A stretch of 64,000 nucleotides of DNA from Gammaproteobacteria bacterium (GTDB lineage Bacteria > Pseudomonadota > Gammaproteobacteria > UBA6429 > Thiohalophilaceae): assembly GCA_029881995.1 (NCBI GenBank), contig JAOULO010000007.1, forward strand, positions 1 to 64,000, written 5' to 3'. The notes under the pieces are model-generated. The model searched no databases, had not been told where the DNA came from, and was given only the letters and a program-made list of their open reading frames with translations. Positions 1-64,000 of the stretch are shown here, one piece after another (within the stretch, counting starts at the first letter, position 1; the number at the start of each line of letters is the position of its first letter). The position numbers and the translations under genes were made by a program.

Positions 1-255
1 AAGCCTGCAACGTAGTACGGCTTCTTCCAGTGTCTGGCCAATGATAAAGGGAGTATCGCCATATATTGGCCCATTCATGGAAAAATAACTTTTTACATCC
101 TTAAATACCATGGCCGGTATATACCCACCATAGCTTGTACTGTCCTGATCTTTGACCACGTAAAAGCACCATTCTCCATGGTAACCCATATCATTTAGTA
201 TATTATCCAGTATGGCAATCTGCTGTGGTGTTAAACCGATATCACCCTGACTCAT
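1..255 (-). CDS. Unknown protein, C-terminus cut by window edge
   Basis: An open frame on the minus strand starts at ATG (complement of 253-255) with MSQGDIGLTPQQIAILDN and stays open for 85 codons to the left edge, so the C-terminus is missing. The visible part is soluble-looking, with no signal peptide or membrane segment. It resembles a small alpha/beta domain containing GEWCFYVV and an acidic C-terminal helix (TLEEAVLRC). I do not recognise the family. The 122 bases between it and the DUF523 gene hold nothing I can name. Confidence 0.55.
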   Translation of the reverse strand, partial: MSQGDIGLTPQQIAILDNILNDMGYHGEWCFYVVKDQDSTSYGGYIPAMVFKDVKSYFSMNGPIYGDTPFIIGQTLEEAVLRCRL

Positions 256-377
256 TTCTATAACCAATAATTTTTATAGCCGTTAGCGGCATAAAAAAGT
301 TATCGGTAGTAAATGAATTTAATAATCGTTCGTAGTGTAAAGCTGTGTTACGGGAGCGATAACAATTGTTTCAGATG

Positions 378-908
378 CTAGTTTGTTAGTGTGCTGTGAT
401 ACTTTTTAACATTCTTTAAAAATTGTTGTAGAAGCAATACATCTTTAAACTGTTGTTCATCAATCACAGGCATATCTGGAAAAGACTGGATAATTGCTTT
501 AGAAAATATACCCTGGCCGATAAGTTGATATTCCTGTCCAGTCCATACCTTTACCTGATTAATTCCACAACTGGGTGATTTGCTTTTAAAAATATAACCG
601 GACAAGTCGGCAAGGTGTTCATGAATCTGGTCAGCATATTCTTTCAGTGGAACAGTGATATCCTGGTCTGGATTGTCAATCCCTATCGAGCGTATTTCAC
701 CTTCAGCATCTACCAGATGAACCGGTGGTCGCGGGATGCCCATACCAATCGCTACCTCTGGACAGAATGGGACTAATTCAAAATCAGTTAATAGTTTTTG
801 CAGGATAAACTCATCCTTTTTATTTTTTCCATCGTAGCGAACATTTTCACCCAGCAGGCAACTACTGATGCCCAGTTTTGGTAAACACTTCATTTGACTC
901 TCAGTCAT
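378..908 (-). CDS. DUF523 family protein
   Basis: A 176-residue cytosolic protein. The N-terminal LGISSCLLGENVRYDGK, the central CPEVAIGMGIPRPPVHL and the later SKSPSCG are hallmarks of the DUF523 (YbbK-like) family, whose biochemical function is not established. Conserved Cys in SSCLLG, FCPE and SPSCG suggest a metal or thiol role, which is inference. In some bacteria this domain is fused to DUF1722; here it stands alone and is full length. A start at ATG 908 or at the internal MKCLPK (893) is possible. It is divergent from the ZntB-like gene, with a short shared upstream region. Confidence 0.85.
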   Translation of the reverse strand: MTESQMKCLPKLGISSCLLGENVRYDGKNKKDEFILQKLLTDFELVPFCPEVAIGMGIPRPPVHLVDAEGEIRSIGIDNPDQDITVPLKEYADQIHEHLADLSGYIFKSKSPSCGINQVKVWTGQEYQLIGQGIFSKAIIQSFPDMPVIDEQQFKDVLLLQQFLKNVKKYHSTLTN

Positions 909-981
909 AGAGCTATGTTAACTTTTATATTATGATTGAATGAGCTTCCCACCGTTAATACTACATTACCGAGGTAGTGTC

Positions 982-1953
982 ATGTCTATAGATGGATTGT
1001 TACATGCCTTTCTTCTGGATGGTAAGGGCCATGGCCGTGAACTTACACATTCAGAGATACCCGGTACCACCCAGGATGGTGAGTTTTTCTGGTTACACTT
1101 TGACTATACCCAGCAACAGGCACAGGACTGGTTAAGTAATAGCAGTGAACTTCATCCTGCCGATGTCGAGGCCTTGCTTAAGGATGAGACGAGACCCCGT
1201 ACCGTTGTTAGTCAGGATGGTCTGCTGGTCAACCTGCGTGGGGTTAACCTCAATCCCGGTGCCAATCCGGAAGACATGGTGGCCCTGCGGATCTGGTTAA
1301 ATGGCAATCGTATTATCACCACCCGTTATCGCCGACACATGTGGGAGGCCGATATGCTGGCCGCGATTACTGCAGGTAAGGCCCCCGTTTCCTGTGGTGA
1401 TTTTCTGGCTGTTGTTGCGGATCTAATGGTGGGTCGAATCCATGACGTGGTTGAATATCTGGAAGAGCAGGTGGCTGGGCTGGAAGAGACCATGCTGGAA
1501 AAGAAGAGCCAGACCGTGCGGAACCTGCTGGTTGAAATGCGTCGACAGGCCATCAATTTACGCCGTTATCTGGCCCCACAACGTGAAGCCATGGCCCGTC
1601 TGCAATCGGACAAGATAAGCTGGTTTACAGAAGCCGATCGCATGTATCTGCGTGAGTCACATGATCGCATGGTACGGGTTGTGGAAGATCTGGATGCGAC
1701 CCGTGAGAGGGCGGCTATTGCCATGGAAGAGCTGGCTAACCGAGTAGCAGAACAACTCAATCAACGCATGTACATGTTGTCCATGGTCGCTGCGATGTTT
1801 ATGCCTTTGACCTTTCTGACTGGACTACTTGGGATTAATGTGGGTGGTATCCCCGGGGCTGAAAACAAACAGGCCTTTCTATGGGTTTGTTATATTCTGG
1901 GCGCAGTTGGCCTGTTGTTGTACCTGATCTTCCGCAAACGAAAGTGGATGTAA
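982..1953 (+). CDS. zntB: ZntB-like CorA-family divalent cation transporter
   Basis: An inner-membrane transporter of the CorA superfamily. A long soluble N-terminal domain is followed by a helical stalk and two C-terminal membrane segments (about residues 255-275 and 288-305). The loop signature after the first segment is GINVGG, not the GMN of Mg2+-importing CorA; this is typical of ZntB proteins, which move Zn2+. I start it at ATG 982 (MSIDGLLHAFLL) because GAGG at 971-974 lies seven bases upstream. The in-frame ATG at 940 would add 14 residues and has no clear ribosome binding site. Substrate choice between Zn2+ and other cations is inferred from family resemblance. Confidence 0.85.
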   Translation: MSIDGLLHAFLLDGKGHGRELTHSEIPGTTQDGEFFWLHFDYTQQQAQDWLSNSSELHPADVEALLKDETRPRTVVSQDGLLVNLRGVNLNPGANPEDMVALRIWLNGNRIITTRYRRHMWEADMLAAITAGKAPVSCGDFLAVVADLMVGRIHDVVEYLEEQVAGLEETMLEKKSQTVRNLLVEMRRQAINLRRYLAPQREAMARLQSDKISWFTEADRMYLRESHDRMVRVVEDLDATRERAAIAMEELANRVAEQLNQRMYMLSMVAAMFMPLTFLTGLLGINVGGIPGAENKQAFLWVCYILGAVGLLLYLIFRKRKWM

Positions 1954-1998
1954 AATTGTTCTATTTCCAACAGAGAAAGTAAATGGTTTCTAGGATAT

Positions 1999-2859
1999 TT
2001 AGTTATTCTTTTTCGACCAGATAATATGTTGGATACGGCTCTTACCCGATTTCTTAACTTTGTACATAAGGTTATCGACTTGTTTGACCATGTCTTTTGA
2101 GGAATCCATAACTGTGTTGAATGTAATGGCACCGATACTAAAGGTAACAGGCCATTTATGTTTTTTCATACCTGAGAGCAGTTTCGCCTGGAGTTTTTCC
2201 AGGGTGTGCAAAGCCATGTTCTGGTTCAGGGCTGGAAACAGCACAATAAACTCATCGCCACCCAGACGGGCGGCATAGTCGGAAGTGCGAATGTTTGCTG
2301 ACAGGATATTAGCGACGGTTTTAAGAAGTTTATCGCCTGTTTCATGGCCCTTGCTGTCGTTAACCTGTTTGAAATTATCAAGATCAAAATAGGCAAGGGT
2401 AAGTGGTTCTGGATAGCGCCTTACCCGGGCACATTCCCGCTCCAGTTGTTCGAGAAAAAAACGACGGTTATGTAGTTCGGTTAACGAATCGGTATCGGCT
2501 AGCGTTTCCTCTAGCAGTAGTCGGTTTTTGATAATCGCCAGCAGTCGTAAGACAATAAGAAAATAGATCAGCCTGAACAAGCTGTTCCAGACGAAAAGAT
2601 AATTAGTTGATTCATATTGGCCATGAATCATGTCTACAAAAAACCAGACCAAAGTGGCAAATATGGTCACAACAAGGCCATCTCTCGTTCGACCATACCA
2701 GGCGGCCAGCATGATGGGCAGGGTATAAAAAACCGCAAGTGATAATTCAGGTCCAATTAAATAATCCAGGAAGCCTAGTATCAGGCTGAGACCTAATGCG
2801 ATGAGCAGCCTGTTTTTCGAGCCCAGTCCGATAAAAAGAATATCCAGTATATTTTTCAA
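1999..2859 (-). CDS. Membrane-anchored diguanylate cyclase (GGDEF)
   Basis: A 286-residue protein with four or five hydrophobic segments in the first ~125 residues, then a GGDEF domain to the C-terminus. The active-site loop is intact (ARLGGDEFIVLF). RTSD precedes it by five residues and matches the RxxD inhibitory site for product feedback. It should make cyclic di-GMP from two GTP at the inner membrane. No EAL domain is present. The N-terminal sensor is of unknown ligand. It may act with the HD-GYP protein at 37993 and the Pil-Chp system, since c-di-GMP commonly governs surface behaviour; that link is inference. Confidence 0.92.
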   Translation of the reverse strand: MKNILDILFIGLGSKNRLLIALGLSLILGFLDYLIGPELSLAVFYTLPIMLAAWYGRTRDGLVVTIFATLVWFFVDMIHGQYESTNYLFVWNSLFRLIYFLIVLRLLAIIKNRLLLEETLADTDSLTELHNRRFFLEQLERECARVRRYPEPLTLAYFDLDNFKQVNDSKGHETGDKLLKTVANILSANIRTSDYAARLGGDEFIVLFPALNQNMALHTLEKLQAKLLSGMKKHKWPVTFSIGAITFNTVMDSSKDMVKQVDNLMYKVKKSGKSRIQHIIWSKKNN

Positions 2860-2942
2860 ACCATGTCACCTGTGTTGGAGCAACATCCGGACAAGATGAT
2901 CTTTCCCGGTTTGAAAATGTATCTGAGCTTCTCACTGACCAT

Positions 2943-4247
2943 CTAGAGCATTCCGGATAACAGGGTGGCGATACCGAGGAAACTGAAAAAGCCGATGACA
3001 TCGGTTATGGTGGTGAGAATAATGGAAGAAGATTGGGCTGGATCCTGACCCATGGTGCTCAGGATAATAGGGATAATAACCCCGGACAGAGCGGCCGCCA
3101 CCATGGCAATGATCATGGAAAGCCCTATGACCAGAGCCAGCCCTGCAGAGTGACTCCAGACAAAAACACCAAGGGAAGTAACCAGTGATACCGCCAGCCC
3201 GTTGATCAGACCTGCCATCATCTCCTTGTAAACCACTAGGCGCCATTGGCTGGTGCCGATTTCCCGTAAGGCCAGGCTGCGCATGGTTACGGCCAGTGCC
3301 TGGGCGCCGGTATTCCCCGATTGGCCGGCTACGACGGGAAGCAGTACCGCCAGTGCGGTAAACTTTGCAATCAGATCCTCAAACAGGCCGACGACTGCCG
3401 CAGCAATAAAGGCGGTAATCAGATTGATCTGTAACCAGGGTAGCCGTTTGCGCACTACAAAGTTGATGGGTGACAGGGCCCGTTCATCACGGCTGACACC
3501 CACCATGGTGAGAATATCGGCACTGGTTTCTTCCCGCACGGCACTGACCAGGGCATCGTAGTGGATAACACCAACCAGGCGGCCTTCGAGATCCACCACC
3601 GGTAGATCAGACAGCTTGTGCATGTCCAGTTCAGTCACGACCTCATCTCGATGTGCTGTAGGCAATACCGCAGTCGGGATAGGTTTGGCAATACTGAGCA
3701 GAGCTTCCTTGCCATCGGTCAGGGCCAGATCATGTATGTCCACCATCCCTAGCAAACGGTCAGCCGTGTCGATGATAAAGAGCTGGCGGGTGAACTCTGG
3801 TTTACGTTTACGGATACGTTGCAGGGCACCCCGTACACTCATACTTTCTCTGAGTGAGACAAAACGGACATCCATGACAGAGCCTGCGCTGTCCTCCGGA
3901 TATTGCGCAAGTTCTGATAATTCTCGCTGTTTTAAAGGATCTGAGAATAACAGGATCCGTTGCCTGTCTGCTTCATCCAGTCGCACTAATGAACGGGCTA
4001 TCCGTACCGCATCGGCACGTAGCAGAAGTTGTTTACACAATTCATCAGGCAGACGATTCAATTCTGCGCTGGCAATTTCGGTTGGTAGTTGTTGCCAGAT
4101 GGTAATGGCCTCGTTCATGGACTGTGATGTGAGCAATTCGGTGACATCAGCAATACGCATACCCGCAATTGTGGCCACAGCCTCAGCGGGATAACGTTGC
4201 AAATAGGTCTGATTGAGTGCCTGTACGGTCTGTTCGAGTTTATCCAT
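2943..4247 (-). CDS. mgtE: Magnesium transporter MgtE
   Basis: A 434-residue MgtE channel. The order is an N-terminal superhelical MgtE_N domain (about 1-125), a pair of CBS domains (about 130-255), then five membrane helices (about 275-434). The pore-region signature VVAGQSGNTGAQALAVTMRS is present. MgtE is a Mg2+-selective channel gated by Mg2+ binding to its cytosolic N and CBS domains. Its ATG overlaps the stop of the upstream MgtE-like gene in a TAATG arrangement, so the two are probably translationally coupled. Confidence 0.93.
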   Translation of the reverse strand: MDKLEQTVQALNQTYLQRYPAEAVATIAGMRIADVTELLTSQSMNEAITIWQQLPTEIASAELNRLPDELCKQLLLRADAVRIARSLVRLDEADRQRILLFSDPLKQRELSELAQYPEDSAGSVMDVRFVSLRESMSVRGALQRIRKRKPEFTRQLFIIDTADRLLGMVDIHDLALTDGKEALLSIAKPIPTAVLPTAHRDEVVTELDMHKLSDLPVVDLEGRLVGVIHYDALVSAVREETSADILTMVGVSRDERALSPINFVVRKRLPWLQINLITAFIAAAVVGLFEDLIAKFTALAVLLPVVAGQSGNTGAQALAVTMRSLALREIGTSQWRLVVYKEMMAGLINGLAVSLVTSLGVFVWSHSAGLALVIGLSMIIAMVAAALSGVIIPIILSTMGQDPAQSSSIILTTITDVIGFFSFLGIATLLSGML

Positions 4248-5110
4248 TATGGATGTCTTTTGTTGGGCCTGACTGATTTACCAAAACGACCTGACATGAT
4301 GGCATCAACCAGCTCGGCAATGGCGATCCAGTAAAGGCCGGCGATGGATAGCATGCTACCGAAGGCATCTGTTGTCGGCTTATCTCCCGTTGTTTCACCG
4401 GCGGCCTGTAATAGTTTCGGGTAGTGCAGCATCCCCACCAGCTCTCCCTCAGTATCCACGACAGCCAGGTAGTGTAGATGTTGCCATTCCTGGCGTGATG
4501 ATAATTGTTTGATACGGGCGTGAACGGAAACCGATGGCGAATGACGGCTCATCACACTGCGCAAGGGTAACTGCCGTCCTGCCTTGAACAGGCTATCAAG
4601 ATCAATCATTCCAGACAGTTTGAAGTTTGGGCTGATGATATAGATCTCGCCGCTAATGGGTTTGTCCGATCGTTGCAGGCGCTTGATGGCTTCGGCCACA
4701 CTAATATCGTTTGGTAGGGCAAAATAATCACGATCCATGATTGCACCCACCGTTGCTGACGGATGACGAAGTGACTGGCGGATGCGTTGAGCAGACTGCC
4801 TGGGTAGTAGGTTGAGGATCGGTTGCACTACACCACTTTGTTTAACCACCGCCATTATGCGTGCACTACTGCGTACAGGCATCGGTGTTAACAGCCGGGC
4901 CGCCTGGCTCGGTTCTACGCCCTGGATGCAGGCCGCTGCCGAGATAGGCAGAAAATGTTCCAGCAAGCTGGCAGCATCTTCCGCAGTTACGGCCAGCAAC
5001 AGGGGCAGTTGCATGTCGAGGGGTAATCGTTGCAAAAACTGGGCAGCATCTTGCGGGTGTTCACGCAGGAAACTCAGGGTGAGTCGATTAGTTGCCTTCA
5101 TGTTTGTCAC
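4247..5110 (-). CDS. MgtE-like N/CBS protein with a single membrane anchor
   Basis: A 287-residue protein that reproduces the cytosolic half of MgtE. It has an MgtE_N-like helical repeat domain (about 8-130), then two CBS motifs (GAIMDRDYFALPNDISVAEA and SVMSRHSPSVSVHARI, about 140-250). It ends with one hydrophobic segment (LSIAGLYWIAIAELVDAI) in place of the five-helix pore. It cannot be a channel alone. Its stop overlaps the mgtE start (TAATG) and its own start overlaps the upstream channel gene by 23 bases. I infer a regulatory partner that senses Mg2+ or nucleotide for MgtE; degeneration after a duplication is the alternative. Confidence 0.8.
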   Translation of the reverse strand: MTNMKATNRLTLSFLREHPQDAAQFLQRLPLDMQLPLLLAVTAEDAASLLEHFLPISAAACIQGVEPSQAARLLTPMPVRSSARIMAVVKQSGVVQPILNLLPRQSAQRIRQSLRHPSATVGAIMDRDYFALPNDISVAEAIKRLQRSDKPISGEIYIISPNFKLSGMIDLDSLFKAGRQLPLRSVMSRHSPSVSVHARIKQLSSRQEWQHLHYLAVVDTEGELVGMLHYPKLLQAAGETTGDKPTTDAFGSMLSIAGLYWIAIAELVDAIMSGRFGKSVRPNKRHP

Positions 5111-5933
5111 TTTCGGTCAGCAGGATTGAGACGGATGTCTCGAACTGACTTGCCGGGATATTCACACGACCTTCACTGGCATCCAGAACTACGCGGGTTG
5201 TGGTTATTTCAATAATCTTGCCCGTGATATCACCTATCTGTACCCGTTCACCGGGTTTATAGAGCTGTTGTAACTGGTGTGCGGCGATAATGTTACTGGC
5301 ATGTACACGAGCACCGAAACCGAATGCCAGGGCCACGGCACCAAGGGTGGCGGCAAGGATGATGCCCAGTACTACGGCCAGGAACATGACATCGATACCG
5401 ATTTGATCGATACCCAGAATGATGGCCGTGAGCAGGATCACCATTTGAGCGGCACGACCCAGCAGATCACCCTGTGACATACCGGAAGAGAATGCAGTGG
5501 CGGCAACCAGATCACGCACCAGAGAACTGACAATAAAACCGGCCAGCACGATCAATAGACCGGCCAGTAACTGGGGAAGATAGGCTACGACTGCAGTTAG
5601 CCAGTCGACAAACACGGCCATACCAAGAATGTGTGCAGCGAGGGCAATGAATAACAAGATGACTAACCAGTAAAGAATTTCTCCTGCGATCTTCGCTGGC
5701 GGATAACGTGGCTGTAATTGTTCCAGGCCACTTCGTAAAACGGCCTTATGCCAGAATCGGTCCAGCCCACTGATAACATGGTCACTGAGCATGCGAATTA
5801 ATTTGGCGATGAACCAGCCGACAAAGAGCACGGCCACGGCAGCAAGAACACGGGGTAAATACGCCATCATTTGTCCGGTAATCTCGGTGACACCGGAAAA
5901 GAACTGGGTACTCCATTCGATATGTTCCATCAC
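5088..5933 (-). CDS. Small MscS-like channel with conserved TM-helix repeats
   Basis: A 281-residue protein with two hydrophobic conserved TM-helix-type units (around VAVLFVGWFIAKLIR and LAGLLIVLAGFIVSSLVRDL), further membrane segments, then a short MscS-like beta domain (KPGERVQIGDITGKIIEI). The glycine/alanine-rich helix LAATLGAVALAFGFGARV resembles the MscS pore-lining helix. It is likely a mechanosensitive or small-ion channel in the inner membrane. It lacks the C-terminal cage domain of E. coli MscS. It is first in a tightly packed minus-strand unit with the MgtE-like gene and mgtE. Confidence 0.82.
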   Translation of the reverse strand: MMEHIEWSTQFFSGVTEITGQMMAYLPRVLAAVAVLFVGWFIAKLIRMLSDHVISGLDRFWHKAVLRSGLEQLQPRYPPAKIAGEILYWLVILLFIALAAHILGMAVFVDWLTAVVAYLPQLLAGLLIVLAGFIVSSLVRDLVAATAFSSGMSQGDLLGRAAQMVILLTAIILGIDQIGIDVMFLAVVLGIILAATLGAVALAFGFGARVHASNIIAAHQLQQLYKPGERVQIGDITGKIIEITTTRVVLDASEGRVNIPASQFETSVSILLTESDKHEGN

Positions 5934-6039
5934 GAGATCCTTTTGCTGGCATAAGGCCAGATACAGTAGACAACAGACATGTATTTATAACTATTTATTG
6001 TTTTATACAAGCGTAACGGCAGTAAATAATTTTGCTTAC

Positions 6040-7203
6040 TTAGACTTTTTGTTTTGGATAAAACAATTGCCTTGCCAGAAGGATCCAGGCAGGGCTGAGC
6101 ATGAGGCTGATAACAATAACCGCAACAGTCAGCTGGTAACCATAATTGGTGATCAGTTTTGCCTGCAGTCCCACTGCGGCCAGTACGAAACTGAACTCCC
6201 CTATTTGTGATAACAGGGCACCGGAATACAGACTGTCCGGCCAGCTATCACCCAGCAGGCGAATAATGATGGCATTTAAAAAGGTATTGGTGATCACCAC
6301 TGCAAGTACCAGTAACAGAATTTGTTGCCAGTGTTGTTTGATAAAACCTATGTCCACCAGCATACCGATAGAGACAAAGAACAGTGCCACGAAGATCACC
6401 CGGAAGGGTTCAAGGCTGTTGTGCACCCACTGGGTTTCCCGCGCGGCACCGATCAGCATACCGGCGACAAAGGCTCCTAGCGCAGTCGACAGGCCGAACA
6501 GGCCGGTGAGCAGGGACAGACCAAAGCAGACGATCAGGGCCGCGAATATCTGCATCTCATGATCACCCTTCAGCCACTTCGCCAGGGGTAGATGTACCGT
6601 CTCTTTCAACATCAACCAGGCCAGCAAAGCGATCATCGAGATGCCGCCGATGATCTGCAGAATCATGTGTCGGCTATCAGGCACATCGCCACTCATCAGG
6701 CCGATGATGATCAGCATGGGGATAATGGCCATGTCCTGCATTAACAAGACGCCCAGTACATTCTGGCCGGTTTCGGTTTCCAGTTCGCCACTTTCCTGCA
6801 TGATCTTCAGAACCACGGCGGTACTACTCAGGCTGATGACAAAACCCAGCAGGATGCTGCGTGACAGTGGCCAGTCCAGCCACTTACCCAACAACCAGAC
6901 ACATAATACGCTAAGCAGGATCTGGATAGTGGTACCAACCACAGCAATACGCCAACTGGCAACGAGCTTACGGGGAGAGACTTCCATGCCAATAAAAAAT
7001 AACAGCAGCACGACACCCATGGCACCGAGGCGCTCGATCAGTTGTTGATCTGAGAACAGCCCTATCACATGGGGGCCGAGGATGATGCCAGTCACCAGGT
7101 AGGCTACAACATGGGGTTGTTTTAGCCGGTGTAGGATCAGCCCGACCAGTAAAACGGCCAACAGGGCAGCGACAATACCGGGCAGGGCAGGGTCAAGGTG
7201 CAT
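6040..7203 (-). CDS. CPA2 family cation:proton antiporter, membrane domain only
   Basis: A 387-residue protein with about 11-12 membrane segments. It resembles the transmembrane half of KefB/KefC-type monovalent cation:H+ antiporters (GIILGPHVIGLF; LSSTAVVLKIMQESGELET; GLSTALGAFVAGMLIGA). It ends after the membrane domain with no TrkA-N/RCK nucleotide-binding module, so it is much shorter than KefB (about 600 residues). Likely role: K+ or Na+/H+ exchange in pH or osmotic homeostasis. Its start lies 11 bases inside the end of the transglutaminase-7TM gene, indicating co-transcription. Confidence 0.88.
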   Translation of the reverse strand: MHLDPALPGIVAALLAVLLVGLILHRLKQPHVVAYLVTGIILGPHVIGLFSDQQLIERLGAMGVVLLLFFIGMEVSPRKLVASWRIAVVGTTIQILLSVLCVWLLGKWLDWPLSRSILLGFVISLSSTAVVLKIMQESGELETETGQNVLGVLLMQDMAIIPMLIIIGLMSGDVPDSRHMILQIIGGISMIALLAWLMLKETVHLPLAKWLKGDHEMQIFAALIVCFGLSLLTGLFGLSTALGAFVAGMLIGAARETQWVHNSLEPFRVIFVALFFVSIGMLVDIGFIKQHWQQILLLVLAVVITNTFLNAIIIRLLGDSWPDSLYSGALLSQIGEFSFVLAAVGLQAKLITNYGYQLTVAVIVISLMLSPAWILLARQLFYPKQKV

Positions 7204-8833
7204 GTTGCTCTCCTTCTGTGGGTTTGGTCTTTGGCTTTTTCTCTCTCTCAGGTTCTGCCAGGAATTTTATGAGTGGTAAATGAATAAGCTGTTTACCTTT
7301 GTAATCGGCAAGCAACAAGAACAGGGCAAGGCTGACAAAATGAATTTCCGGATAGGATAAAAGTAATTGACCCAAAGTTTCAAACTGTACCACGGGTAAA
7401 CATAACAGGGTGATGATGACTGTCCAGGCCAGTCGATGCATGGCGATAGTGATACCTTTATCCTCAATTGTTCGATAGAGGCGATCAACCAGAGAAGTCA
7501 GAATAATAATCGGTAACAGAATAATGCCCTGGCCCTGTCTCAAATCATAATAATCCATCAAGGAGGAGGTAAAGCTCAGCAGCAGGGCCACCAGGGTAAA
7601 GATAATGGCCAGGCGCGGTATACGGGTGATGCTGGCTGGAAACAGACTGCGGCCAGCCACAGCAAGGCCACTGACAATAAAAAATACCAGAAGTGTACTC
7701 AGGATATCCGTGTAAACCATGGCCAGGGCAAGCAGGGTGGGTGTAAAGACACCGTAACTACGTAATCCCGCCAGATGACGGCACAATGCCGTTATCAATA
7801 CCCCCAGGGGTAACAACATCAAAATGGCCAGTTCGTTTCGAGTATCCAGCGGCAGACGTTGCAGGTTGAAAATGCTTAAAAAATTCTTTGATTTAAATTG
7901 GCTCAGGTAAGGATGGTCGTATTCACGTTCAAGATCATAATTGACCTTCATGAGCTCACCATTCAGCACCTGAACAATGTCGAAACCATCTCTTCTCAGT
8001 GACAGGTAGTTCTCAGGAACTGCCTCTCGATATCCTGCCGCTATGTCATAGGCAAGCCATTGCTCATCCAGATAAACCTCGACCCAGTAATGGGGTTCGG
8101 TTTCTATCTCTTCTTTCAGGATCAGTCCACTGATAACCCGGCTGGGAAAACCGGCCGCCCGACACAGGGCCACCATTGCCAGGGCACGGTCTAGTGTTGT
8201 GGCACGTCGATTGGACAGAGTGGTTGGTACATTCAATTCATCTTTCTGGTAACTGGCGGTAAAAAGTTGCAGATAACTGAATATATTTTCTATGACTTGT
8301 GGCCGTTCTGCCGGGGCAGGGGCAAGTGAACGCAACGTTTGCTGAACAATAGGGTTGGACATTTGCAGGATCTCTGAGTCCTGCAACAATTGTTCTCTTT
8401 GTGAGTTGGTCAGCAGGCTGCGTTTGCTTTTTTGTGGCTGACTCTGACTGGCTAGTTGATGAATAAAAAATTCCACCTTGAGTGACTGAATACCATGGCG
8501 ATTGGCAAAGGCCAGGATACTGCGTCGTTCTAGTGCGTCTTCTTTCCAGTTCCGTATCCGAAATCCCGGATGATGCAGGCTGCGTTGAATAATCTTCAGT
8601 TTTGAGGTTTCAAGAGGAGGATGGATTTGCACTGAGGTCGTCTGGGCTTCGGCTTTGAGGCTGGCATCGATACTCAGCTGCCAGAGACGGTCTCCCCCTG
8701 CCAGCTCAGTCGGGCCCATTAACCAAAGACGAGACAGTATGGCGATCAGAGCAAAAAGACACAGGCCAAAAATAAACCCCAGGCTGACCGGCCTGGTGTC
8801 AGGATTACTGGCTGTCTGCTGCCTGGTATTCAT
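7193..8833 (-). CDS. Inactive transglutaminase fused to seven transmembrane helices
   Basis: A 546-residue membrane protein. One N-terminal helix (about 20-40) is followed by a large extracytoplasmic region containing a transglutaminase-like core (about 210-290), then roughly seven membrane helices to residue 525. In the core, the position that should carry the catalytic Cys reads TTLDRALAMVALCRAAG, with Thr by my alignment, while His (PHYWVEV) and Asp (AYDIA) remain, so it is probably inactive. Pfam describes such proteins near pepsin-like peptidases and RimK-type ATP-grasp ligases, which is what lies divergently downstream here. It may be a receptor or the target of peptide modification (inference). 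Confidence 0.87.
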   Translation of the reverse strand: MNTRQQTASNPDTRPVSLGFIFGLCLFALIAILSRLWLMGPTELAGGDRLWQLSIDASLKAEAQTTSVQIHPPLETSKLKIIQRSLHHPGFRIRNWKEDALERRSILAFANRHGIQSLKVEFFIHQLASQSQPQKSKRSLLTNSQREQLLQDSEILQMSNPIVQQTLRSLAPAPAERPQVIENIFSYLQLFTASYQKDELNVPTTLSNRRATTLDRALAMVALCRAAGFPSRVISGLILKEEIETEPHYWVEVYLDEQWLAYDIAAGYREAVPENYLSLRRDGFDIVQVLNGELMKVNYDLEREYDHPYLSQFKSKNFLSIFNLQRLPLDTRNELAILMLLPLGVLITALCRHLAGLRSYGVFTPTLLALAMVYTDILSTLLVFFIVSGLAVAGRSLFPASITRIPRLAIIFTLVALLLSFTSSLMDYYDLRQGQGIILLPIIILTSLVDRLYRTIEDKGITIAMHRLAWTVIITLLCLPVVQFETLGQLLLSYPEIHFVSLALFLLLADYKGKQLIHLPLIKFLAEPEREKKPKTKPTEGEQHAP

Positions 8834-8883
8834 CTAAACTGGATATGTCATCATTTGTAGTGCTATTTATAAAATTATATCTT

Positions 8884-8912
8884 GCTAATTAGTATTAGCA
8901 GCTATATATAGC
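8884..8912. promoter_or_regulatory. Adjacent palindromes between divergent genes
   Basis: The 153-base gap between the 7TM gene and the secreted retropepsin gene contains an inverted repeat GCTAAT-4-ATTAGC (8884-8899), followed directly by the perfect 12-base palindrome GCTATATATAGC (8901-8912). The position between two divergent start codons suits an operator serving both. No regulator gene is adjacent and I cannot assign a binding protein. Confidence 0.35.
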
Positions 8913-8986
8913 GGAACCTGATTTTAAATTGTACCGTAATACAATATAAAGTATTTGATTCTGATTAATTGAGGTGTCATTTGTCG

Positions 8987-9502
8987 ATGTACTCGCGTGT
9001 ATCAACCGGATTCTTGTTAGGAAGCTTGCTATTCTTTTATCAGTCAGTGGTGGTAGCAGCTAATAAGCAGGTGATTGGCTGGCTGGAGACGATCCATATT
9101 GGAGAGGCCAAGCTTAGCTTACATGCCAAGATTGATACGGGTGCGGACAATTCGTCTATAAAGGCAAAAATATTGAAAAAATTTGAACGTAATGGTGAAG
9201 AGTGGGTGCGGTTCAGCATCAGTGACCGGCATGACCATTCAGCGGTGATTGAACGCAAGGTACTGCGCTATGCTGATATTAAACGTAAAATGGCGTTACC
9301 CATCAGGCGGCCCGTGGTGCAATTGTGGATATGTCTTGGCAATATTTCGCGGGACGTAGAGGTCAATCTGGCTGCGCGGAAAAACTTTAAATATCACATG
9401 TTGATCGGGCGTAGCTTCCTGAAGGGTAAATATCTGGTTGATTCTGAACAACAATATACAAGCACCCCCACTTGCCCTGGGATACAGGGAGACTCACGAT
9501 GA
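8987..9502 (+). CDS. Secreted retropepsin-like aspartic peptidase (RimB/PF05618 type)
   Basis: About 171 residues from ATG 8987, with an N-terminal signal sequence (GFLLGSLLFFYQSVVVAA) and then the retropepsin-like fold historically named ATP-dependent zinc protease. The catalytic motif KIDTGADNSSI (D-T-G-A) is intact, and a second conserved block reads HMLIGRSFLKGKYLVD. It should act in the periplasm, unlike the cytosolic paralogue at 9996. Start choice is uncertain: GAGG at 8971-8974 would also serve TTG 8981. Its TGA overlaps the ATG of the psiE-like gene (ATGA). The substrate is unknown. Confidence 0.85.
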   Translation: MYSRVSTGFLLGSLLFFYQSVVVAANKQVIGWLETIHIGEAKLSLHAKIDTGADNSSIKAKILKKFERNGEEWVRFSISDRHDHSAVIERKVLRYADIKRKMALPIRRPVVQLWICLGNISRDVEVNLAARKNFKYHMLIGRSFLKGKYLVDSEQQYTSTPTCPGIQGDSR

Positions 9503-9963
9503 TGACAAGGCCTGGAGAACAAACTGTACCTGTCGAGAAGTTACAAAAAATCTTTTCTTATACGGTTGATGTCGTATTTGCCATCATCCTGCTTTTCCTG
9601 GTGTTGGGGATAGGTATTGGTGCGTTGAAACTGTTTGTCAATCTTGTCCATCTTTTTCAGGCAAGCGGTATTACTGGTCATTACCAGACTATTATCACTG
9701 ATGTGTTGACTCTATTTATCCTGGTGGAATTATCACGTTCACTGGTTGAATACTTCAGTTGCCATCGATTGAGGATGACCTTTATTGCCGATGCGGCTAT
9801 TGTGTTTATTATTCGTGAAATCATGATCGGTCTCTTTAAACACAACATCGATAATATGTTAATACTCAGTTTGACCGCGTTATTGCTGGTGCTCGGCATG
9901 CTACGTATCGCTTCAATAGTGGTGCACCAGAAAGAACTGAAACTTTATGACACAAAAGGCTGA
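9499..9963 (+). CDS. PsiE-family membrane protein
   Basis: A protein of about 154 residues with four membrane helices, resembling phosphate-starvation-inducible PsiE of E. coli (LTLFILVELSRSLVEYF; DAAIVFIIREIMIGLF). The function of PsiE is not known; in E. coli its expression responds to phosphate and cAMP-CRP. The start ATG 9499 (or 9502) is preceded by CAGGGAG at 9485-9491 and overlaps the stop of the secreted retropepsin. That coupling places it in the retropepsin/RimK operon and suggests a membrane role in the same process. Confidence 0.85.
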   Translation: MMTRPGEQTVPVEKLQKIFSYTVDVVFAIILLFLVLGIGIGALKLFVNLVHLFQASGITGHYQTIITDVLTLFILVELSRSLVEYFSCHRLRMTFIADAAIVFIIREIMIGLFKHNIDNMLILSLTALLLVLGMLRIASIVVHQKELKLYDTKG

Positions 9964-9995
9964 TTAATTTTACCCATGAGGACAGCACTATTAAT

Positions 9996-10493
9996 GTGAA
10001 ACTGGAACAATTACCAATCCTTGGCTGGCGTGAATGGGTCGCGCTACCTGAGTTGGGTGTCAAACAGATACGCTGCAAGGTGGATACCGGGGCTCGTACC
10101 TCGGCCCTGCACGCCTTTTATGTTGAAGAGGCGCAAAGGGATGGCAAGGACATTGTTCGTTTTGGTTTGCACCCGATACAGAGCAATATTGAAAAAGAGG
10201 TTCATTGTGAAGCAGAAGTGTTTGATCGACGTGATGTGACCGACTCTGGTGGACATACTGAGACACGTTATGTAATTAAAACCCAGGTAGTGCTGGGTAA
10301 ATCCACCTGGCCTATCGAGATGACCCTCACCAACCGTGACACGATGCGTTTTCGAATGTTGCTGGGACGCACCGCCATTGCGGACCATTTTCTGGTGGAC
10401 TCAGCAGGTTCACATGTCGCAGGTAAACCGGCCAGTCATCCGGTTGCCTTGCCTACGCTGAGCTATCAGCATGACGAAGGAGAGGAAGAATGA
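9996..10493 (+). CDS. rimB: Cytosolic RimB-type retropepsin-like peptidase
   Basis: 165 residues with no signal peptide. The motif [15 protein letters not shown] carries the D-T-G-A active-site signature, and [11 protein letters not shown] resembles the second conserved block of PF05618. In Pseudomonas fluorescens a protein of this family, RimB, works with RimK in ribosomal protein S6 glutamation. Here the gene's TGA overlaps the rimK ATG (ATGA), strong evidence that they function together. The start is GTG 9996; the ATG two bases earlier is out of frame. GAGGA at 9978-9982 is rather distant. It is paralogous to the secreted peptidase at 8987. Confidence 0.85.
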
Positions 10494-11395
10494 AAATCTG
10501 TGTGCTCTCAAGAAACCACCGTCTCTATTCTACTCAGCGCACGGTTGAGGCAGCTGAACAGCGTGGCCATGAAGCCATCGTGGTAGATGCACTGAAGTGT
10601 TATATGGATATTACTTCCGATCGCCCAGCTATCTATTATAAGGGTGAAAAACTCTCAGGTATTGATGCCATTATCCCTCGTATCGGTGCCTCGGTAACTC
10701 GTTTTGGTACGGCAGTATTGCGTCAGTTCGAAATGATGGGTGTTTATCCTATCAATGAATCTGTTGCGATCAGCCGTTCTCGTGACAAGTTACGTTCCTT
10801 ACAGTTACTGTCCCGTAAAGGTGTTGGGCTGCCGGTCACAGGCTTTGCCCACTCGGTGAGCGACACTCAGGACATCATCAAGCTGGTAGGGGGTGCGCCT
10901 CTGGTTATTAAACTCATGGAAGGCACCCAGGGAAGAGGTGTGGTGCTAGCAGAAACCAAGAAGGCGGCGGAATCGGTCATCGATGCCTTCCATGAACTGG
11001 ATGCCAACTTTATTGTGCAGGAATTTATTAAAGAGGCTGGTGGTTCTGATATTCGTTGCCTGGTAGTGGGTGACAAGGTAGTGGCCTCTATGATGCGCAC
11101 AGCAAAGGAAGGTGAGTTTCGCTCCAACCTGCATCGTGGTGGCGAGGCCCAATTAGTCAAACTTAGCAAAGAGGAACGTGCTACTGCGGTACAGGCGGCG
11201 AAGGTGATGGGCTTGAACATGGCCGGGGTGGATATCCTACGATCAGAACGGGGTCCATTGGTGATGGAGGTGAACTCCTCTCCAGGTCTTGAAGGGATCG
11301 AAAAGGCCACCGGCAAGGATGTGGCTGGGATGATCATCGCGTTTGTCGAAAAAAATGCCAAACCTAACAGGACTAAAACCCGCGGTAAGGGTTGA
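10490..11395 (+). CDS. rimK: RimK, ATP-grasp S6-glutamate ligase
   Basis: 301 residues, collinear with E. coli RimK over nearly the whole length: an N-terminal RimK domain ([27 protein letters not shown]), then the ATP-grasp domain with [35 protein letters not shown] and the metal-binding end [18 protein letters not shown]. RimK adds glutamate residues to the C-terminus of ribosomal protein S6 and can make poly-alpha-glutamate in vitro. The gene is translationally coupled to rimB. In this cluster the substrate might also be another peptide or the nearby 7TM protein (inference). Confidence 0.93.
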
Positions 11396-11462
11396 ACCAA
11401 TGTGTTCAGAAAAGTTCAAAAATTATGCGTAACATTTTACAGGTGTAAGCTGACAGGATTGT

Positions 11463-13040
11463 ATGACAACTGGTAATAAACTAAGTAATCCGAAAAGTCA
11501 TCTTTTTATTCGCAATGCTATCCTGGCGGATGTGCCAGCCATTGCTGATCTCAGTGCTCGGGTCTACCAGGGAACAGGCATGGATGGTTATCCCCAAGGG
11601 GCGTTACGCGGTCAAATTAATACCTTTTCTGAAGGTCAGTTTGTCATTCTGGTGAATGATAAGGTGGTAGGCTTTTGCGCCACTTTTATGATCGATGAGA
11701 AAACGGTTCTAAAAAAACATACCTGGGCTGAGATTACCGGTAATGGCTATGCTTCAAGACATGATCCACAGGGTGACTGGCTTTATGGTATGGAAGTCTG
11801 CGTCGATCCCGAGTACCGAGGTTATCGCCTGGGGCAGCGGCTTTATACTGAACGCAAGAAACTGTGCCAGTCACTGGGTCTGAAAGGGATCGCGTTTGCC
11901 GGGCGATTACCAAGCCTGGCTAAACGAATTAAAAAATATAGCAGTGTGGAAGACTATGTTGAACAGGTTCAGCAGAAAAAGGTGCGTGACCCGGTGCTGT
12001 CGTTCCAGTTGCATAATGATTTTGAAGTGATTGGTATTATCCCAGGGTATCTGCCAGTCGACCATCAGTCACAGGGTTATGGTATTCATCTTGTGTGGCG
12101 TAACCCTAAGGTTGAAGAAGGCAGTGAGACAACTCAGAAACAAAGGAAACATGGAATTCGTAGACCAGATTCAATTCGTGTTGGCACGGTGCAGTATAAA
12201 CAACGCAAGGTAAAATCATTTGAAGAGTTTCTGGAGATGGTCGCTTACTTTGTCGATGTAGTAGCAGACTATGATGGAGACTTTGTTGTCTTTCCTGAGC
12301 TGTTTACCCTGCAGTTGTTGTCCATCGAAGACCAGGAACTGTCCCATGCCGAATCCATCGAGGCCCTGACCAAGTACACCCCGCGCTTCAAGGAGGCCAT
12401 GCGTGACATGGCCCTGCGTTACAACATCAACATCATTGGTGGTTCCCACCCTACCCGGGTGGAAGGCGGGCGGGTGGAGAATATTTCCTATGTTTTTTTA
12501 CGCGACGGCACCGTGCATGAACAAGCAAAGATTCATCCGACCCCCAATGAAGATTACTGGTGGAATATTGAGGGTGGGCATAAATTACATGCCATTGAAA
12601 CCGATTGTGGCCCTATTGGTGTCTTGATCTGCTATGACTCTGAATTCCCGGAACTGGCCCGTTATCTAACTGATCAGGGTATTCACATCCTGTTCGTGCC
12701 ATTTTGTACTGATGAGCGACAAAGCTACTTACGTGTACGTTATTGTTGTCAGGCGCGGGCCGTGGAGAACCAGATCTATGTGGTGATGTCCGGCAATGTA
12801 GGAAACCTGCCCAATGTGGCGAACATGGATATCCAGTATGCGCAAAGCTGCATCCTCACACCCTGCGACTTTCCCTTTGCCCGCGATGGCATTGCCGCAG
12901 ATACCACGCCCAATGTGGAAACCGTGGCCATTGCCGACTTAAGACCGGAAACCCTGATGATGGCACGCAACAGCGGTACAGTGAAAAACCTGCGTGACCG
13001 GCGACATGATCTTTATCAGTTGCAATGGAAAGGAAGCTAA
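11463..13040 (+). CDS. GNAT acetyltransferase-nitrilase superfamily fusion
   Basis: A 525-residue two-domain enzyme. Residues ~15-210 form a GNAT N-acyltransferase, with the acyl-CoA loop around PEYRGYRLGQRLYTERK. Residues ~235-515 form a carbon-nitrogen hydrolase with the catalytic triad visible: Glu in VVFPELFT, Lys in QAKIHPTPNE and Cys in VLICYDSEFPE. The fusion is a recognised architecture, but its substrate is not firmly known. The hydrolase should cleave or transfer an amide while the GNAT part acylates an amine. Its place between rimK and an AstE/AspA-type deacylase suggests a shared glutamyl- or acyl-amide metabolite (inference). A 67-base gap follows rimK. Confidence 0.88.
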   Translation: MTTGNKLSNPKSHLFIRNAILADVPAIADLSARVYQGTGMDGYPQGALRGQINTFSEGQFVILVNDKVVGFCATFMIDEKTVLKKHTWAEITGNGYASRHDPQGDWLYGMEVCVDPEYRGYRLGQRLYTERKKLCQSLGLKGIAFAGRLPSLAKRIKKYSSVEDYVEQVQQKKVRDPVLSFQLHNDFEVIGIIPGYLPVDHQSQGYGIHLVWRNPKVEEGSETTQKQRKHGIRRPDSIRVGTVQYKQRKVKSFEEFLEMVAYFVDVVADYDGDFVVFPELFTLQLLSIEDQELSHAESIEALTKYTPRFKEAMRDMALRYNINIIGGSHPTRVEGGRVENISYVFLRDGTVHEQAKIHPTPNEDYWWNIEGGHKLHAIETDCGPIGVLICYDSEFPELARYLTDQGIHILFVPFCTDERQSYLRVRYCCQARAVENQIYVVMSGNVGNLPNVANMDIQYAQSCILTPCDFPFARDGIAADTTPNVETVAIADLRPETLMMARNSGTVKNLRDRRHDLYQLQWKGS

Positions 13041-13120
13041 AGCTAATAACATTACACTGGAAATATTTCACAAACTTATAGATATACAACAGGGCTCATT
13101 CACAACAATTCCGGATACTT

Positions 13121-14158
13121 ATGCAAAACAATAGTATTACAGTAAACCATACGACAGTTCATGCCGGGCACCGAGAGACCGTAGATTTGCCACTGGGTAC
13201 CTTATATACCCACGCCCCCCTGTCCATGCCAGTGCATATCATTTGTGGCAAAAGGCCGGGACCAAAAATGTTTATCAGCGCTGCCATACATGGTGATGAA
13301 CTCAATGGTGTGGAAATCATTCGTCGCCTGATCTCCGACAAGGCAATTCGTCGTTTGCGTGGCATACTGATCGCCATTCCAGTGGTGAATGTCCATGGCC
13401 TGTTGCATCATTCTCGTTACCTGCCAGACCGACGTGATCTAAACCGCAGTTTTCCGGGCAGTGAAAAGGGCTCCCTTGCCGCACGAGTGGCGCATGTGTT
13501 TATGGAACAGATCGTTAAGCAATGTACCCATGGCATAGATATCCATACCGGTGCCATCCATCGTACGAATATGCCACAGATACGGGCCAACCTGGATGAT
13601 GATGAGACTGCTCGTTTGGCCCATGCCTTTGGTGTACCAGTCATTTTGAATTCCAATATCCGAGATGGCTCCTTACGAGAGGCCAGTGTCGAACTGGGTC
13701 TGCCCATGTTGTTATACGAAGCGGGAGAGGCACTACGTTTCGATGAGGTCTCGATTCGTGCTGGGGTAAGAGGTGTTAAGAATGTGATGCGCGAACTTGA
13801 GATGCTGCCTCCAAGTCGCAGTAAACGTAAATTAACTGAGCCAGTTGTGGCCAGATCGAGCAGCTGGTTACGGGCCTCTTATAGTGGTGTCTTTCGCACT
13901 CTGGTAGAGCTGGGCACGCATGTAGAGAAAGGTAAACTACTTGGTATCATCTCTGATCCCTTTGGTGAGGTGGAATATGAAATCAAGGCCACGTTAGAAG
14001 GTATTGTCATTGGCAAGAATAATCTGCCTCTGGTCAATGAAGGGGATGCCCTGTTTCACCTGGCACGTTTCAGGGAAGTGGCAGATGTGGCTGAAATGAT
14101 CGATGAATTCCAGGAAGACTACCACGATGAATTACTGGATAGTTCATTCACCACATAG
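13121..14158 (+). CDS. Succinylglutamate desuccinylase/aspartoacylase family hydrolase
   Basis: A 345-residue M14-like zinc hydrolase of the AstE/AspA family. Zinc ligands are visible as His and Glu in AAIHGDELNGVE and the third His in GIDIHTG; DLNRSFPG is the conserved substrate-pocket block. A C-terminal barrel-like domain (about 240-330; VEKGKLLGIISDPFGE) is typical of the DUF2817/AstE-like subgroup. It should release an acyl group from an N-acyl amino acid. No other ast arginine-catabolism gene is nearby, so the substrate is probably different from succinylglutamate. It lies 80 bases after the GNAT-nitrilase and 14 before mscS. Confidence 0.88.
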   Translation: MQNNSITVNHTTVHAGHRETVDLPLGTLYTHAPLSMPVHIICGKRPGPKMFISAAIHGDELNGVEIIRRLISDKAIRRLRGILIAIPVVNVHGLLHHSRYLPDRRDLNRSFPGSEKGSLAARVAHVFMEQIVKQCTHGIDIHTGAIHRTNMPQIRANLDDDETARLAHAFGVPVILNSNIRDGSLREASVELGLPMLLYEAGEALRFDEVSIRAGVRGVKNVMRELEMLPPSRSKRKLTEPVVARSSSWLRASYSGVFRTLVELGTHVEKGKLLGIISDPFGEVEYEIKATLEGIVIGKNNLPLVNEGDALFHLARFREVADVAEMIDEFQEDYHDELLDSSFTT

Positions 14159-14172
14159 CCTGGATATTACCC

Positions 14173-14799
14173 ATGGAAAATCTTGTACCCAACATTGCCG
14201 GTTTTAGCCATAAGGAAGTGCTTAGCTTTATTCAGGCGGGTATCATTCTTATCGTCGCATTTTCTGTCTATAAACTGTTTACCCGCCTGTTTAATAAGTT
14301 TGCTGAAAATGGCTTTATTCATGAACAGTTACGATTAACGTCGACCTTCACCGTCCGCTGGCTGATCATTATTATTGCTATCCTGTCGCTTATGGGGACT
14401 TTCGGTGTGTCGGTCGAAAGCCTATGGACGGCCTTTTCTGCCATTATCGTATTGTTTGCCATTGGCTTTGTTGCAGTATGGAGTGTCTTGAGCAATATGT
14501 TTTGTTCGGTACTACTGGTGATCTTTGCTCCTTTTCGCATCGGTGATGAGATTGAATTACAAGATCCAGCTGCGGACATTCGTGTTTCTGGCAAAGTTAC
14601 CGGTATAAACCTGATGCATACAACATTGGTAGCCAGTCATGATGGGGAGGAAGAAATTATAAGAGTCCCAAATAATTTCTTTTTTCATAAATATATTCGT
14701 CGGCTACCTGGTAAGCGTACTAAATCGATTAAGACTTATATGGCAGAACAGCATGAACACGCTGTAGCGGAACAGAACATTGAAGCCGAAAAAAAATAA
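14173..14799 (+). CDS. Short MscS-family mechanosensitive channel
   Basis: 208 residues: three membrane helices (about 20-40, 58-75, 85-115), then a minimal MscS beta domain (FAPFRIGDEIELQDP; GKVTGINLMHTTLV; RVPNNFFFHKYIRR). The sequence stops soon after the beta domain, so the large C-terminal vestibule of MscS is absent. A charged tail (EQHEHAVAEQNIEAEKK) follows. It is likely an emergency osmolyte valve or small channel in the inner membrane. The 14-base spacing from the deacylase gene makes it part of the same operon, which fits an osmotic link to the cluster. Confidence 0.87.
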   Translation: MENLVPNIAGFSHKEVLSFIQAGIILIVAFSVYKLFTRLFNKFAENGFIHEQLRLTSTFTVRWLIIIIAILSLMGTFGVSVESLWTAFSAIIVLFAIGFVAVWSVLSNMFCSVLLVIFAPFRIGDEIELQDPAADIRVSGKVTGINLMHTTLVASHDGEEEIIRVPNNFFFHKYIRRLPGKRTKSIKTYMAEQHEHAVAEQNIEAEKK

Positions 14800-14817
14800 A
14801 CTAAGTTGTTTGGCTAG

Positions 14818-15351
14818 ATGAAAAGTAAACTTCGCTATTTATTAATTTGTGGTCTTGCTTTGTGCTCAACAAAGCAGGCGACTGCCTGGACGATTTCACT
14901 GACTGAGGATCAATTACAGGCCAGGATTAATAAACGAATTCCGATTGAAAAGCAGAAACTGATATTTACTGTTCGGGTATCAAGCCTGGATGTTGTTCTG
15001 AAAGAGGGAAGTGATCGTATTGGTTTTATTGCCGGTTTGGAAATACTGACTCCACGCCATTCATCAGGCAAGGGGATCGCTGAACTTGATGGTCAGCTTG
15101 AATATAATAAAAAAAACGGCCAGTTTTATTTACTGCAACCGGTTGTTAGGAAGGTAAGCTTTAAAAATGTACCGGATAAGTATCATAGTTTGTTAAAAAA
15201 AGTGTTACAGAAAATGCTTCAGCGCAGACTGGCAAATACCCCTGTTTATCAGCTGGATCAAAGCCGAACACCGCATAAAATTGCCAAATCCCTGTTGAAA
15301 TCCGTCAAAGTGATTGATCTCAAGCTGGTTCTGGAAATGGGTTTGTTTTAA
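14818..15351 (+). CDS. DUF1439 (YceB-like) exported protein
   Basis: 177 residues with an N-terminal signal peptide (LRYLLICGLALCSTKQATA) and a body resembling E. coli YceB/DUF1439. The pattern is an alternating beta region (LTEDQLQARINKRIPIEKQ; GIAELDGQLEYNKKNGQFYL) and a C-terminal amphipathic helix. YceB is a lipoprotein; here I see Cys in the signal but no good lipobox immediately before the mature part, so it may be periplasmic. The fold belongs to lipid-binding-like SMP/LEA-type families, but function is unproven. It ends the plus-strand operon, 18 bases after mscS. Confidence 0.8.
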   Translation: MKSKLRYLLICGLALCSTKQATAWTISLTEDQLQARINKRIPIEKQKLIFTVRVSSLDVVLKEGSDRIGFIAGLEILTPRHSSGKGIAELDGQLEYNKKNGQFYLLQPVVRKVSFKNVPDKYHSLLKKVLQKMLQRRLANTPVYQLDQSRTPHKIAKSLLKSVKVIDLKLVLEMGLF

Positions 15352-15496
15352 GTACCCAACTTAAGTTTTACCAGGCCAGTTAAGCTTAAATACTATCTGG
15401 TTATTAAGCCTCATCTTTATATATAGACAGCCGATAGAAATAGCGTCAGGACCCAATATATCGAAATGGATGACGGGTTTTTTCTAAACGGTACTT

Positions 15497-17443
15497 ATGT
15501 CAACACACTCTCACTTTATATTTCTGGAATCCGAAAGGAATTTGGATAATGCCATTCAGGGGCAGTTTGATCCCTTTCTGGTGATTGTCTCTGTCGTGGT
15601 GGCCTGTATCGCAGCTTATACCGCATTTTTATTTTCTGAGCGTATCAATTCCAGTGAACAAAAATGGCATAAGCTTGCCTGGCTAACGGTGGGATCATGG
15701 ACCCTGGGTTTTGGAATCTGGGCCATGCATTTCACTGGCATGATGGCCTACTCACTACCCTTTGATGTGGTTTATGACAAACTGACGACCCTGATATCTA
15801 TTATTCCTGCGGTTCTGGCCAGTGCGGTTATCTTTTTTGTCAGTATATTTCGCTTACCTTTTTGGTGGTGCATGCCCCTGCAAAGTATTCTTATGGGCAG
15901 TGGTATCGGTGCCATGCATTACATAGGCATGGCGGCGATGCGTCAGGATGCGCTAATGCGTTACGACCCACTGATATTTACGGCCTCAATATTTGTGGCC
16001 GTTGCTCTCTCCTATGTCGCATTACAGATGAAATTGTGGGCCGAAAGGGCCAGGCATGGTTCAGAAATACAGTCACTGATCATTGCCGCTATTTGCATGG
16101 GGATGGCAATTTCAGCTATGCATTATACGGGAATGGCCGCTGTGTTTTATTTTCCAGTCCATGCCGATGTAACCATCATTGATCTGGCCACCAGTTGGGT
16201 GCCAGACACAGTAACCAATATGGTGATTTATACCGTGCTGGCCATGTTGTCATTAATGATAGGTGCGGTGCATCTCAGTCGGCGTCTTGAATTAATGCGT
16301 CTACTCGAGGCAAGCAAGACTCGCGAGGCCAATATTGTCGATAACATGGTGGATGGCCTGATCGTGATCAATTCAGCAGGGATGATTGATGCCTATAACA
16401 AGGCAGCGGAAAATATGTTTGGTTATAAAATGTATGAAATTATTGGCAGGAATGTCAGCACACTCATGGCAGGTAGTGACAGGGAACGGCATGATAAATA
16501 CATGCATCGATATTCAAGTTCCCAAACGTCTGATGTAATAGGTATTGGCCGGGAAATAGTAGGCCGCCGTAAAAATGGCGAGGTGTTCCCCGTCGAAATT
16601 GCCCTGAGTAAATTTAATGTGGATGATGAAGTTTTCTTCAGTGGTATTGTACGAGATATCTCTGATCGTAAAGAGGTAGAACGAAAAGTGATCGAGGCCA
16701 GACGGATTGCTGAAGTGGCCAGTCATGCCAAGTCTGAATTTTTAAACAGGGTGAGCCATGAATTGCGTACCCCTATGAATGTCATCATGGGATTTAGTCA
16801 ACTACTCGAAAGTGATGCAGAGCAGTTTAATGAAGAACAGCGTGGTTATATCCATGAACTGAAGCAGGCCAGCCAGCAACTATTAAAATTGATAGACGGG
16901 ATGCTGGAGCTGTCTAGCTTTGAAACCCACAAACTGGATCTCGACCTGGATGCGGTGCTTTTATCAGATCTTATCAATGCCAGTGTTGCCGATGTACTAC
17001 CAGAGGCTGAGCAAGCCGGGATTAAGATACACAATCTACTCGATGATAGAACTCTCGTTGTGATGACCGATGTGGGTCGTTTGCAACAGGTGCTGCATCA
17101 CATACTTTCTAATGCCATCACCCATAATAAACCAGGTGGTGAGGTCAGCATTGCCTGTGAAACGCTGAATGATAACCGAATTCGAATCAGTGTGACGGAT
17201 ACTGGCCCCGGGATCAGCGAGGACAAACAATCACGCCTGTTTGCCGCCTTTGAGCGACTCAATAATGATGAGCGAATCAAGGGAACTGGGATGGGTCTGG
17301 CCATCAGTAAACATCTGGTGGAGATGATGAATGGCTCAATTGGTGTAGAAAGTCGTCCCGGTGTGGGTAGTACCTTCTGGATAGAACTCGACAGCTATGT
17401 TGAGGAAGGGCAGGTGGTTAAGCAAACACCTGCTCAGCATTAA
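15497..17443 (+). CDS. MHYT-PAS sensor histidine kinase
   Basis: A 648-residue inner-membrane sensor. Residues ~20-265 form an MHYT domain of about seven helices with three signature repeats (AMHFTGMMAY, AMHYIGMAAM, AMHYTGMAAV), proposed to bind copper and sense O2, CO or NO. A PAS domain (about 280-395), a HisKA domain with phospho-acceptor His in NRVSHELRTPMN (about 420) and an HATPase domain (VTDTGPGISEDKQ; GTGMGLAISKHLVEMM) follow. No receiver is fused and no response regulator gene is adjacent. Its last 26 bases overlap the convergent pyrK gene. Confidence 0.93.
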   Translation: MSTHSHFIFLESERNLDNAIQGQFDPFLVIVSVVVACIAAYTAFLFSERINSSEQKWHKLAWLTVGSWTLGFGIWAMHFTGMMAYSLPFDVVYDKLTTLISIIPAVLASAVIFFVSIFRLPFWWCMPLQSILMGSGIGAMHYIGMAAMRQDALMRYDPLIFTASIFVAVALSYVALQMKLWAERARHGSEIQSLIIAAICMGMAISAMHYTGMAAVFYFPVHADVTIIDLATSWVPDTVTNMVIYTVLAMLSLMIGAVHLSRRLELMRLLEASKTREANIVDNMVDGLIVINSAGMIDAYNKAAENMFGYKMYEIIGRNVSTLMAGSDRERHDKYMHRYSSSQTSDVIGIGREIVGRRKNGEVFPVEIALSKFNVDDEVFFSGIVRDISDRKEVERKVIEARRIAEVASHAKSEFLNRVSHELRTPMNVIMGFSQLLESDAEQFNEEQRGYIHELKQASQQLLKLIDGMLELSSFETHKLDLDLDAVLLSDLINASVADVLPEAEQAGIKIHNLLDDRTLVVMTDVGRLQQVLHHILSNAITHNKPGGEVSIACETLNDNRIRISVTDTGPGISEDKQSRLFAAFERLNNDERIKGTGMGLAISKHLVEMMNGSIGVESRPGVGSTFWIELDSYVEEGQVVKQTPAQH

Positions 17444-18290
17444 ACACCGGTCCATCGACACAGACCCGTTTCATGGCGGGGCCATTTTCGGTTTTAACTT
17501 CAACCACGCAACCCGCACAGCCCCCAACCGCACAGGCCATGAATTCTTCCAGTGAGACCTGGCAGGGTAAATCATAATCTTTGGCCATTTTTGCCACGGC
17601 CTCCAGCATGGGATGAGGGCCACAGGCGTAGACCGTGATTTCTTTACGTTGGGAATCATCAAGTGCATCCAGCCAATGACGAGCCAGATCGGTGACATAG
17701 CCTTCATGGCAGCCAGGGTAGCCCTGCAGACTGGCGAGACGACTGGGGATATTCCAGTCTTCCAGTAATGGCATGGCCGCAATTACGCCGTCAGGGATAC
17801 CAGGGATCATCTTGGTGGAAGGGCGAGTGGTGAAAGGGAAGGGGACTTCTGAACCGAGAATGGCCAGGGGCTGACTGCCCAGCAGGTTCTTCAGGGTTTC
17901 GGCCAGGAAGATCATCGGTGGCATACCGACACCTCCGCCAATCAACAGGGCGCGTGGTCGGCTCAGATCAATTTTAAATGGGACGCCTATGGGACCCATT
18001 ACCGAGATATGTTCACCCACCTGTCGTTTTGCCAGCAGGCCGGTGCCATAGCCAATGGCCTTGTAAAGGAAGTCCACCCAGCCTTTATCCTTATTCACTC
18101 GCATGATGGAAATGGGCCGGCGCATGGGCAGCATGGGGTCACAGGTGATATGGGCAAAACTGCCAGCCTTGGCGTTACTGGCAATTTCCGGTGCCATGAC
18201 GCGCAGGACATGCTGATCACCCGGGTGGGCGGTATGCTCGAGAATTTCGGCATGCTCAACAAAAATGGTATCGCGGTGGGGTTTATTCAT
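17418..18290 (-). CDS. pyrK: PyrK-like dihydroorotate dehydrogenase electron transfer subunit
   Basis: 290 residues of the ferredoxin-reductase type. The FAD-binding motif is RRPISIMRV, the NAD(P)-binding motif is LIGGGVGMPPMIF, and a C-terminal [2Fe-2S] cluster is carried by CAVGGCAGC plus the Cys in KRVCVDGP. In class 1B enzymes PyrK passes electrons between the PyrD flavin and NAD. Its position after pyrC' in a pyrimidine operon supports the assignment, but no pyrD partner is present in the window. Another flavoprotein reductase role is the main alternative. It overlaps the 3' end of the MHYT kinase gene. Confidence 0.85.
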   Translation of the reverse strand: MNKPHRDTIFVEHAEILEHTAHPGDQHVLRVMAPEIASNAKAGSFAHITCDPMLPMRRPISIMRVNKDKGWVDFLYKAIGYGTGLLAKRQVGEHISVMGPIGVPFKIDLSRPRALLIGGGVGMPPMIFLAETLKNLLGSQPLAILGSEVPFPFTTRPSTKMIPGIPDGVIAAMPLLEDWNIPSRLASLQGYPGCHEGYVTDLARHWLDALDDSQRKEITVYACGPHPMLEAVAKMAKDYDLPCQVSLEEFMACAVGGCAGCVVEVKTENGPAMKRVCVDGPVFNAEQVFA

Positions 18291-18327
18291 GGCTGGTCAT
18301 CAATTTTAAAAACTATCAGGGGCGGTA

Positions 18328-19602
18328 TTATCGCTGAAATACCACCTGTCCCGCCAATAAAGTATGGCTAACCTGGCCTTTTAATTCCCAGTTCATGAAG
18401 GGGGAGTTCTTACCCTGGCTGACCAGGGTGTCCGGGCTTACGGTCCAGTGGGCCTCGGGGTCATAAATACAGATATCGGCCTGATAGCCGAGCCCAAGCT
18501 GACCGATAGGCAGGCCCAGAATACGGGCGGGATGCTGGGTCAGGCAGGCAATTACCTGGCTTGTTGAGATATCGATTTCATCAGCCAGTCTCAGGGACAG
18601 GGGTAACAGGGTATCGAGAGTGGACATGCCGGGTTCAGACTCACAGAAGGGGGCCAGTTTGGCATCCAGTTCATGTGGTTGATGGTCAGAACAGATTGCC
18701 GAAATGGTGCCATTTAACAGACCGGCACGCAGGCCATCCCGATCACGCTGATCACGCAGGGGAGGCATAACATGACAGTTGGCATCAAAATAGCCGATGT
18801 CCATGTCGGACAGGTAGAGGTGATGACTGGCGACATCGGCACTGACCGGCAGGCCATCATGCTGGGCACGGTGGATCATTTGCACGGCCTTGGCGCTGGA
18901 TAGCTGACAGAAGTGGGCCTTGACCCCGGTTTGTTCCACCAGCATCAACAGGCGGGCCACGGCCATGGTTTCAGCCGCTTCAGGAACACTCGGCAGTCCC
19001 AGGCGGGTACTGATTCTGCCCTCGTGGGCACAGCCCCCTTTGGTCAGGGAGTGGTCTTCTGGCTTGAGGAATATCGTCAGCTCAAAATTGGCCGCATATT
19101 CCATCGCCCGGCGCATGACCAGGGTATGGGCAACAGGATAGCGGGCATTGGTGACACCCACACAGCCGGCCTGTTTCAGTTCATACATTTCAGACAGCTC
19201 GTCCCCGGCCAGGCCCTTGGTCAAGGCACCCAGGGGAAGGATCTCGGCAAAGCCGGCCGCCTCGTTCTTGCGGTGAATAAGTTCTACCACGGCTGGTGTA
19301 TCCAGGATAGGGGTGGTATCAGGTGGCAGGCACAGGGTGGTGATGCCACTGGCTGCAGCGGCCCGGGTTTCACTGGCGATGGTGGCCTTGTGTTCCAGGC
19401 CGGGTTCTCGAAAACGTGCTTGCAAGTCAATGATGCCGGGCATAACAGTCTTGCCGCTGGCATCAATGGTGGTGTCGGCCTTAAAACCGGCGGGCGCTTT
19501 CCCGATGCCGGTTACCTTGCCATCTTCAATAAAAACATCAGATTTTTTATCAACCTGGTTGGCCGGGTCGATTAAGTGGCCGCCCTTGATATGAATACCC
19601 AT
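18328..19602 (-). CDS. pyrC': PyrC' (PyrX), dihydroorotase homologue lacking metal ligands
   Basis: 424 residues, full length for the dihydroorotase/amidohydrolase fold. The N-terminal metal motif, normally D-x-H-x-H-x-R, reads IDLQARFREPG, so both His are lost. LKPEDHSL stands where a bridging Lys/His would sit, and ICSDHQPHE retains the late Asp. In Pseudomonas an inactive PyrC' of this kind is a structural partner of aspartate carbamoyltransferase. Here the gene start overlaps the pyrB stop (TAATG), which fits that complex. An active dihydroorotase must be encoded elsewhere. Confidence 0.9.
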   Translation of the reverse strand: MGIHIKGGHLIDPANQVDKKSDVFIEDGKVTGIGKAPAGFKADTTIDASGKTVMPGIIDLQARFREPGLEHKATIASETRAAAASGITTLCLPPDTTPILDTPAVVELIHRKNEAAGFAEILPLGALTKGLAGDELSEMYELKQAGCVGVTNARYPVAHTLVMRRAMEYAANFELTIFLKPEDHSLTKGGCAHEGRISTRLGLPSVPEAAETMAVARLLMLVEQTGVKAHFCQLSSAKAVQMIHRAQHDGLPVSADVASHHLYLSDMDIGYFDANCHVMPPLRDQRDRDGLRAGLLNGTISAICSDHQPHELDAKLAPFCESEPGMSTLDTLLPLSLRLADEIDISTSQVIACLTQHPARILGLPIGQLGLGYQADICIYDPEAHWTVSPDTLVSQGKNSPFMNWELKGQVSHTLLAGQVVFQR

Positions 19603-20579
19603 TAGCCGGCCTCCTGTTCATCGCCAGGACGGCCCAGCACCATGGACATGACGGCCATGCGCACGGCAATACCGTTGGTGACCTGTTCGAGGATGACCGA
19701 CTGGGGACCATCGGCCACGGCGGATTCGATCTCGACACCACGATTGATGGGGCCAGGGTGCATAACAATGGCATCGGGTTTGGCCAGGGCCAGCTTTTCT
19801 CTGGAGAGGCCGTAGGTTCGGTAGTATTCATTTTCACTGGGAAGCAGGGCTCCCTGCATACGCTCTCTTTGCAGGCGCAGCATAATGACCACATCCACAT
19901 CTTTTAGCCCCTCTTTCATGTCGTGATAGACATGCACTCCAAGGCTATCAGGCTCAGCCGGGATCAAGGTACGGGGGCCAATCACTCTCACCTCCGGCAC
20001 ACCCAGGGTGTTCAGGGCATGTATCTGGGAACGGGCCACCCGTGAGTGCAGGATGTCGCCCACCACGGCGACCCGCAGGGCCGTGAAATCCGGCTTATGG
20101 CGACGGATGGTGAACATGTCCAGCATACCCTGGGTCGGGTGGGCATGGCTGCCATCACCGCCATTGATGATGCTGATGTGGGGGGCGACATGCTTGGCAA
20201 AGAAATGGGCTGCCCCGCTACTGCCATGACGCACCACGAACATGTCGCAGTGCATGGCCTCCAGATTTCTGAGCATGTCCAGCAGGGTCTCTCCCTTGGT
20301 GGTGGAAGAGGTGCTGATGTTCATGTTGATAACATCAGCAGACAGACGCTTGGCCGCCAGCTCAAAGGTGGTGCGGGTGCGGGTGCTGGGTTCAAAGAAA
20401 AGATTGGCAATGGTCTTACCGCGTAACAGGGGGACCTTCTTGACGTTACGGGTGCCGACGGTTGAAAAGTTTTCTGCCGTATCGAGAATATCGGTGAGAA
20501 CAGGTTTTTTTAGTCCTTCAATGGTCAGGAAATGACGCAGCCGTCCTTGGGAGTCAAGCTGGATATCCTGGTTCTTCAC
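19602..20579 (-). CDS. pyrB: Aspartate carbamoyltransferase catalytic chain
   Basis: 325 residues. The carbamoyl-phosphate motif [13 protein letters not shown] and [12 protein letters not shown] are intact, as is the later [13 protein letters not shown]. It condenses carbamoyl phosphate with aspartate, the first committed step of UMP synthesis. No pyrI regulatory chain is adjacent; instead pyrC' follows with a TAATG overlap, as in the Pseudomonas-type PyrB-PyrC' dodecamer. The N-terminal extension (about residues 1-25) is where nucleotide effectors bind in that class. Its start overlaps the pyrR stop (ATGA). Confidence 0.95.
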
Positions 20580-21082
20580 TTGCCCTCCTGAAGCTCAAGG
20601 CTGAGGGGATCAGGCCCATTGAGTTTAATATGCTGGCCTTCTTTAAGGTCCAGCAAGCTGCCAGCGATATCGGCACAAATGGGTAATTCCTTACCGCTTC
20701 TTACCACCAGCGCAGCCAATATGACCGAGGCCGGGCGGCCATAATCAAAAATCTCGTTCAGGGCTGCACGGATGGTGCGGCCGGTATGCAGTACATCATC
20801 GACCAGGATGATGTGTCGATCATCAACGGCAAAGGGCAGGTTGGAGGGAGTGACCTGAGGGTGCATCCCAATGCGGGTAAAGTCATCGCGGTAAAAGGTA
20901 ATATTGAGTTCACCCAGGTCATCACGGATACCCAGTTTTTTATGTAATTCACGGGCCACCCAGACGCCACCAGAGTGAATACCTATCATGAGGGGATCGG
21001 AAATCTTGCGGGTCTGAAGTTCAGACTGGAGGGCCTGGACCATGTCGTCCAGCAGTGTATTGACCTTGGCGATTTCAGTCAT
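20576..21082 (-). CDS. pyrR: PyrR phosphoribosyltransferase/pyrimidine regulator
   Basis: 168 residues of the type I PRTase fold. The PRPP-binding loop [17 protein letters not shown] is intact and [18 protein letters not shown] is the N-terminal signature. PyrR in Bacillus is a UMP-responsive RNA-binding attenuator with uracil phosphoribosyltransferase activity; in Pseudomonas it acts on pyr gene expression. It leads the pyrB-pyrC'-pyrK unit with a four-base ATGA overlap. I did not find a clear attenuator stem in the short gap before it. Confidence 0.92.
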
Positions 21083-21106
21083 GCGTCTATTGTACAGAAT
21101 TTTTTG

Positions 21107-21535
21107 TTAAAGGTTGCCCTGTTGTTCCAGCCAGCTTTGTAATATTAAAGCGGCGGCAAGTTTATCAATGTCTTTTTTATTTGAACGTTTGCCCTGTTCA
21201 CGCAGCTGTTGCTCTGCATCATAGGAACTCAAACGTTCATCGACCCATTCGACGGGCAGATTGTAACGCCCTTCGAGTTGATGTCCAAAACGTTTTACTC
21301 TCTGAGTGATGGTCTGTTCTGATCCATCCATGTGCAAGGGCAGGCCCAGGATGAGCAAATCGGGTTGCCATTCCTTAATGAGGGCACTGATCCCATCCCA
21401 GTCAGGCTTTTGTTTGATGGCAGTAAGGGTGGTGAGTGGGGTGACCGAACCGGTCAGGGTCTGCCCGACGGCAATGCCAATGCGTTTTTCACCGAAGTCA
21501 AAACCCAGCAGGGTCTTCGCTTGTGGCTCAGGCAT
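21107..21535 (-). CDS. ruvX: RuvX/YqgF RNase H-fold nuclease
   Basis: 142 residues. It starts LLGFDFGEKRIGIAVGQ, carries LILGLPLHMDGSEQ and WVDERLSS, and ends with NKKDIDKLAAALILQSW; the acidic residues of the RNase H-like active site (first Asp in GFDFGEKR, Glu in DERLSS, late Asp) are present. YqgF is assigned to Holliday junction resolution and pre-16S rRNA 5' processing. It overlaps the yqgE stop by eight bases, the usual pairing in gammaproteobacteria. Confidence 0.95.
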   Translation of the reverse strand: MPEPQAKTLLGFDFGEKRIGIAVGQTLTGSVTPLTTLTAIKQKPDWDGISALIKEWQPDLLILGLPLHMDGSEQTITQRVKRFGHQLEGRYNLPVEWVDERLSSYDAEQQLREQGKRSNKKDIDKLAAALILQSWLEQQGNL

Positions 21536-22100
21536 GGCCTATATCGTTTGAAACCTGGTTGATATCCACACCCAGTAATTGGGCTGAGGCATTCCAGCGT
21601 TGTTCGATAGAGGTATGAAAGATAATTGAGCTTTCTGCCGGGCCATTGATCCAGGAGTTGGTGGTCAGTTCCTGTTCCAGTTGTCCCTTGCCCCAGCCGG
21701 CATAACCCAGGGCAACCATGTATTCATCGGGTCCAGCACCGTGGGCAATGGCCTCGATGATGTCCTGGGACATGGTCAGGGTGATATTAGGAGAAACCTC
21801 CAGACTGGCCTCCCAGTTACCACATGGCTTGTGCAGAACAAAGCCCCTTTCTGTTTGTACTGGGCCGCCCTGATAGACAGGGATAGCATTTAACTCAATG
21901 TCATATTCATAAATATCCAGGTAGTCAAACAGTTCGCCCATGCCCATGCCCATGGGGCGATTGATCACCAGACCCATGGCACCATCTGGGTTGTGATCAC
22001 ACATATAGGTCACGGTGTGGTGAAAATTGGGATCGGCCAGGGTCGGGGTTGCAATAAGAAAGTGATTTGTCAGATCGGCATTGGGATCGAGCAGAGTCAT
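21528..22100 (-). CDS. algH: YqgE/AlgH family (UPF0301) protein
   Basis: 190 residues of the UPF0301 family. LTNHFLIATPTLADPNFHHTVTYMCDHN and GAMGLVINRPM open the protein (quoted in parts), with YQGGPVQTERGFVLH and VALGYAGWGKGQLEQEL later. In Pseudomonas AlgH was linked to alginate regulation, but the molecular function remains open. It is cytosolic. It is cotranscribed with ruvX and the pyr genes in the same order as in P. aeruginosa PA0405-PA0401. Confidence 0.95.
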   Translation of the reverse strand: MTLLDPNADLTNHFLIATPTLADPNFHHTVTYMCDHNPDGAMGLVINRPMGMGMGELFDYLDIYEYDIELNAIPVYQGGPVQTERGFVLHKPCGNWEASLEVSPNITLTMSQDIIEAIAHGAGPDEYMVALGYAGWGKGQLEQELTTNSWINGPAESSIIFHTSIEQRWNASAQLLGVDINQVSNDIGHA

Positions 22101-22131
22101 ATGTTTAGTATCGGGCAGCTTTTACTGACAT

Positions 22132-23043
22132 TCAACCACCGCTGGTAAACAATCCCGCCTCGTTACGGAATTGCCATACCCTGGGGATATGCAGGATGTC
22201 AGTCTGTTTACGAATTTCTTTGGGTAAAGGGGCAAAGGGGGAAGCCATCCTGACGATACGTTTGGCGGCCCTGTCCAGCATAGGATGTCCGGAAGACCGC
22301 AACACTTTGACAGAATACAGGCTGCCATCAGGTTTAATGGCAACATCGAGTAGCAGGCTACCCGTGAGTCTTTTTTCCAGGGCCTTGCTTGGATAATTCA
22401 TATTGCCGATTTTTTCCACCTTGGCCCGCCAGGCATCCAGATAACTGGCGTATTCATATTTTTTCGCATTGGCACCAGATACATAGGTGTGATGAGGTTC
22501 TTTGGCAAAGGCTTTTTTCAGGTGGTTAATCTCAGCCGACAGGCGGGCAATTTCACTACTTCTTTCATAAAGCTGCGCAGCGGTGACTTTATTGGTCTCA
22601 TGGGGCAGGGGAATCTTTTCCGGTTTACTGTAGGTCTGTTGACGACTTTTGTTCACGGTCAGAGTTTCCCGCTGGTATTTTTCCTTGTCGGCCTTGGGTG
22701 GGGTGATGTCTTCCCGGGTGTGGGGGGCGAACCCTTTATCGGGTGTTGGCAAAGGATTGGAAAAGGGGCTGCTGGCGCGGACTTTTTCCTCGGTATTGCC
22801 ACTGCCAAGCTGGTTGGCCTGGGCCAGGTAATCAGCATCCTGGGGTGTGTCATCGGACTGGCTGTGTACCAGGGTGATTTCCATGGTATCCAGTTGTTTG
22901 GGATCGCTCATATCTTCCAGGTTAAAACTGACCCCGAGAATTACCACCGCATGCAGGGCCAGAGCAAAAAACAGCATGACGCCCAGTCGGTCACTGTAAT
23001 TGATCGAATAACGGCGGGGTAACTGGTTGATGGTCGCACTCAT
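22132..23043 (-). CDS. TonB3-like energy transducer
   Basis: 303 residues. One N-terminal membrane helix (LGVMLFFALALHAVVILGVSF), then a long Pro/Lys-containing periplasmic linker, a coiled-coil stretch (about 165-185) and a C-terminal TonB domain (TGSLLLDVAIKPDGSLYSV; LRSSGHPMLDRAAKRIV). By position between gshB/apbE and yqgE it corresponds to tonB3 (PA0406) of P. aeruginosa, which is needed for normal twitching motility. No exbB/exbD genes are adjacent. A role in pilus function beside the divergent pil-chp genes is inferred from that synteny. Confidence 0.87.
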   Translation of the reverse strand: MSATINQLPRRYSINYSDRLGVMLFFALALHAVVILGVSFNLEDMSDPKQLDTMEITLVHSQSDDTPQDADYLAQANQLGSGNTEEKVRASSPFSNPLPTPDKGFAPHTREDITPPKADKEKYQRETLTVNKSRQQTYSKPEKIPLPHETNKVTAAQLYERSSEIARLSAEINHLKKAFAKEPHHTYVSGANAKKYEYASYLDAWRAKVEKIGNMNYPSKALEKRLTGSLLLDVAIKPDGSLYSVKVLRSSGHPMLDRAAKRIVRMASPFAPLPKEIRKQTDILHIPRVWQFRNEAGLFTSGG

Positions 23044-23125
23044 GTCTAGCTGTCAGTTTGAATAATATGAAACATTTAGTATGGCAAATCCCGCCTGGCT
23101 TCGGAATGTTCTGATTAACATTACC

Positions 23126-24169
23126 CTATTTTAATGCATAGACCTTGAGGCTTGTTGGCGGTTCAGTAAAAACGAGCCGATTTTTCATCATTTCGGTGAC
23201 ATGATAGTTGCCGACATCGTCGATCAACAGCACTGCCTCGATACCCATTTGCCGGGCGATGCGTTGCCAGTCTTTTGGACCGGCCACAAACAGGGCGGTG
23301 GCAGCCGCATCGGCGGTGGCGGCATCGGAATGAATCAGGGTCACCGAGCTTGTTCCTAGGGCCGGGTAGCCCGTACGAGGATCGATAATGTGATGATATC
23401 GTTTACCCTCATGTTCATAAAACCGCTCATAATTCCCAGAGGTAAAGACACTTTCCCCATCTTTCACAGACAGGCTGGCAATCACTTTCTGCTTGTCATG
23501 GGGGTTGCGTACGCCAATTTTCCATGGCCGATCACCGTGCTGGCCAATGGCCTTAAGGTCTCCACCGGCATTGATAATAGCGTCCCGGATGCCATGGTTT
23601 TTTAACAGTTTGATGATTTGCTCGATGCCATAGCCTTTGGCAATGCCACCAAGGTCGATTCTGACATGGGGGTTTTTACTCTTCATACGAACATGGTCGA
23701 TGGTGATGTCATCCATGCGCGGGTTTTTAATAAGCTGCTGTTTAATACTCTTGGGGGAGGGTGGTGGTCCCTTGGGCAGATCATCATGAAATCCCCATAA
23801 CTTGATCAACTCGCTGATGGCCGGGTTAAACAGGTGATCGCTGACAATGGCCAGTTCTCTGGCCTTGCTGATGGGGCCAAGTACCGATGGATTGGCCGAG
23901 AAGCTGCCTGTGGTTTGTAACAGCATATTGATGCGGCCAATGGGACCTGGTTGCCAGGCATGCCAGGCGTAGTGCATGTAATTCAGGTCTTTTTCGACTT
24001 CTTTAATGACACTTTCGGCCTTGTCTTTCTCTATCCCCCAGAAACTGATATCGATCAGAGTTCCCCAGCTCAGGAAGGTGGTGCGATATTCCTGGGGGGC
24101 AGGTTGGCAGGCTGTCAGGGTCAATAGCCATATGGCTAACAGGGTGTGTGAGAGGTATTTTTTTATCAT
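23126..24169 (-). CDS. apbE: ApbE-family FAD:protein FMN transferase, lipoprotein
   Basis: 347 residues with a lipoprotein signal (LLAIWLLTLTACQ; Cys about 21). Conserved ApbE blocks are VRIDLGGIAKGYGIEQI, AIINAGGDLKAIG and HHIIDPRTGYPA, plus the Mg2+-binding ATADAAATALFV region. The enzyme covalently attaches FMN to Thr of extracytoplasmic subunits such as NqrB/C or RnfD/G. No such target is nearby. The insertion between gshB and tonB is a difference from the P. aeruginosa order. Confidence 0.93.
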   Translation of the reverse strand: MIKKYLSHTLLAIWLLTLTACQPAPQEYRTTFLSWGTLIDISFWGIEKDKAESVIKEVEKDLNYMHYAWHAWQPGPIGRINMLLQTTGSFSANPSVLGPISKARELAIVSDHLFNPAISELIKLWGFHDDLPKGPPPSPKSIKQQLIKNPRMDDITIDHVRMKSKNPHVRIDLGGIAKGYGIEQIIKLLKNHGIRDAIINAGGDLKAIGQHGDRPWKIGVRNPHDKQKVIASLSVKDGESVFTSGNYERFYEHEGKRYHHIIDPRTGYPALGTSSVTLIHSDAATADAAATALFVAGPKDWQRIARQMGIEAVLLIDDVGNYHVTEMMKNRLVFTEPPTSLKVYALK

Positions 24170-24184
24170 ATTTTTTGGTAACAG

Positions 24185-25141
24185 CTAGTTGTTGAGTCTT
24201 GTTTCGATAGCATCAAACAAAGTGGCACTGATATTGAGGTCAAACTGACTATCGAGTTCCCGGATACAGGTTGGGCTGGTGACATTAATTTCAGTCAGAT
24301 AATCACCAATGACATCAATACCGACGAAAATCAGTCCCTTGTCTCGTAAGGCTGGGGCAATTTGTTCACAAATCCAGTAATCCCGTTCTGTCAGGGCAAC
24401 TCCCTCAGCCTTGCCACCGGCAGCAAGATTGCCCCTTGTTTCCCCTTTCGCTGGAATGCGCGCCAGGGCATAGGCAATGGGTTCACCGTCTATTAAAAGG
24501 ATGCGTTTATCACCCTGGCTTATTTCGGGAATGAAGCGCTGAGCCATGATCAGGCGCTGACCCTGGTGGGTCAGGGTCTCGATAATGACATTGGTGTTGG
24601 GATCATCCTGTTTGACTCGAAAGATGGACGCCCCGCCCATTCCATCCAGGGGTTTCAGGATGACGTCATTCTGTTGGGAAACAAATTCGCGTAACCGGGC
24701 CTTGTCACAACTGATTAATGTGGCTGGCGTACATTGCGGGAATTGCAGGGTATAGAGTTTTTCATTGGCGTCTCGCAGGCTTTGAGCACGGTTGACCACC
24801 AGTACCCCCTGTTGCTCGGCCAGTTCCAGTAGATAGGTGGTAAAGATGTAGTCCATGTTGAAGGGGGGATCCTTACGCATCAGGATGACATCGAGTTCTG
24901 AAAGTGGCAAATCCTGCCGAGTTTCCAGGGCAAACCAGTTATAAGGGTCTGCTTTGACCTGAAGTTGCCTGGCGCTGGCAAAGGGCCGATTGTCATCCAC
25001 CTGTAAATCCGTTTGCTCCATATAATAGAGTGTATAGCCCCTGGCCTGTGCCTCCAGCAGCATGGCCAGGGTACTGTCCTTTTTGAAATTAATGGATCCA
25101 ATGGGATCCATGATCACGCCCAGTTTTTTTGTCATATGCAC
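24185..25141 (-). CDS. gshB: Glutathione synthetase
   Basis: 318 residues. LGVIMDPIGSINFKKDSTLAM at the N-terminus, RKDPPFNMDYI, the ATP-grasp residues KPLDGMGGASIF and INVTSPTCIRELD match bacterial GshB. It joins gamma-glutamylcysteine and glycine using ATP. It is divergent from pilG, as in P. aeruginosa (PA0407/PA0408). A glutathione reductase is encoded at 43313. Confidence 0.96.
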   Translation of the reverse strand: MHMTKKLGVIMDPIGSINFKKDSTLAMLLEAQARGYTLYYMEQTDLQVDDNRPFASARQLQVKADPYNWFALETRQDLPLSELDVILMRKDPPFNMDYIFTTYLLELAEQQGVLVVNRAQSLRDANEKLYTLQFPQCTPATLISCDKARLREFVSQQNDVILKPLDGMGGASIFRVKQDDPNTNVIIETLTHQGQRLIMAQRFIPEISQGDKRILLIDGEPIAYALARIPAKGETRGNLAAGGKAEGVALTERDYWICEQIAPALRDKGLIFVGIDVIGDYLTEINVTSPTCIRELDSQFDLNISATLFDAIETRLNN

Positions 25142-25494
25142 ACGTTAACGGTTTCGGCTTTTATCTGGCAAGGGGGTATAATGAATGAGACTGATTATTG
25201 TTATCATATTAATAATGTGGAATTAAGTAAAACAATCTCCCTATGGATGGTTTCTTGTGTACAATACAACATTATTATTAATGTGCGTATTAAGTAGCCA
25301 TCCTGTGGTATTAATTTGGTAATACAGGCGGAATGGTGCATTATAACGGGTGAATTATAAAGGGCTGGACAGCCACTACCCAGAAGAATTAATGTATATA
25401 ATATGGGGACTTAGCCGGGATATTTAGAAAAAATATTAAAAGTTGGGCTAAAATTTAATACTAATCAACTAGATAAGACGAGAAGTTTCGCATT
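25142..25494. other. Intergenic region between gshB and pilG
   Basis: 353 AT-rich bases separate the divergent gshB and pilG starts, so promoters for both should lie here. The clearest element is TATAAT at 25177-25182 in plus orientation, without a convincing -35 box at the right distance. A 38-codon frame beginning near 25181 (MNETDYCYHINNVEL) has no ribosome binding site and I do not call it a gene. I saw no terminator or RNA gene. Confidence 0.4.
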
Positions 25495-25899
25495 ATGGAA
25501 CTCGCAGAGCATGCAATGACAGATTTTTACGACGGCTTAAAGGTGATGGTCATCGATGACAGTAAGACCATACGTCGTACCGCAGAAACCCTCTTGAAAA
25601 AAGTTGGTTGCGAGGTGATTACCGCAACTGACGGATTTGAGGCACTGGCCAAGATTACCGATCACCGGCCCAATATTATTTTTGTCGATATCATGATGCC
25701 GAGGCTGGATGGTTATCAGACCACCGCCCTGATAAAGAACAACAAGATGTTCCGTAAAACGCCGGTGATCATGTTATCGAGTAAGGATGGCCTGTTTGAT
25801 CGGGCCCGTGGACGGATTGTGGGATCAGAACAGTATCTGACCAAACCGTTTACCAAGGAAGAGCTACTGGGGGCAATTAAAAAGCATGTCACACGGTAA
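25495..25899 (+). CDS. pilG: PilG, twitching motility response regulator
   Basis: 134 residues, a single receiver domain nearly identical in layout to P. aeruginosa PilG (LKVMVIDDSKTIRRTAETLL; FVDIMMPRLDGYQT; MLSSKDGLFDRARGRIVGS). Asp in FVDIMM is the phosphorylation site; Lys in LTKPF is conserved. PilG is phosphorylated by ChpA and promotes pilus extension and cAMP production. ATG 25495 gives the longest form; the internal ATG 25516 (MTDFYDG) is also possible. It is first in the pil-chp operon. Confidence 0.95.
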   Translation: MELAEHAMTDFYDGLKVMVIDDSKTIRRTAETLLKKVGCEVITATDGFEALAKITDHRPNIIFVDIMMPRLDGYQTTALIKNNKMFRKTPVIMLSSKDGLFDRARGRIVGSEQYLTKPFTKEELLGAIKKHVTR

Positions 25900-25981
25900 G
25901 TTGTGACCAACAATAACAAAGACAAGGGCTCCCAATGGGTGCACCCCGAGTCGGCAAGATTGAAAGAGATGAGGACACTAC

Positions 25982-26347
25982 ATGGCGCGCGTATTGATAG
26001 TTGATGATTCGCCTACAGAGGTACATGTGTTAAAGACCATACTTGAGGCCAATGGCCATCAGGTAACTTCAGCCGATAATGCAGAAGAAGGTATTGGTCT
26101 GGCCAAATCGAATAAACCGGATCTGATTTTGATGGATGTAGTCATGCCTGGCATGAACGGCTTTCAGGCGACACGCGCACTGACCAAGGATGATCAGACA
26201 TCGTCGATCCCCATCATTATCGTGACCACCAAGGATCAGGAAACTGATCGGGTCTGGGGGCTGCGTCAGGGTGCTAAGGATTACATTTCCAAGCCCGTCG
26301 TGGCTGAAGAACTTGTAAGTAAGATAAAAGCCATTCTAGGAGCTTAG
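25982..26347 (+). CDS. pilH: PilH, twitching motility response regulator
   Basis: 121 residues, a single receiver domain (ARVLIVDDSPTEVHVLKTIL; LMDVVMPGMNGFQATRAL; SKPV). Asp in LMDVVM is the phospho-acceptor. In Pseudomonas PilH opposes PilG, acting on retraction or as a phosphate sink. It has a good upstream AGATGAGGA-type ribosome site and lies 82 bases after pilG. Confidence 0.95.
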   Translation: MARVLIVDDSPTEVHVLKTILEANGHQVTSADNAEEGIGLAKSNKPDLILMDVVMPGMNGFQATRALTKDDQTSSIPIIIVTTKDQETDRVWGLRQGAKDYISKPVVAEELVSKIKAILGA

Positions 26348-26356
26348 ATAAAGGTT

Positions 26357-26911
26357 ATGGCAGCGGTGGCAGAAACCAATCCATTGTTCGAATTGCTACG
26401 TGATATCGAAACACGTAGTCGTAACAATGCCATGGGACTGCCGCAACAGGTGGAAATTCGCCAAAGCTGGTCAGGCATCGGCTTTCGGATTGGTGAGGTA
26501 AGGCTGGTGGCACCTTTTGGCGAGGTCAGTGAAGTTTTAAGTCTGCCTGTTTTAACCAAAGTACCCAGTGCCAGGCCCTGGGTATTGGGTCTGGCCAATG
26601 TGCGCGGTACCCTTTTGCCTATTCTTGATTTGGGGATGTTTGTCGAAGGGTGTAAGACATCCGTGGGTTCAAGGACACGCTTTATGATCGTCAACCAGAA
26701 AGGTGTGATGGCCGGTGTGGTGGTCGATGAAGTTTTTGGTCTGAGACATTTTTACGAGGAGGAGCATACGGATATGTTCCCGCAAGTATCGCAACAATTG
26801 ATGGACTATCTGGATGGCGCTTACCAGCAGAAAGAAATTTACTGGGGTATCTTCAGTATGTTGCGACTGTGTCAGGATCCACATTTTGCTGAAGTGGCAT
26901 CAAGGGCATAA
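26357..26911 (+). CDS. pilI: PilI, CheW-like coupling protein
   Basis: 184 residues with a CheW domain (GFRIGEVRLVAPFGEVSEVL; LGLANVRGTLLPILDLGMF; MAGVVVDEVFGL). It couples the PilJ chemoreceptor to the ChpA kinase in the polar membrane array. It lies nine bases after the pilH stop. Length matches the Pseudomonas protein. Confidence 0.94.
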   Translation: MAAVAETNPLFELLRDIETRSRNNAMGLPQQVEIRQSWSGIGFRIGEVRLVAPFGEVSEVLSLPVLTKVPSARPWVLGLANVRGTLLPILDLGMFVEGCKTSVGSRTRFMIVNQKGVMAGVVVDEVFGLRHFYEEEHTDMFPQVSQQLMDYLDGAYQQKEIYWGIFSMLRLCQDPHFAEVASRA

Positions 26912-27007
26912 AGAAAAATAATAATCTAACGCAACGGCGCATAAGTTTGGGTTTGTGTAGAGGGTTACCTGCAAGGCAGGTGTAATGAAGGTATCAGGAG
27001 CGGAAAC

Positions 27008-29041
27008 ATGAAATTAACAGGTAAAGCGCTGTTCGGTGACATGCCATTGGGTCGTACCATGGTGCTGGTTATCGTGCTTTTAATCGTGTCAGTGATGGCG
27101 ATGGGTGTTTATTTTGGTCTGAGCGCGGTTCAGGACGCCAAGGATAAAACCTATATTTCCAGGATCGGTGAACAGCAAGTACTCTCGCAGGAAATCGCGA
27201 AACTGGCTTCCCAGGCAGCACGTGGTGATGTGGCTGCATTCAGTCTTCTACAACGATCTCGTGATGAGTTTGAAGAAATCCTTAATTACCAGAAACAGGA
27301 AACCCCTGAACTGGCAGCGGGTGAAATGGCCTCACTCAATGAGCTCGATGGTATCTGGGTTGCCTACCGAGATAATGTGGATACCATTTTGAAGCGGCGT
27401 GATGTTGTGTCTTCCATGCGTTCCTATATCACGGGCATTAATGAACAGATTCCTACCCTGTTGGCCCTGTCTGACGAAGTGGTTGCCAGTATGGCGCAAC
27501 AGGGTGCCAAACCGGATCAGGTTTATATCGCAACCCGTCAGTTGATGTTGATGCAACGTATTTCCAGTAACGTGAGTCGAGTATTGGAAGGGGGCGAAGG
27601 TGCGGTAACGGCGGCTGACCGCTTCGGCCGAGATGCTGCACTATTCGGACGAGTGATCCAGGATATGTTAAGGGGTAATCCACGCCTGCGTATCGAAAAG
27701 ATCACTTCAGCTGATGCTCGCAATAAACTGCTCCAGGTTTCCAAACAGTTTGCCGAAATTCGTAACCAGGTGGGTGCGATTCTGGAACGTTCCCCTGAAA
27801 TGTTCCAGGTATCTGGTGCGGCGGAAGAAGTTCTGGCCAGTTCAGAGACCCTGCTGAATAAGATTTCCGATGTATTTACGGCTTATGAGAAAACCTCTGA
27901 AGGTCGTTTCATGCCGATTCTGGCGAACATCTTTGGTGCAACCTCCCTGTTCCTGGTTGCTTTACTGGGTTATCTCTACTGGTATGACTCAAGACGTCGA
28001 TTAACTGAAACTGAATCACAGCGTCGTTCAACGGAAGAAACCAATACCCGAAACCAGGAAGCGATTCTTCGCCTGCTGGATGAAATGGGTGACCTGGCGG
28101 ATGGTGACCTGACGGTAACGGCAACGGTAACCGAAGATATCACCGGGGCGATTGCGGACTCTATTAACTACGCGATCGACGCACTACGTAATCTGGTTGC
28201 GGCGATTAATGATACGACTCAACAGGTATCAACTGCTGCACAACAGACCCAGGCCACAGCCATGCACCTTGCTGAGGCTTCTGATCATCAGGCACAACAG
28301 ATCACTGATGCCTCATCGGCGATTAATGAAATGGCCGTGTCCATCGAAGCGGTATCTTCCCACGCCAGTGAGCTGGCCGACGAAGCGAACAAATCAGTAA
28401 GTATTGCAGGACGAGGCGCTGAAGCGGTGCAAAAGACCATCCACGGTATGGACACCATTCGTGAGCAGATTCAGGAAACCTCAAAACGAATCAAGCGACT
28501 GGGTGAAAGCTCACAGGAAATTGGTGACATCGTAGAACTGATTAATGACATTGCTGAACAAACCAACATTCTTGCTTTGAATGCGGCTATCCAGGCGGCC
28601 ATGGCCGGTGAAGCCGGTCGAGGCTTCGCGGTGGTAGCAGACGAGGTACAACGCCTCGCGGAACGTTCCGGTGATGCAACACGACAAATCGAAGCGCTGG
28701 TAAAAGGTATTCAATCCGATACCAAGGAAGCGGTAAGCTCCATGGAAGAAAGTACCTCCGGGGTGGTCGCGGGTGCGCAACTGGCACAAAACGCGGGTGA
28801 GGCACTGGAAGCGATTGAAAATGTGTCCTCTCACCTTGCTGATCTGATTCGGAACATATCTGATTCGGCCTCACAACAGGCTCGGGCAGCGACCAATATT
28901 TCTGAAACCATGAACGTCATTCAGGAGATCACTACTCAGACTTCAGCGGGTACGAATGAAACGGCGGCCTCGATTGGTAATCTTGCAGAACTGGCCAATG
29001 AACTCCGTCATTCAGTCGCGGGCTTCAAGCTACCGAACTAG
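27008..29041 (+). CDS. pilJ: PilJ, type IV pilus chemoreceptor
   Basis: 677 residues. The first membrane helix (about 17-40) is followed by a periplasmic PilJ-type helical sensor domain, a second helix (about 303-322), a HAMP-like region and a methyl-accepting signalling domain. The receptor tip ([20 protein letters not shown], then [19 protein letters not shown]) is intact. PilJ senses pilin or surface contact and signals through PilI to ChpA. AGGAG about ten bases before ATG supports the start. Confidence 0.96.
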
Positions 29042-29062
29042 TAACGGGAGTCACCAAGGACT

Positions 29063-29965
29063 ATGGCTATGCCTGAATACAAGCAAGGCATTCATTCCTG
29101 GGAAACCGGACAGGATGAAATGAGTGATGTTGAACTGAGCAACTGGCTGGAACTTCTGGAGCAACGCACAGGAATCAGCCTGCCTAGCGAACGTCAGTCG
29201 TTTTTGCTTAATAGTCTTGACCAGCGTATTCGCGAAATTGGTCTGGCCAATTACCAGTCTTATTACCAGTATCTCAATAATGGGGTTCAGGGTGAGCTGG
29301 AATGGGAGTTGCTGGTCGACAGGCTGACGGTACATGAAACCCGTTTTATGCGTGATGAGCATGCCCTGGCCCTGATTACTCAGCATTGCCTGCCACAGTT
29401 TCAGCCGGCCGATAATAATACTTTTAATGTCTGGAGTGTCGGCTGTGCGACTGGTGAGGAACCTTATTCCTTCGCCATGAGTATCGATAATTATTTCAGG
29501 CAGTCAGGCCGTTTCTTTGACTATAACATCCTTGCTACTGATATCAGTCTTGCGTCATTGATTACAGCGCAGTGGGGGATATACATGCATAACCGTGGCA
29601 AAAATATGCCTGAAGAGTTTCGTCAACGTTATGTGAAGCCTCACGATAATTCACACTTCAAAGTTAATAAAGTCATTCGAGATAAAGTGAAATTTTCTCA
29701 GTTTAATCTTTTGGCGTTAGAAACAGCTGAGCTGCCCCTGATGGATGTCATGGTTTGCCAGAATGTCCTGATTTACTTCAAACAGCAACGCCGTCGGCAA
29801 TTGCTGGATCATATGGTACGTTTTCTAAAACCCGGTGGCATGTTAATACTGGGTGCTGGTGAAGTGATTAACTGGAAAAATGCTACAGTGAAAAGTTTTG
29901 ATTTTCCTTCCACGCTGGCCTTTCAAAGAAAGCAAGAGCATGAACTAAAACAGGGTAATGCCTGA
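29063..29965 (+). CDS. pilK: PilK, CheR-type receptor methyltransferase
   Basis: 300 residues. A helical CheR N-domain (about 20-90) precedes the SAM-binding domain, with VWSVGCATGEEPYSFAM, LATDISL and MDVMVCQNVLIYF. It should methylate glutamates of PilJ for adaptation. The last base is shared with the chpA ATG, a tight translational coupling. Confidence 0.94.
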   Translation: MAMPEYKQGIHSWETGQDEMSDVELSNWLELLEQRTGISLPSERQSFLLNSLDQRIREIGLANYQSYYQYLNNGVQGELEWELLVDRLTVHETRFMRDEHALALITQHCLPQFQPADNNTFNVWSVGCATGEEPYSFAMSIDNYFRQSGRFFDYNILATDISLASLITAQWGIYMHNRGKNMPEEFRQRYVKPHDNSHFKVNKVIRDKVKFSQFNLLALETAELPLMDVMVCQNVLIYFKQQRRRQLLDHMVRFLKPGGMLILGAGEVINWKNATVKSFDFPSTLAFQRKQEHELKQGNA

Positions 29966-32900
29966 TGAGTGTTGATCAAAGCCAGCTTGATTTAAATACC
30001 CTGCAATGGGTCAAGTCAGAAATCGACACCACATTGAAGCAGGCCCGATCGGCCCTTGAGCTGCATGTTGAATCTCCTGAAGACTCGACTCAACTGAAAC
30101 TGATCAGCAGTTTCCTACACCAGATCCGTGGCACACTTATTATGGTTGAGCTGTATGGCGCGTCCATGCTGGCTGAAGAACTGGAATTGCTGGCTGGTGA
30201 TATCGCCTCTAAAAAGGTTGAAGGTCGGGATGATATCTATGAAGTTATGATGCAGGCCATGTGGCAGTTGCCTGATTACCTGGAACGGCTCCAGGCTGGT
30301 TATAAAGATATTCCCATGGTTCTGTTACCCCTTCTGAATGACTTAAGGGCAGCACGTGGACAGCCTTTGTTGAGTGAAAGTGCCTTATTCTCTCCCAATC
30401 TCAATGTTGATATTCCCGTCATGGCAATTGACGGTGGCGAACCTTTACCAAGTCTCGCTAAAAGATTACGACATACCTATCATCTGGGCCTGCTTGACTG
30501 GTTCCGTGAGCGTGACACTCGTGGTGGTCTGAAAAAACTTGATTCTGTGATAGAAAAACTTCGTCAGTCAGCCAATGATGCCGAAGTTAATCGTGTGCTC
30601 TGGTCTGCGAGTGGGGTTCTTGAAGCCCTCAAACAGGGTGGTATTGAACCCAGTGTGGCTGTTAAGTTATTAATGGGGCAGGTTGATCGGCAGATTAAAA
30701 AAATCATCGACCATGGCGAAAATGCACTTTCCAGTGAACCACCTGCTGAGCTGGAAAAAAATCTTCTTTATTATATTGCCAGTTCTACCTCTACAGGTGA
30801 ACGGGTCAATGAAATTAAGCAAAAATTCAAACTCTCCGATGCGCTACCGGATGCAGAGACACTGGAGCAGGCACGAATTGATCTGACTGGCCCCAACGCC
30901 GAGTTAATGCAAACGGTCTCTACTGTCTTGCTGGATGATCTTTTACAGATTAAAGATTCACTTGATGTCATTGTTCGGGCTGATGAAAAGGATCTGAGTT
31001 TACTTCCTAAAATGGCGGATGGCCTCTCACAGGTGGCCGATACGCTTGGCATGCTGGGTTTTGGTAAGCAGCGACAGACTATCCAGGAACAGGCGACCGT
31101 GTTAAGAGAAGTTGCCTCTGAGGAGCGACTGCTTGACGAAAAAGAATTAGTTGGCGTAGCGGAAGTCTTACTTTCGGTTGAAACCCTGTTAGAGGGCAAT
31201 GTAGTTAATCCAAATGATCCGTCAGTTGAATTAGATCTGAATGACGAGATTAACAAACATCAACTGGTGGATTCGGTTATTACCGAGGCACGTACCAATA
31301 TGTCTAAGGTCAAGGAAGCCCTTAGCACTTATCTAGATATGCCCCGTAATACCAGCCTTATTTCAGAAGTCCCTGAATTACTGGATCAGATTCGAGGAAG
31401 TTTTCAGATCCTTGATATGGTTCGCGCCGCTGAGCTTATCGAGGCATGCCGTAACTACATACAGAAGGGTATGCTTGAATCCAAGCGCAGTCAGGATCCT
31501 GCCCAGATGGAAGCACTGGCAGACGCTATTAGTAGTATTGAATATTACATGGATTCTGTGTCTGGTAAGTGGGGAAATCCTGAAGCCATTCTCAAGGTTG
31601 CTGAAGAAAGGCTGAATGACATTGGTATTTTCTCAGTAGCCCCCGAAGCTGTTGAGACTGATGAACAGGCTGCATCTAGCCAGGAACAAACTGATACAAA
31701 AACTGACCTTGAGCAACTGGATGAACATATCCTGCAGTCGGATGACACCATGATCGATCTTGGTAGCATGGAGTTTAATGCTGATCAGGAAAGTACTGAT
31801 CTCATGGATATTGAGTTGTCAGATATGTCTACCGCTGAGTTATCGCTAGCAGAATTTGAAAAGGGTCTTGAACATCATCAATCTGAAAAACAACAGGATG
31901 ATGCATCTGAAGCTGATGAAGATAGCCATCTAATATCAATGGATGGAATGCTTGACCCTTTGGCAACTGAAGCGGATGAAAATAATACCCAGGAAATTGA
32001 TCTTAGTAGCGCCTTGCTGGAACAAAGCGAGTCAATTGAATTACAGGGCCTGGAAGAAGAAAAATCCACAGATACACAGGAAATTGATTTTGACAGTGCA
32101 CTTGCAGAACTGGATAAATCCATTGAAGCATTTACTACAGGTATTTCTGCTGAAGCAGAGCAGGAGTCAGGATTAGCCGAATCAATAGAAGATACTTCTA
32201 ATCAGACGCAGGAAATTGAGTTTGATAGTGCAATATTGGAATTAGATGAAAAAGACACCAGTGAGAATGTCTCAAACGAAACCCAGGAAATAGACTTCGA
32301 TAGCACTATCCTGGAATTAGATACATCTGTAGACGGCTCTGACAATGCCATAAACTATTCTGGTCTTGCGGATATCGAGGAACTTGAACTCGAACCTCTG
32401 CCCGATTCATTTCTGACGCCTGCTGAGGAAAAATCAACTGAAACAAAGCTGACCCCGCCGGTATCAACGACTGAGATTGATTCACAACTGGCAGTCTGGT
32501 ATGCCGATGCCTCAAATAAAAAACTCGCCAGAAAACTGCAGAAAGATCTAAAAACAATCAAACAGTTTGCCAAGTCGACTGAGCAGGAAGACATCTCAAA
32601 AATTGCTAAAGATATGATCGCTGTTATAAAAGCGGTTCAAGATGGTGAGTCAGAACTGACAGATGATATTCGCAATATCATGATGCTGGCCCAGTCCACA
32701 TTAAAAGAACTGTTTGACGCAGATGCCGAACAGGCTGTGACGGTAGAAACCACTCAGCCTGTCAGGCAGAAATCTGAAACTAAACCAGGTGAAGTAGAAC
32801 CTGTCCAGCCAGAAGCGATCAATGATGCTAAAGCCGTATCTGATGCGATAAAAGGTCTTGAGTTACCCGACGAAATTGATAATGAGATAGCGGAAATTTT

Positions 32901-35900
32901 TATTGAAGAGGCTCGTGAAGAGCATGCCAATATCTCACGCCTTTTGCCTATCTGGCAGGCGAATCATTCTGATGAAGAGAGCCTACGTGAAATTCGTCGA
33001 TCTTTTCACACTTTGAAAGGCAGTGGTCGACTGGTTGGGGCGACAGATGTAGGTGAGTTTGCCTGGGCCTTTGAAAACATGCTTAACCGGGTACTTGATC
33101 ATACCGTTGAGCCTGCTGATACCATGTTTGATTTGATTGACCGGGCCATAGATACCTTGCCGACATTAATGGAAATGTATCTGACAGGACAGAAACCTGG
33201 TCAGGACATATTTACCTTGATAGAACAGGCCGAGTCACTGAGTCAAGGCAAGGACATTTCTGTATCCGATCTTTCTACAGTTATATTACAACCAGGTATA
33301 TCAGATGAAACTCTGGTGATGGAAAAGCCAGAGCTGGATATACCTGATAATGGTGTAGCGACGCCAGTAATCGATGAAACACTACTGGATATATATCGTA
33401 AAGAAGTAGATAGCCATCTTGCGACACTACATAGCTATATTGAAGGTTGGCGAGATAATATTGATCGTTCAGCAAATGATAAGTTGCTTCGAGCAGTCCA
33501 TACTCTGACAGGTTGTTCAAGGACCGCAACAGTTAATACCCTGGCAGAGTTGTTCGGCGAAACAGAAAAATATGTTAAGCAACTGGATGCTGGCCAATCT
33601 TCAGTTTCAGAAGATGCTGTCAAGTTTCTTATCAGGTGTATTGATACTGTTGAACAGACACTTTCTGTACTGGGTCAGTCTGGCACAGTATTGCCGGGTA
33701 TTGAGGACTTGCTGACTGAGATTCATGCCCTGCAGGCATCTTGTTCTGAAAGTGATAAATCATTTAATACTGATTCCAATGTCACTCGATTAAAACCTGT
33801 TAAAAATACTGTTGAGCCGGAAATAACTGCAAGGGCTGAGTACGATGAAGAGTTACTGAGTATTTTTGTTGAAGAAGCGGTTGAGATTCTGGATGAGAGT
33901 GATCAATTGCTGCACCAGTGGTCTGATAACAAACAGAATCCTGAATTTATTCCCGCCCTGCAACGTTTGTTACATACTTTAAAAGGTGGTGCACGGCTTG
34001 CTGGTTTATCGATCATGGGCGACCTCAGTCACAGTATTGAATCTATGCTGGAAGCCATGCTGGATACTGGTCTGGAAATGACCGATGAGGCCTACGATAT
34101 CCTGATTGCTGCCCAGGACAAGTTGGTTAACATGCTGGAGCAAGCCAAACAATTGCAGCCTTTAACACCTGCTGAGGACATTATTGGTACAGTCAATTTC
34201 TTGCTTGGAAAGGAAAACTTCCCTGAAGATCCTGCTCTGAATAAAGTCACTCAAGTTGAACAGGAGCCTGAGCTGGTTCTTGTTGAAGAAGCAGATGTAG
34301 AAGATACAACTGGCGAACATCTACCTGACAATGTTGTTCCATTGGGAACTTTGGCAAAGATCGAAAATCGTGCTCCTGCTGTGACAGTGGATGAGCATCT
34401 GCCTGCTGAGCGTCCTGCTGCCAAGGAACTGGTACGTGTCCACTCTGAATTACTTGATAATCTGGTTAATTTTGCTGGTGAAGTCAGTATCTATCGTTCC
34501 CGTATGGAACAACAGACTACTGCCTTCCGCTATAACCTGCAGGAGCTTGATGATACGGTTAATCGTTTGCGTGAACAGTTGCGTAAATTTGAAATGGAGG
34601 CTGAGGCTCAGATCCAGTATCGTGCTGAAGAATCCTTTAGTCATTCCCATGAAGATTTCGATCCTCTGGAATTTGATCGCTTCACCCAGATGCAACAACT
34701 CTCTAGAGGTATGATGGAGAGTTTGAATGACCTTGATTCTCTTCGCGCGATTCTGTCTGGTTTGACCCGTGAATCAGAAACCCTGTTGGTTCAACAGTCT
34801 CGGGTAAATACGGAATTACAAGAAGGTCTGATGCGTACCCGCATGGTACCGTTTAATAGCCAGGCCAATCGCCTGCGTCGCATTGTTCGCCAGACAGCGG
34901 AAGAAATGGGTAAACAGGCTGAGCTTCATTTGCACGGCGCTGATAGTGAGATCGATAGAACTGTACTTGAACGAATGTTACCGGCACTGGAACACATGCT
35001 GCGTAATGCGGTTGCCCATGGTCTTGAGAATCCGACTGGACGCAAGGCTGCAAATAAGGCTGATATGGGGCAGGTGAATTTAAGTTTGAGTCGTGAGGGT
35101 GGTGATATTGTTCTGACCTTAACAGATGATGGACAGGGAATTGACCTTGATGCTATTCAGAATAAAGCTATCGAAAAAGGTAAGTTAAATCCTGATAGTA
35201 ATATTACTCGTGAAATCTTATTCGACATAATTATGGAGTCAGGCTTCAGTACCGCCGATGAAGTAACACAAATTGCCGGTCGCGGTGTCGGTATGGATGT
35301 GGTGAATAATGAAATAAAACAACTGGGTGGCTTGCTCAAGATAGATACCGAGCAAGGTAAGGGAAGCAGCTTTACCATTAGTCTGCCACTGACACTTTCC
35401 TTGACACGTGCCCTTATGGTGCAGGTGGGTGAAGAGAGTTATGCCTTACCACTGTTAAGTGTGGAAGGTGTAGAACGTGTAACTGTTGAGCAGTTACAGG
35501 ACCTTTATCATATGGATATCCCAGTATTTCAATGGTTGGGTAAGGACTATCCTTTCCTGCATTTAGGTTCGGCTATGGGGCTTTCCAAACGTAATATACC
35601 AACAGATAGAAGCCGAATTCCTTTGTTGCTGGTGCGAAGTGGTGAATACTGTGCTGCTGTACAGGTTGATAACCTGATCGGTAGTCGAGAAATTGTGGTA
35701 AAACCGGTTGGCCCACAATTGAGTACTATGCGTGGTATTGCCGGTGCTACGATCATGGGAGATGGTAGTGTCGTACTGATTATTGATCTCGGGGTACTGA
35801 TACGCGCTTCCGCACTACAGGAAGAGATGGCTACCCGGGTTGTTCAGTCTACTTCAGCACTTATTGAACCCGAAAAAGAACGCCAGCCATTGATAATGGT

Positions 35901-36255
35901 TATCGATGATTCTATTACCGTGCGTAAAGTTACTACACGCCTGCTTGAGCGTAATAACTATCGTTCAGTTTCGGCCAAGGATGGTGTAGATGCCCTGGCG
36001 CAACTTCAGGAAATCAAACCAGATATTATGCTACTTGACGTTGAAATGCCTCGTATGGACGGTTTTGAGTTGGCAACTAACGTGCGTAATGATGACAAAT
36101 TGAAAGATATCCCAATTATCATGATTACCTCTCGTACTGGCCAGAAGCACCGTGACAGGGCAGAGAAAATCGGAGTCAATATGTACATGGGTAAACCCTA
36201 TAGTGAGGCTGAACTACTCGACAATATACAGTCTCTCATCGAAACAAGACATTAA
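29965..36255 (+). CDS. chpA: ChpA, multi-Hpt hybrid CheA-like kinase
   Basis: 2096 residues. Hpt-type modules: SSFLHQIRGTL (about 52), a degenerate LLDQIRGSFQ without His (about 473), SFHTLKGSGRL (about 1014), AVHTLTGCSRT (about 1178) and LLHTLKGGARL (about 1337). Then comes the dimerisation helix pair (about 1488-1640), the HATPase (HMLRNAVAHG; DDGQGID; GRGVGMDVV), a CheW domain and a C-terminal receiver (LLDVEMPRMDG, about 2023). It phosphorylates PilG and PilH and drives twitching. P. aeruginosa ChpA is larger (about 2470) with more transfer domains. An acidic low-complexity linker (about 570-870) holds tandem repeats. Confidence 0.96.
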   Translation: MSVDQSQLDLNTLQWVKSEIDTTLKQARSALELHVESPEDSTQLKLISSFLHQIRGTLIMVELYGASMLAEELELLAGDIASKKVEGRDDIYEVMMQAMWQLPDYLERLQAGYKDIPMVLLPLLNDLRAARGQPLLSESALFSPNLNVDIPVMAIDGGEPLPSLAKRLRHTYHLGLLDWFRERDTRGGLKKLDSVIEKLRQSANDAEVNRVLWSASGVLEALKQGGIEPSVAVKLLMGQVDRQIKKIIDHGENALSSEPPAELEKNLLYYIASSTSTGERVNEIKQKFKLSDALPDAETLEQARIDLTGPNAELMQTVSTVLLDDLLQIKDSLDVIVRADEKDLSLLPKMADGLSQVADTLGMLGFGKQRQTIQEQATVLREVASEERLLDEKELVGVAEVLLSVETLLEGNVVNPNDPSVELDLNDEINKHQLVDSVITEARTNMSKVKEALSTYLDMPRNTSLISEVPELLDQIRGSFQILDMVRAAELIEACRNYIQKGMLESKRSQDPAQMEALADAISSIEYYMDSVSGKWGNPEAILKVAEERLNDIGIFSVAPEAVETDEQAASSQEQTDTKTDLEQLDEHILQSDDTMIDLGSMEFNADQESTDLMDIELSDMSTAELSLAEFEKGLEHHQSEKQQDDASEADEDSHLISMDGMLDPLATEADENNTQEIDLSSALLEQSESIELQGLEEEKSTDTQEIDFDSALAELDKSIEAFTTGISAEAEQESGLAESIEDTSNQTQEIEFDSAILELDEKDTSENVSNETQEIDFDSTILELDTSVDGSDNAINYSGLADIEELELEPLPDSFLTPAEEKSTETKLTPPVSTTEIDSQLAVWYADASNKKLARKLQKDLKTIKQFAKSTEQEDISKIAKDMIAVIKAVQDGESELTDDIRNIMMLAQSTLKELFDADAEQAVTVETTQPVRQKSETKPGEVEPVQPEAINDAKAVSDAIKGLELPDEIDNEIAEIFIEEAREEHANISRLLPIWQANHSDEESLREIRRSFHTLKGSGRLVGATDVGEFAWAFENMLNRVLDHTVEPADTMFDLIDRAIDTLPTLMEMYLTGQKPGQDIFTLIEQAESLSQGKDISVSDLSTVILQPGISDETLVMEKPELDIPDNGVATPVIDETLLDIYRKEVDSHLATLHSYIEGWRDNIDRSANDKLLRAVHTLTGCSRTATVNTLAELFGETEKYVKQLDAGQSSVSEDAVKFLIRCIDTVEQTLSVLGQSGTVLPGIEDLLTEIHALQASCSESDKSFNTDSNVTRLKPVKNTVEPEITARAEYDEELLSIFVEEAVEILDESDQLLHQWSDNKQNPEFIPALQRLLHTLKGGARLAGLSIMGDLSHSIESMLEAMLDTGLEMTDEAYDILIAAQDKLVNMLEQAKQLQPLTPAEDIIGTVNFLLGKENFPEDPALNKVTQVEQEPELVLVEEADVEDTTGEHLPDNVVPLGTLAKIENRAPAVTVDEHLPAERPAAKELVRVHSELLDNLVNFAGEVSIYRSRMEQQTTAFRYNLQELDDTVNRLREQLRKFEMEAEAQIQYRAEESFSHSHEDFDPLEFDRFTQMQQLSRGMMESLNDLDSLRAILSGLTRESETLLVQQSRVNTELQEGLMRTRMVPFNSQANRLRRIVRQTAEEMGKQAELHLHGADSEIDRTVLERMLPALEHMLRNAVAHGLENPTGRKAANKADMGQVNLSLSREGGDIVLTLTDDGQGIDLDAIQNKAIEKGKLNPDSNITREILFDIIMESGFSTADEVTQIAGRGVGMDVVNNEIKQLGGLLKIDTEQGKGSSFTISLPLTLSLTRALMVQVGEESYALPLLSVEGVERVTVEQLQDLYHMDIPVFQWLGKDYPFLHLGSAMGLSKRNIPTDRSRIPLLLVRSGEYCAAVQVDNLIGSREIVVKPVGPQLSTMRGIAGATIMGDGSVVLIIDLGVLIRASALQEEMATRVVQSTSALIEPEKERQPLIMVIDDSITVRKVTTRLLERNNYRSVSAKDGVDALAQLQEIKPDIMLLDVEMPRMDGFELATNVRNDDKLKDIPIIMITSRTGQKHRDRAEKIGVNMYMGKPYSEAELLDNIQSLIETRH
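31987..32331 (+). repeat. Four acidic peptide repeats inside ChpA
   Basis: Within the disordered linker of ChpA the motif T-Q-E-I-[DE]-[FL]-[DS]-S-[AT]-x-L-[EA]-[LQ] occurs four times, beginning at 31987, 32074, 32206 and 32281, with spacings of 87, 132 and 75 bases. The third and fourth units are the closest pair. Codon differences between copies show that the peptide is retained while the DNA has drifted, which argues for selection on the motif. It might be a docking peptide; this is inference. Confidence 0.75.
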
Positions 36256-36290
36256 TTGTCGCTGGCAAATAAGGATGTGGTGAGCCAAGC

Positions 36291-37307
36291 ATGAGAGAGA
36301 AGGAACTGGATAATATTAATGTAGCGATTGCCTCCCATGAGCAATCGCAACGACTTTATCTCAGGATGGCGATGGAGGCCAATGGTTTAAGTGTTGTATT
36401 AAATGATTCGCTGAGTAAGGAATTTATTCAGAAACTGCAAAAGGCAAATCCCGATGCTATCCTGCTCGATATGCACGATGATGAGCATCATGAAGACTTA
36501 ATTGATGAGCTGCTGGACAGTGTGGATGTTCCGATTTTATTTAATGACGTCACAGGACTGACAATAAATGAACCGTCATCCCTGTCACTCTGGTATGGCA
36601 AACTCATGCGGAAGATTGCAGCATTAACTGGACGGGGTATTCGGGATTACAATCAGTTTGATCGCAGTTATGAAAGCCTGGTGGGTGAAATACCGCCTCA
36701 GTTATACGATAAATCACAAGGTGAGCTGGCTAAGCGGGTATGGGTGCTTGGTTCCTCACTCGGTGGGCCAGAAGCGCTTAAGAAATTTCTGAATAGACTA
36801 CCAGCAGATCTACCGGTTGCGTTTATTCTTGCACAACACCTGGGCGCAAATTTTGTAACGCTATTGGCCAGCCAGTTGAATCAGACAAGTGCCTTTGAGG
36901 TACTGCCGCCAATAGATGGTCACGTGCTTCGGCATGGGCAGGTAGTAGTGGCGCCGGTGGGTCAGCGAATAACAATTAATCCAATTGGTGCTATCAAACT
37001 AAAGCCCTTAGATGAAGATAGCCCATATACACCTTCAATTGACAAGGTGTTGACGGACATGGCAACTCGATATAAATCGCATTCCGGAGCTATTATATTT
37101 TCCGGTATGTGTGATGATGGTAAATATGGCTGTCAGGTCATGAAGCAGTATGATGGACAGATATGGGCACAGGATGCAGATAGTTGTGTTATCAGTAGTA
37201 TGCCGGATAGTGTTCGTGACACAGGTGTTGTAAGTTATTCAAATGGTCCAGAGCAACTTGCCGACAAACTGGTAAAACAGTTTCAATTTGATTTGGTGGA
37301 TAGTTAA
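36291..37307 (+). CDS. chpB: ChpB, CheB-type methylesterase
   Basis: 338 residues. The N-terminal ~120 residues form a receiver-like domain (NPDAILLDMHDD), followed by the methylesterase with Ser in LGSSLGGPEALKKF (about 154), His in ILAQHLG and Asp in MCDDGKYGC (about 273). It removes methyl groups from PilJ, opposing PilK. It lies between chpA and chpC in the usual order. Confidence 0.92.
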   Translation: MREKELDNINVAIASHEQSQRLYLRMAMEANGLSVVLNDSLSKEFIQKLQKANPDAILLDMHDDEHHEDLIDELLDSVDVPILFNDVTGLTINEPSSLSLWYGKLMRKIAALTGRGIRDYNQFDRSYESLVGEIPPQLYDKSQGELAKRVWVLGSSLGGPEALKKFLNRLPADLPVAFILAQHLGANFVTLLASQLNQTSAFEVLPPIDGHVLRHGQVVVAPVGQRITINPIGAIKLKPLDEDSPYTPSIDKVLTDMATRYKSHSGAIIFSGMCDDGKYGCQVMKQYDGQIWAQDADSCVISSMPDSVRDTGVVSYSNGPEQLADKLVKQFQFDLVDS

Positions 37308-37835
37308 ATGGCAGATGTAACCTATATAGGCAACAAGAAAAATACTCAAGGTGCCCCGGCATTGCCTCCCGGTCAGGCCAGTGTAGTCCATTGCCTTATG
37401 ATTCCCCTGACAACGGATATTTTGTTATTACCCAACGCCGCGATTGCAGAAGTGATTGCGGCCAGGCAACCGGATGTTGTTGAGGGTACACCAAACTGGT
37501 TTTTGGGCCATGTTGACTGGCGTGAATATAAGGTTCCAGTAATTGCGTTTGAAACACTTAATGGTGATGTGGAAGGTGAGGTTGCCATTAACAAGCAGGG
37601 TCGAATTGCCATCATGAACACCCTGAATGGAAATACCAGACTGCCTTATATTGGAATTATGACTCAAGGGATTCCAAGGCTACAGGTAGTTCAGGCCAAG
37701 GGGATTGAGGCCAATACAGAAACGGTAGGACGCAATAACCTCTATGTGAATGAATTTGTCGTGGTCAATGGTGAGCCAATCAGTATCCCAAATTTAGATC
37801 TGCTTGAACGGGTACTAATTGAGTTATCCCCATGA
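37308..37835 (+). CDS. chpC: ChpC, CheW-like protein
   Basis: 175 residues with a CheW-type domain (HCLMIPLTTDILLLPNAAIAEV read in parts; WFLGHVDWREYKVPVIAFE). In Pseudomonas ChpC is an accessory coupling protein that links additional inputs to ChpA. The ATG follows the chpB stop without any gap. A rho-independent terminator follows at 37873. Confidence 0.92.
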   Translation: MADVTYIGNKKNTQGAPALPPGQASVVHCLMIPLTTDILLLPNAAIAEVIAARQPDVVEGTPNWFLGHVDWREYKVPVIAFETLNGDVEGEVAINKQGRIAIMNTLNGNTRLPYIGIMTQGIPRLQVVQAKGIEANTETVGRNNLYVNEFVVVNGEPISIPNLDLLERVLIELSP

Positions 37836-37872
37836 GGTTTTTGCTTATTTAAGTCATTTTTATGGTTGTTAT

Positions 37873-37900
37873 AAAGAGGGCAAATGCCCTCTTTTATTTT
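37873..37900 (+). terminator. Terminator after the pil-chp operon
   Basis: A nine-base stem AAAGAGGGC (37873-37881) with loop AAAT pairs with GCCCTCTTT (37886-37894), followed by a T-rich run (TATTTTG). It lies 38 bases after the chpC stop and fits intrinsic termination of pilGHIJK-chpABC. Confidence 0.85.
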
Positions 37901-37992
37901 GTGAAAATATTATAAATAGCTTAATTCTTTTTTGATTTTCGACGATATATGAAGTATCTCCAACTTTCTGGTTGTTAGTCTGCGTAGATGTA

Positions 37993-39192
37993 ATGCTAAA
38001 AAAAATCAAAGTCAGTCAGGTAAAGCCTGGTATGTATGTCCATGACCTGGACTGTGGCTGGCTTGAACACCCATTTTTCCGTTCCCGATTTACCGTATCC
38101 GATGAGTCAGTCGTAGAAAAGATTGTCGTAACAGAGATTCAGCATCTGGTTATTGATACCGAAAAGGGTATTGATTGCGAAGAAGAGTCTGTCTGCGATG
38201 TCCAGTCTACATTACAACAGAATATTTCAGATAATCATGCACGAAAGGAAGGTGATGGTAAGCAGGTGCCGGCTGCAGATGAAATTGATAATGCACGACA
38301 TATTTATCAGGAGGCAACAGGTGTTATTCATCATTTGTATGAGGAAGTACGACTTGGTAAACAGGTTGTACTCGAACACATAGAGCCAATAACCGAAAAA
38401 ATTGTCAATTCTGTTTTCCGTAACAAAGATGCTCTAATCAGTCTGACAAGAATCAAAGATAAGGATCAATACACATTTAAGCATTCGGTCAGTGTAAGTG
38501 GCTTACTGGCTAGTTTTGCATTGGATAGAGGTTTTAGTCGAGAACGGATAAGACAGGTGGTATTGGGCGGTTTGTTGCACGATGTAGGTAAGATGCAGGT
38601 TCCGGCTGAAATACTAAATAAGCCAGAAAAACTTACCGACTCAGAATATGAAATCATGAAATCCCATGTTATCCATGGCATGGGATTGTTAACAGAGCTA
38701 CCGGGCCTAACGCAAGATGCGATGGATGTTGTAACGATGCATCATGAACGCATTGACGGTAGCGGTTATCCCCGTGGACTGAAAGGTAATGAAATACCCA
38801 TGGTCGGACAGATGTCGATGATTGTGGATGTTTATGATGCCTTAACGTCAGTCCGATGTTACAAAAACGCCTGGGAACCCAGCTATACGTTGAAAAAAAT
38901 GCTTGAATGGTGTGGTCGCCAGTTCAATCAGGAGTTGGTCAGTCATTATATCCGTTGTCTTGGTATCTATCCGGTTGGTTCACTGGTACAGTTAAAATCC
39001 GGGTTAGTGGGTATTGTTATGGAACAGAATGAAAAAGATCTGTTACGTCCGGATGTGCGTGTTATCTATAACAGTCGGTTTGAAAAGTATGTTCAGGTTA
39101 AAGATATTCAAATGCGGAAACTTCCTGAAGAAACTATCGTAGAAGCTATTTCCCCGGAAAAATATAATATCGACCTTGCAGCGTTTGTTTAA
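37993..39192 (+). CDS. HD-GYP domain cyclic-di-GMP phosphodiesterase
   Basis: About 399 residues. An N-terminal DUF3391-like region (about 1-130) precedes an HD-GYP domain whose metal and signature residues are intact: LLHDVGKMQVP (about 196) and MHHERIDGSGYPRGLKG (about 250). It should hydrolyse c-di-GMP, opposing the GGDEF protein at 1999. I use ATG 37993; the earlier TTG adds seven implausible residues. The gene lies directly behind pil-chp, after the terminator, so it has its own transcription. Confidence 0.93.
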   Translation: MLKKIKVSQVKPGMYVHDLDCGWLEHPFFRSRFTVSDESVVEKIVVTEIQHLVIDTEKGIDCEEESVCDVQSTLQQNISDNHARKEGDGKQVPAADEIDNARHIYQEATGVIHHLYEEVRLGKQVVLEHIEPITEKIVNSVFRNKDALISLTRIKDKDQYTFKHSVSVSGLLASFALDRGFSRERIRQVVLGGLLHDVGKMQVPAEILNKPEKLTDSEYEIMKSHVIHGMGLLTELPGLTQDAMDVVTMHHERIDGSGYPRGLKGNEIPMVGQMSMIVDVYDALTSVRCYKNAWEPSYTLKKMLEWCGRQFNQELVSHYIRCLGIYPVGSLVQLKSGLVGIVMEQNEKDLLRPDVRVIYNSRFEKYVQVKDIQMRKLPEETIVEAISPEKYNIDLAAFV

Positions 39193-39230
39193 TAATTTAC
39201 ATACACTCCACATCATGCTATTGATAGAGC

Positions 39231-39683
39231 ATGGCGCATAACTTTGCTATTTCACGTTTATTGACTGATCGCCAATTCTGGTTGGTAGTTGTGGCAGGTC
39301 CCTTTTTCTGGCTTAGTCTTTATTCATCAGGAACTGCGGTAACCGGACCTGACTGGGTTTCCGAAAATATAATGTTGTTTTTGCAACTAGCTTTATTATA
39401 TCCAGTTGTAGAAGAGATGGTATTTCGAGGCTTGGTGCAAGAAGGACTATGGAAAACCAGAGCAGGACGATTGTCGATTTACTGTATTAGCATGCCAAAC
39501 ATTCTGACGAGTATCTTATTTACCCTGTTTCATTTCTTCAATCATTCACCAGCCTGGGCAGTGGCTGTGATTTTTCCCAGTCTTGTATTTGGTTATTTTC
39601 GTGATCGATATAATATTTTAATTCCATCAATTATTTTGCATATTTTTTACAATGCTGGATATTTTTTCCTATTTGGCAACTAG
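39231..39683 (+). CDS. mrtJ: MrtJ, glutamic-type intramembrane protease of the JDVT-CTERM system
   Basis: 150 residues, nearly all membrane helices, of the CPBP (CAAX protease and bacteriocin-processing) family. The catalytic motif is YPVVEEMVFRGLVQEGLW (EExxxR), followed by FTLFHFFNH and HIFYNAGYFF, the expected second and third motifs. It is the compact form that NCBI calls JDVT-CTERM system glutamic-type intramembrane protease. It should cleave at or near the invariant Cys of JDVT-CTERM tails, and the next gene downstream ends in such a tail. Confidence 0.87.
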   Translation: MAHNFAISRLLTDRQFWLVVVAGPFFWLSLYSSGTAVTGPDWVSENIMLFLQLALLYPVVEEMVFRGLVQEGLWKTRAGRLSIYCISMPNILTSILFTLFHFFNHSPAWAVAVIFPSLVFGYFRDRYNILIPSIILHIFYNAGYFFLFGN

Positions 39684-39939
39684 GATTATTATCTCGACCT
39701 TGTGAGCCTGTCTAACCTTGTAGTATTGATTTTGTAATGGTTAATGCGCTACTAATTCATTTTTCATCATTATAAAAATTTTAAATAGACAAAATTTTAT
39801 GCTCATATTTTAATATATATGATAATTCGCAATTACGGTTGAAAAAATCGTCCATTTATTCTCCTGTGTAATCTATTTGTAATCTCCTTCGAGTTAGGAT
39901 GGTATCCAGATAAAAGTGTGTCGTTGTAGGAGGGGTGCT

Positions 39940-42900
39940 ATGATGAAGAGCAAACTATTGGCCATGCTATTAATCTGGATGGGGGTTATGTTGGTAGGGG
40001 TTTTTGGCCTACCGGCACAGGCGGCTGAAGTGGTACCGGATTGGCCGGTGACCGATGGTCAAATTAATGCCACAGCCACGGACGGTACTCACCTTTATGT
40101 GGGCGGCTATTTTTCAATGATTGGTAAGCCCAATGGTCATGGTCGGGCTTTTGATACCAGTGATGGGATTGCAGATCTTTCTCTACCATTTGTAAATAAA
40201 CGTATTGAGGTTGTAATTCCTGATGGCAGTGGTGGTTGGTTTATTGGAGGTGCATTTTCCAGCGTGGGGGGAGTCACGCGAAAGGGTATTGCTCATATTC
40301 AGGCCGATGGTTCTTTAGGAGACTTTGATCCGGATATTAGTGGTACTGTGTACAGTCTATTACTGGATGGAACAACACTATACGCTGGAGGGACGTTTAC
40401 CAGGGTTAATTCATCATCAATAAACCGGAAATATCTTGCATCATTCGATATCAACCAGGCAACAGACAATGTAAAAGATTTTAACCCGGGGTTGAATGGT
40501 TATGTTTATGCATTGACAAAATATGGCACTACCCTGTATGTCGGGGGACAGTTCACTCAGGTCAATACCAATGCGGGCGAGTATCCAGGCGTGTCATATA
40601 TTGCCAAGAAACGCAATTATATAGCTGCCTTTGATACTACTCAGGCCTTTGATAATGCCACTGCCTTTAATCCCAGTCTTGACAATAAGGTATATAGTTT
40701 ACAGATAAATACTACTGGCACCACCCTTTATGCTGGGGGTACATTTACCAAAGTCAATTTGGCAACAACGCCAGTCACACGAAGTCTTGTTGCCTCTTTC
40801 AATACCAATGATGGTTCATCTACTGTCTTTGATCCCAATGTTATAGGTAATATGGTGAACACTTTGCTGCTGGAGGGTTCAACACTGTATGCCGGTGGAT
40901 ACTTTCAGACCGTTAATGATGGGGTCAGTCGGACGAATCTGGTGGCATTTAATAGCACTACTGGTATTGAAACGGGATATAACCCCAGTCCTAATACGAC
41001 AGTGCATTCTATGGCTTTGGATGGCACTACACTTTACGTGGGAGGGCATTTTACGACGGTTAACACCACAAGTAATATAAAAGTCCGACGCTACCTTGCT
41101 GCCTTTACTACTACTAAAAATACTCAGAACGTTATCAATAACTTTGTGCCAAAAATAAATCAGACTGTACAGGCTGTGGCAGTTCAGGGTGGTAAAGTTT
41201 ATGCGGGGGGGGATTTTACTCTGGTTGATGGTCTAGATAGAAATAATATGGCAGCTATTCATTTAGAGACTGGTGAAGTGACCGGTTTTAATCCCAGCCC
41301 TGATGGTTTGGTGGCTTCTTTGGCATGGGGTAATGATATGCTTTATGCTGGTGGGGGGTTTTTGAATGTCAATACTGTACCAGGAAATCAGCCAGCAGCT
41401 CGACAGTATCTGGCCAGCTTCGATACGACTGTGATGGAAAATAATGTCACTGGATTCAAGCCAGGTGTGGATAGCAATGTCAACTCACTGTTACTTGATG
41501 GAGTAACATTATATGCAGGCGGTTTTTTTACCCATGTGGACAGTGACTTAAGTAACACGCCTCGTAATAATCTTGCAGCCTTTGATACGACATTGGAGAC
41601 GGGTGCCATGACAGCATTCGATCCTTCACTTAATGGGAGTGTGACCTCACTACAAAAAGTTGGCAATATCCTATATGCAGGAGGATATTTTTCTCAGGTA
41701 AATACCAATGCAGCTCTGTATCCAGGAGAAACCATTACCGTAAAGGATCGTAGTTATATTGCAGCCTTTGATACTCAACATGCCATTAACAATGCCACTG
41801 AGTTTAATCCTTCGTTAAATAGTAATGTTCAGTCTATGGTAGTGAGTGAGGGAATTCTTTATGCAGGAGGATTTTTTACAGAAGTAAATACCCAGCTGGG
41901 GGGAACATTACAGTCCCGTAAATATCTGGCAGCTTTTTATACGACAGTGATGGAAGATAATGCCACTTTATTCGATACACAACTTAATAATTATGTCATG
42001 GCACTGGCATTGCGTGGCACCACACTTTATGCGAGTGGTGCATTCTCCAAGGTCAACACCAACCAAGCTCGCCAGGATTTTGCTGCCTTTGATGTAACCA
42101 GGGTGACGGACAATGTGACATCGCTAATTATCCGACATAACTCTCCTGCTAAATCGCTAAGACTTATAGGGGAGAGATTGTTTACCGGTGGTACTTACGC
42201 ATACATTGAAGGTGAGCATCATCATTCCCTGGGGGCAATCCAGTTTACTCCACCTACAGTGAGTGTTGATGTCCCATCTGGGAGCTACAATACAGCACAA
42301 AATGTTGTATTAGAATGCGTGCCTTCGACTGGCTTAAACTGTAAGACGTATTACAGTACTGATACTAGTGCACCATTACGTTCTTTTGATGAGTATGATA
42401 TGCCAGTAAGTGTGAGTGTTGATACCACATTACGGTTTTACAGCAAGGATGATGAAGGGACCATTAGTGAAATTTATTCTACAGAATACCGTTTTGATAA
42501 AGTGTCCCCAATTGTGAGTATAACACCCACTGCCGGAACGTATAAATTTACTCAGGCTGTTTCTATCACTTGTATGGATGATAATAGTGGTTGCGCAGAT
42601 ATTTTATATACTACAGATGGTAGCGATCCAAAAATATCAGGTACAATTTATACCGATCCCATCGTGGTAGAAAGCAACATGACCTTCAAGTTCTTCGCTA
42701 GTGATAATGCCGGTAACAACAGCGAAGTGATCACACAAGATTATGTGATTGATAGTGTGGCTCCCGTTGTCAGCGCTACTCCGGCTGGTGGGAGTTATGA
42801 CAGTACACAAACAGTAACCTTAACTTGCAGTGATGAAAATAGTGGCTGTATCAGCATTATTTACACCATTGATGGGAGTGACCCTAAAACATCGGGTCTT

Positions 42901-43152
42901 ACATACACCGACCCCATCACTATCGATAGCACTAAGACCCTCAAGTTCTTCGCTAGTGATAATGCCGGTAATGAAAGTGTTGTGATGACCGAGATATATA
43001 CTATTACGATCGGGAGCAACACCAATTCAACAGCTGCTGGTGGAGGCAGTAGTGGCGGATGTTCGCTAAGGTCTGGTGCACCGTTTGATCCCACCTTTGG
43101 TCTAATAATGCTTGTTTACCTGTTTTACTGGTGGCGTACCCGGCGATACTGA
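39940..43152 (+). CDS. Exported repeat protein with JDVT-CTERM sorting signal
   Basis: About 1070 residues from ATG 39940 (AGGAGG at 39928-39933). After a Sec signal peptide (LLAMLLIWMGVMLVGVF, then PAQAA) there are about 14 copies of a propeller-like repeat with core LYAGGxFTxVN (to about residue 765). Three chitobiase/FN3-like C-terminal domains follow (around ILYTTDGSDPKISGT and IIYTIDGSDPKTSG). The tail is GGGSSGGCSL, then FDPT, one hydrophobic helix (FGLIMLVYLFYWW) and RTRRY, which matches JDVT-CTERM with its invariant Cys. I expect a surface protein processed by MrtJ encoded just upstream. The ligand or substrate is unknown. Confidence 0.88.
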   Translation: MMKSKLLAMLLIWMGVMLVGVFGLPAQAAEVVPDWPVTDGQINATATDGTHLYVGGYFSMIGKPNGHGRAFDTSDGIADLSLPFVNKRIEVVIPDGSGGWFIGGAFSSVGGVTRKGIAHIQADGSLGDFDPDISGTVYSLLLDGTTLYAGGTFTRVNSSSINRKYLASFDINQATDNVKDFNPGLNGYVYALTKYGTTLYVGGQFTQVNTNAGEYPGVSYIAKKRNYIAAFDTTQAFDNATAFNPSLDNKVYSLQINTTGTTLYAGGTFTKVNLATTPVTRSLVASFNTNDGSSTVFDPNVIGNMVNTLLLEGSTLYAGGYFQTVNDGVSRTNLVAFNSTTGIETGYNPSPNTTVHSMALDGTTLYVGGHFTTVNTTSNIKVRRYLAAFTTTKNTQNVINNFVPKINQTVQAVAVQGGKVYAGGDFTLVDGLDRNNMAAIHLETGEVTGFNPSPDGLVASLAWGNDMLYAGGGFLNVNTVPGNQPAARQYLASFDTTVMENNVTGFKPGVDSNVNSLLLDGVTLYAGGFFTHVDSDLSNTPRNNLAAFDTTLETGAMTAFDPSLNGSVTSLQKVGNILYAGGYFSQVNTNAALYPGETITVKDRSYIAAFDTQHAINNATEFNPSLNSNVQSMVVSEGILYAGGFFTEVNTQLGGTLQSRKYLAAFYTTVMEDNATLFDTQLNNYVMALALRGTTLYASGAFSKVNTNQARQDFAAFDVTRVTDNVTSLIIRHNSPAKSLRLIGERLFTGGTYAYIEGEHHHSLGAIQFTPPTVSVDVPSGSYNTAQNVVLECVPSTGLNCKTYYSTDTSAPLRSFDEYDMPVSVSVDTTLRFYSKDDEGTISEIYSTEYRFDKVSPIVSITPTAGTYKFTQAVSITCMDDNSGCADILYTTDGSDPKISGTIYTDPIVVESNMTFKFFASDNAGNNSEVITQDYVIDSVAPVVSATPAGGSYDSTQTVTLTCSDENSGCISIIYTIDGSDPKTSGLTYTDPITIDSTKTLKFFASDNAGNESVVMTEIYTITIGSNTNSTAAGGGSSGGCSLRSGAPFDPTFGLIMLVYLFYWWRTRRY

Positions 43153-43199
43153 AACAGGTGATTTTTCACCATAAAGAATAGGTAAGTGTGATACTAATT

Positions 43200-43226
43200 A
43201 GCCCCGGCAAATTGGCCGGGGCTTTT
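43200..43226 (+). terminator. Terminator after the JDVT-CTERM gene
   Basis: AGCCCCGGC (43200-43208), loop AAATTG, GCCGGGGCT (43215-43223), then TTT. It is a strong nine-base GC-rich stem located 48 bases after the stop codon and upstream of gor. Confidence 0.88.
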
Positions 43227-43312
43227 CGCTGAGTATTCTATATAATACTCTCCGCCTCCAGGCATGATTTAATCACCTTCAATTCATCAGTTATTCAGCA
43301 GGGCATTTTATT

Positions 43313-44662
43313 ATGAGCAAACACTACGACCTCATCGCCATTGGCGCCGGCAGCGGCGGTTTATCAGCAGCAGAACGTGCTGCGGAATACGGCAAAAAGA
43401 CCGCTGTTATCGAAAACAAAAAGCTGGGCGGAACCTGTGTCAATATCGGCTGTGTGCCGAAGAAGGTCATGTGGTTTGGCTCTCAAATTGCTGAGACTTT
43501 GCAGCTAGCTGGTAGCTACGGTTTTGATGTTTCGGTCAACAACTTCAGTTGGTCAAAACTGGTCGAGTCCCGCGAGGGCTATATAAAAGGGATTACTGAC
43601 TGGTATGGCAATTACCTCAAAGACTCCAATATCGACCACCTGCAGGGCACAGCTAAGTTTGTCGATGTCCATACCCTTGAGGTCGATGGGGAACAATACA
43701 CGGCCGATCACATTGTCATCGCATCGGGTGGTTATCCGGTTATCCCTGATGTGCCGGGTGCCGAATATGGCATTACCTCCGATGGTTTCTTTGCCCTCAA
43801 TGAGCAGCCCAAACGAGTGGCTGTGGTGGGAGCGGGTTATATCGCTGTGGAGCTGGCCGGGGTACTCAATGGTCTGGGCAGTGAGGTCAGCATGTTGCTG
43901 CGCAAGGACCATTTCCTGGGCAGTTTCGATGCCATGCTGCGCGAGACCTTGATGGAGGAAATGCTTGAGACCGGGGTGAATATCATGCCCCGCATCAGTA
44001 TCGAAAAGGTCGAGAAGGTGAGTGATGGCTCACTGACCATCCACTGTGCCGGGGGTGTGACCCTGCAAGGTTTTGATTGTCTGATCTGGGCCATCGGTCG
44101 GGCACCCCTGATCGAGCCACTCAACCTGCCTGCCTCCGGGGTGGCCACGGATGATCAGGGCTATATCCCCACCAATGAATTTCAGGAGACAAATGTGAAA
44201 GGGATCTATGCCGTGGGGGATGTCACTGGCCAGGCCCAACTCACCCCAGTGGCCATTGCCGCAGCACGTCGCCTGTCAGATCGACTCTTTAATAATATGC
44301 CGGACAGGAAGCTGGACTACGAAAATATCCCCACAGTGATGTTTTCTCACCCTCCCATCGGTACCGTGGGCCTGACCGAGGGCGAGGCCAGGGCCAAACA
44401 TGGGGATGCGGTTAAGGTCTATCAGGCCCGATTTACCGCCATGTATCATGCCCTGACCAATCATCCCCAGAAAACAGCCATGAAATTAGTGTGTGTTGGT
44501 GCTGAAGAACGTGTAATTGGGTGTCATGTTATCGGAATTGGTGCCGATGAAATGTTACAGGGGTTTGCCGTGGCCATCAAAATGGGGGCCACTAAAAAAG
44601 ACTTCGATAATACGGTAGCTATTCACCCGACCAGTGCTGAGGAATTAGTCACCATGCGCTGA
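43313..44662 (+). CDS. gor: Glutathione-disulfide reductase
   Basis: 449 residues. FAD-binding [15 protein letters not shown], the redox-active disulfide [16 protein letters not shown] (about 40-50), NADP-binding [17 protein letters not shown] and the C-terminal [12 protein letters not shown] identify glutathione reductase of the proteobacterial Gor type. It reduces GSSG with NADPH in the cytosol. It complements gshB at 24185. The gene appears monocistronic, with a terminator before it and a hairpin after it. Confidence 0.95.
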
Positions 44663-44665
44663 CAT

Positions 44666-44695
44666 TTTACCGGGGGAATGGCTGTCCCCGGTAAA
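44666..44695 (+). other. Ten-base-pair stem-loop between gor and the CheW-LysM gene
   Basis: TTTACCGGGG (44666-44675) pairs perfectly with CCCCGGTAAA (44686-44695) around a ten-base loop. It lies between the gor stop and the next ATG at 44701. There is no T run, so it is a poor intrinsic terminator; it could stabilise the gor mRNA 3' end or mask the next ribosome site, which is itself weak. Confidence 0.6.
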
Positions 44696-44700
44696 GAATA

Positions 44701-46881
44701 ATGGAAGCGACAAAAAGAAAATTACAAGAAGATTATTGCGGACTGGTGTTGACCTATCGGGTCAATGACACCCTGCTATGTGTTCCCGTGGAACATGTTG
44801 AGTCGGTCATTGAGCCTCCCAAACTGACTGACATCCCCAATGCGCCCAGTTATGTCATGGGTGCGTTTCTGCATCGTGGCAAAGCGGCCCTGGCTCTGTC
44901 ACTGAATAAATTACTCCGCCTACCGTCTACAGCTGGGGAACACGGTAAAAAAGAAAGCCTGTTAGTGGTCTGGATGGGGGATCACCCTGTCGGCTACTGG
45001 GTGGACGAAATCAAGGGCATGACCGATTCCAGTCGTGGACACTGGTCAGCGGTACCGGCCCTGATCCGGGATCAGGGTATTACACGTGCGCTGGTCTGTG
45101 ACGGTAATGTATTTTTTCCCCTGGACCTCACACAATCCAAACAGTTCGGTGAAATATTCCGTACCCTTGAAACTCTGGAGAAAAACCGTGTCCATGAGGT
45201 CACTGAAGAAGATGTAAAACGTGTTCAGCAGGAGACTCAACGGGCTGAGCAACAAGGGGCCGAGGCCCTGTTGGAACCAGAACAGGAAATCATCCCCGAA
45301 GATGATTATAAAGTCGCAGAGTTTCCTGCAGACAGGGAATTTGAAGAAGATTACGAAGATCACATTCAAACAAAAAGTTTTACAGATCACGAGCCAGAAA
45401 TCGAAGCCAGTGAATCTGAGTTTGATACCTCTGCCCTGGCCCAGCAAATGTATGAGGCTCGATTTGCTCCGGCTGACTCAGAATCAACCCAACAAACAGA
45501 GCTGGACTATGATGAAAGTGGCCAGGCTGATGCCTTCCTCTCGGAAAAGGGGGATAAGACTGAGCTTTCCGAACAGGCTGATCAGCCGACAGAAGAGGCC
45601 TCCAATGAATCTATTGTCGATGAAAGACAGCTCGATGCCTTTGACCAGGACTATCTGGAATCACTAAAACTTGAAACGATTGAGCTGCTGTTTGATGAAC
45701 ATGGCCAGGCTGATGCCTTCCTGCAATTGCTTGAAAAATTCGATGAGCCAACCAGAGAAATAGACACCGGCAGTCTGGATGAGGCATCAAACGAACCTTT
45801 CATTGATGAATCCCAGATCGACGCCTTTGACCCGGAGTATCAAAAAACCATTCAGCTGGAACAAACTCAGGATATCAGGGCGGATGACCAGGATAATGAA
45901 GGTCTTGCCCTAACTGAAGAACCTTACTCATATCTACCAACTAGCTTAGCAGATGATGAGGTACAGGATGACTCCGATGCTTCACTGGATTATGAAAAAC
46001 TATTTTCTGAAGATGAAGAAGAACATAGGCCAGATGGTGATGTAGATGAGTTGTCCCTGAATGAAGAACCTTATTCCTTGCTGCCAGCTCGTCTGCCAGA
46101 TGAAGAGGGTTCAGAGAGCGATATTGAAACGACATCGTATGATGATCAGTTAGATGATCTACCCGACATGGATTCAACCCTGGCCAGGGCTGATTATTAT
46201 GCCGATAGAATAGCTGAGACCTGGGAAGTCGAACCGGGTCTGGACGATGAAGCGATTCCACCTGCTGCCAGAGAAGATAGGCCACTGGCAAAGGCTGACT
46301 CTGGTTTTATCACCGATATCCCAGAAGAGCTTGAGATTGAGCCCGAAGAAGATGAGATCAAAACGCGTGGCCCGATTGCTCCCATGCCGGGTGGAATTAT
46401 TATTCGACCCGATGGCCAGGTCAGCAAAAGCTTTGGTCTCATAAAGGTATTTACTATTGTATTGGCCACCAGTGCGGCCGGTGCCTGGTGGTTCCGGGAT
46501 GAATTGTTCCACCGTGAACATATCCGCAAAGAAATTCCTTCCATCTTACAAAATGAGATTGCCTATCTTTATTCTGAGCGTGTCAAAATCGTCAATCCAC
46601 CGCGTGGTAAGACCCGCATGCTGGTCGAAACACCTGATGAAGAGATAAAGGTTATCAAACGTAAGTACGTTAACAGGGATCTGTTACGGGAAAGAAGGAA
46701 AAAAGGGGTTAAACTTCACCGGGTCAGGAGAGGTGATACCCTGTGGGATATTGCGCAGAAGTATCTGGCCGATCCCTACCGTTATCCTGAGCTGGCAGAA
46801 AACAACCGTATTCATAATCCAGATTTAATTCGCTCCGGTGATGTGGTAAAAATAACAGTCAAGAAGACTGATAAAAAATAA
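44701..46881 (+). CDS. CheW domain-acidic linker-TM-LysM fusion protein
   Basis: 726 residues. Residues ~10-160 are a CheW-like domain (TYRVNDTLLCVPVEHVESVI; VVWMGDHPVGYWVDEIKGM). Residues ~165-560 are strongly acidic, with two sets of tandem repeats. A single membrane helix (LIKVFTIVLATSAAGAWWF, about 578-596) follows, then a basic coil and a C-terminal LysM domain (RRGDTLWDIAQKYLADPYRY, about 675-720). CheW in the cytosol and LysM in the periplasm would link a chemosensory array to peptidoglycan. The layout recalls FimV in reverse (FimV has LysM first). I know of no named family with this order. No strong ribosome site precedes ATG 44701. Confidence 0.85.
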   Translation: MEATKRKLQEDYCGLVLTYRVNDTLLCVPVEHVESVIEPPKLTDIPNAPSYVMGAFLHRGKAALALSLNKLLRLPSTAGEHGKKESLLVVWMGDHPVGYWVDEIKGMTDSSRGHWSAVPALIRDQGITRALVCDGNVFFPLDLTQSKQFGEIFRTLETLEKNRVHEVTEEDVKRVQQETQRAEQQGAEALLEPEQEIIPEDDYKVAEFPADREFEEDYEDHIQTKSFTDHEPEIEASESEFDTSALAQQMYEARFAPADSESTQQTELDYDESGQADAFLSEKGDKTELSEQADQPTEEASNESIVDERQLDAFDQDYLESLKLETIELLFDEHGQADAFLQLLEKFDEPTREIDTGSLDEASNEPFIDESQIDAFDPEYQKTIQLEQTQDIRADDQDNEGLALTEEPYSYLPTSLADDEVQDDSDASLDYEKLFSEDEEEHRPDGDVDELSLNEEPYSLLPARLPDEEGSESDIETTSYDDQLDDLPDMDSTLARADYYADRIAETWEVEPGLDDEAIPPAAREDRPLAKADSGFITDIPEELEIEPEEDEIKTRGPIAPMPGGIIIRPDGQVSKSFGLIKVFTIVLATSAAGAWWFRDELFHREHIRKEIPSILQNEIAYLYSERVKIVNPPRGKTRMLVETPDEEIKVIKRKYVNRDLLRERRKKGVKLHRVRRGDTLWDIAQKYLADPYRYPELAENNRIHNPDLIRSGDVVKITVKKTDKK
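45520..45853 (+). repeat. Two-copy ~61-residue acidic repeat in the CheW-LysM protein
   Basis: GQADAFL occurs at 45520 and 45703. The companion block EASNE-x-x-[IV]DE-x-Q-[IL]-DAFD-x-[DE]-Y occurs at 45595 and 45781, so a unit of about 61-62 residues is present twice in tandem. A second repeat with core L-x-EEPYS-x-LP starts at 45904 and 46051, 49 residues apart. Both lie in the cytoplasmic linker. Confidence 0.8.
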
Positions 46882-46884
46882 CAC

Positions 46885-47415
46885 ATGCCTGTCGATAGCT
46901 TCGAGAACATCAAGCCTGACATCCACCCCACAGCCTATATTCACGAGCAGGCCCTTGTGGTTGGTGATGTAGTTATTGGAGAAGACAGTTCCGTCTGGCC
47001 CTTTACCGTCATTCGAGGGGATGTAAACGCGATTCGCATTGGTCATCGCACCAATGTACAGGACAACTCGGTACTACATGTTACGCACGATGGCCCTTAT
47101 CGGCCCGGTGGTTATTCGCTTGAAATTGGTAATGAAGTGACTGTCGGACACCGAGTTATTCTGCATGGCTGCAAGGTTGGTAACCAGTGCCTCATAGGTA
47201 TGGGGGCGATTGTGATGGATGGCGCCGTGTTACAGGACAGGGTCTTGTTGGGTGCAGGCAGCCTTGTGACTCCCGGCAAGGAGCTAACGGGTGGTTATCT
47301 GTGGATGGGACAACCGGCCAAAAAGATTCGTGAGCTTTCTGAACAGGAACTCGAATCCCTTGAATATTCCGCTCAGCATTATGTGCGGGTCAAAAACAGA
47401 TACCTTCAGACTTAA
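46885..47415 (+). CDS. Gamma-class carbonic anhydrase-like protein
   Basis: 176 residues of left-handed beta-helix hexapeptide repeats. Zinc-ligand His are visible in VTHDGPYRPGG, VGHRVILHGC and the neighbouring turn, as in YrdA/CaiE-like gamma-carbonic anhydrases. GVGMGAIVMDG-type turns (read as LIGMGAIVMDGAVL) and LWMGQPAKKIREL near the end are typical. It is cytosolic and probably trimeric. It begins three bases after the CheW-LysM stop, so the two are co-transcribed, though a functional link is not obvious. Confidence 0.9.
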   Translation: MPVDSFENIKPDIHPTAYIHEQALVVGDVVIGEDSSVWPFTVIRGDVNAIRIGHRTNVQDNSVLHVTHDGPYRPGGYSLEIGNEVTVGHRVILHGCKVGNQCLIGMGAIVMDGAVLQDRVLLGAGSLVTPGKELTGGYLWMGQPAKKIRELSEQELESLEYSAQHYVRVKNRYLQT

Positions 47416-47416
47416 C

Positions 47417-48490
47417 TCAGTTCTTCTTACTGGCACGCCATTGCTGGAAGGTCGGGTACTTCAGGTATCCCTTGTCCAGCACATAATCCAGAACATTCCG
47501 CAGGCGATAAAACCACACCACCGAATCGATACGTAGTACCTCATTTCCCTGTTCATCAAAAAACATCAGAGTAGGCGTATAGTCGAGATAGAGTTCATTG
47601 GCCCAGGCTCGGCTGGTGGTGCGTTTACCTGAAGGTGTAATAATGGGTTGCTTAGAGGTGCTATCTAGCTGTACTGCATTAAATTGTTTAAGCCATTGTG
47701 TAATTAACATGTTTTGTAACGGCCCACCATGTAAAACATCACAGGCATGGCAATGAGGATGCTCAAATAAGACCATTACGGGTTTTTTAGTTTTAGAAAG
47801 ATCAAACAGTTTATCGCCATATCGAATCGCTGGGTGACGATTTAAATCCTTGTTGCCATAACTCAGGGCTAGCTGTGCTCGGGCATAGTAATCAGCAAAT
47901 TTTTCATTTTGGTGATGATTATCAGCCACGTATTCCAGTACGGCCTTGAATTGGTAAGGGGGTCGGTAGCCAATTAGTTTATAGGCAAGTTTACCATTTC
48001 GATCATAGATATGCAGGGTTGGGGTGAAATTGGCCTTTTGTTGTATGGCGTAATCTTTTTCAGACATCTCCTTGCCTTTATGGTCAGTAATCTGCCGTTT
48101 ACCAAGCACATCAATGGCTATGACATCAAAGTGGCGCTGGGTATAGGTTCGTATATCTGGCCTGCCCCAGTTCTTCTCCAGCATGGCCTTGCAATAGGCG
48201 CAGTCATGCCGACCAAAATAAACAATCAGGCCACGACTTTCACTTCTGGCATCGGCCAGATCTTCCTGCAAATCCAGAAAACTGAGCTTGAACCAGGAGG
48301 GCAGGTGCAGGGCATCTTTCAGGGGGGTGTCGTCAAATACCAGTGGGTCATCCTTTACAGAGCTGGATTTTGCCAAAACTGGTAGAGAAAACAGCCAAAA
48401 CAGACACAGGATCGACAAACATACCAGCCATTTTGCTGCAGATATGCGCCCTGAATGGTCTATAATGGTATGGCAATTTCGATATAGCAC
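47417..48490 (-). CDS. Exported protein with two thioredoxin-like domains
   Basis: About 357 residues if started at GTG (complement of 48488-48490). A signal sequence (WLVCLSILCLFWLFSLPVLA) leads to a first thioredoxin-like domain with CAYC (GRHDCAYCKAML) and a second with CHAC (FEHPHCHACDVLH). It should be a periplasmic thiol-disulfide protein, perhaps a SoxW-like thioredoxin. The frame stays open upstream to 48820, but that part lies antisense to the DUF6165 gene and is Ser/Arg-rich, so I do not include it. It converges with the carbonic anhydrase gene, one base apart. Confidence 0.8.
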   Translation of the reverse strand: MLYRNCHTIIDHSGRISAAKWLVCLSILCLFWLFSLPVLAKSSSVKDDPLVFDDTPLKDALHLPSWFKLSFLDLQEDLADARSESRGLIVYFGRHDCAYCKAMLEKNWGRPDIRTYTQRHFDVIAIDVLGKRQITDHKGKEMSEKDYAIQQKANFTPTLHIYDRNGKLAYKLIGYRPPYQFKAVLEYVADNHHQNEKFADYYARAQLALSYGNKDLNRHPAIRYGDKLFDLSKTKKPVMVLFEHPHCHACDVLHGGPLQNMLITQWLKQFNAVQLDSTSKQPIITPSGKRTTSRAWANELYLDYTPTLMFFDEQGNEVLRIDSVVWFYRLRNVLDYVLDKGYLKYPTFQQWRASKKN

Positions 48491-48548
48491 AACAAACCTG
48501 TCTGTATCGTGATTCCTGAGTGATAAAGTATAAACAAATGGTGATGTA

Positions 48549-48947
48549 ATGACGATAAAAGTTGACGTTTCGGTTGGAGAATTTCTCGACAAGGTAACTA
48601 TCCTCGAAATCAAAAGCGAGCGCATCAAGGATGCCGCCAAGCTGGAAAATGTAAATAAGGAACTAAATCTTTTAAAAAAAACCTGGGCCGAATCAGAGTT
48701 TGCCAAAGCAGACATCACCGATGAAATGAATCGCCTCAAGGCGATCAACGAAAAACTCTGGGAAATCGAAGACGATATTCGAGACAAGGAACGCGACCGA
48801 GCTTTCGATGAAAAATTCATCGAGCTTGCCCGTGCAGTTTATTACTCCAATGATGAGCGCGCTGCGATCAAAAAAGAACTCAACCTCAAACTCGGCTCTG
48901 GCCTGGTGGAAGAAAAATCCTATTCAGATTATTCACAGGCGAGTTGA
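48549..48947 (+). CDS. DUF6165 family protein
   Basis: 132 residues, almost entirely helical and charged: VSVGEFLDKVTILEIKSERI, ENVNKELNLLKKTW and IEDDIRDKERDRAFDEKFIELARAVY (read in parts). It matches the DUF6165 family found in proteobacteria, often near sugar or surface-polysaccharide genes; function unknown. It is cytosolic, with coiled-coil character. It is divergent from the thioredoxin-like gene, with 58 bases between proposed starts, and is followed by a terminator. Confidence 0.85.
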   Translation: MTIKVDVSVGEFLDKVTILEIKSERIKDAAKLENVNKELNLLKKTWAESEFAKADITDEMNRLKAINEKLWEIEDDIRDKERDRAFDEKFIELARAVYYSNDERAAIKKELNLKLGSGLVEEKSYSDYSQAS

Positions 48948-48981
48948 TATTCAACTGCAGTAATCTTATATAATTCAAAAC

Positions 48982-49007
48982 GCCCTGCTTAGCAGGGCAT
49001 TTTTTTT
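48982..49007 (+). terminator. Terminator after the DUF6165 gene
   Basis: GCCCTGC (48982-48988), loop TTA, GCAGGGC (48992-48998), then A and a run of eight T. A textbook intrinsic terminator, 34 bases after the stop codon. Confidence 0.92.
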
Positions 49008-49085
49008 CATAGGGGTATAATTTTTCATATTATTAAATGCTGATTCTAATATTGTGAAGGTGTTGTTAGCTATTAAATATTACAG

Positions 49086-49114
49086 TTGACAACTATTAAA
49101 TAAATACTTAGTCT
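49086..49114 (+). promoter_or_regulatory. Possible promoter before the RHS gene
   Basis: A consensus -35 box TTGACA (49086-49091) is followed 17 bases later by TAGTCT, a poor -10 match. It sits about 142 bases before the RHS start in an AT-rich stretch that also contains other -10-like hexamers, so the exact promoter is uncertain. Confidence 0.3.
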
Positions 49115-49255
49115 CGAATAAGTATAAAAAATCACATGGATGTAGTGAATCTTTCCCCCAATTCCCTCTTCCAATATTGTTTACATCTTACAGTAACTCT
49201 GTTTGGTGATAGCTATCAATGTCGTTATGACGTCTTATGGATTAGGAGTCTAAAA

Positions 49256-52200
49256 ATGAAAAAATATATATACCTTTTATCACTTATAAGTACCTTCATT
49301 TTTTTAATCGTATTTAAAAATGCACTCTCTGCAGACGAAGGGCCTATGTATTTTTTGAGTTGGGGGGGTAATCCAGATGGGAGCCCTAAAATCATATCGA
49401 TGAGTCAAACTCCCACGCCAGTATGTGCACAATTCGCACAATTTTATACTTCAGAAATACAAAATACGACACTACTTTTCTATGATGTTACTCCACCGTC
49501 TTATGATGGTGATTCATGGAATTGTGATGTCATATGGCCAGGTAGATGGTCGGATGCTTGGAATGCCAGAAGATTCTTTATAGGTTCAGGTTATAAGGGC
49601 AAAAATCCAGCTCGGAATAAAGGAAAAAGCGAATCCTGCTCTTTAGTCGGTAATCCTGTAAATTCAGCCACCGGTAACAAGTATCAAGTTGAAAAAGATA
49701 TTACTGGTGATTTACAAAATAGCTTTCAATTAATCAGACACTACAACAGCCGTAGCAACCAACAGGGTGTTTTTGGCAATAAGTGGACTACGATATATGA
49801 CCAGAAAATAATTCGAACAACCTATACTACGGCTGACACGAATTTCATTTCCCCTGTGGCCACGCTATACAGGGAAGACGGCAACATCTACACATTCGAA
49901 GACAAAAGTGGAATATGGGAACACACCACATCAGAGTATGTAGGCAAACTGGAGGAATTGGCAGATGGCTGGCAATTCACAACGCCTGACAACAAAGTAG
50001 AACACTACGATTCTACAGGTCGTTTGACTCAGATTAGCGAACCGAACGGTTTTACCCAGACCATGGTCTATGATGGCAGAACAGGCAAGCTGATTCAGGT
50101 AGTTGATAGTCTGAACCAGTCACTGACGTTTGGTTATGATGATCAGAATCGTATTAACGCAGTAACCGACTCAGCAAATCGGCTGTTTACCTATACCTAT
50201 GATGTTAATAATAACCTTACATCGGTGATCAAGCCTGATACTACTGTTAAAACCTATCACTATGAAGATATAAATTATCCCAATGCCCTGACAGGTATCA
50301 CCGATGAACGGGGACTTCGCTATGCCAACTGGGAATATAATATCAGTAATCAGGTGACGGCCAGCTATCATGCAGGCAATGCTAGTCGAGTAGATCTGAA
50401 CTATAACATCGATGGAACAACCACTGTCACGAATAGCAAAGCTGTCAGCAGTACATATGCCTTTGAAAATAAACTTGGAGTGATGTATCTGAGCAGTATT
50501 GCAGGACCGGGTTGTAGCAGTTGTGGCAATGGCAATACCAGTTACGAATATGACCCAAGCAATAGCAACTTACTGGCTAAAACTGTTAATAACCAGAGAA
50601 CAGAATATGGCGATTACACCAGTAAAGGAGAGCCGGGTTTTAAAATCGAGGCAGCCGGTACACCGGAAGCAAGGACCATCCGTTATAGCTATGACCCCCG
50701 ATTTACCAATAAGGTAAGCCAAATTATTGAGCCGTCGGTTCATTCCCCAGCATCAAGAATTACCACCTTTGAGTACGACACATTCGGTAACCCCACACGT
50801 TATCAAATCGATGGTTTCAGACCCGATGGCTCGCCGGTATCCCGTTCATACCAACTGCAATATAACGGGCCAGTTAACCAGTTAAGCCAGATCGATGGGC
50901 CAAGGACGGATGTAAATGATGTGACCAACCTCTTCTATTATCCCAATGATCCTGCTCAGGGTTTCAACAGAGGTCGCCTGCAGCGTGTCGAAGGGCCGAA
51001 CGGGTTGATACTACGAGACAATATCCAGTACACCGCCACTGGCAAGGTACAGTCAGAGACAGGCATAAATGGGCTTTTCACTACGAATACCTATTATCCT
51101 GGTAATGATCGACTGGAAACACGCACTCAGGGCGATTATGGTCAGCTAAGAACCACCCATTGGAGCTATCTACCAACCGGAGAAGTAGAAGCTGTGACTC
51201 TGGGGGCGGGAACACCTGAAGAAATGATTCTTCACCTTACCTATGACGACGCCCGCCGCCTGCGTCGTATCACCGACAGACTTGGCAATTATATCGAGTT
51301 TGAGCTGGATACCGAGGGTAATCAGCTCTCAGAAAAGGTCTTCGACAACATGGGCTTTCTGAAAAAGACCCTGAACCAAACCTTTGATGTTTATAACCGT
51401 CTTCACTCGACTTCACAGGCCAATGAAAATAATGGCTACGATTTTGCCCCTGATGGCACCCTGAACGTACATATCGATGGTAATAATGTGGTCACTGAGT
51501 TTGGTTATGATGCCCTCAAACGCCTGACCACTACCAACCAGGATCCGGGCGGTAGTGACCCCTCCACGATCAATACTCTGACCCAGTACGGCTATAATGT
51601 ACACGACAAACTTACCAGTGTGACAGATCCAAAAGGTAGTAGGACCGATTATTTATATGACGATCTAGGTAACATGCTGGTACAGATCAGCCCTGATACC
51701 GATGTCACCACCTTTACTCATGATGAGGCCGGTAACATTAAGACCCGCACCGATGCAAAAGGTCAGGTTCTGCACTACATGTATGATGAATTTAATCGCC
51801 TGCTCTCAATTGATGCCCCTGGCACTGAAGAAGATATCAACCTGATTTATGATGTTTGTCCTTATGGTTTAGGTAGGCTGTGTCATGCCCATATTGGAAC
51901 GACCAGTATTGATTACTTTTATAATGCCTTTGGTGATGTTGAAAAACATCAGGGCACTGTCTATGAATACGACAGTGTGGGCCGTATCAAGACCATGATC
52001 TATGCCTCGGGTATTGTCCTTAACTACCAGTACAACCCCAGTGGTCAGATACGCAAAGTCACCGCCAATATTGAAGGCATGGATCGCATCCTGGTCGACA
52101 ATGTGCAATATCAACCCTTTGGGCCGGTTGAATCGATGATTTACGGTAATGGTAAAGACATGCTAAGCCAATATGACACAGCCTATCGGTCTACCCAGTT

Positions 52201-54235
52201 AAACACACCCGGTGTATTGCAACTCAACTATCCTGCCTATGATGGCAATGGAAATATCCTCGCGCAGGATGAATTAATCTCCAGTAATTTCACTAACTAT
52301 GCATATGACAGTCTGGATCGACTCATCGCATCCAATGACAGCCTGTTTGTCCAGGCATTCAGCTATGACAAAAACGGTAACCGTATCCAGTTATTCGATA
52401 ACAGCATACTGACTAACTATGAATACTCACCAGCAGGTAATCAACTGCAACAGGCAGGTAGTGTAGCGATTGTCACAGATCCCAATGGCAACATTGAGTC
52501 AGATGGCACCAATAACTATACCTATTCTTCCTACAATCTTTTGAATACCGTCAATGGCAATGTCAGCTATCGCTACAACGCGCTGGGTCAGCGTATTAGC
52601 AAGACAGTTGATGGGGTGGAGACACAGTATATCTATGACCTTAATGGCAAGCTGATTTCTGAAAGAGATGCCAGCGGTCAGATAACAAAGGATTATTTCT
52701 ATCTTGGGAGTCAGCCGATTGCTGTTTATAGCCATAGCCAGACAGTGGCAGAACCTGTTGATCTGGTGATTGATAATCCAGAGGCAAGTTATATTGGTAA
52801 TTGGAGAGCATCTAGTAAATATCCAGGATTTATTGGCAGTAATTACCATTTCATAGACCCAGGTGTTGGGACTGGCCCAGTACCATTATTCGTCGTAGAT
52901 AATGGCGATCCCGGAACGAGTGTTGTTGGAACATGGCTATATTCATCCAGATATGCTGGATATAAAGGGAGTGACTATGCATACAATGCGGCCGGAACAG
53001 GCCAGAATGTTTATACTTGGCCAATTGGTGTAGACACACCGGGTGAATACAGGGTGTATGCGAACTGGACATCCAGTGCTACTCGTGCCACTGATGCGAG
53101 CTATACCATAACCCATGTGAACGGTGTCGATACAGTAACAGTTAATCAGCAAACCAATAGTGGTAGCTGGCAACTGCTTGGTAGTTTCATGCTGGATGCC
53201 AACAGTCAGGTCAGTTTGAGTGATGCCGCTAATGGGTCAATGGTTGCGGATGCCATTATGGTTGCAGGCCTTACCGACCAAATAAATGCGGCCACCTGGG
53301 TTCTACCTGTTGCAGCTGGAAATTATCAAATATATGCAAACTGGAGTGCCGACGCCGGGCGTGCGAATGATGCCCCCTACACAATCAATCACGCAGGTGG
53401 GAGCACACCTATTGTTGTAAATCAACGCATTAATGGAGCAAGCTGGCAACTGCTTGGAGAATTTGCTCTGGGTGAGTCGAGCAGTATACAACTGACTCAG
53501 TCGCTTAGTGGCTATTCAGTTGCTGATGGAATAAGGATTGTTGGAGAGTCTCAGGCAGCGGGTGCAGGTGAATTACACTATATCCACACCGACCACCTTG
53601 GCACACCCAGGGCCGTGACCAATGACACCGGCACCGTTATCTGGCGCTGGCAAAGCGACCCCTTCGGCCACGCCGCCGCCAATGATGATCCGGACGGTGA
53701 TGGCAACACCAACGAAATGAACCTGCGCTTCGCCGGGCAGTATTATGATGCAGAGAGTGGGCTTCATTATAATTACTTCAGGTATTATGATCCGAAGACG
53801 GGCAGATACATTACAAGTGATCCGATTGGGCTAATGGGGGGATTGAATACGTATAGTTATGTGAATGCGAATCCAATAAATGGAATTGATCCGTGGGGAT
53901 TATTTAAAGTTTGTAGACGTCCATTATCATTTATGGGTAATTATATGAGCTCAGGTAGCACAGGGACAAATCTTGGCCTTTTTCATGAGCATGGTTTTTA
54001 TGAGGATGGCTCAGGTGACAATGTTGGTTTTGGTCCTGATGGAGTATTACCTGACAATAATAATTCAAGTAATTATGAATGCAGTAATCAAAGCTACGAT
54101 GATAGTACAATGAGACAAGCCGAACTAAATATTAGTGCTAATTGGCCTGGAGATAGTTATAATTTCATTACAAATAACTGCCAAGATTACATTGATGCGT
54201 TACTCGATGAATATAATCGATTGTTGACCAGGTAA
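49256..54235 (+). CDS. Sec-exported RHS/YD-repeat protein with golvesin-like insert and variable tip
   Basis: About 1659 residues from ATG 49256 (AGGAG at 49244-49248). A signal peptide (YLLSLISTFIFLIVF) is followed by a DUF6531-type segment (NSATGNKYQVEKDITGD) and many YD/RHS repeats (about 190-1160). A golvesin C-terminal-like region with two similar units (GSWQLLGSFMLDAN; ASWQLLGEFALGES) covers about 1167-1433. The RHS closing segment follows (HTDHLGTPRAVTND; GRYITSDPIGLMGG; NPINGIDPWGLF), then a ~112-residue tip. The tip has FHEHGFYEDGSG and TNNCQDYIDALL, a His/Cys pair suggestive of a permuted papain-like hydrolase. It may be a toxin or an adhesin; no PAAR domain is present. Confidence 0.9.
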   Translation: MKKYIYLLSLISTFIFLIVFKNALSADEGPMYFLSWGGNPDGSPKIISMSQTPTPVCAQFAQFYTSEIQNTTLLFYDVTPPSYDGDSWNCDVIWPGRWSDAWNARRFFIGSGYKGKNPARNKGKSESCSLVGNPVNSATGNKYQVEKDITGDLQNSFQLIRHYNSRSNQQGVFGNKWTTIYDQKIIRTTYTTADTNFISPVATLYREDGNIYTFEDKSGIWEHTTSEYVGKLEELADGWQFTTPDNKVEHYDSTGRLTQISEPNGFTQTMVYDGRTGKLIQVVDSLNQSLTFGYDDQNRINAVTDSANRLFTYTYDVNNNLTSVIKPDTTVKTYHYEDINYPNALTGITDERGLRYANWEYNISNQVTASYHAGNASRVDLNYNIDGTTTVTNSKAVSSTYAFENKLGVMYLSSIAGPGCSSCGNGNTSYEYDPSNSNLLAKTVNNQRTEYGDYTSKGEPGFKIEAAGTPEARTIRYSYDPRFTNKVSQIIEPSVHSPASRITTFEYDTFGNPTRYQIDGFRPDGSPVSRSYQLQYNGPVNQLSQIDGPRTDVNDVTNLFYYPNDPAQGFNRGRLQRVEGPNGLILRDNIQYTATGKVQSETGINGLFTTNTYYPGNDRLETRTQGDYGQLRTTHWSYLPTGEVEAVTLGAGTPEEMILHLTYDDARRLRRITDRLGNYIEFELDTEGNQLSEKVFDNMGFLKKTLNQTFDVYNRLHSTSQANENNGYDFAPDGTLNVHIDGNNVVTEFGYDALKRLTTTNQDPGGSDPSTINTLTQYGYNVHDKLTSVTDPKGSRTDYLYDDLGNMLVQISPDTDVTTFTHDEAGNIKTRTDAKGQVLHYMYDEFNRLLSIDAPGTEEDINLIYDVCPYGLGRLCHAHIGTTSIDYFYNAFGDVEKHQGTVYEYDSVGRIKTMIYASGIVLNYQYNPSGQIRKVTANIEGMDRILVDNVQYQPFGPVESMIYGNGKDMLSQYDTAYRSTQLNTPGVLQLNYPAYDGNGNILAQDELISSNFTNYAYDSLDRLIASNDSLFVQAFSYDKNGNRIQLFDNSILTNYEYSPAGNQLQQAGSVAIVTDPNGNIESDGTNNYTYSSYNLLNTVNGNVSYRYNALGQRISKTVDGVETQYIYDLNGKLISERDASGQITKDYFYLGSQPIAVYSHSQTVAEPVDLVIDNPEASYIGNWRASSKYPGFIGSNYHFIDPGVGTGPVPLFVVDNGDPGTSVVGTWLYSSRYAGYKGSDYAYNAAGTGQNVYTWPIGVDTPGEYRVYANWTSSATRATDASYTITHVNGVDTVTVNQQTNSGSWQLLGSFMLDANSQVSLSDAANGSMVADAIMVAGLTDQINAATWVLPVAAGNYQIYANWSADAGRANDAPYTINHAGGSTPIVVNQRINGASWQLLGEFALGESSSIQLTQSLSGYSVADGIRIVGESQAAGAGELHYIHTDHLGTPRAVTNDTGTVIWRWQSDPFGHAAANDDPDGDGNTNEMNLRFAGQYYDAESGLHYNYFRYYDPKTGRYITSDPIGLMGGLNTYSYVNANPINGIDPWGLFKVCRRPLSFMGNYMSSGSTGTNLGLFHEHGFYEDGSGDNVGFGPDGVLPDNNNSSNYECSNQSYDDSTMRQAELNISANWPGDSYNFITNNCQDYIDALLDEYNRLLTR

Positions 54236-54238
54236 ATT

Positions 54239-54556
54239 ATGAATTATTTATTTAAAATATTACTCATTAATTTAGGAGTTGCTTCAGTTTATTTTGCTTA
54301 TCTCTGTATCTTGGATACGATATTCGTTTTAATAATGAAAGAACAAATATCGTTTTTAAATAAACTTCCACTCCTGATTGTTACAATGCCTTTTGTGGCC
54401 ACCTATTTTAGTTATTTACAGTTGGTAGATGTTGAACAAATAAAATATAAAATTGCAGGGTTAATATTTTTATTTTTAATTATGGCTGCAGTAGCATTTC
54501 TTGAGTTATTATGGGTATCAACACATTTTCATCATATGTTGGGTGGAAAGATATAG
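54239..54556 (+). CDS. Small three-helix membrane protein behind the RHS gene
   Basis: 105 residues with three hydrophobic segments (ILLINLGVASVYFAYLCIL; LPLLIVTMPFVATYFSYL; IAGLIFLFLIMAAVAFLELL). The ATG follows the RHS stop by three bases, so translation is probably coupled. I do not recognise a family. The position directly after a variable RHS tip is where immunity genes are normally found, but membrane immunity proteins usually face pore-forming or periplasmic toxins, so this assignment is inference. The base composition is AT-rich like the tip. Confidence 0.7.
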   Translation: MNYLFKILLINLGVASVYFAYLCILDTIFVLIMKEQISFLNKLPLLIVTMPFVATYFSYLQLVDVEQIKYKIAGLIFLFLIMAAVAFLELLWVSTHFHHMLGGKI

Positions 54557-54613
54557 GAAAATGGATACCTCAATATCTGATGTTTGGGACAACTCGCAAC
54601 CCGGAATAGAGTG

Positions 54614-54645
54614 TAGGGCGGATTAGCAAAGCGTAATCCGCCCTA
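54614..54645. repeat. Solitary REP-like palindrome
   Basis: TAGGGCGGATTA and TAATCCGCCCTA, separated by GCAAAGCG, form a 12-base-pair stem. Flanking bases CGGAATAGA-x-TGT also precede the second copy at 55240, showing that the repeat unit is longer than the palindrome. It lies between two genes in the island that holds the RAYT gene. Confidence 0.85.
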
Positions 54646-54669
54646 CGAACTAACTGTTGGGGTTCATAT

Positions 54670-55185
54670 ATGGGCCAAATAATCACTCGCTGGAAAAAAC
54701 CGATTTTAATAGTCATTAGTGCATTGCTTGTGTGGTGGGCTTTGGATTATTTTATTGGTCGTCCAATCCCACATCTGGATGTAAGTAATCACGCACAATA
54801 CGCACCTATTGTTGGGAAAAGGTTTCGCACTCAACACGAATTGATGGCGATCGGATATACTATTGATCGCAACTATAAAAAGAAAGTTGACTACATTTTT
54901 TTAGTTAAACCACCAGGTTTTTCTGGGCCAGAAGTTGTGGCAAAAGGAATGCTGCCTAAGGATTCAATACTCGAGGTGACAGCTATTTTGAAAGCAGACT
55001 CTTGGCTAGTTAATCGAATGAAATACGCTGTAAAACGACTTGATGGCAGTCAACCGATAAGAGGTCAAATGGTTATAGATGTTAATGTGAAATCAAGTAT
55101 CAATTTCGGACTTCCAGAGACCGAATTTATTCTTATTAATGAATCTAAAAAACGTAACCTAGGATTATCAGCCGTACGGTCATAG
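54670..55185 (+). CDS. Unknown membrane-anchored protein
   Basis: 171 residues: one N-terminal membrane helix (ILIVISALLVWWALDYFIG) and a presumably periplasmic beta-rich domain (KKKVDYIFLVKPPGFSG; GMLPKDSILEVTAILKAD). I do not recognise the family. It lies between REP-like repeats, about 110 bases behind the small RHS-linked gene. It may be a second accessory or immunity-type protein, but nothing in the sequence proves it. Confidence 0.65.
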   Translation: MGQIITRWKKPILIVISALLVWWALDYFIGRPIPHLDVSNHAQYAPIVGKRFRTQHELMAIGYTIDRNYKKKVDYIFLVKPPGFSGPEVVAKGMLPKDSILEVTAILKADSWLVNRMKYAVKRLDGSQPIRGQMVIDVNVKSSINFGLPETEFILINESKKRNLGLSAVRS

Positions 55186-55239
55186 ATACAAGCAAATAAA
55201 TGAAAAACACACATTTAACCCGTAAACCGGAATAGATTG

Positions 55240-55391
55240 TAGGGCGGATTAGCGATAGCGTAATCCGCCGCATGTAAATTAACTGAACATTCTAAGCATT
55301 ACATGCTTCATATAGACGGTCGTCTATTTCGTATTCGGGGTTCGGCTTGATGTAACCATTCGGCGGATTACGCTATCGCTAATCCGCCCTA
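55240..55391. repeat. REPIN-like inverted pair of REP palindromes
   Basis: The 31-base sequence at 55240-55270 (TAGGGCGGATTAGCGATAGC, then GTAATCCGCCG) reappears as its exact reverse complement at 55361-55391. The 90-base spacer contains a further palindrome, ATAGACG-GT-CGTCTAT, at 55312-55327, close to its centre. The doublet ends 52 bases before the RAYT transposase gene. This organisation matches REP doublets (REPINs) mobilised by RAYT enzymes. Confidence 0.85.
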
Positions 55392-55443
55392 CGAACTCAA
55401 TATACAACCAGGCTCAGAATAAAAAAGTTTAAAGGACTTAACT

Positions 55444-55977
55444 ATGCCAAACTACCGGCGAAATCGAATACCGGGCGGGTGTTACTTTTTTACTGTCAAT
55501 CTTCTTGAACGGCACAACAACACGCTCCTTGTTGATCATATTGATCTGTTACGACAGGTGGTGAAACAGGTATATGATCGTTATTACTTCCACATCAATG
55601 GCTGGGTGGTGTTACCTGAACACATGCATTTTATCTGGACCCTACCAAAGGGAGATGACGACTATGCGGGGCGAATCCGACTGATAAAAATGCTTTTCTC
55701 AAAAAAACTTTCAAAAGATGAACGTCGTTCAAGCGTGAGAATACATAAAGGTGAACGGGGAATCTGGCAACGCCGATATTGGGAGCATACCATTCGTAAT
55801 GAAAGAGATTATGTCCAGCATATGGATTATCTACACTATAACCCGGTTAAGCATGGCTATGTAAATAAGGTGATAGACTGGCCATACTCTACATTTCGGC
55901 GACTTGTCTGCCAGGGGATGTATCCAGAATGCTGGGGTACCGAGAAAACGGATATTGAGGTGGGAAAACCGCGGTAA
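55444..55977 (+). CDS. REP-associated tyrosine transposase (RAYT)
   Basis: 177 residues of the Y1 (TnpA/HUH-like) transposase family. GGCYFFTVNLLER near the N-terminus, the HxH metal motif in LPEHMHFIWTLP, the QRRYWEHTIR block and YVQHMDYLHYNPVKHGYV with the catalytic Tyr are all present, so it seems intact. RAYTs nick and join single-stranded DNA at REP palindromes, and three REP copies lie immediately upstream. It is a domesticated single-copy-type element, not a classic IS200/605 with its own ends. Confidence 0.93.
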   Translation: MPNYRRNRIPGGCYFFTVNLLERHNNTLLVDHIDLLRQVVKQVYDRYYFHINGWVVLPEHMHFIWTLPKGDDDYAGRIRLIKMLFSKKLSKDERRSSVRIHKGERGIWQRRYWEHTIRNERDYVQHMDYLHYNPVKHGYVNKVIDWPYSTFRRLVCQGMYPECWGTEKTDIEVGKPR

Positions 55978-56197
55978 CATACTACTGGTTATTCTGTTTT
56001 CTCATAGGTGAGTTTGTCTGATATTTTTATATCATTTAAAGCGGCCTGTTTTGCAGGGCTCATTTTTATAAAATACCAAAGTAATACTTTATATCCATGT
56101 GAACAATGTTGAAATGGCCCACAGGTAGTGAAATATCGTCTTAAAAAAAGCTGAAAGCGGACGATATATTAGTATTAATCTATCAAAGGCTGTTCAG

Positions 56198-56995
56198 ATG
56201 AATCTAGATTTTGGCGATCTGGTCGTTTTGCTGATTGAACCCTCCCAAACCCAGCAGAAGTTGATTACCCGCTACTTAAAAGAACAGGGCGTTCAGTACG
56301 TCAGTTATTGTGATGACGGCGCTAAGGCACTTGAAAAGATAAAGAATGATATGCCTGATCTGGTTATTAGTGCGCTGTATCTCCCCGATATGACAGGTAC
56401 CGAGCTTGTTACTCATATCCGGCATGACTCAAAGCTGGAAAAAATTGTGTTTATGCTTATTTCGAGCGAGACACGGATGCACGCACTGGATCCTGTTCGT
56501 CAGGCAGGTGCAGTGGCTATTCTGCCTAAACCGTTTGAAGTCTGGCAATTACGTGCAGCACTAAACTCCACATTAGATCTAATTGACCCGAATGAACTCA
56601 AACTGGAGAATTCGTTGGCTGAGGATCTGAAAGTACTGGTTGTCGATGACAGTAGTATGGCGCGTAAACATATTCGACGCGTTCTGATGGATATGGGCCT
56701 GGAGCAGATTACGGAAGCTAAGGATGGTACAGAAGCCATTCCCATCCTTGATGAGCAGTTATTTGATCTGGTGATTACCGATTACAATATGCCGGAAATG
56801 GATGGAGACAAACTGGTTGAACATATCAGGACACGATCTCATCAGGCCAGTGTCCCTGTATTAATGGTAACCAGTGAAGAAAATGATGTACGCCTGGCTG
56901 CTGCAAAACAGTCTGGGGTATCTGCACTTGCTGATAAACCTTTCGAGCCAGGTAATATTCGGGCCTTGATTACACAGATGTTATCTGAAATGTGA
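56198..56995 (+). CDS. Double receiver protein, first receiver degenerate
   Basis: 265 residues, two receiver domains in tandem. The first (about 8-130) has DLVISALYLPDMTG: the phospho-acceptor Asp is replaced, although LPKPF with the conserved Lys remains. The second (about 145-262) is intact (VLVVDDSSMARKHIRRVL; LVITDYNMPEMDG; ADKPF). There is no output domain, so it probably works by protein contact, like PilG or CheY. No kinase is adjacent. The 220-base gap before it holds only a weak imperfect hairpin (about 56043-56067). Confidence 0.9.
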   Translation: MNLDFGDLVVLLIEPSQTQQKLITRYLKEQGVQYVSYCDDGAKALEKIKNDMPDLVISALYLPDMTGTELVTHIRHDSKLEKIVFMLISSETRMHALDPVRQAGAVAILPKPFEVWQLRAALNSTLDLIDPNELKLENSLAEDLKVLVVDDSSMARKHIRRVLMDMGLEQITEAKDGTEAIPILDEQLFDLVITDYNMPEMDGDKLVEHIRTRSHQASVPVLMVTSEENDVRLAAAKQSGVSALADKPFEPGNIRALITQMLSEM

Positions 56996-57057
56996 TTTGA
57001 AGAAGAGGCAGACTCAAAAGTTACTAAGTTATTTTTGAAACTACTTATTTAAAAGTT

Positions 57058-57082
57058 GACTGCCCTGAAAGTCAGGGCAGTC
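57058..57082. terminator. Bidirectional terminator-like stem-loop
   Basis: GACTGCCCTGA (57058-57068), loop AAG, TCAGGGCAGTC (57072-57082): a perfect 11-base-pair stem between two convergent genes. Short A/T-rich runs flank both sides but no long T tract, so it is probably a shared, moderately efficient terminator. Confidence 0.7.
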
Positions 57083-57108
57083 AATATTTACCTGATACTA
57101 TTATAATC

Positions 57109-57606
57109 TTACCAGTGATAACCGAAAGACAAGGTAACCCGGTTCTCAACTTTATCACCAGTGTTTCTGTAACCCTGGCTCTCCAGCTCTTTTTCTCTAT
57201 CTTTTGCGCTCTGAGGAGCAAAAGCATAGACCAGATCAACATCCCAACCATCGGAGAGTTTTCCATACCCAATGCCAAGATTGAATCCCTGGTATCTTTC
57301 AAGTTCTTCATCACCAGTAGATTTTTTTACCGCAAGAATGACATTGGTACCGTAAAACGCTGTTATTCTAAAGTTTGGTTTAGAACCTAGTGGATGCACT
57401 CTGACGCCAGCACCATATCCAAGTCCTAATCCAGCTGTTACATCAAAGGTGCTATTTATTTTATAATTCATATTTGCACCCAGTACACCGTATGGGATTC
57501 CCAAACCAGCGCCGAATGAAATATCGCCATCTTCAAGGCCCGTTTCATCACTGAATACGGATGAAGAAAAAACAAAAAATAGAACAACAATATAAAATTT
57601 TTTCAC
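57109..57606 (-). CDS. Small outer membrane beta-barrel-like protein
   Basis: 165 residues with a signal peptide (KKFYIVVLFFVFSSSVFS) and a mature part rich in Gly and alternating hydrophobics (ISFGAGLGIPYGVLGANMNY; VTAGLGLGYGAGVRV). It ends RVTLSFGYHW with a terminal aromatic residue, as outer membrane barrels do. It is probably an eight-stranded porin-like or OmpA-like barrel. I do not recognise a named family. It is convergent with the double receiver gene; about 180 bases of AT-rich DNA upstream should hold its promoter. Confidence 0.75.
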   Translation of the reverse strand: MKKFYIVVLFFVFSSSVFSDETGLEDGDISFGAGLGIPYGVLGANMNYKINSTFDVTAGLGLGYGAGVRVHPLGSKPNFRITAFYGTNVILAVKKSTGDEELERYQGFNLGIGYGKLSDGWDVDLVYAFAPQSAKDREKELESQGYRNTGDKVENRVTLSFGYHW

Positions 57607-57783
57607 AAGAGTTCCCCCGTTAGCAAAGTGTATAAATACAAATAGTTAATATGGCCGTATTTTATATCAGCGTGATTGAATTAACAGTATATATTTTAAA
57701 CAACAGATTAAATTTTATTTATATAAACGACAATATGGAAATAAATGAACACAAAATGCACAAATTTAGAATATGATTATGGT

Positions 57784-58605
57784 TTACATATACCTAAATA
57801 TTTTTTTTGTTCTTGTTTTGAAATAGGTTGTTTTAGTTTTTGGGTTGTGTTTTTTAGGGCTGGGCAGTGTCGCAGCAAGCATGGCTGCTTGATTTAAGGT
57901 TAAACGACGGGCTGGTTTGTTCCAGTAAAAACGCGAGGCCGCCTCCACACCATAGATACCTTTACCGAATTCGGCAATATTAAGATAAACCTCCAAGATC
58001 TTTTTCTTGGGTACAAAAAATTCCATACTGATGGTAAAGATCAATTCATGCCACTTGCGTAAAGGATCCCTTGAAGCACTGAAGAACATATTTTTCACAA
58101 CCTGTTGTGAGATGGTACTGGCACCGTATTTCATTTCCAGTTTTTCAATGTTGTAGTCCATGGCATCTTTTAAGGCGATGACATCAAAGCCGCTGTGAGA
58201 ATAAAAGCGCGCATCTTCTGCAACAATCACAGCCTTTTGAATATGCGGAGAGATCTTGCTCAGCGATACTGGCTGCCAATGGACACGGGGCAGGCTTTTG
58301 TCGGTACGTCGTTTGGCTTCATAGTGTTTAATAAAGGCCGATTTTGCGACAGGGCCATGTTCGAAACGATCCCAGTTGGGCCAGATGGTGATGATATAAA
58401 AAATATCCAGTGCCATTAATAACAGAACAATTCGAAGTGTCCATTTGATACGACGATGATAACGGGCCAGCAGGGACTGACTGTGGCGGCGTTTTTTGAA
58501 ATAGTGGCGTTGTTGTTCGTGTTTGCCCACGAGCCACTTCCACCGCAGGATCCGGAAACTTCGTTTCATGATTTTAATTGGCAAGACAGCGACATTCATA
58601 GTCAC
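57784..58605 (-). CDS. mtgA: Monofunctional peptidoglycan glycosyltransferase MtgA
   Basis: 273 residues. A basic N-terminus and one membrane helix (IVLLLMALDIFYIITIW) precede a GT51 domain with EDARFYSHSGFD, GASTISQQVVKNMF and YLNIAEFGKGIYGVEAA. It polymerises lipid II into glycan strands in the periplasm and lacks the transpeptidase domain of class A PBPs. The N-terminal ~45 residues are long and Arg-rich for MtgA, so a later start is possible. Confidence 0.93.
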   Translation of the reverse strand: MTMNVAVLPIKIMKRSFRILRWKWLVGKHEQQRHYFKKRRHSQSLLARYHRRIKWTLRIVLLLMALDIFYIITIWPNWDRFEHGPVAKSAFIKHYEAKRRTDKSLPRVHWQPVSLSKISPHIQKAVIVAEDARFYSHSGFDVIALKDAMDYNIEKLEMKYGASTISQQVVKNMFFSASRDPLRKWHELIFTISMEFFVPKKKILEVYLNIAEFGKGIYGVEAASRFYWNKPARRLTLNQAAMLAATLPSPKKHNPKTKTTYFKTRTKKIFRYM

Positions 58606-58667
58606 TGTAATGTCGTCACCTCGATGGTTTTACTTTAGAAATGCCTGAATAATAGTGGACCAGGAGA

Positions 58668-58931
58668 CTACTTTTTATCGATATCGTCAGTCGGTTTACG
58701 GAAATAACAGGTCAGGGCGCAGCTCATGGAAGTTAACATCCAGAACAGGAAAAAACCGATGGTATAACCACCAAGACGCGAGATTTCACCATATCCACTA
58801 ACGGCAACAATCAACTGCGGGTCAAAGACGACAAAGAACAGGGTTGTTGCAACACCGGCGGTCAGAAAGGATGGCCACAGTACCGAGATGACCTGCTGTA
58901 TCTTTGGAATGGGTTTTGCTTGATCCGTCAT
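58668..58931 (-). CDS. Small two-helix membrane protein near fixH
   Basis: 87 residues with two membrane segments (LWPSFLTAGVATTLFFVVF; YTIGFFLFWMLTSMSCALTCYF). I do not recognise a formal family. It lies 24 bases after fixH on the same strand, so it is probably the last gene of the cbb3 accessory unit; an assembly role would be inference. Confidence 0.72.
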   Translation of the reverse strand: MTDQAKPIPKIQQVISVLWPSFLTAGVATTLFFVVFDPQLIVAVSGYGEISRLGGYTIGFFLFWMLTSMSCALTCYFRKPTDDIDKK

Positions 58932-58955
58932 ACACTATCCCCTGGTTGGTTTTAT

Positions 58956-59459
58956 TTATAAGCCGGGTCGTAGTGACCATTGCACCATATTGGGAAACAG
59001 GGCATGGCCGGTCAGGCGCCAGGCTTTGTTGTCAGGTTCTAATAAAATATAGCGTTTTTCCTGTGGCAGTTCAGGTAATGCTGCTGTGTACTGGTTTTTT
59101 TTATCGCCTGCCTGCAGGTGTATGACAATATCTTGCTGTGCCGAGGTAGGGTGGGTCAAGGCGAGACGGAGATTTTTTTCTGTATTCTGACCATACAGGT
59201 CAAGAATAATCTGTTTATTTTGCTTATCAATTCGACCTACCGCTTGCAGGCCTAGCTCCTGGGCTTTTTTGTCTCTGGCCAGGGTCATATTAATGGCAAG
59301 GCCAGTCTTATAGTAATCATCTACCACAACAACATCTGGCTTGTTGTTGGCGATGAGGACCATTGAAATTCCTGAAACAACGGTGATGACCGGGATGGCG
59401 ATTAAAAACCAGGGCCAGAACTGTTTGTACCAGGGTAGGGTATCTTCAATTTTATGCAT
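58956..59459 (-). CDS. fixH: FixH family protein
   Basis: 167 residues. One N-terminal membrane helix (FWPWFLIAIPVITVVSGISMVLI) and a periplasmic domain with VVVDDYYKTGLAINMTLARDKKA (read in parts) match FixH. FixH is linked to maturation of the cbb3 oxidase, probably together with the FixI copper ATPase, which is not in the window. It lies 17 bases after ccoG. Confidence 0.92.
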   Translation of the reverse strand: MHKIEDTLPWYKQFWPWFLIAIPVITVVSGISMVLIANNKPDVVVVDDYYKTGLAINMTLARDKKAQELGLQAVGRIDKQNKQIILDLYGQNTEKNLRLALTHPTSAQQDIVIHLQAGDKKNQYTAALPELPQEKRYILLEPDNKAWRLTGHALFPNMVQWSLRPGL

Positions 59460-59476
59460 GTTATTAGTTATATACC

Positions 59477-60868
59477 TTAACGTCGTCTTAATGGACCAAT
59501 GAACCGACCTTTTTCCACAACATGCAGGGCCGGATTATCCCTGGCTTGCAGGTCGAAGTGTATATCATAGCCCACTTTTTTGAGTTCAACCGGATCGACC
59601 TGAATTCGGGCCAGGAGATCGATGCTTGTACCGGCTTTGATAATGATGCTTTCCGTGTCGATGATCAGTTTCATATTGTCTATCCCGCTGGCTTTCAGGT
59701 GATAGCTATGATCCTTTTTGTCCATATTAATGAGTTTGAGAATATAGGTATTTTCAATCAGACCGGTATTGGTTTCACGGTAGAGTGCATTGCGGTCACG
59801 AATGATGTCCAGTTCCAGAGGCATACGGGTGACCATGTTGTAGATAAGTGCCGAGGTAATGAGCGTCAACAGGATGGCATAGATCACCATACGAGGTCTG
59901 GCAATTTTAGTCTTGATGCCTTCAATGGCGTGCTGGGTGGTGTATTTCACCAGACCTTTGTTGTAGCCCATTTTGTCCATGACCTCATTACAGACATCGA
60001 CACAGGCAGCACAGCCTATACATTGATATTGCATGCCATCACGAATATCAATACCGGTGGGGCAGACCTGGACACAAAGGGTGCAGTCCACACAATCACC
60101 CAGGCCAAGTTGGGCTGGGTCGGCAGAACGTTTACGCGAACCTCTAGGTTCACCTCGTGAATCAACATAGGAAATAATCAGGGTGTCCTTGTCGATCATG
60201 GCGCTCTGGAAACGGGCGTAGGGACACATGTAGATGCAGACCTGTTCCCTTAACCAACCGGCATTACCGTAGGTGGCGAATCCATAAAACAGGATCCAGA
60301 AGGTTTCCCAGGGTCCCAGTGTAAATTTAAATACAGATTCTCCAAGTTCCAGAATAGGGGTGAAGTAGCCGACAAAGGTGAAGCCGGTCCATATGGAAAA
60401 GAGTAGCCACAGAGTGTGCTTGGCCGATTTCCGCCATACCTTATTAAAAGCCCAGGGAGATTTATCGAGCTTGATCTGTTTATTGCGGTCCCCTTCAAAC
60501 CAGCGTTCCATCCATAAGAAGACTTCGGTCCACACGGTTTGTGGGCAGGCGTAACCACACCAGAGCCGACCCGCCAGGGCGGTAAAGAAAAACAGGGCCA
60601 GAGCAGCGATAATGAGCAGGGCCGCGAGATAAATAAAGTCCTGAGGCCAGAAAGTCAGGTTAAAGATATAAAACTTACGGGCAGGAAGATCAAACAGAAC
60701 GGCCTGATGCCCATCCCAACGAAACCAGGGGACAAAATAATACAGACCCAATAAGGTCAGTACACCGGTATTACGCAGTGTGGCAAACAGGCCATGCACC
60801 TCACGGGGATAGACCTTTTTGTGCTTGGCATAAAACTCGCTGCTTTGGGCCTGACTGTTGTTGTCCAT
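59477..60868 (-). CDS. ccoG: CcoG, cbb3 oxidase accessory ferredoxin-type protein
   Basis: About 463 residues from ATG (complement of 60866-60868; MDNNSQAQ). Five membrane helices flank two ferredoxin-like clusters (CVDCTLCVQVCPTG; CIGCAACVDVCNEV). The N-terminal membrane part contains RLWCGYACPQTVW; a beta-sandwich C-terminal domain (about 370-460) follows. CcoG (FixG/RdxA) reduces copper for cbb3 assembly. The frame stays open to ATG 60922, but that extension runs through a terminator hairpin and I reject it. Confidence 0.93.
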   Translation of the reverse strand: MDNNSQAQSSEFYAKHKKVYPREVHGLFATLRNTGVLTLLGLYYFVPWFRWDGHQAVLFDLPARKFYIFNLTFWPQDFIYLAALLIIAALALFFFTALAGRLWCGYACPQTVWTEVFLWMERWFEGDRNKQIKLDKSPWAFNKVWRKSAKHTLWLLFSIWTGFTFVGYFTPILELGESVFKFTLGPWETFWILFYGFATYGNAGWLREQVCIYMCPYARFQSAMIDKDTLIISYVDSRGEPRGSRKRSADPAQLGLGDCVDCTLCVQVCPTGIDIRDGMQYQCIGCAACVDVCNEVMDKMGYNKGLVKYTTQHAIEGIKTKIARPRMVIYAILLTLITSALIYNMVTRMPLELDIIRDRNALYRETNTGLIENTYILKLINMDKKDHSYHLKASGIDNMKLIIDTESIIIKAGTSIDLLARIQVDPVELKKVGYDIHFDLQARDNPALHVVEKGRFIGPLRRR

Positions 60869-60887
60869 CTTGAAATTTCTGCTTGTG

Positions 60888-60918
60888 AAAAAAAAAGACC
60901 CCCGGACAGGCCGGGGGT
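60888..60918 (-). terminator. Terminator between ccoP and ccoG
   Basis: On the minus strand ACCCCCGG, a five-base loop and CCGGGGGT (60898-60918) are followed by C and a run of nine T (60888-60896). It is a strong intrinsic terminator after ccoNOQP, so ccoG needs readthrough or its own promoter. Confidence 0.88.
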
Positions 60919-60934
60919 GCATACGACTATATTT

Positions 60935-61825
60935 TTATTTATTACTCAGGCTATAGACATAGGCGCTAAGTAAATGCACCTTGTCCTTACCAAGGAAATT
61001 GCCATGGGCCGGCATAACACCCGTACGTCCATTTGCAATGGACTGTTTAATGGCACCTGCTGAACGACCATGTAACCAGGTGTCATCAGTCAGATTGGGT
61101 GCACCAATGGCAACATTACCTTTGGCATTGGCCTGGTGACAACCTACGCACAGGCTTTGGTATTTAGATTTACCAATGGCGACTACCGAGGCATCCTGAC
61201 CTCCGCGTGACAGACTAAGAATATAGGCAGTAACCGCTTTGACGCCATCATCACCCAGTGCGGCACCCATCGGCGGCATGATGCCACTGCGACCGTTCAT
61301 GATACTGGCCTTGATGGCTTCCGGTGAGCCTCCGTACAACCAGTCCGAATCACGTAGATTCGGGAAGCCGGTATAGCCTCTGGCATCAGAGCCGTGGCAG
61401 GTCGCGCAATAGTTCAGGAACAGACGCTGACCGGCCTGCATGGCCTTGGGGTTTTTGGCAAGATCAGGAATTGACTGCTTGGAATAGGCTGCGAAAATGG
61501 GACCATATTTCTTGTCCGCATCAGCCACTTCCTGTTCATAGCGCTGTTCCTGAGACCAGTTGGCTACGCCTTTGAAGTTTCCAAACGTAGGGTAAATGGC
61601 ACCGTAGATCAGGCCAAAGATAATGGTGATGTAAAACAGCCACAGCCACCAGCGGGGCAGAGGGTTGTTTAACTCCTGCAGGTTTTCATCCCAGGTGTGT
61701 CCGGTAACCTCGCCGGTTTTTGATTCACCAGGGATGGGCTTGCTGCTCCATCTAATCAGTACATAACAGCCAATGATATTGGCCAGGGTAAAAATGATAA
61801 TAAACCAGCTTAAGGCAGTACTCAT
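60935..61825 (-). CDS. ccoP: CcoP, cbb3 oxidase diheme cytochrome c subunit
   Basis: 296 residues. An N-terminal pair of membrane helices (about 3-25 and 60-80) is followed by two cytochrome c domains with CATCH and CVGCH haem motifs and distal Met (GRSGIMPPMGAAL; GRTGVMPAHGNFL). It passes electrons to CcoN from cytochrome bc1. AGGAGG stands just upstream and its ATG overlaps the ccoQ stop (ATGA). Confidence 0.96.
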   Translation of the reverse strand: MSTALSWFIIIFTLANIIGCYVLIRWSSKPIPGESKTGEVTGHTWDENLQELNNPLPRWWLWLFYITIIFGLIYGAIYPTFGNFKGVANWSQEQRYEQEVADADKKYGPIFAAYSKQSIPDLAKNPKAMQAGQRLFLNYCATCHGSDARGYTGFPNLRDSDWLYGGSPEAIKASIMNGRSGIMPPMGAALGDDGVKAVTAYILSLSRGGQDASVVAIGKSKYQSLCVGCHQANAKGNVAIGAPNLTDDTWLHGRSAGAIKQSIANGRTGVMPAHGNFLGKDKVHLLSAYVYSLSNK

Positions 61826-61998
61826 TGTGATGCCTCCTTGTCGTTATCAACACGGGGTTGCTCGGGTTCGTTCAGAGGCAGATTGGCTGCTTCGGTAAAG
61901 GCGTTACGGCGTTTATTGCTCCACGCCCAGAACACAATACCGATGAACATGACGAACATAATGACGGTAAACATTGCGCGAATATCGTGAAGATCCAT
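61822..61998 (-). CDS. ccoQ: CcoQ, small cbb3 oxidase subunit
   Basis: A 58-residue protein too short for routine ORF calling. It starts MDLHDIRAMFTVIMFV, has one membrane helix (VIMFVMFIGIVFWAW) and a short charged tail. The start is supported by GGAGG six bases upstream. Its TGA overlaps the ccoP ATG, and it lies between ccoO and ccoP as usual. It stabilises the complex. Confidence 0.92.
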   Translation of the reverse strand: MDLHDIRAMFTVIMFVMFIGIVFWAWSNKRRNAFTEAANLPLNEPEQPRVDNDKEASQ

Positions 61999-62000
61999 GT

Positions 62001-62609
62001 CTACCTCCGTGCCTTGATGCTGGTGCCCATCACCTGCAAATAGGCAATCAGGGCATCCATTTCGGTTTTACCACTGACGGCCCCTTTGGCCCCAGCGATA
62101 TCGGCGTCACTATAAGGAACCCCCAGGGTACGCATGGCTTTCATCTTGGTGGCGGTCTTGCTGCCATCAATTTTTTTCTCTTCCAGCCAGGGGTAACCGG
62201 GCATATTGGATTCCGGTACCACATCTCGAGGGTTGATCAGGTGGACCCGATGCCATTCATCCGAGTAGCGTCCACCCACACGGGCCAGGTCAGGCCCTGT
62301 CCGTTTGGAGCCCCACTGGAAGGGATGGTCGTAGACAAATTCACCTGCAACTGAGTAGTGACCATAGCGCTCAGTCTCGGCACGGAAGGGGCGAATCATC
62401 TGCGAGTGACAGCCATAGCAGCCTTCGCGGATATACACGTCCCGGCCTTCCAGCTGGACGGCGGTATAGGGCTTGAGACCCGCTACCGGTTGGGTGGTGT
62501 CCTTGAGGAAGAACAGGGGCACAATTTCCACCAGGCCACCGACGCTGATAACAAGGACAATGAGGATGGCCATCAGGCCAATATTGGTTTCGATTTTTTC
62601 ATGACTCAT
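62001..62609 (-). CDS. ccoO: CcoO, cbb3 oxidase monohaem cytochrome c subunit
   Basis: 202 residues. One N-terminal membrane helix ([19 protein letters not shown]) and a cytochrome c domain with [16 protein letters not shown]; the distal Met lies in [12 protein letters not shown]. It accepts electrons from CcoP and delivers them to CcoN. It follows ccoN by 12 bases with a GGAGGA ribosome site. Confidence 0.96.
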
Positions 62610-62621
62610 GATCTGTCCTCC

Positions 62622-64000
62622 TTATGCTGCTGCCGGGATAGGCGCATCGGCGGGCTTACTGCCAGCGACGGTCTTCCACACGTTGTAGGCCATGATGAAC
62701 ATGCCAGAGAGATACAGCGCACCCCCTAACAGGCGAACGATGTAGTAGGGATACATGTTCTCCAGGGCTTCGACGAAGCTGTAGGTCAGGGTGCCGTCAT
62801 CATTGACTGCACGCCACATCAGGCCCTGCATGACCCCCGCAATCCACATGGCGACGATGTACAGCACGATACCGATGGTCGCGACCCAGAAGTGGGTATC
62901 GATCAGCTTGGTGGAATACATGCCCTCCCTGTTAAATACCTTGGGTATCAGGAAGTAAATGGCCCCGATGGAGACCAGTCCCACCCAGCCAAGAGCACCG
63001 GAATGCACGTGACCAATGGTCCAGTCTGTATAGTGTGACAGGGCATTTACGGTCTTGATGGACATCATGGGTCCTTCAAAGGTGGACATGCCGTAGAAGG
63101 ACAGCGACACGATCAGGAATTTCAGAATCGGATCTGAACGCAGTTTATGCCAGGCCCCGGACAGGGTCATGATGCCGTTGATCATGCCACCCCAGCTGGG
63201 GGCAATCAGGATCAGGGAGAACACCATACCAAGGGATTGAGCCCAATCTGGTAGCGCAGTGAACTGCAGATGGTGGGGGCCAGCCCACATATAGGTAGAA
63301 ATCAGGGCCCAGAAATGTACTACGGACAGGCGATAAGAATAAATTGGACGTTCAGCCTGTTTGGGAATGAAGTAATACATAATGCCCAGGAAGCCTGCGG
63401 TCAGGAAGAAACCCACCGCATTATGTCCATACCACCACTGCACCATGGCATCGATGGTTCCGGCATACACCGAGTAGGACTTGAACATGCTTACCGGCAG
63501 CGCAGCACTATTGACGATGTGTAGCACGGCCACGGTAATAATGAAGGCGCCGAAGAACCAGTTGGCCACATAGATGTGTTTAACCTTACGCTTCAGGATA
63601 GTGCCGAAGAACACCACCGCGTAACTGACCCAGACCACCGCAATTAGCAGGTCGATGGGCCATTCCAGTTCGGCATATTCCTTACCCGAGGTGAGACCCA
63701 GGGGTAGGGTGATTGCTGCCAGCACAATGATCAGGTTCCAGCCCCAGAAGGTGAAGCTGGCCAGACCGTCTGAAAACAGGCGAACATGACAGGTACGCTG
63801 CACGGCGTAGTAAGACGTTGCAAACAGAGCCGATCCACCAAATGCGAAAATCACGGCATTGGTATGCAGTGGGCGCAGGCGACCGTAGCTCAGCCAGGAT
63901 ACATCAAAGTTCAGTGCGGGCCAGACCAGTTGTGCTGCAATGATGACACCGACAAGCATGCCAACAATGCCCCACACTACGGTCATGACCGCAAACTGGC
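62622..64000 (-). CDS. ccoN: CcoN, cbb3 oxidase catalytic subunit, N-terminus beyond edge
   Basis: The frame is open to the right edge; the residues just before the internal Met (complement of 63984-63986) read QFAV, which is how CcoN continues upstream, so the true start lies outside the window. The visible part has about 12 membrane helices with haem and CuB ligands ([39 protein letters not shown]-like block; [17 protein letters not shown]). It reduces O2 to water with high affinity and pumps protons. It is first in ccoNOQP. Confidence 0.97.

Follow-up and report, generated by a model that had tools for sequence, protein, structure and literature searches.

A CheW-transmembrane-LysM protein family in Gammaproteobacteria as a plausible peptidoglycan anchor for chemosensory arrays

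The positioning of chemosensory arrays is understood in few systems, such as that of ParC/ParP/HubP in Vibrio or those of similar landmark proteins, all of which operate via cytoplasmic adaptors. The landmarks FimV and HubP are built of LysM, transmembrane (TM) and acidic parts, in that order (PMC12918733), and ParP of Vibrio carries on a linker a CheW-like domain that integrates in the array and fixes its place (PMC5706961). The stretch of DNA analysed here (64,000 nucleotides, hereafter the window) contains a gene in which features of both kinds of protein are found together, since a CheW domain, an acidic linker of about 430 residues, one membrane helix and a LysM domain are encoded in one frame at 44701-46881(+), a domain order that an earlier note on this DNA had claimed and that the present analysis confirmed.

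The window gene and its predicted protein

The gene, its parts and its surroundings are the following, in window coordinates:

43313..44662, + strand: gor, glutathione-disulfide reductase, upstream neighbour (NCBIfam E 6e-206)
44666..44695, + strand: strong 11-bp hairpin in the interval from the gor stop to the ATG, without T-run (RNAfold about -17.7 kcal/mol)
44701..46881, + strand: CheW-linker-TM-LysM protein, group B (ATG start, 726 aa)
44746..45129, + strand: CheW domain, residues 16-143 (Pfam PF01584, predicted fold, groove residues)
45139..46428, + strand: acidic, probably disordered linker, presumed cytoplasmic, residues ~147-576 (composition, degenerate direct repeats)
45908..45961, + strand: linker motif L-x-L-x-EEPYS-x-LP-x-x-L, copy 1 (repeat search)
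46055..46108, + strand: the same linker motif, copy 2 (repeat search)
46429..46491, + strand: predicted single TM segment, residues ~577-597 (hydropathy across the family; long helix in the model)
46585..46698, + strand: conserved beta-hairpin and helix between TM segment and LysM, residues ~629-666 (alignment; model local pLDDT ~88-92)
46717..46857, + strand: LysM domain, residues 673-719 (Pfam PF01476)
46885..47415, + strand: gamma-carbonic-anhydrase-like hexapeptide protein, downstream neighbour after a 3-nt gap (NCBIfam E 5e-52, below cut-off)

Further along, the window encodes a protein of 1699 aa with RHS repeats and the domains Golvesin_C and DUF6531 (49136-54235); beyond it, at 55444, there is a weak match to an IS200-like transposase.

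The N-terminal domain, which the earlier note read as CheW-like while allowing that structure prediction might give another fold, kept that identity: the Pfam match (E 1.5e-16, with 60.7 bits where the cut-off is 23.5) is joined by an AlphaFold2 model with a pLDDT of 87.9, whose 18 Foldseek matches at E<=0.001 are without exception CheW or CheA-P5 chains, and which VIA-align superposes on CheW chains, the best Z being 18.0, over 141 residues of TtCheW 2qdl. The residues of the receptor groove in the CheW of T. maritima, L14/V27/I30/V33 (PMC5706961), correspond in the window protein to L17/V30/V33/V36, and each of the five group B sequences has hydrophobic residues at these positions. Group B also keeps a conserved Arg in the CheW loop that is absent from group A, so that array binding may differ between the two groups.

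The linker is rich in D/E (30%) and poor in K/R (7%). It holds, at 45499-46108, degenerate in-frame repeats (QADAF, DAFD-x-x-Y and EEPYS motifs) that are multiplied in the orthologue of genome G002, where the longer motif listed above also occurs in several copies, which suggests either a docking motif or a change in length driven by the repeats.

The highest hydrophobic stretch, from residue 577, has a modest Kyte-Doolittle value of 1.58, the remaining group B members having stronger segments at the equivalent position (2.16-2.21); hydropathy predicts a TM segment in all members of the family, and AlphaFold2 gives a single long helix at residues ~577-611. The K/R counts flanking the segment point to neither orientation (p=0.51 over 43 family proteins), and in group B the C side equals or exceeds the other. 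In the C-terminal model (mean pLDDT 74.7) the long helix is followed by the beta-hairpin with its helix and by a beta-alpha-alpha-beta unit resembling LysM. The LysM domain, too small to be ranked alone by Foldseek, is recognised by Pfam (E 7.7e-10, with 39 bits where the cut-off is 20.9), and its nearest solved relatives carry LysM/TsaP annotation; for the region from TM to LysM no confident fold match was found in the PDB, where the best VIA-align Z was 5.0, to unrelated chains.

No curated family model spans the whole protein, NCBIfam giving weak LysM matches below cut-off and no FimV family among its matches. Likewise no paper describing the CheW-TM-LysM order was found in a mainly non-subscription literature, where a mention in some domain-architecture survey is possible; thus the family is apparently unnamed, in agreement with the earlier statement that no named family has this order.

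A recurrent architecture in two groups

The earlier note had proposed looking for the same domain order across genomes. A search with the C-terminal part, followed by a profile search, both in the GTDB family and class, and by a scan of genome contigs, yielded 43 different proteins that combine CheW, TM and LysM in a single frame. Their carriers belong to one GTDB family of Gammaproteobacteria and to at least nine others of that class, and include two metagenome-assembled genomes (MAGs) of Thermodesulfobacteriota; outside the first family they are f34, f36, f49, f53, f65, f102, f125, f127, f137, a Thiohalomonas-labelled MAG (L061) and the two Thermodesulfobacteriota MAGs (L057, L059). In the contig scan about 9 of 80 loci had the CheW-TM-LysM order, the rest being mostly TsaP- and BON-LysM-like, without CheW. 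Nearly all the frames of the family are intact and their loci conserved, the copies in G163 and G216 seemingly being split by a frameshift. Recurrence in 43 proteins makes this architecture more than a chance event.

The genome of the window (G000) has two such proteins, one of the widespread group A and one, that of the window, of the rarer group B. The group A locus lies between ksgA and apaG/apaH across most of the GTDB family, and its copy in this genome encodes 515 aa (L040:8629-10176, in G000:C16); on the side away from ksgA its end overlaps the first bases of a TM-LysM gene (L040:10166-11188). Group B comprises five genomes (G000, G002, G004, G005 and G010), and its gene is adjoined by gor also in G002, G004 and G010, and by the gamma-carbonic-anhydrase-like gene also in G002, G004 and G005. 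Near it in G004 and G005 there is a MinD-like ATPase gene (L047:3524-4918 and L048:1601-2896, respectively), none being seen in the window.

In a tree of 47 CheW domains, 35 of them from the family, all 35 form one clade (94/82), which sits beside CheW/CheV and not PilI/ChpA/ChpC, with weak placement (73/42). The domains of the two Thermodesulfobacteriota MAGs (L057:6001-7476 and L059:1-1569) are sisters (100/99); old origin, transfer and mis-binning are candidate causes of the architecture in these MAGs. Other proteins (L226:2624-4678, L231:1-1739, L232:2202-4349, L049:9998-11329 and L052:7376-8854) have the layout of acidic linker, TM and LysM behind a non-CheW N-terminal part, and may belong to a larger class of cytoplasmic modules anchored to the wall.

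Flagellar and Pil-Chp arrays, ComFB, and rival readings

Presence of the protein was compared with that of array genes in 40 genomes of the GTDB family, most of which look like MAGs, by Fisher tests that ignore kinship; the evidence comes mainly from group A. The protein and flhA occur together in 27 genomes, the protein alone in 3, flhA alone in 3 and neither in 7 (p=6e-4, ignoring kinship); among genomes at least 90% complete these counts are 20, 1, 0 and 3 (p=0.002). As to the exceptions, two carriers without flhA (G028 and G029) still have a flagellar-type CheA, the third (G033) is 66% complete, and the three genomes with flhA only are 75-88% complete. In G026, which has no flagella, the genes that normally lie downstream of group A (a 163-aa gene, comFB, apaG and apaH; L233:7350-9415, in G026:C80) are intact and the group A gene is missing, whereas elsewhere in its genus they occur together. 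Outside the GTDB family flhA is found in 12 of 12 carriers, against 199 of 365 genomes overall (p=6.5e-4, ignoring kinship). In the genome of the window the flagellar cluster, its genes mostly named by eye, lies on contig C111 (L227), with flhA, flhF, fliA, cheYZAB, mot, cheW, and ParA-like and ParP-like genes. Thus the array served by group A would most likely be the flagellar one. For the window protein, by inference from the group A evidence, the flagellar array is somewhat favoured, its array being less certain because every genome with group B has Chp as well as flagella.

A second association concerns ComFB, which in the genome of the window is encoded near the group A gene (L040:11759-12022; PF10719, E 5e-24). 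In 27 of 30 carriers a ComFB gene is found no more than a few kb from group A, whereas 2 of 10 non-carriers have such a gene (p=8e-5), namely G001, where it is at a contig edge, and G026; in the Thiohalomonas-labelled MAG it adjoins the family gene. A functional link between ComFB and group A is suggested by this gene linkage. Two extra copies of ComFB are present in the genome of the window (C60 and C69). ComFB reportedly binds c-di-AMP and also c-di-GMP, and the cyanobacterial protein is reportedly required for pilus biogenesis (PMC12313861).

The earlier note had suggested that the protein could position or gate PilJ-ChpA, the array that belongs to type IV pili, in the role of FimV, because the chp cluster is 7 kb away. 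In favour of such a role, apart from this proximity, it could be argued that ChpA is present in all five group B genomes, and that ComFB, the neighbour of group A, has the reported part in pilus biogenesis mentioned above. However, the expected co-occurrence with chpA did not appear, since among family genomes presence of the protein is independent of ChpA (p=1.0) and follows flhA instead; in G003 and G020 (both 100% complete) and G026 (93%) ChpA is the sole CheA, and these genomes lack both flhA and the CheW-TM-LysM protein; and conversely, among carriers outside the GTDB family, G382, G333 and G091 have flhA and show no ChpA-sized CheA, with the proviso that ChpA was called from the length of the ORF and a weak match to H-kinase_dim, a procedure that in distant genomes might overlook a divergent ChpA. 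Nor is the proximity conserved, given that ChpA and the group B orthologue are about 100 kb apart on the same contig in G010, and that the 14-kb contig with the orthologue of G004 carries no chp genes. The loss of fimV that a replacement would imply is not observed either: FimV, whose sole TIGR03505 match in this genome is a separate gene (C90), is retained by every one of the 21 carriers whose completeness is at least 90%, and the window protein as a stand-in for FimV is therefore rejected. The Pil-Chp assignment is likewise discarded for the whole family; for group B taken alone it is conceivable, if unlikely.

Other readings have to be weighed against the same observations. The protein could be an envelope sensor, its LysM domain binding peptidoglycan or released muropeptides and its CheW domain altering the activity of the array, possibly with the second-messenger receptor ComFB; LysM domains in general bind GlcNAc polymers, and the conserved beta-hairpin between TM and LysM, as well as the linkage of ComFB to group A, would fit such a function, but one TM segment and a very long acidic linker offer no obvious route for a conformational signal, and G026 keeps ComFB without the CheW-TM-LysM protein, all of which makes this improbable. 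Since flagella, flagellar CheA and group A are lost together, a link to flagella outside chemotaxis is also conceivable. A further reading is a scaffold associated with the flagellum or the pole, acting for example in flagellar placement, with a CheW domain that no longer joins arrays. The loss of the loop Arg in group A, the association with flhA and the MinD-like gene near group B in G004 and G005 speak for it, yet group B keeps the receptor-groove residues and the CheW domain is clearly constrained, so that such a scaffold appears quite improbable. Finally, that the gene is a chance fusion, a gene-prediction artefact or a degraded gene, as the low complexity of its acidic linker might lead one to suppose, is refuted by conservation (distinct sequences, conserved loci and frames nearly all intact), and the chance left to it is negligible.

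A proposed tether between array and wall, and its known counterparts

The best explanation, to which we would give an even chance, is that the window protein is a transmembrane tether from a chemosensory array to the cell wall; as far as can be judged from sequence, a peptidoglycan anchor for such an array is plausible. The N-terminal CheW domain, with its predicted fold and groove residues, would sit in the cytoplasmic layer of CheA, CheW and receptors; the acidic linker, by its length and composition, would act as a flexible leash bridging this layer and the membrane; the single predicted helix would cross the inner membrane; and the C-terminal LysM domain would grip peptidoglycan in the periplasm. 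The net effect would be an array, and perhaps also its pole, held against the wall. More tentatively, and at somewhat less than even chance, the family would physically connect flagellar arrays with peptidoglycan across the inner membrane. Such a direct link is absent from the known models of arrays, and the cyclic-dinucleotide receptor ComFB, encoded nearby, would be a possible regulator of it.

If this were true, an array domain and a wall-binding domain in one protein would constitute a direct mechanical link, which could explain the resistance of arrays to lateral diffusion, or envelope sensing by arrays. It would also provide a concrete gene to delete, and the question of retention at the pole would become testable in many uncultured gammaproteobacteria.

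With regard to the coupling proteins CheW and CheV, the window CheW domain has an equal fold and has kept the residues of the groove for the receptor tip; these proteins, however, are soluble, and in CheV the additional domain is a receiver where the window protein has TM-LysM. The LysM domain is of the same kind as that of TsaP, the LysM protein of type IV pilus secretins, whereas TsaP-like proteins have it N-terminally behind a signal sequence and without a CheW domain, and in this genome a TsaP-like protein is a separate gene (L041:6457-7533). With ParP the protein shares a CheW-like domain, a long linker and a positioning domain, but in ParP the CheW-like domain is C-terminal and placement depends on ParC, and to our knowledge ParP has neither TM nor LysM; the genomic context of ParP is also absent here, the neighbours being gor and a gamma carbonic anhydrase and not parC or a flagellar cluster, and the flagellar cluster of this genome has its own ParP-like gene, next to a ParA-like one (L227:6211-7736). 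Finally, FimV and HubP have a LysM domain, one TM segment and a long acidic cytoplasmic part, to which correspond, in reversed order, the LysM, the TM segment and the acidic part, presumed cytoplasmic, of the window protein: their LysM is N-terminal and outside, with the acidic tail inside, whereas that of the window protein is C-terminal, and where they end in a C-terminal TPR/FimV domain it has a CheW domain instead. In other words, the proposed arrangement would mirror that of FimV/HubP and, like ParP, would have at its end a domain that integrates in the array.
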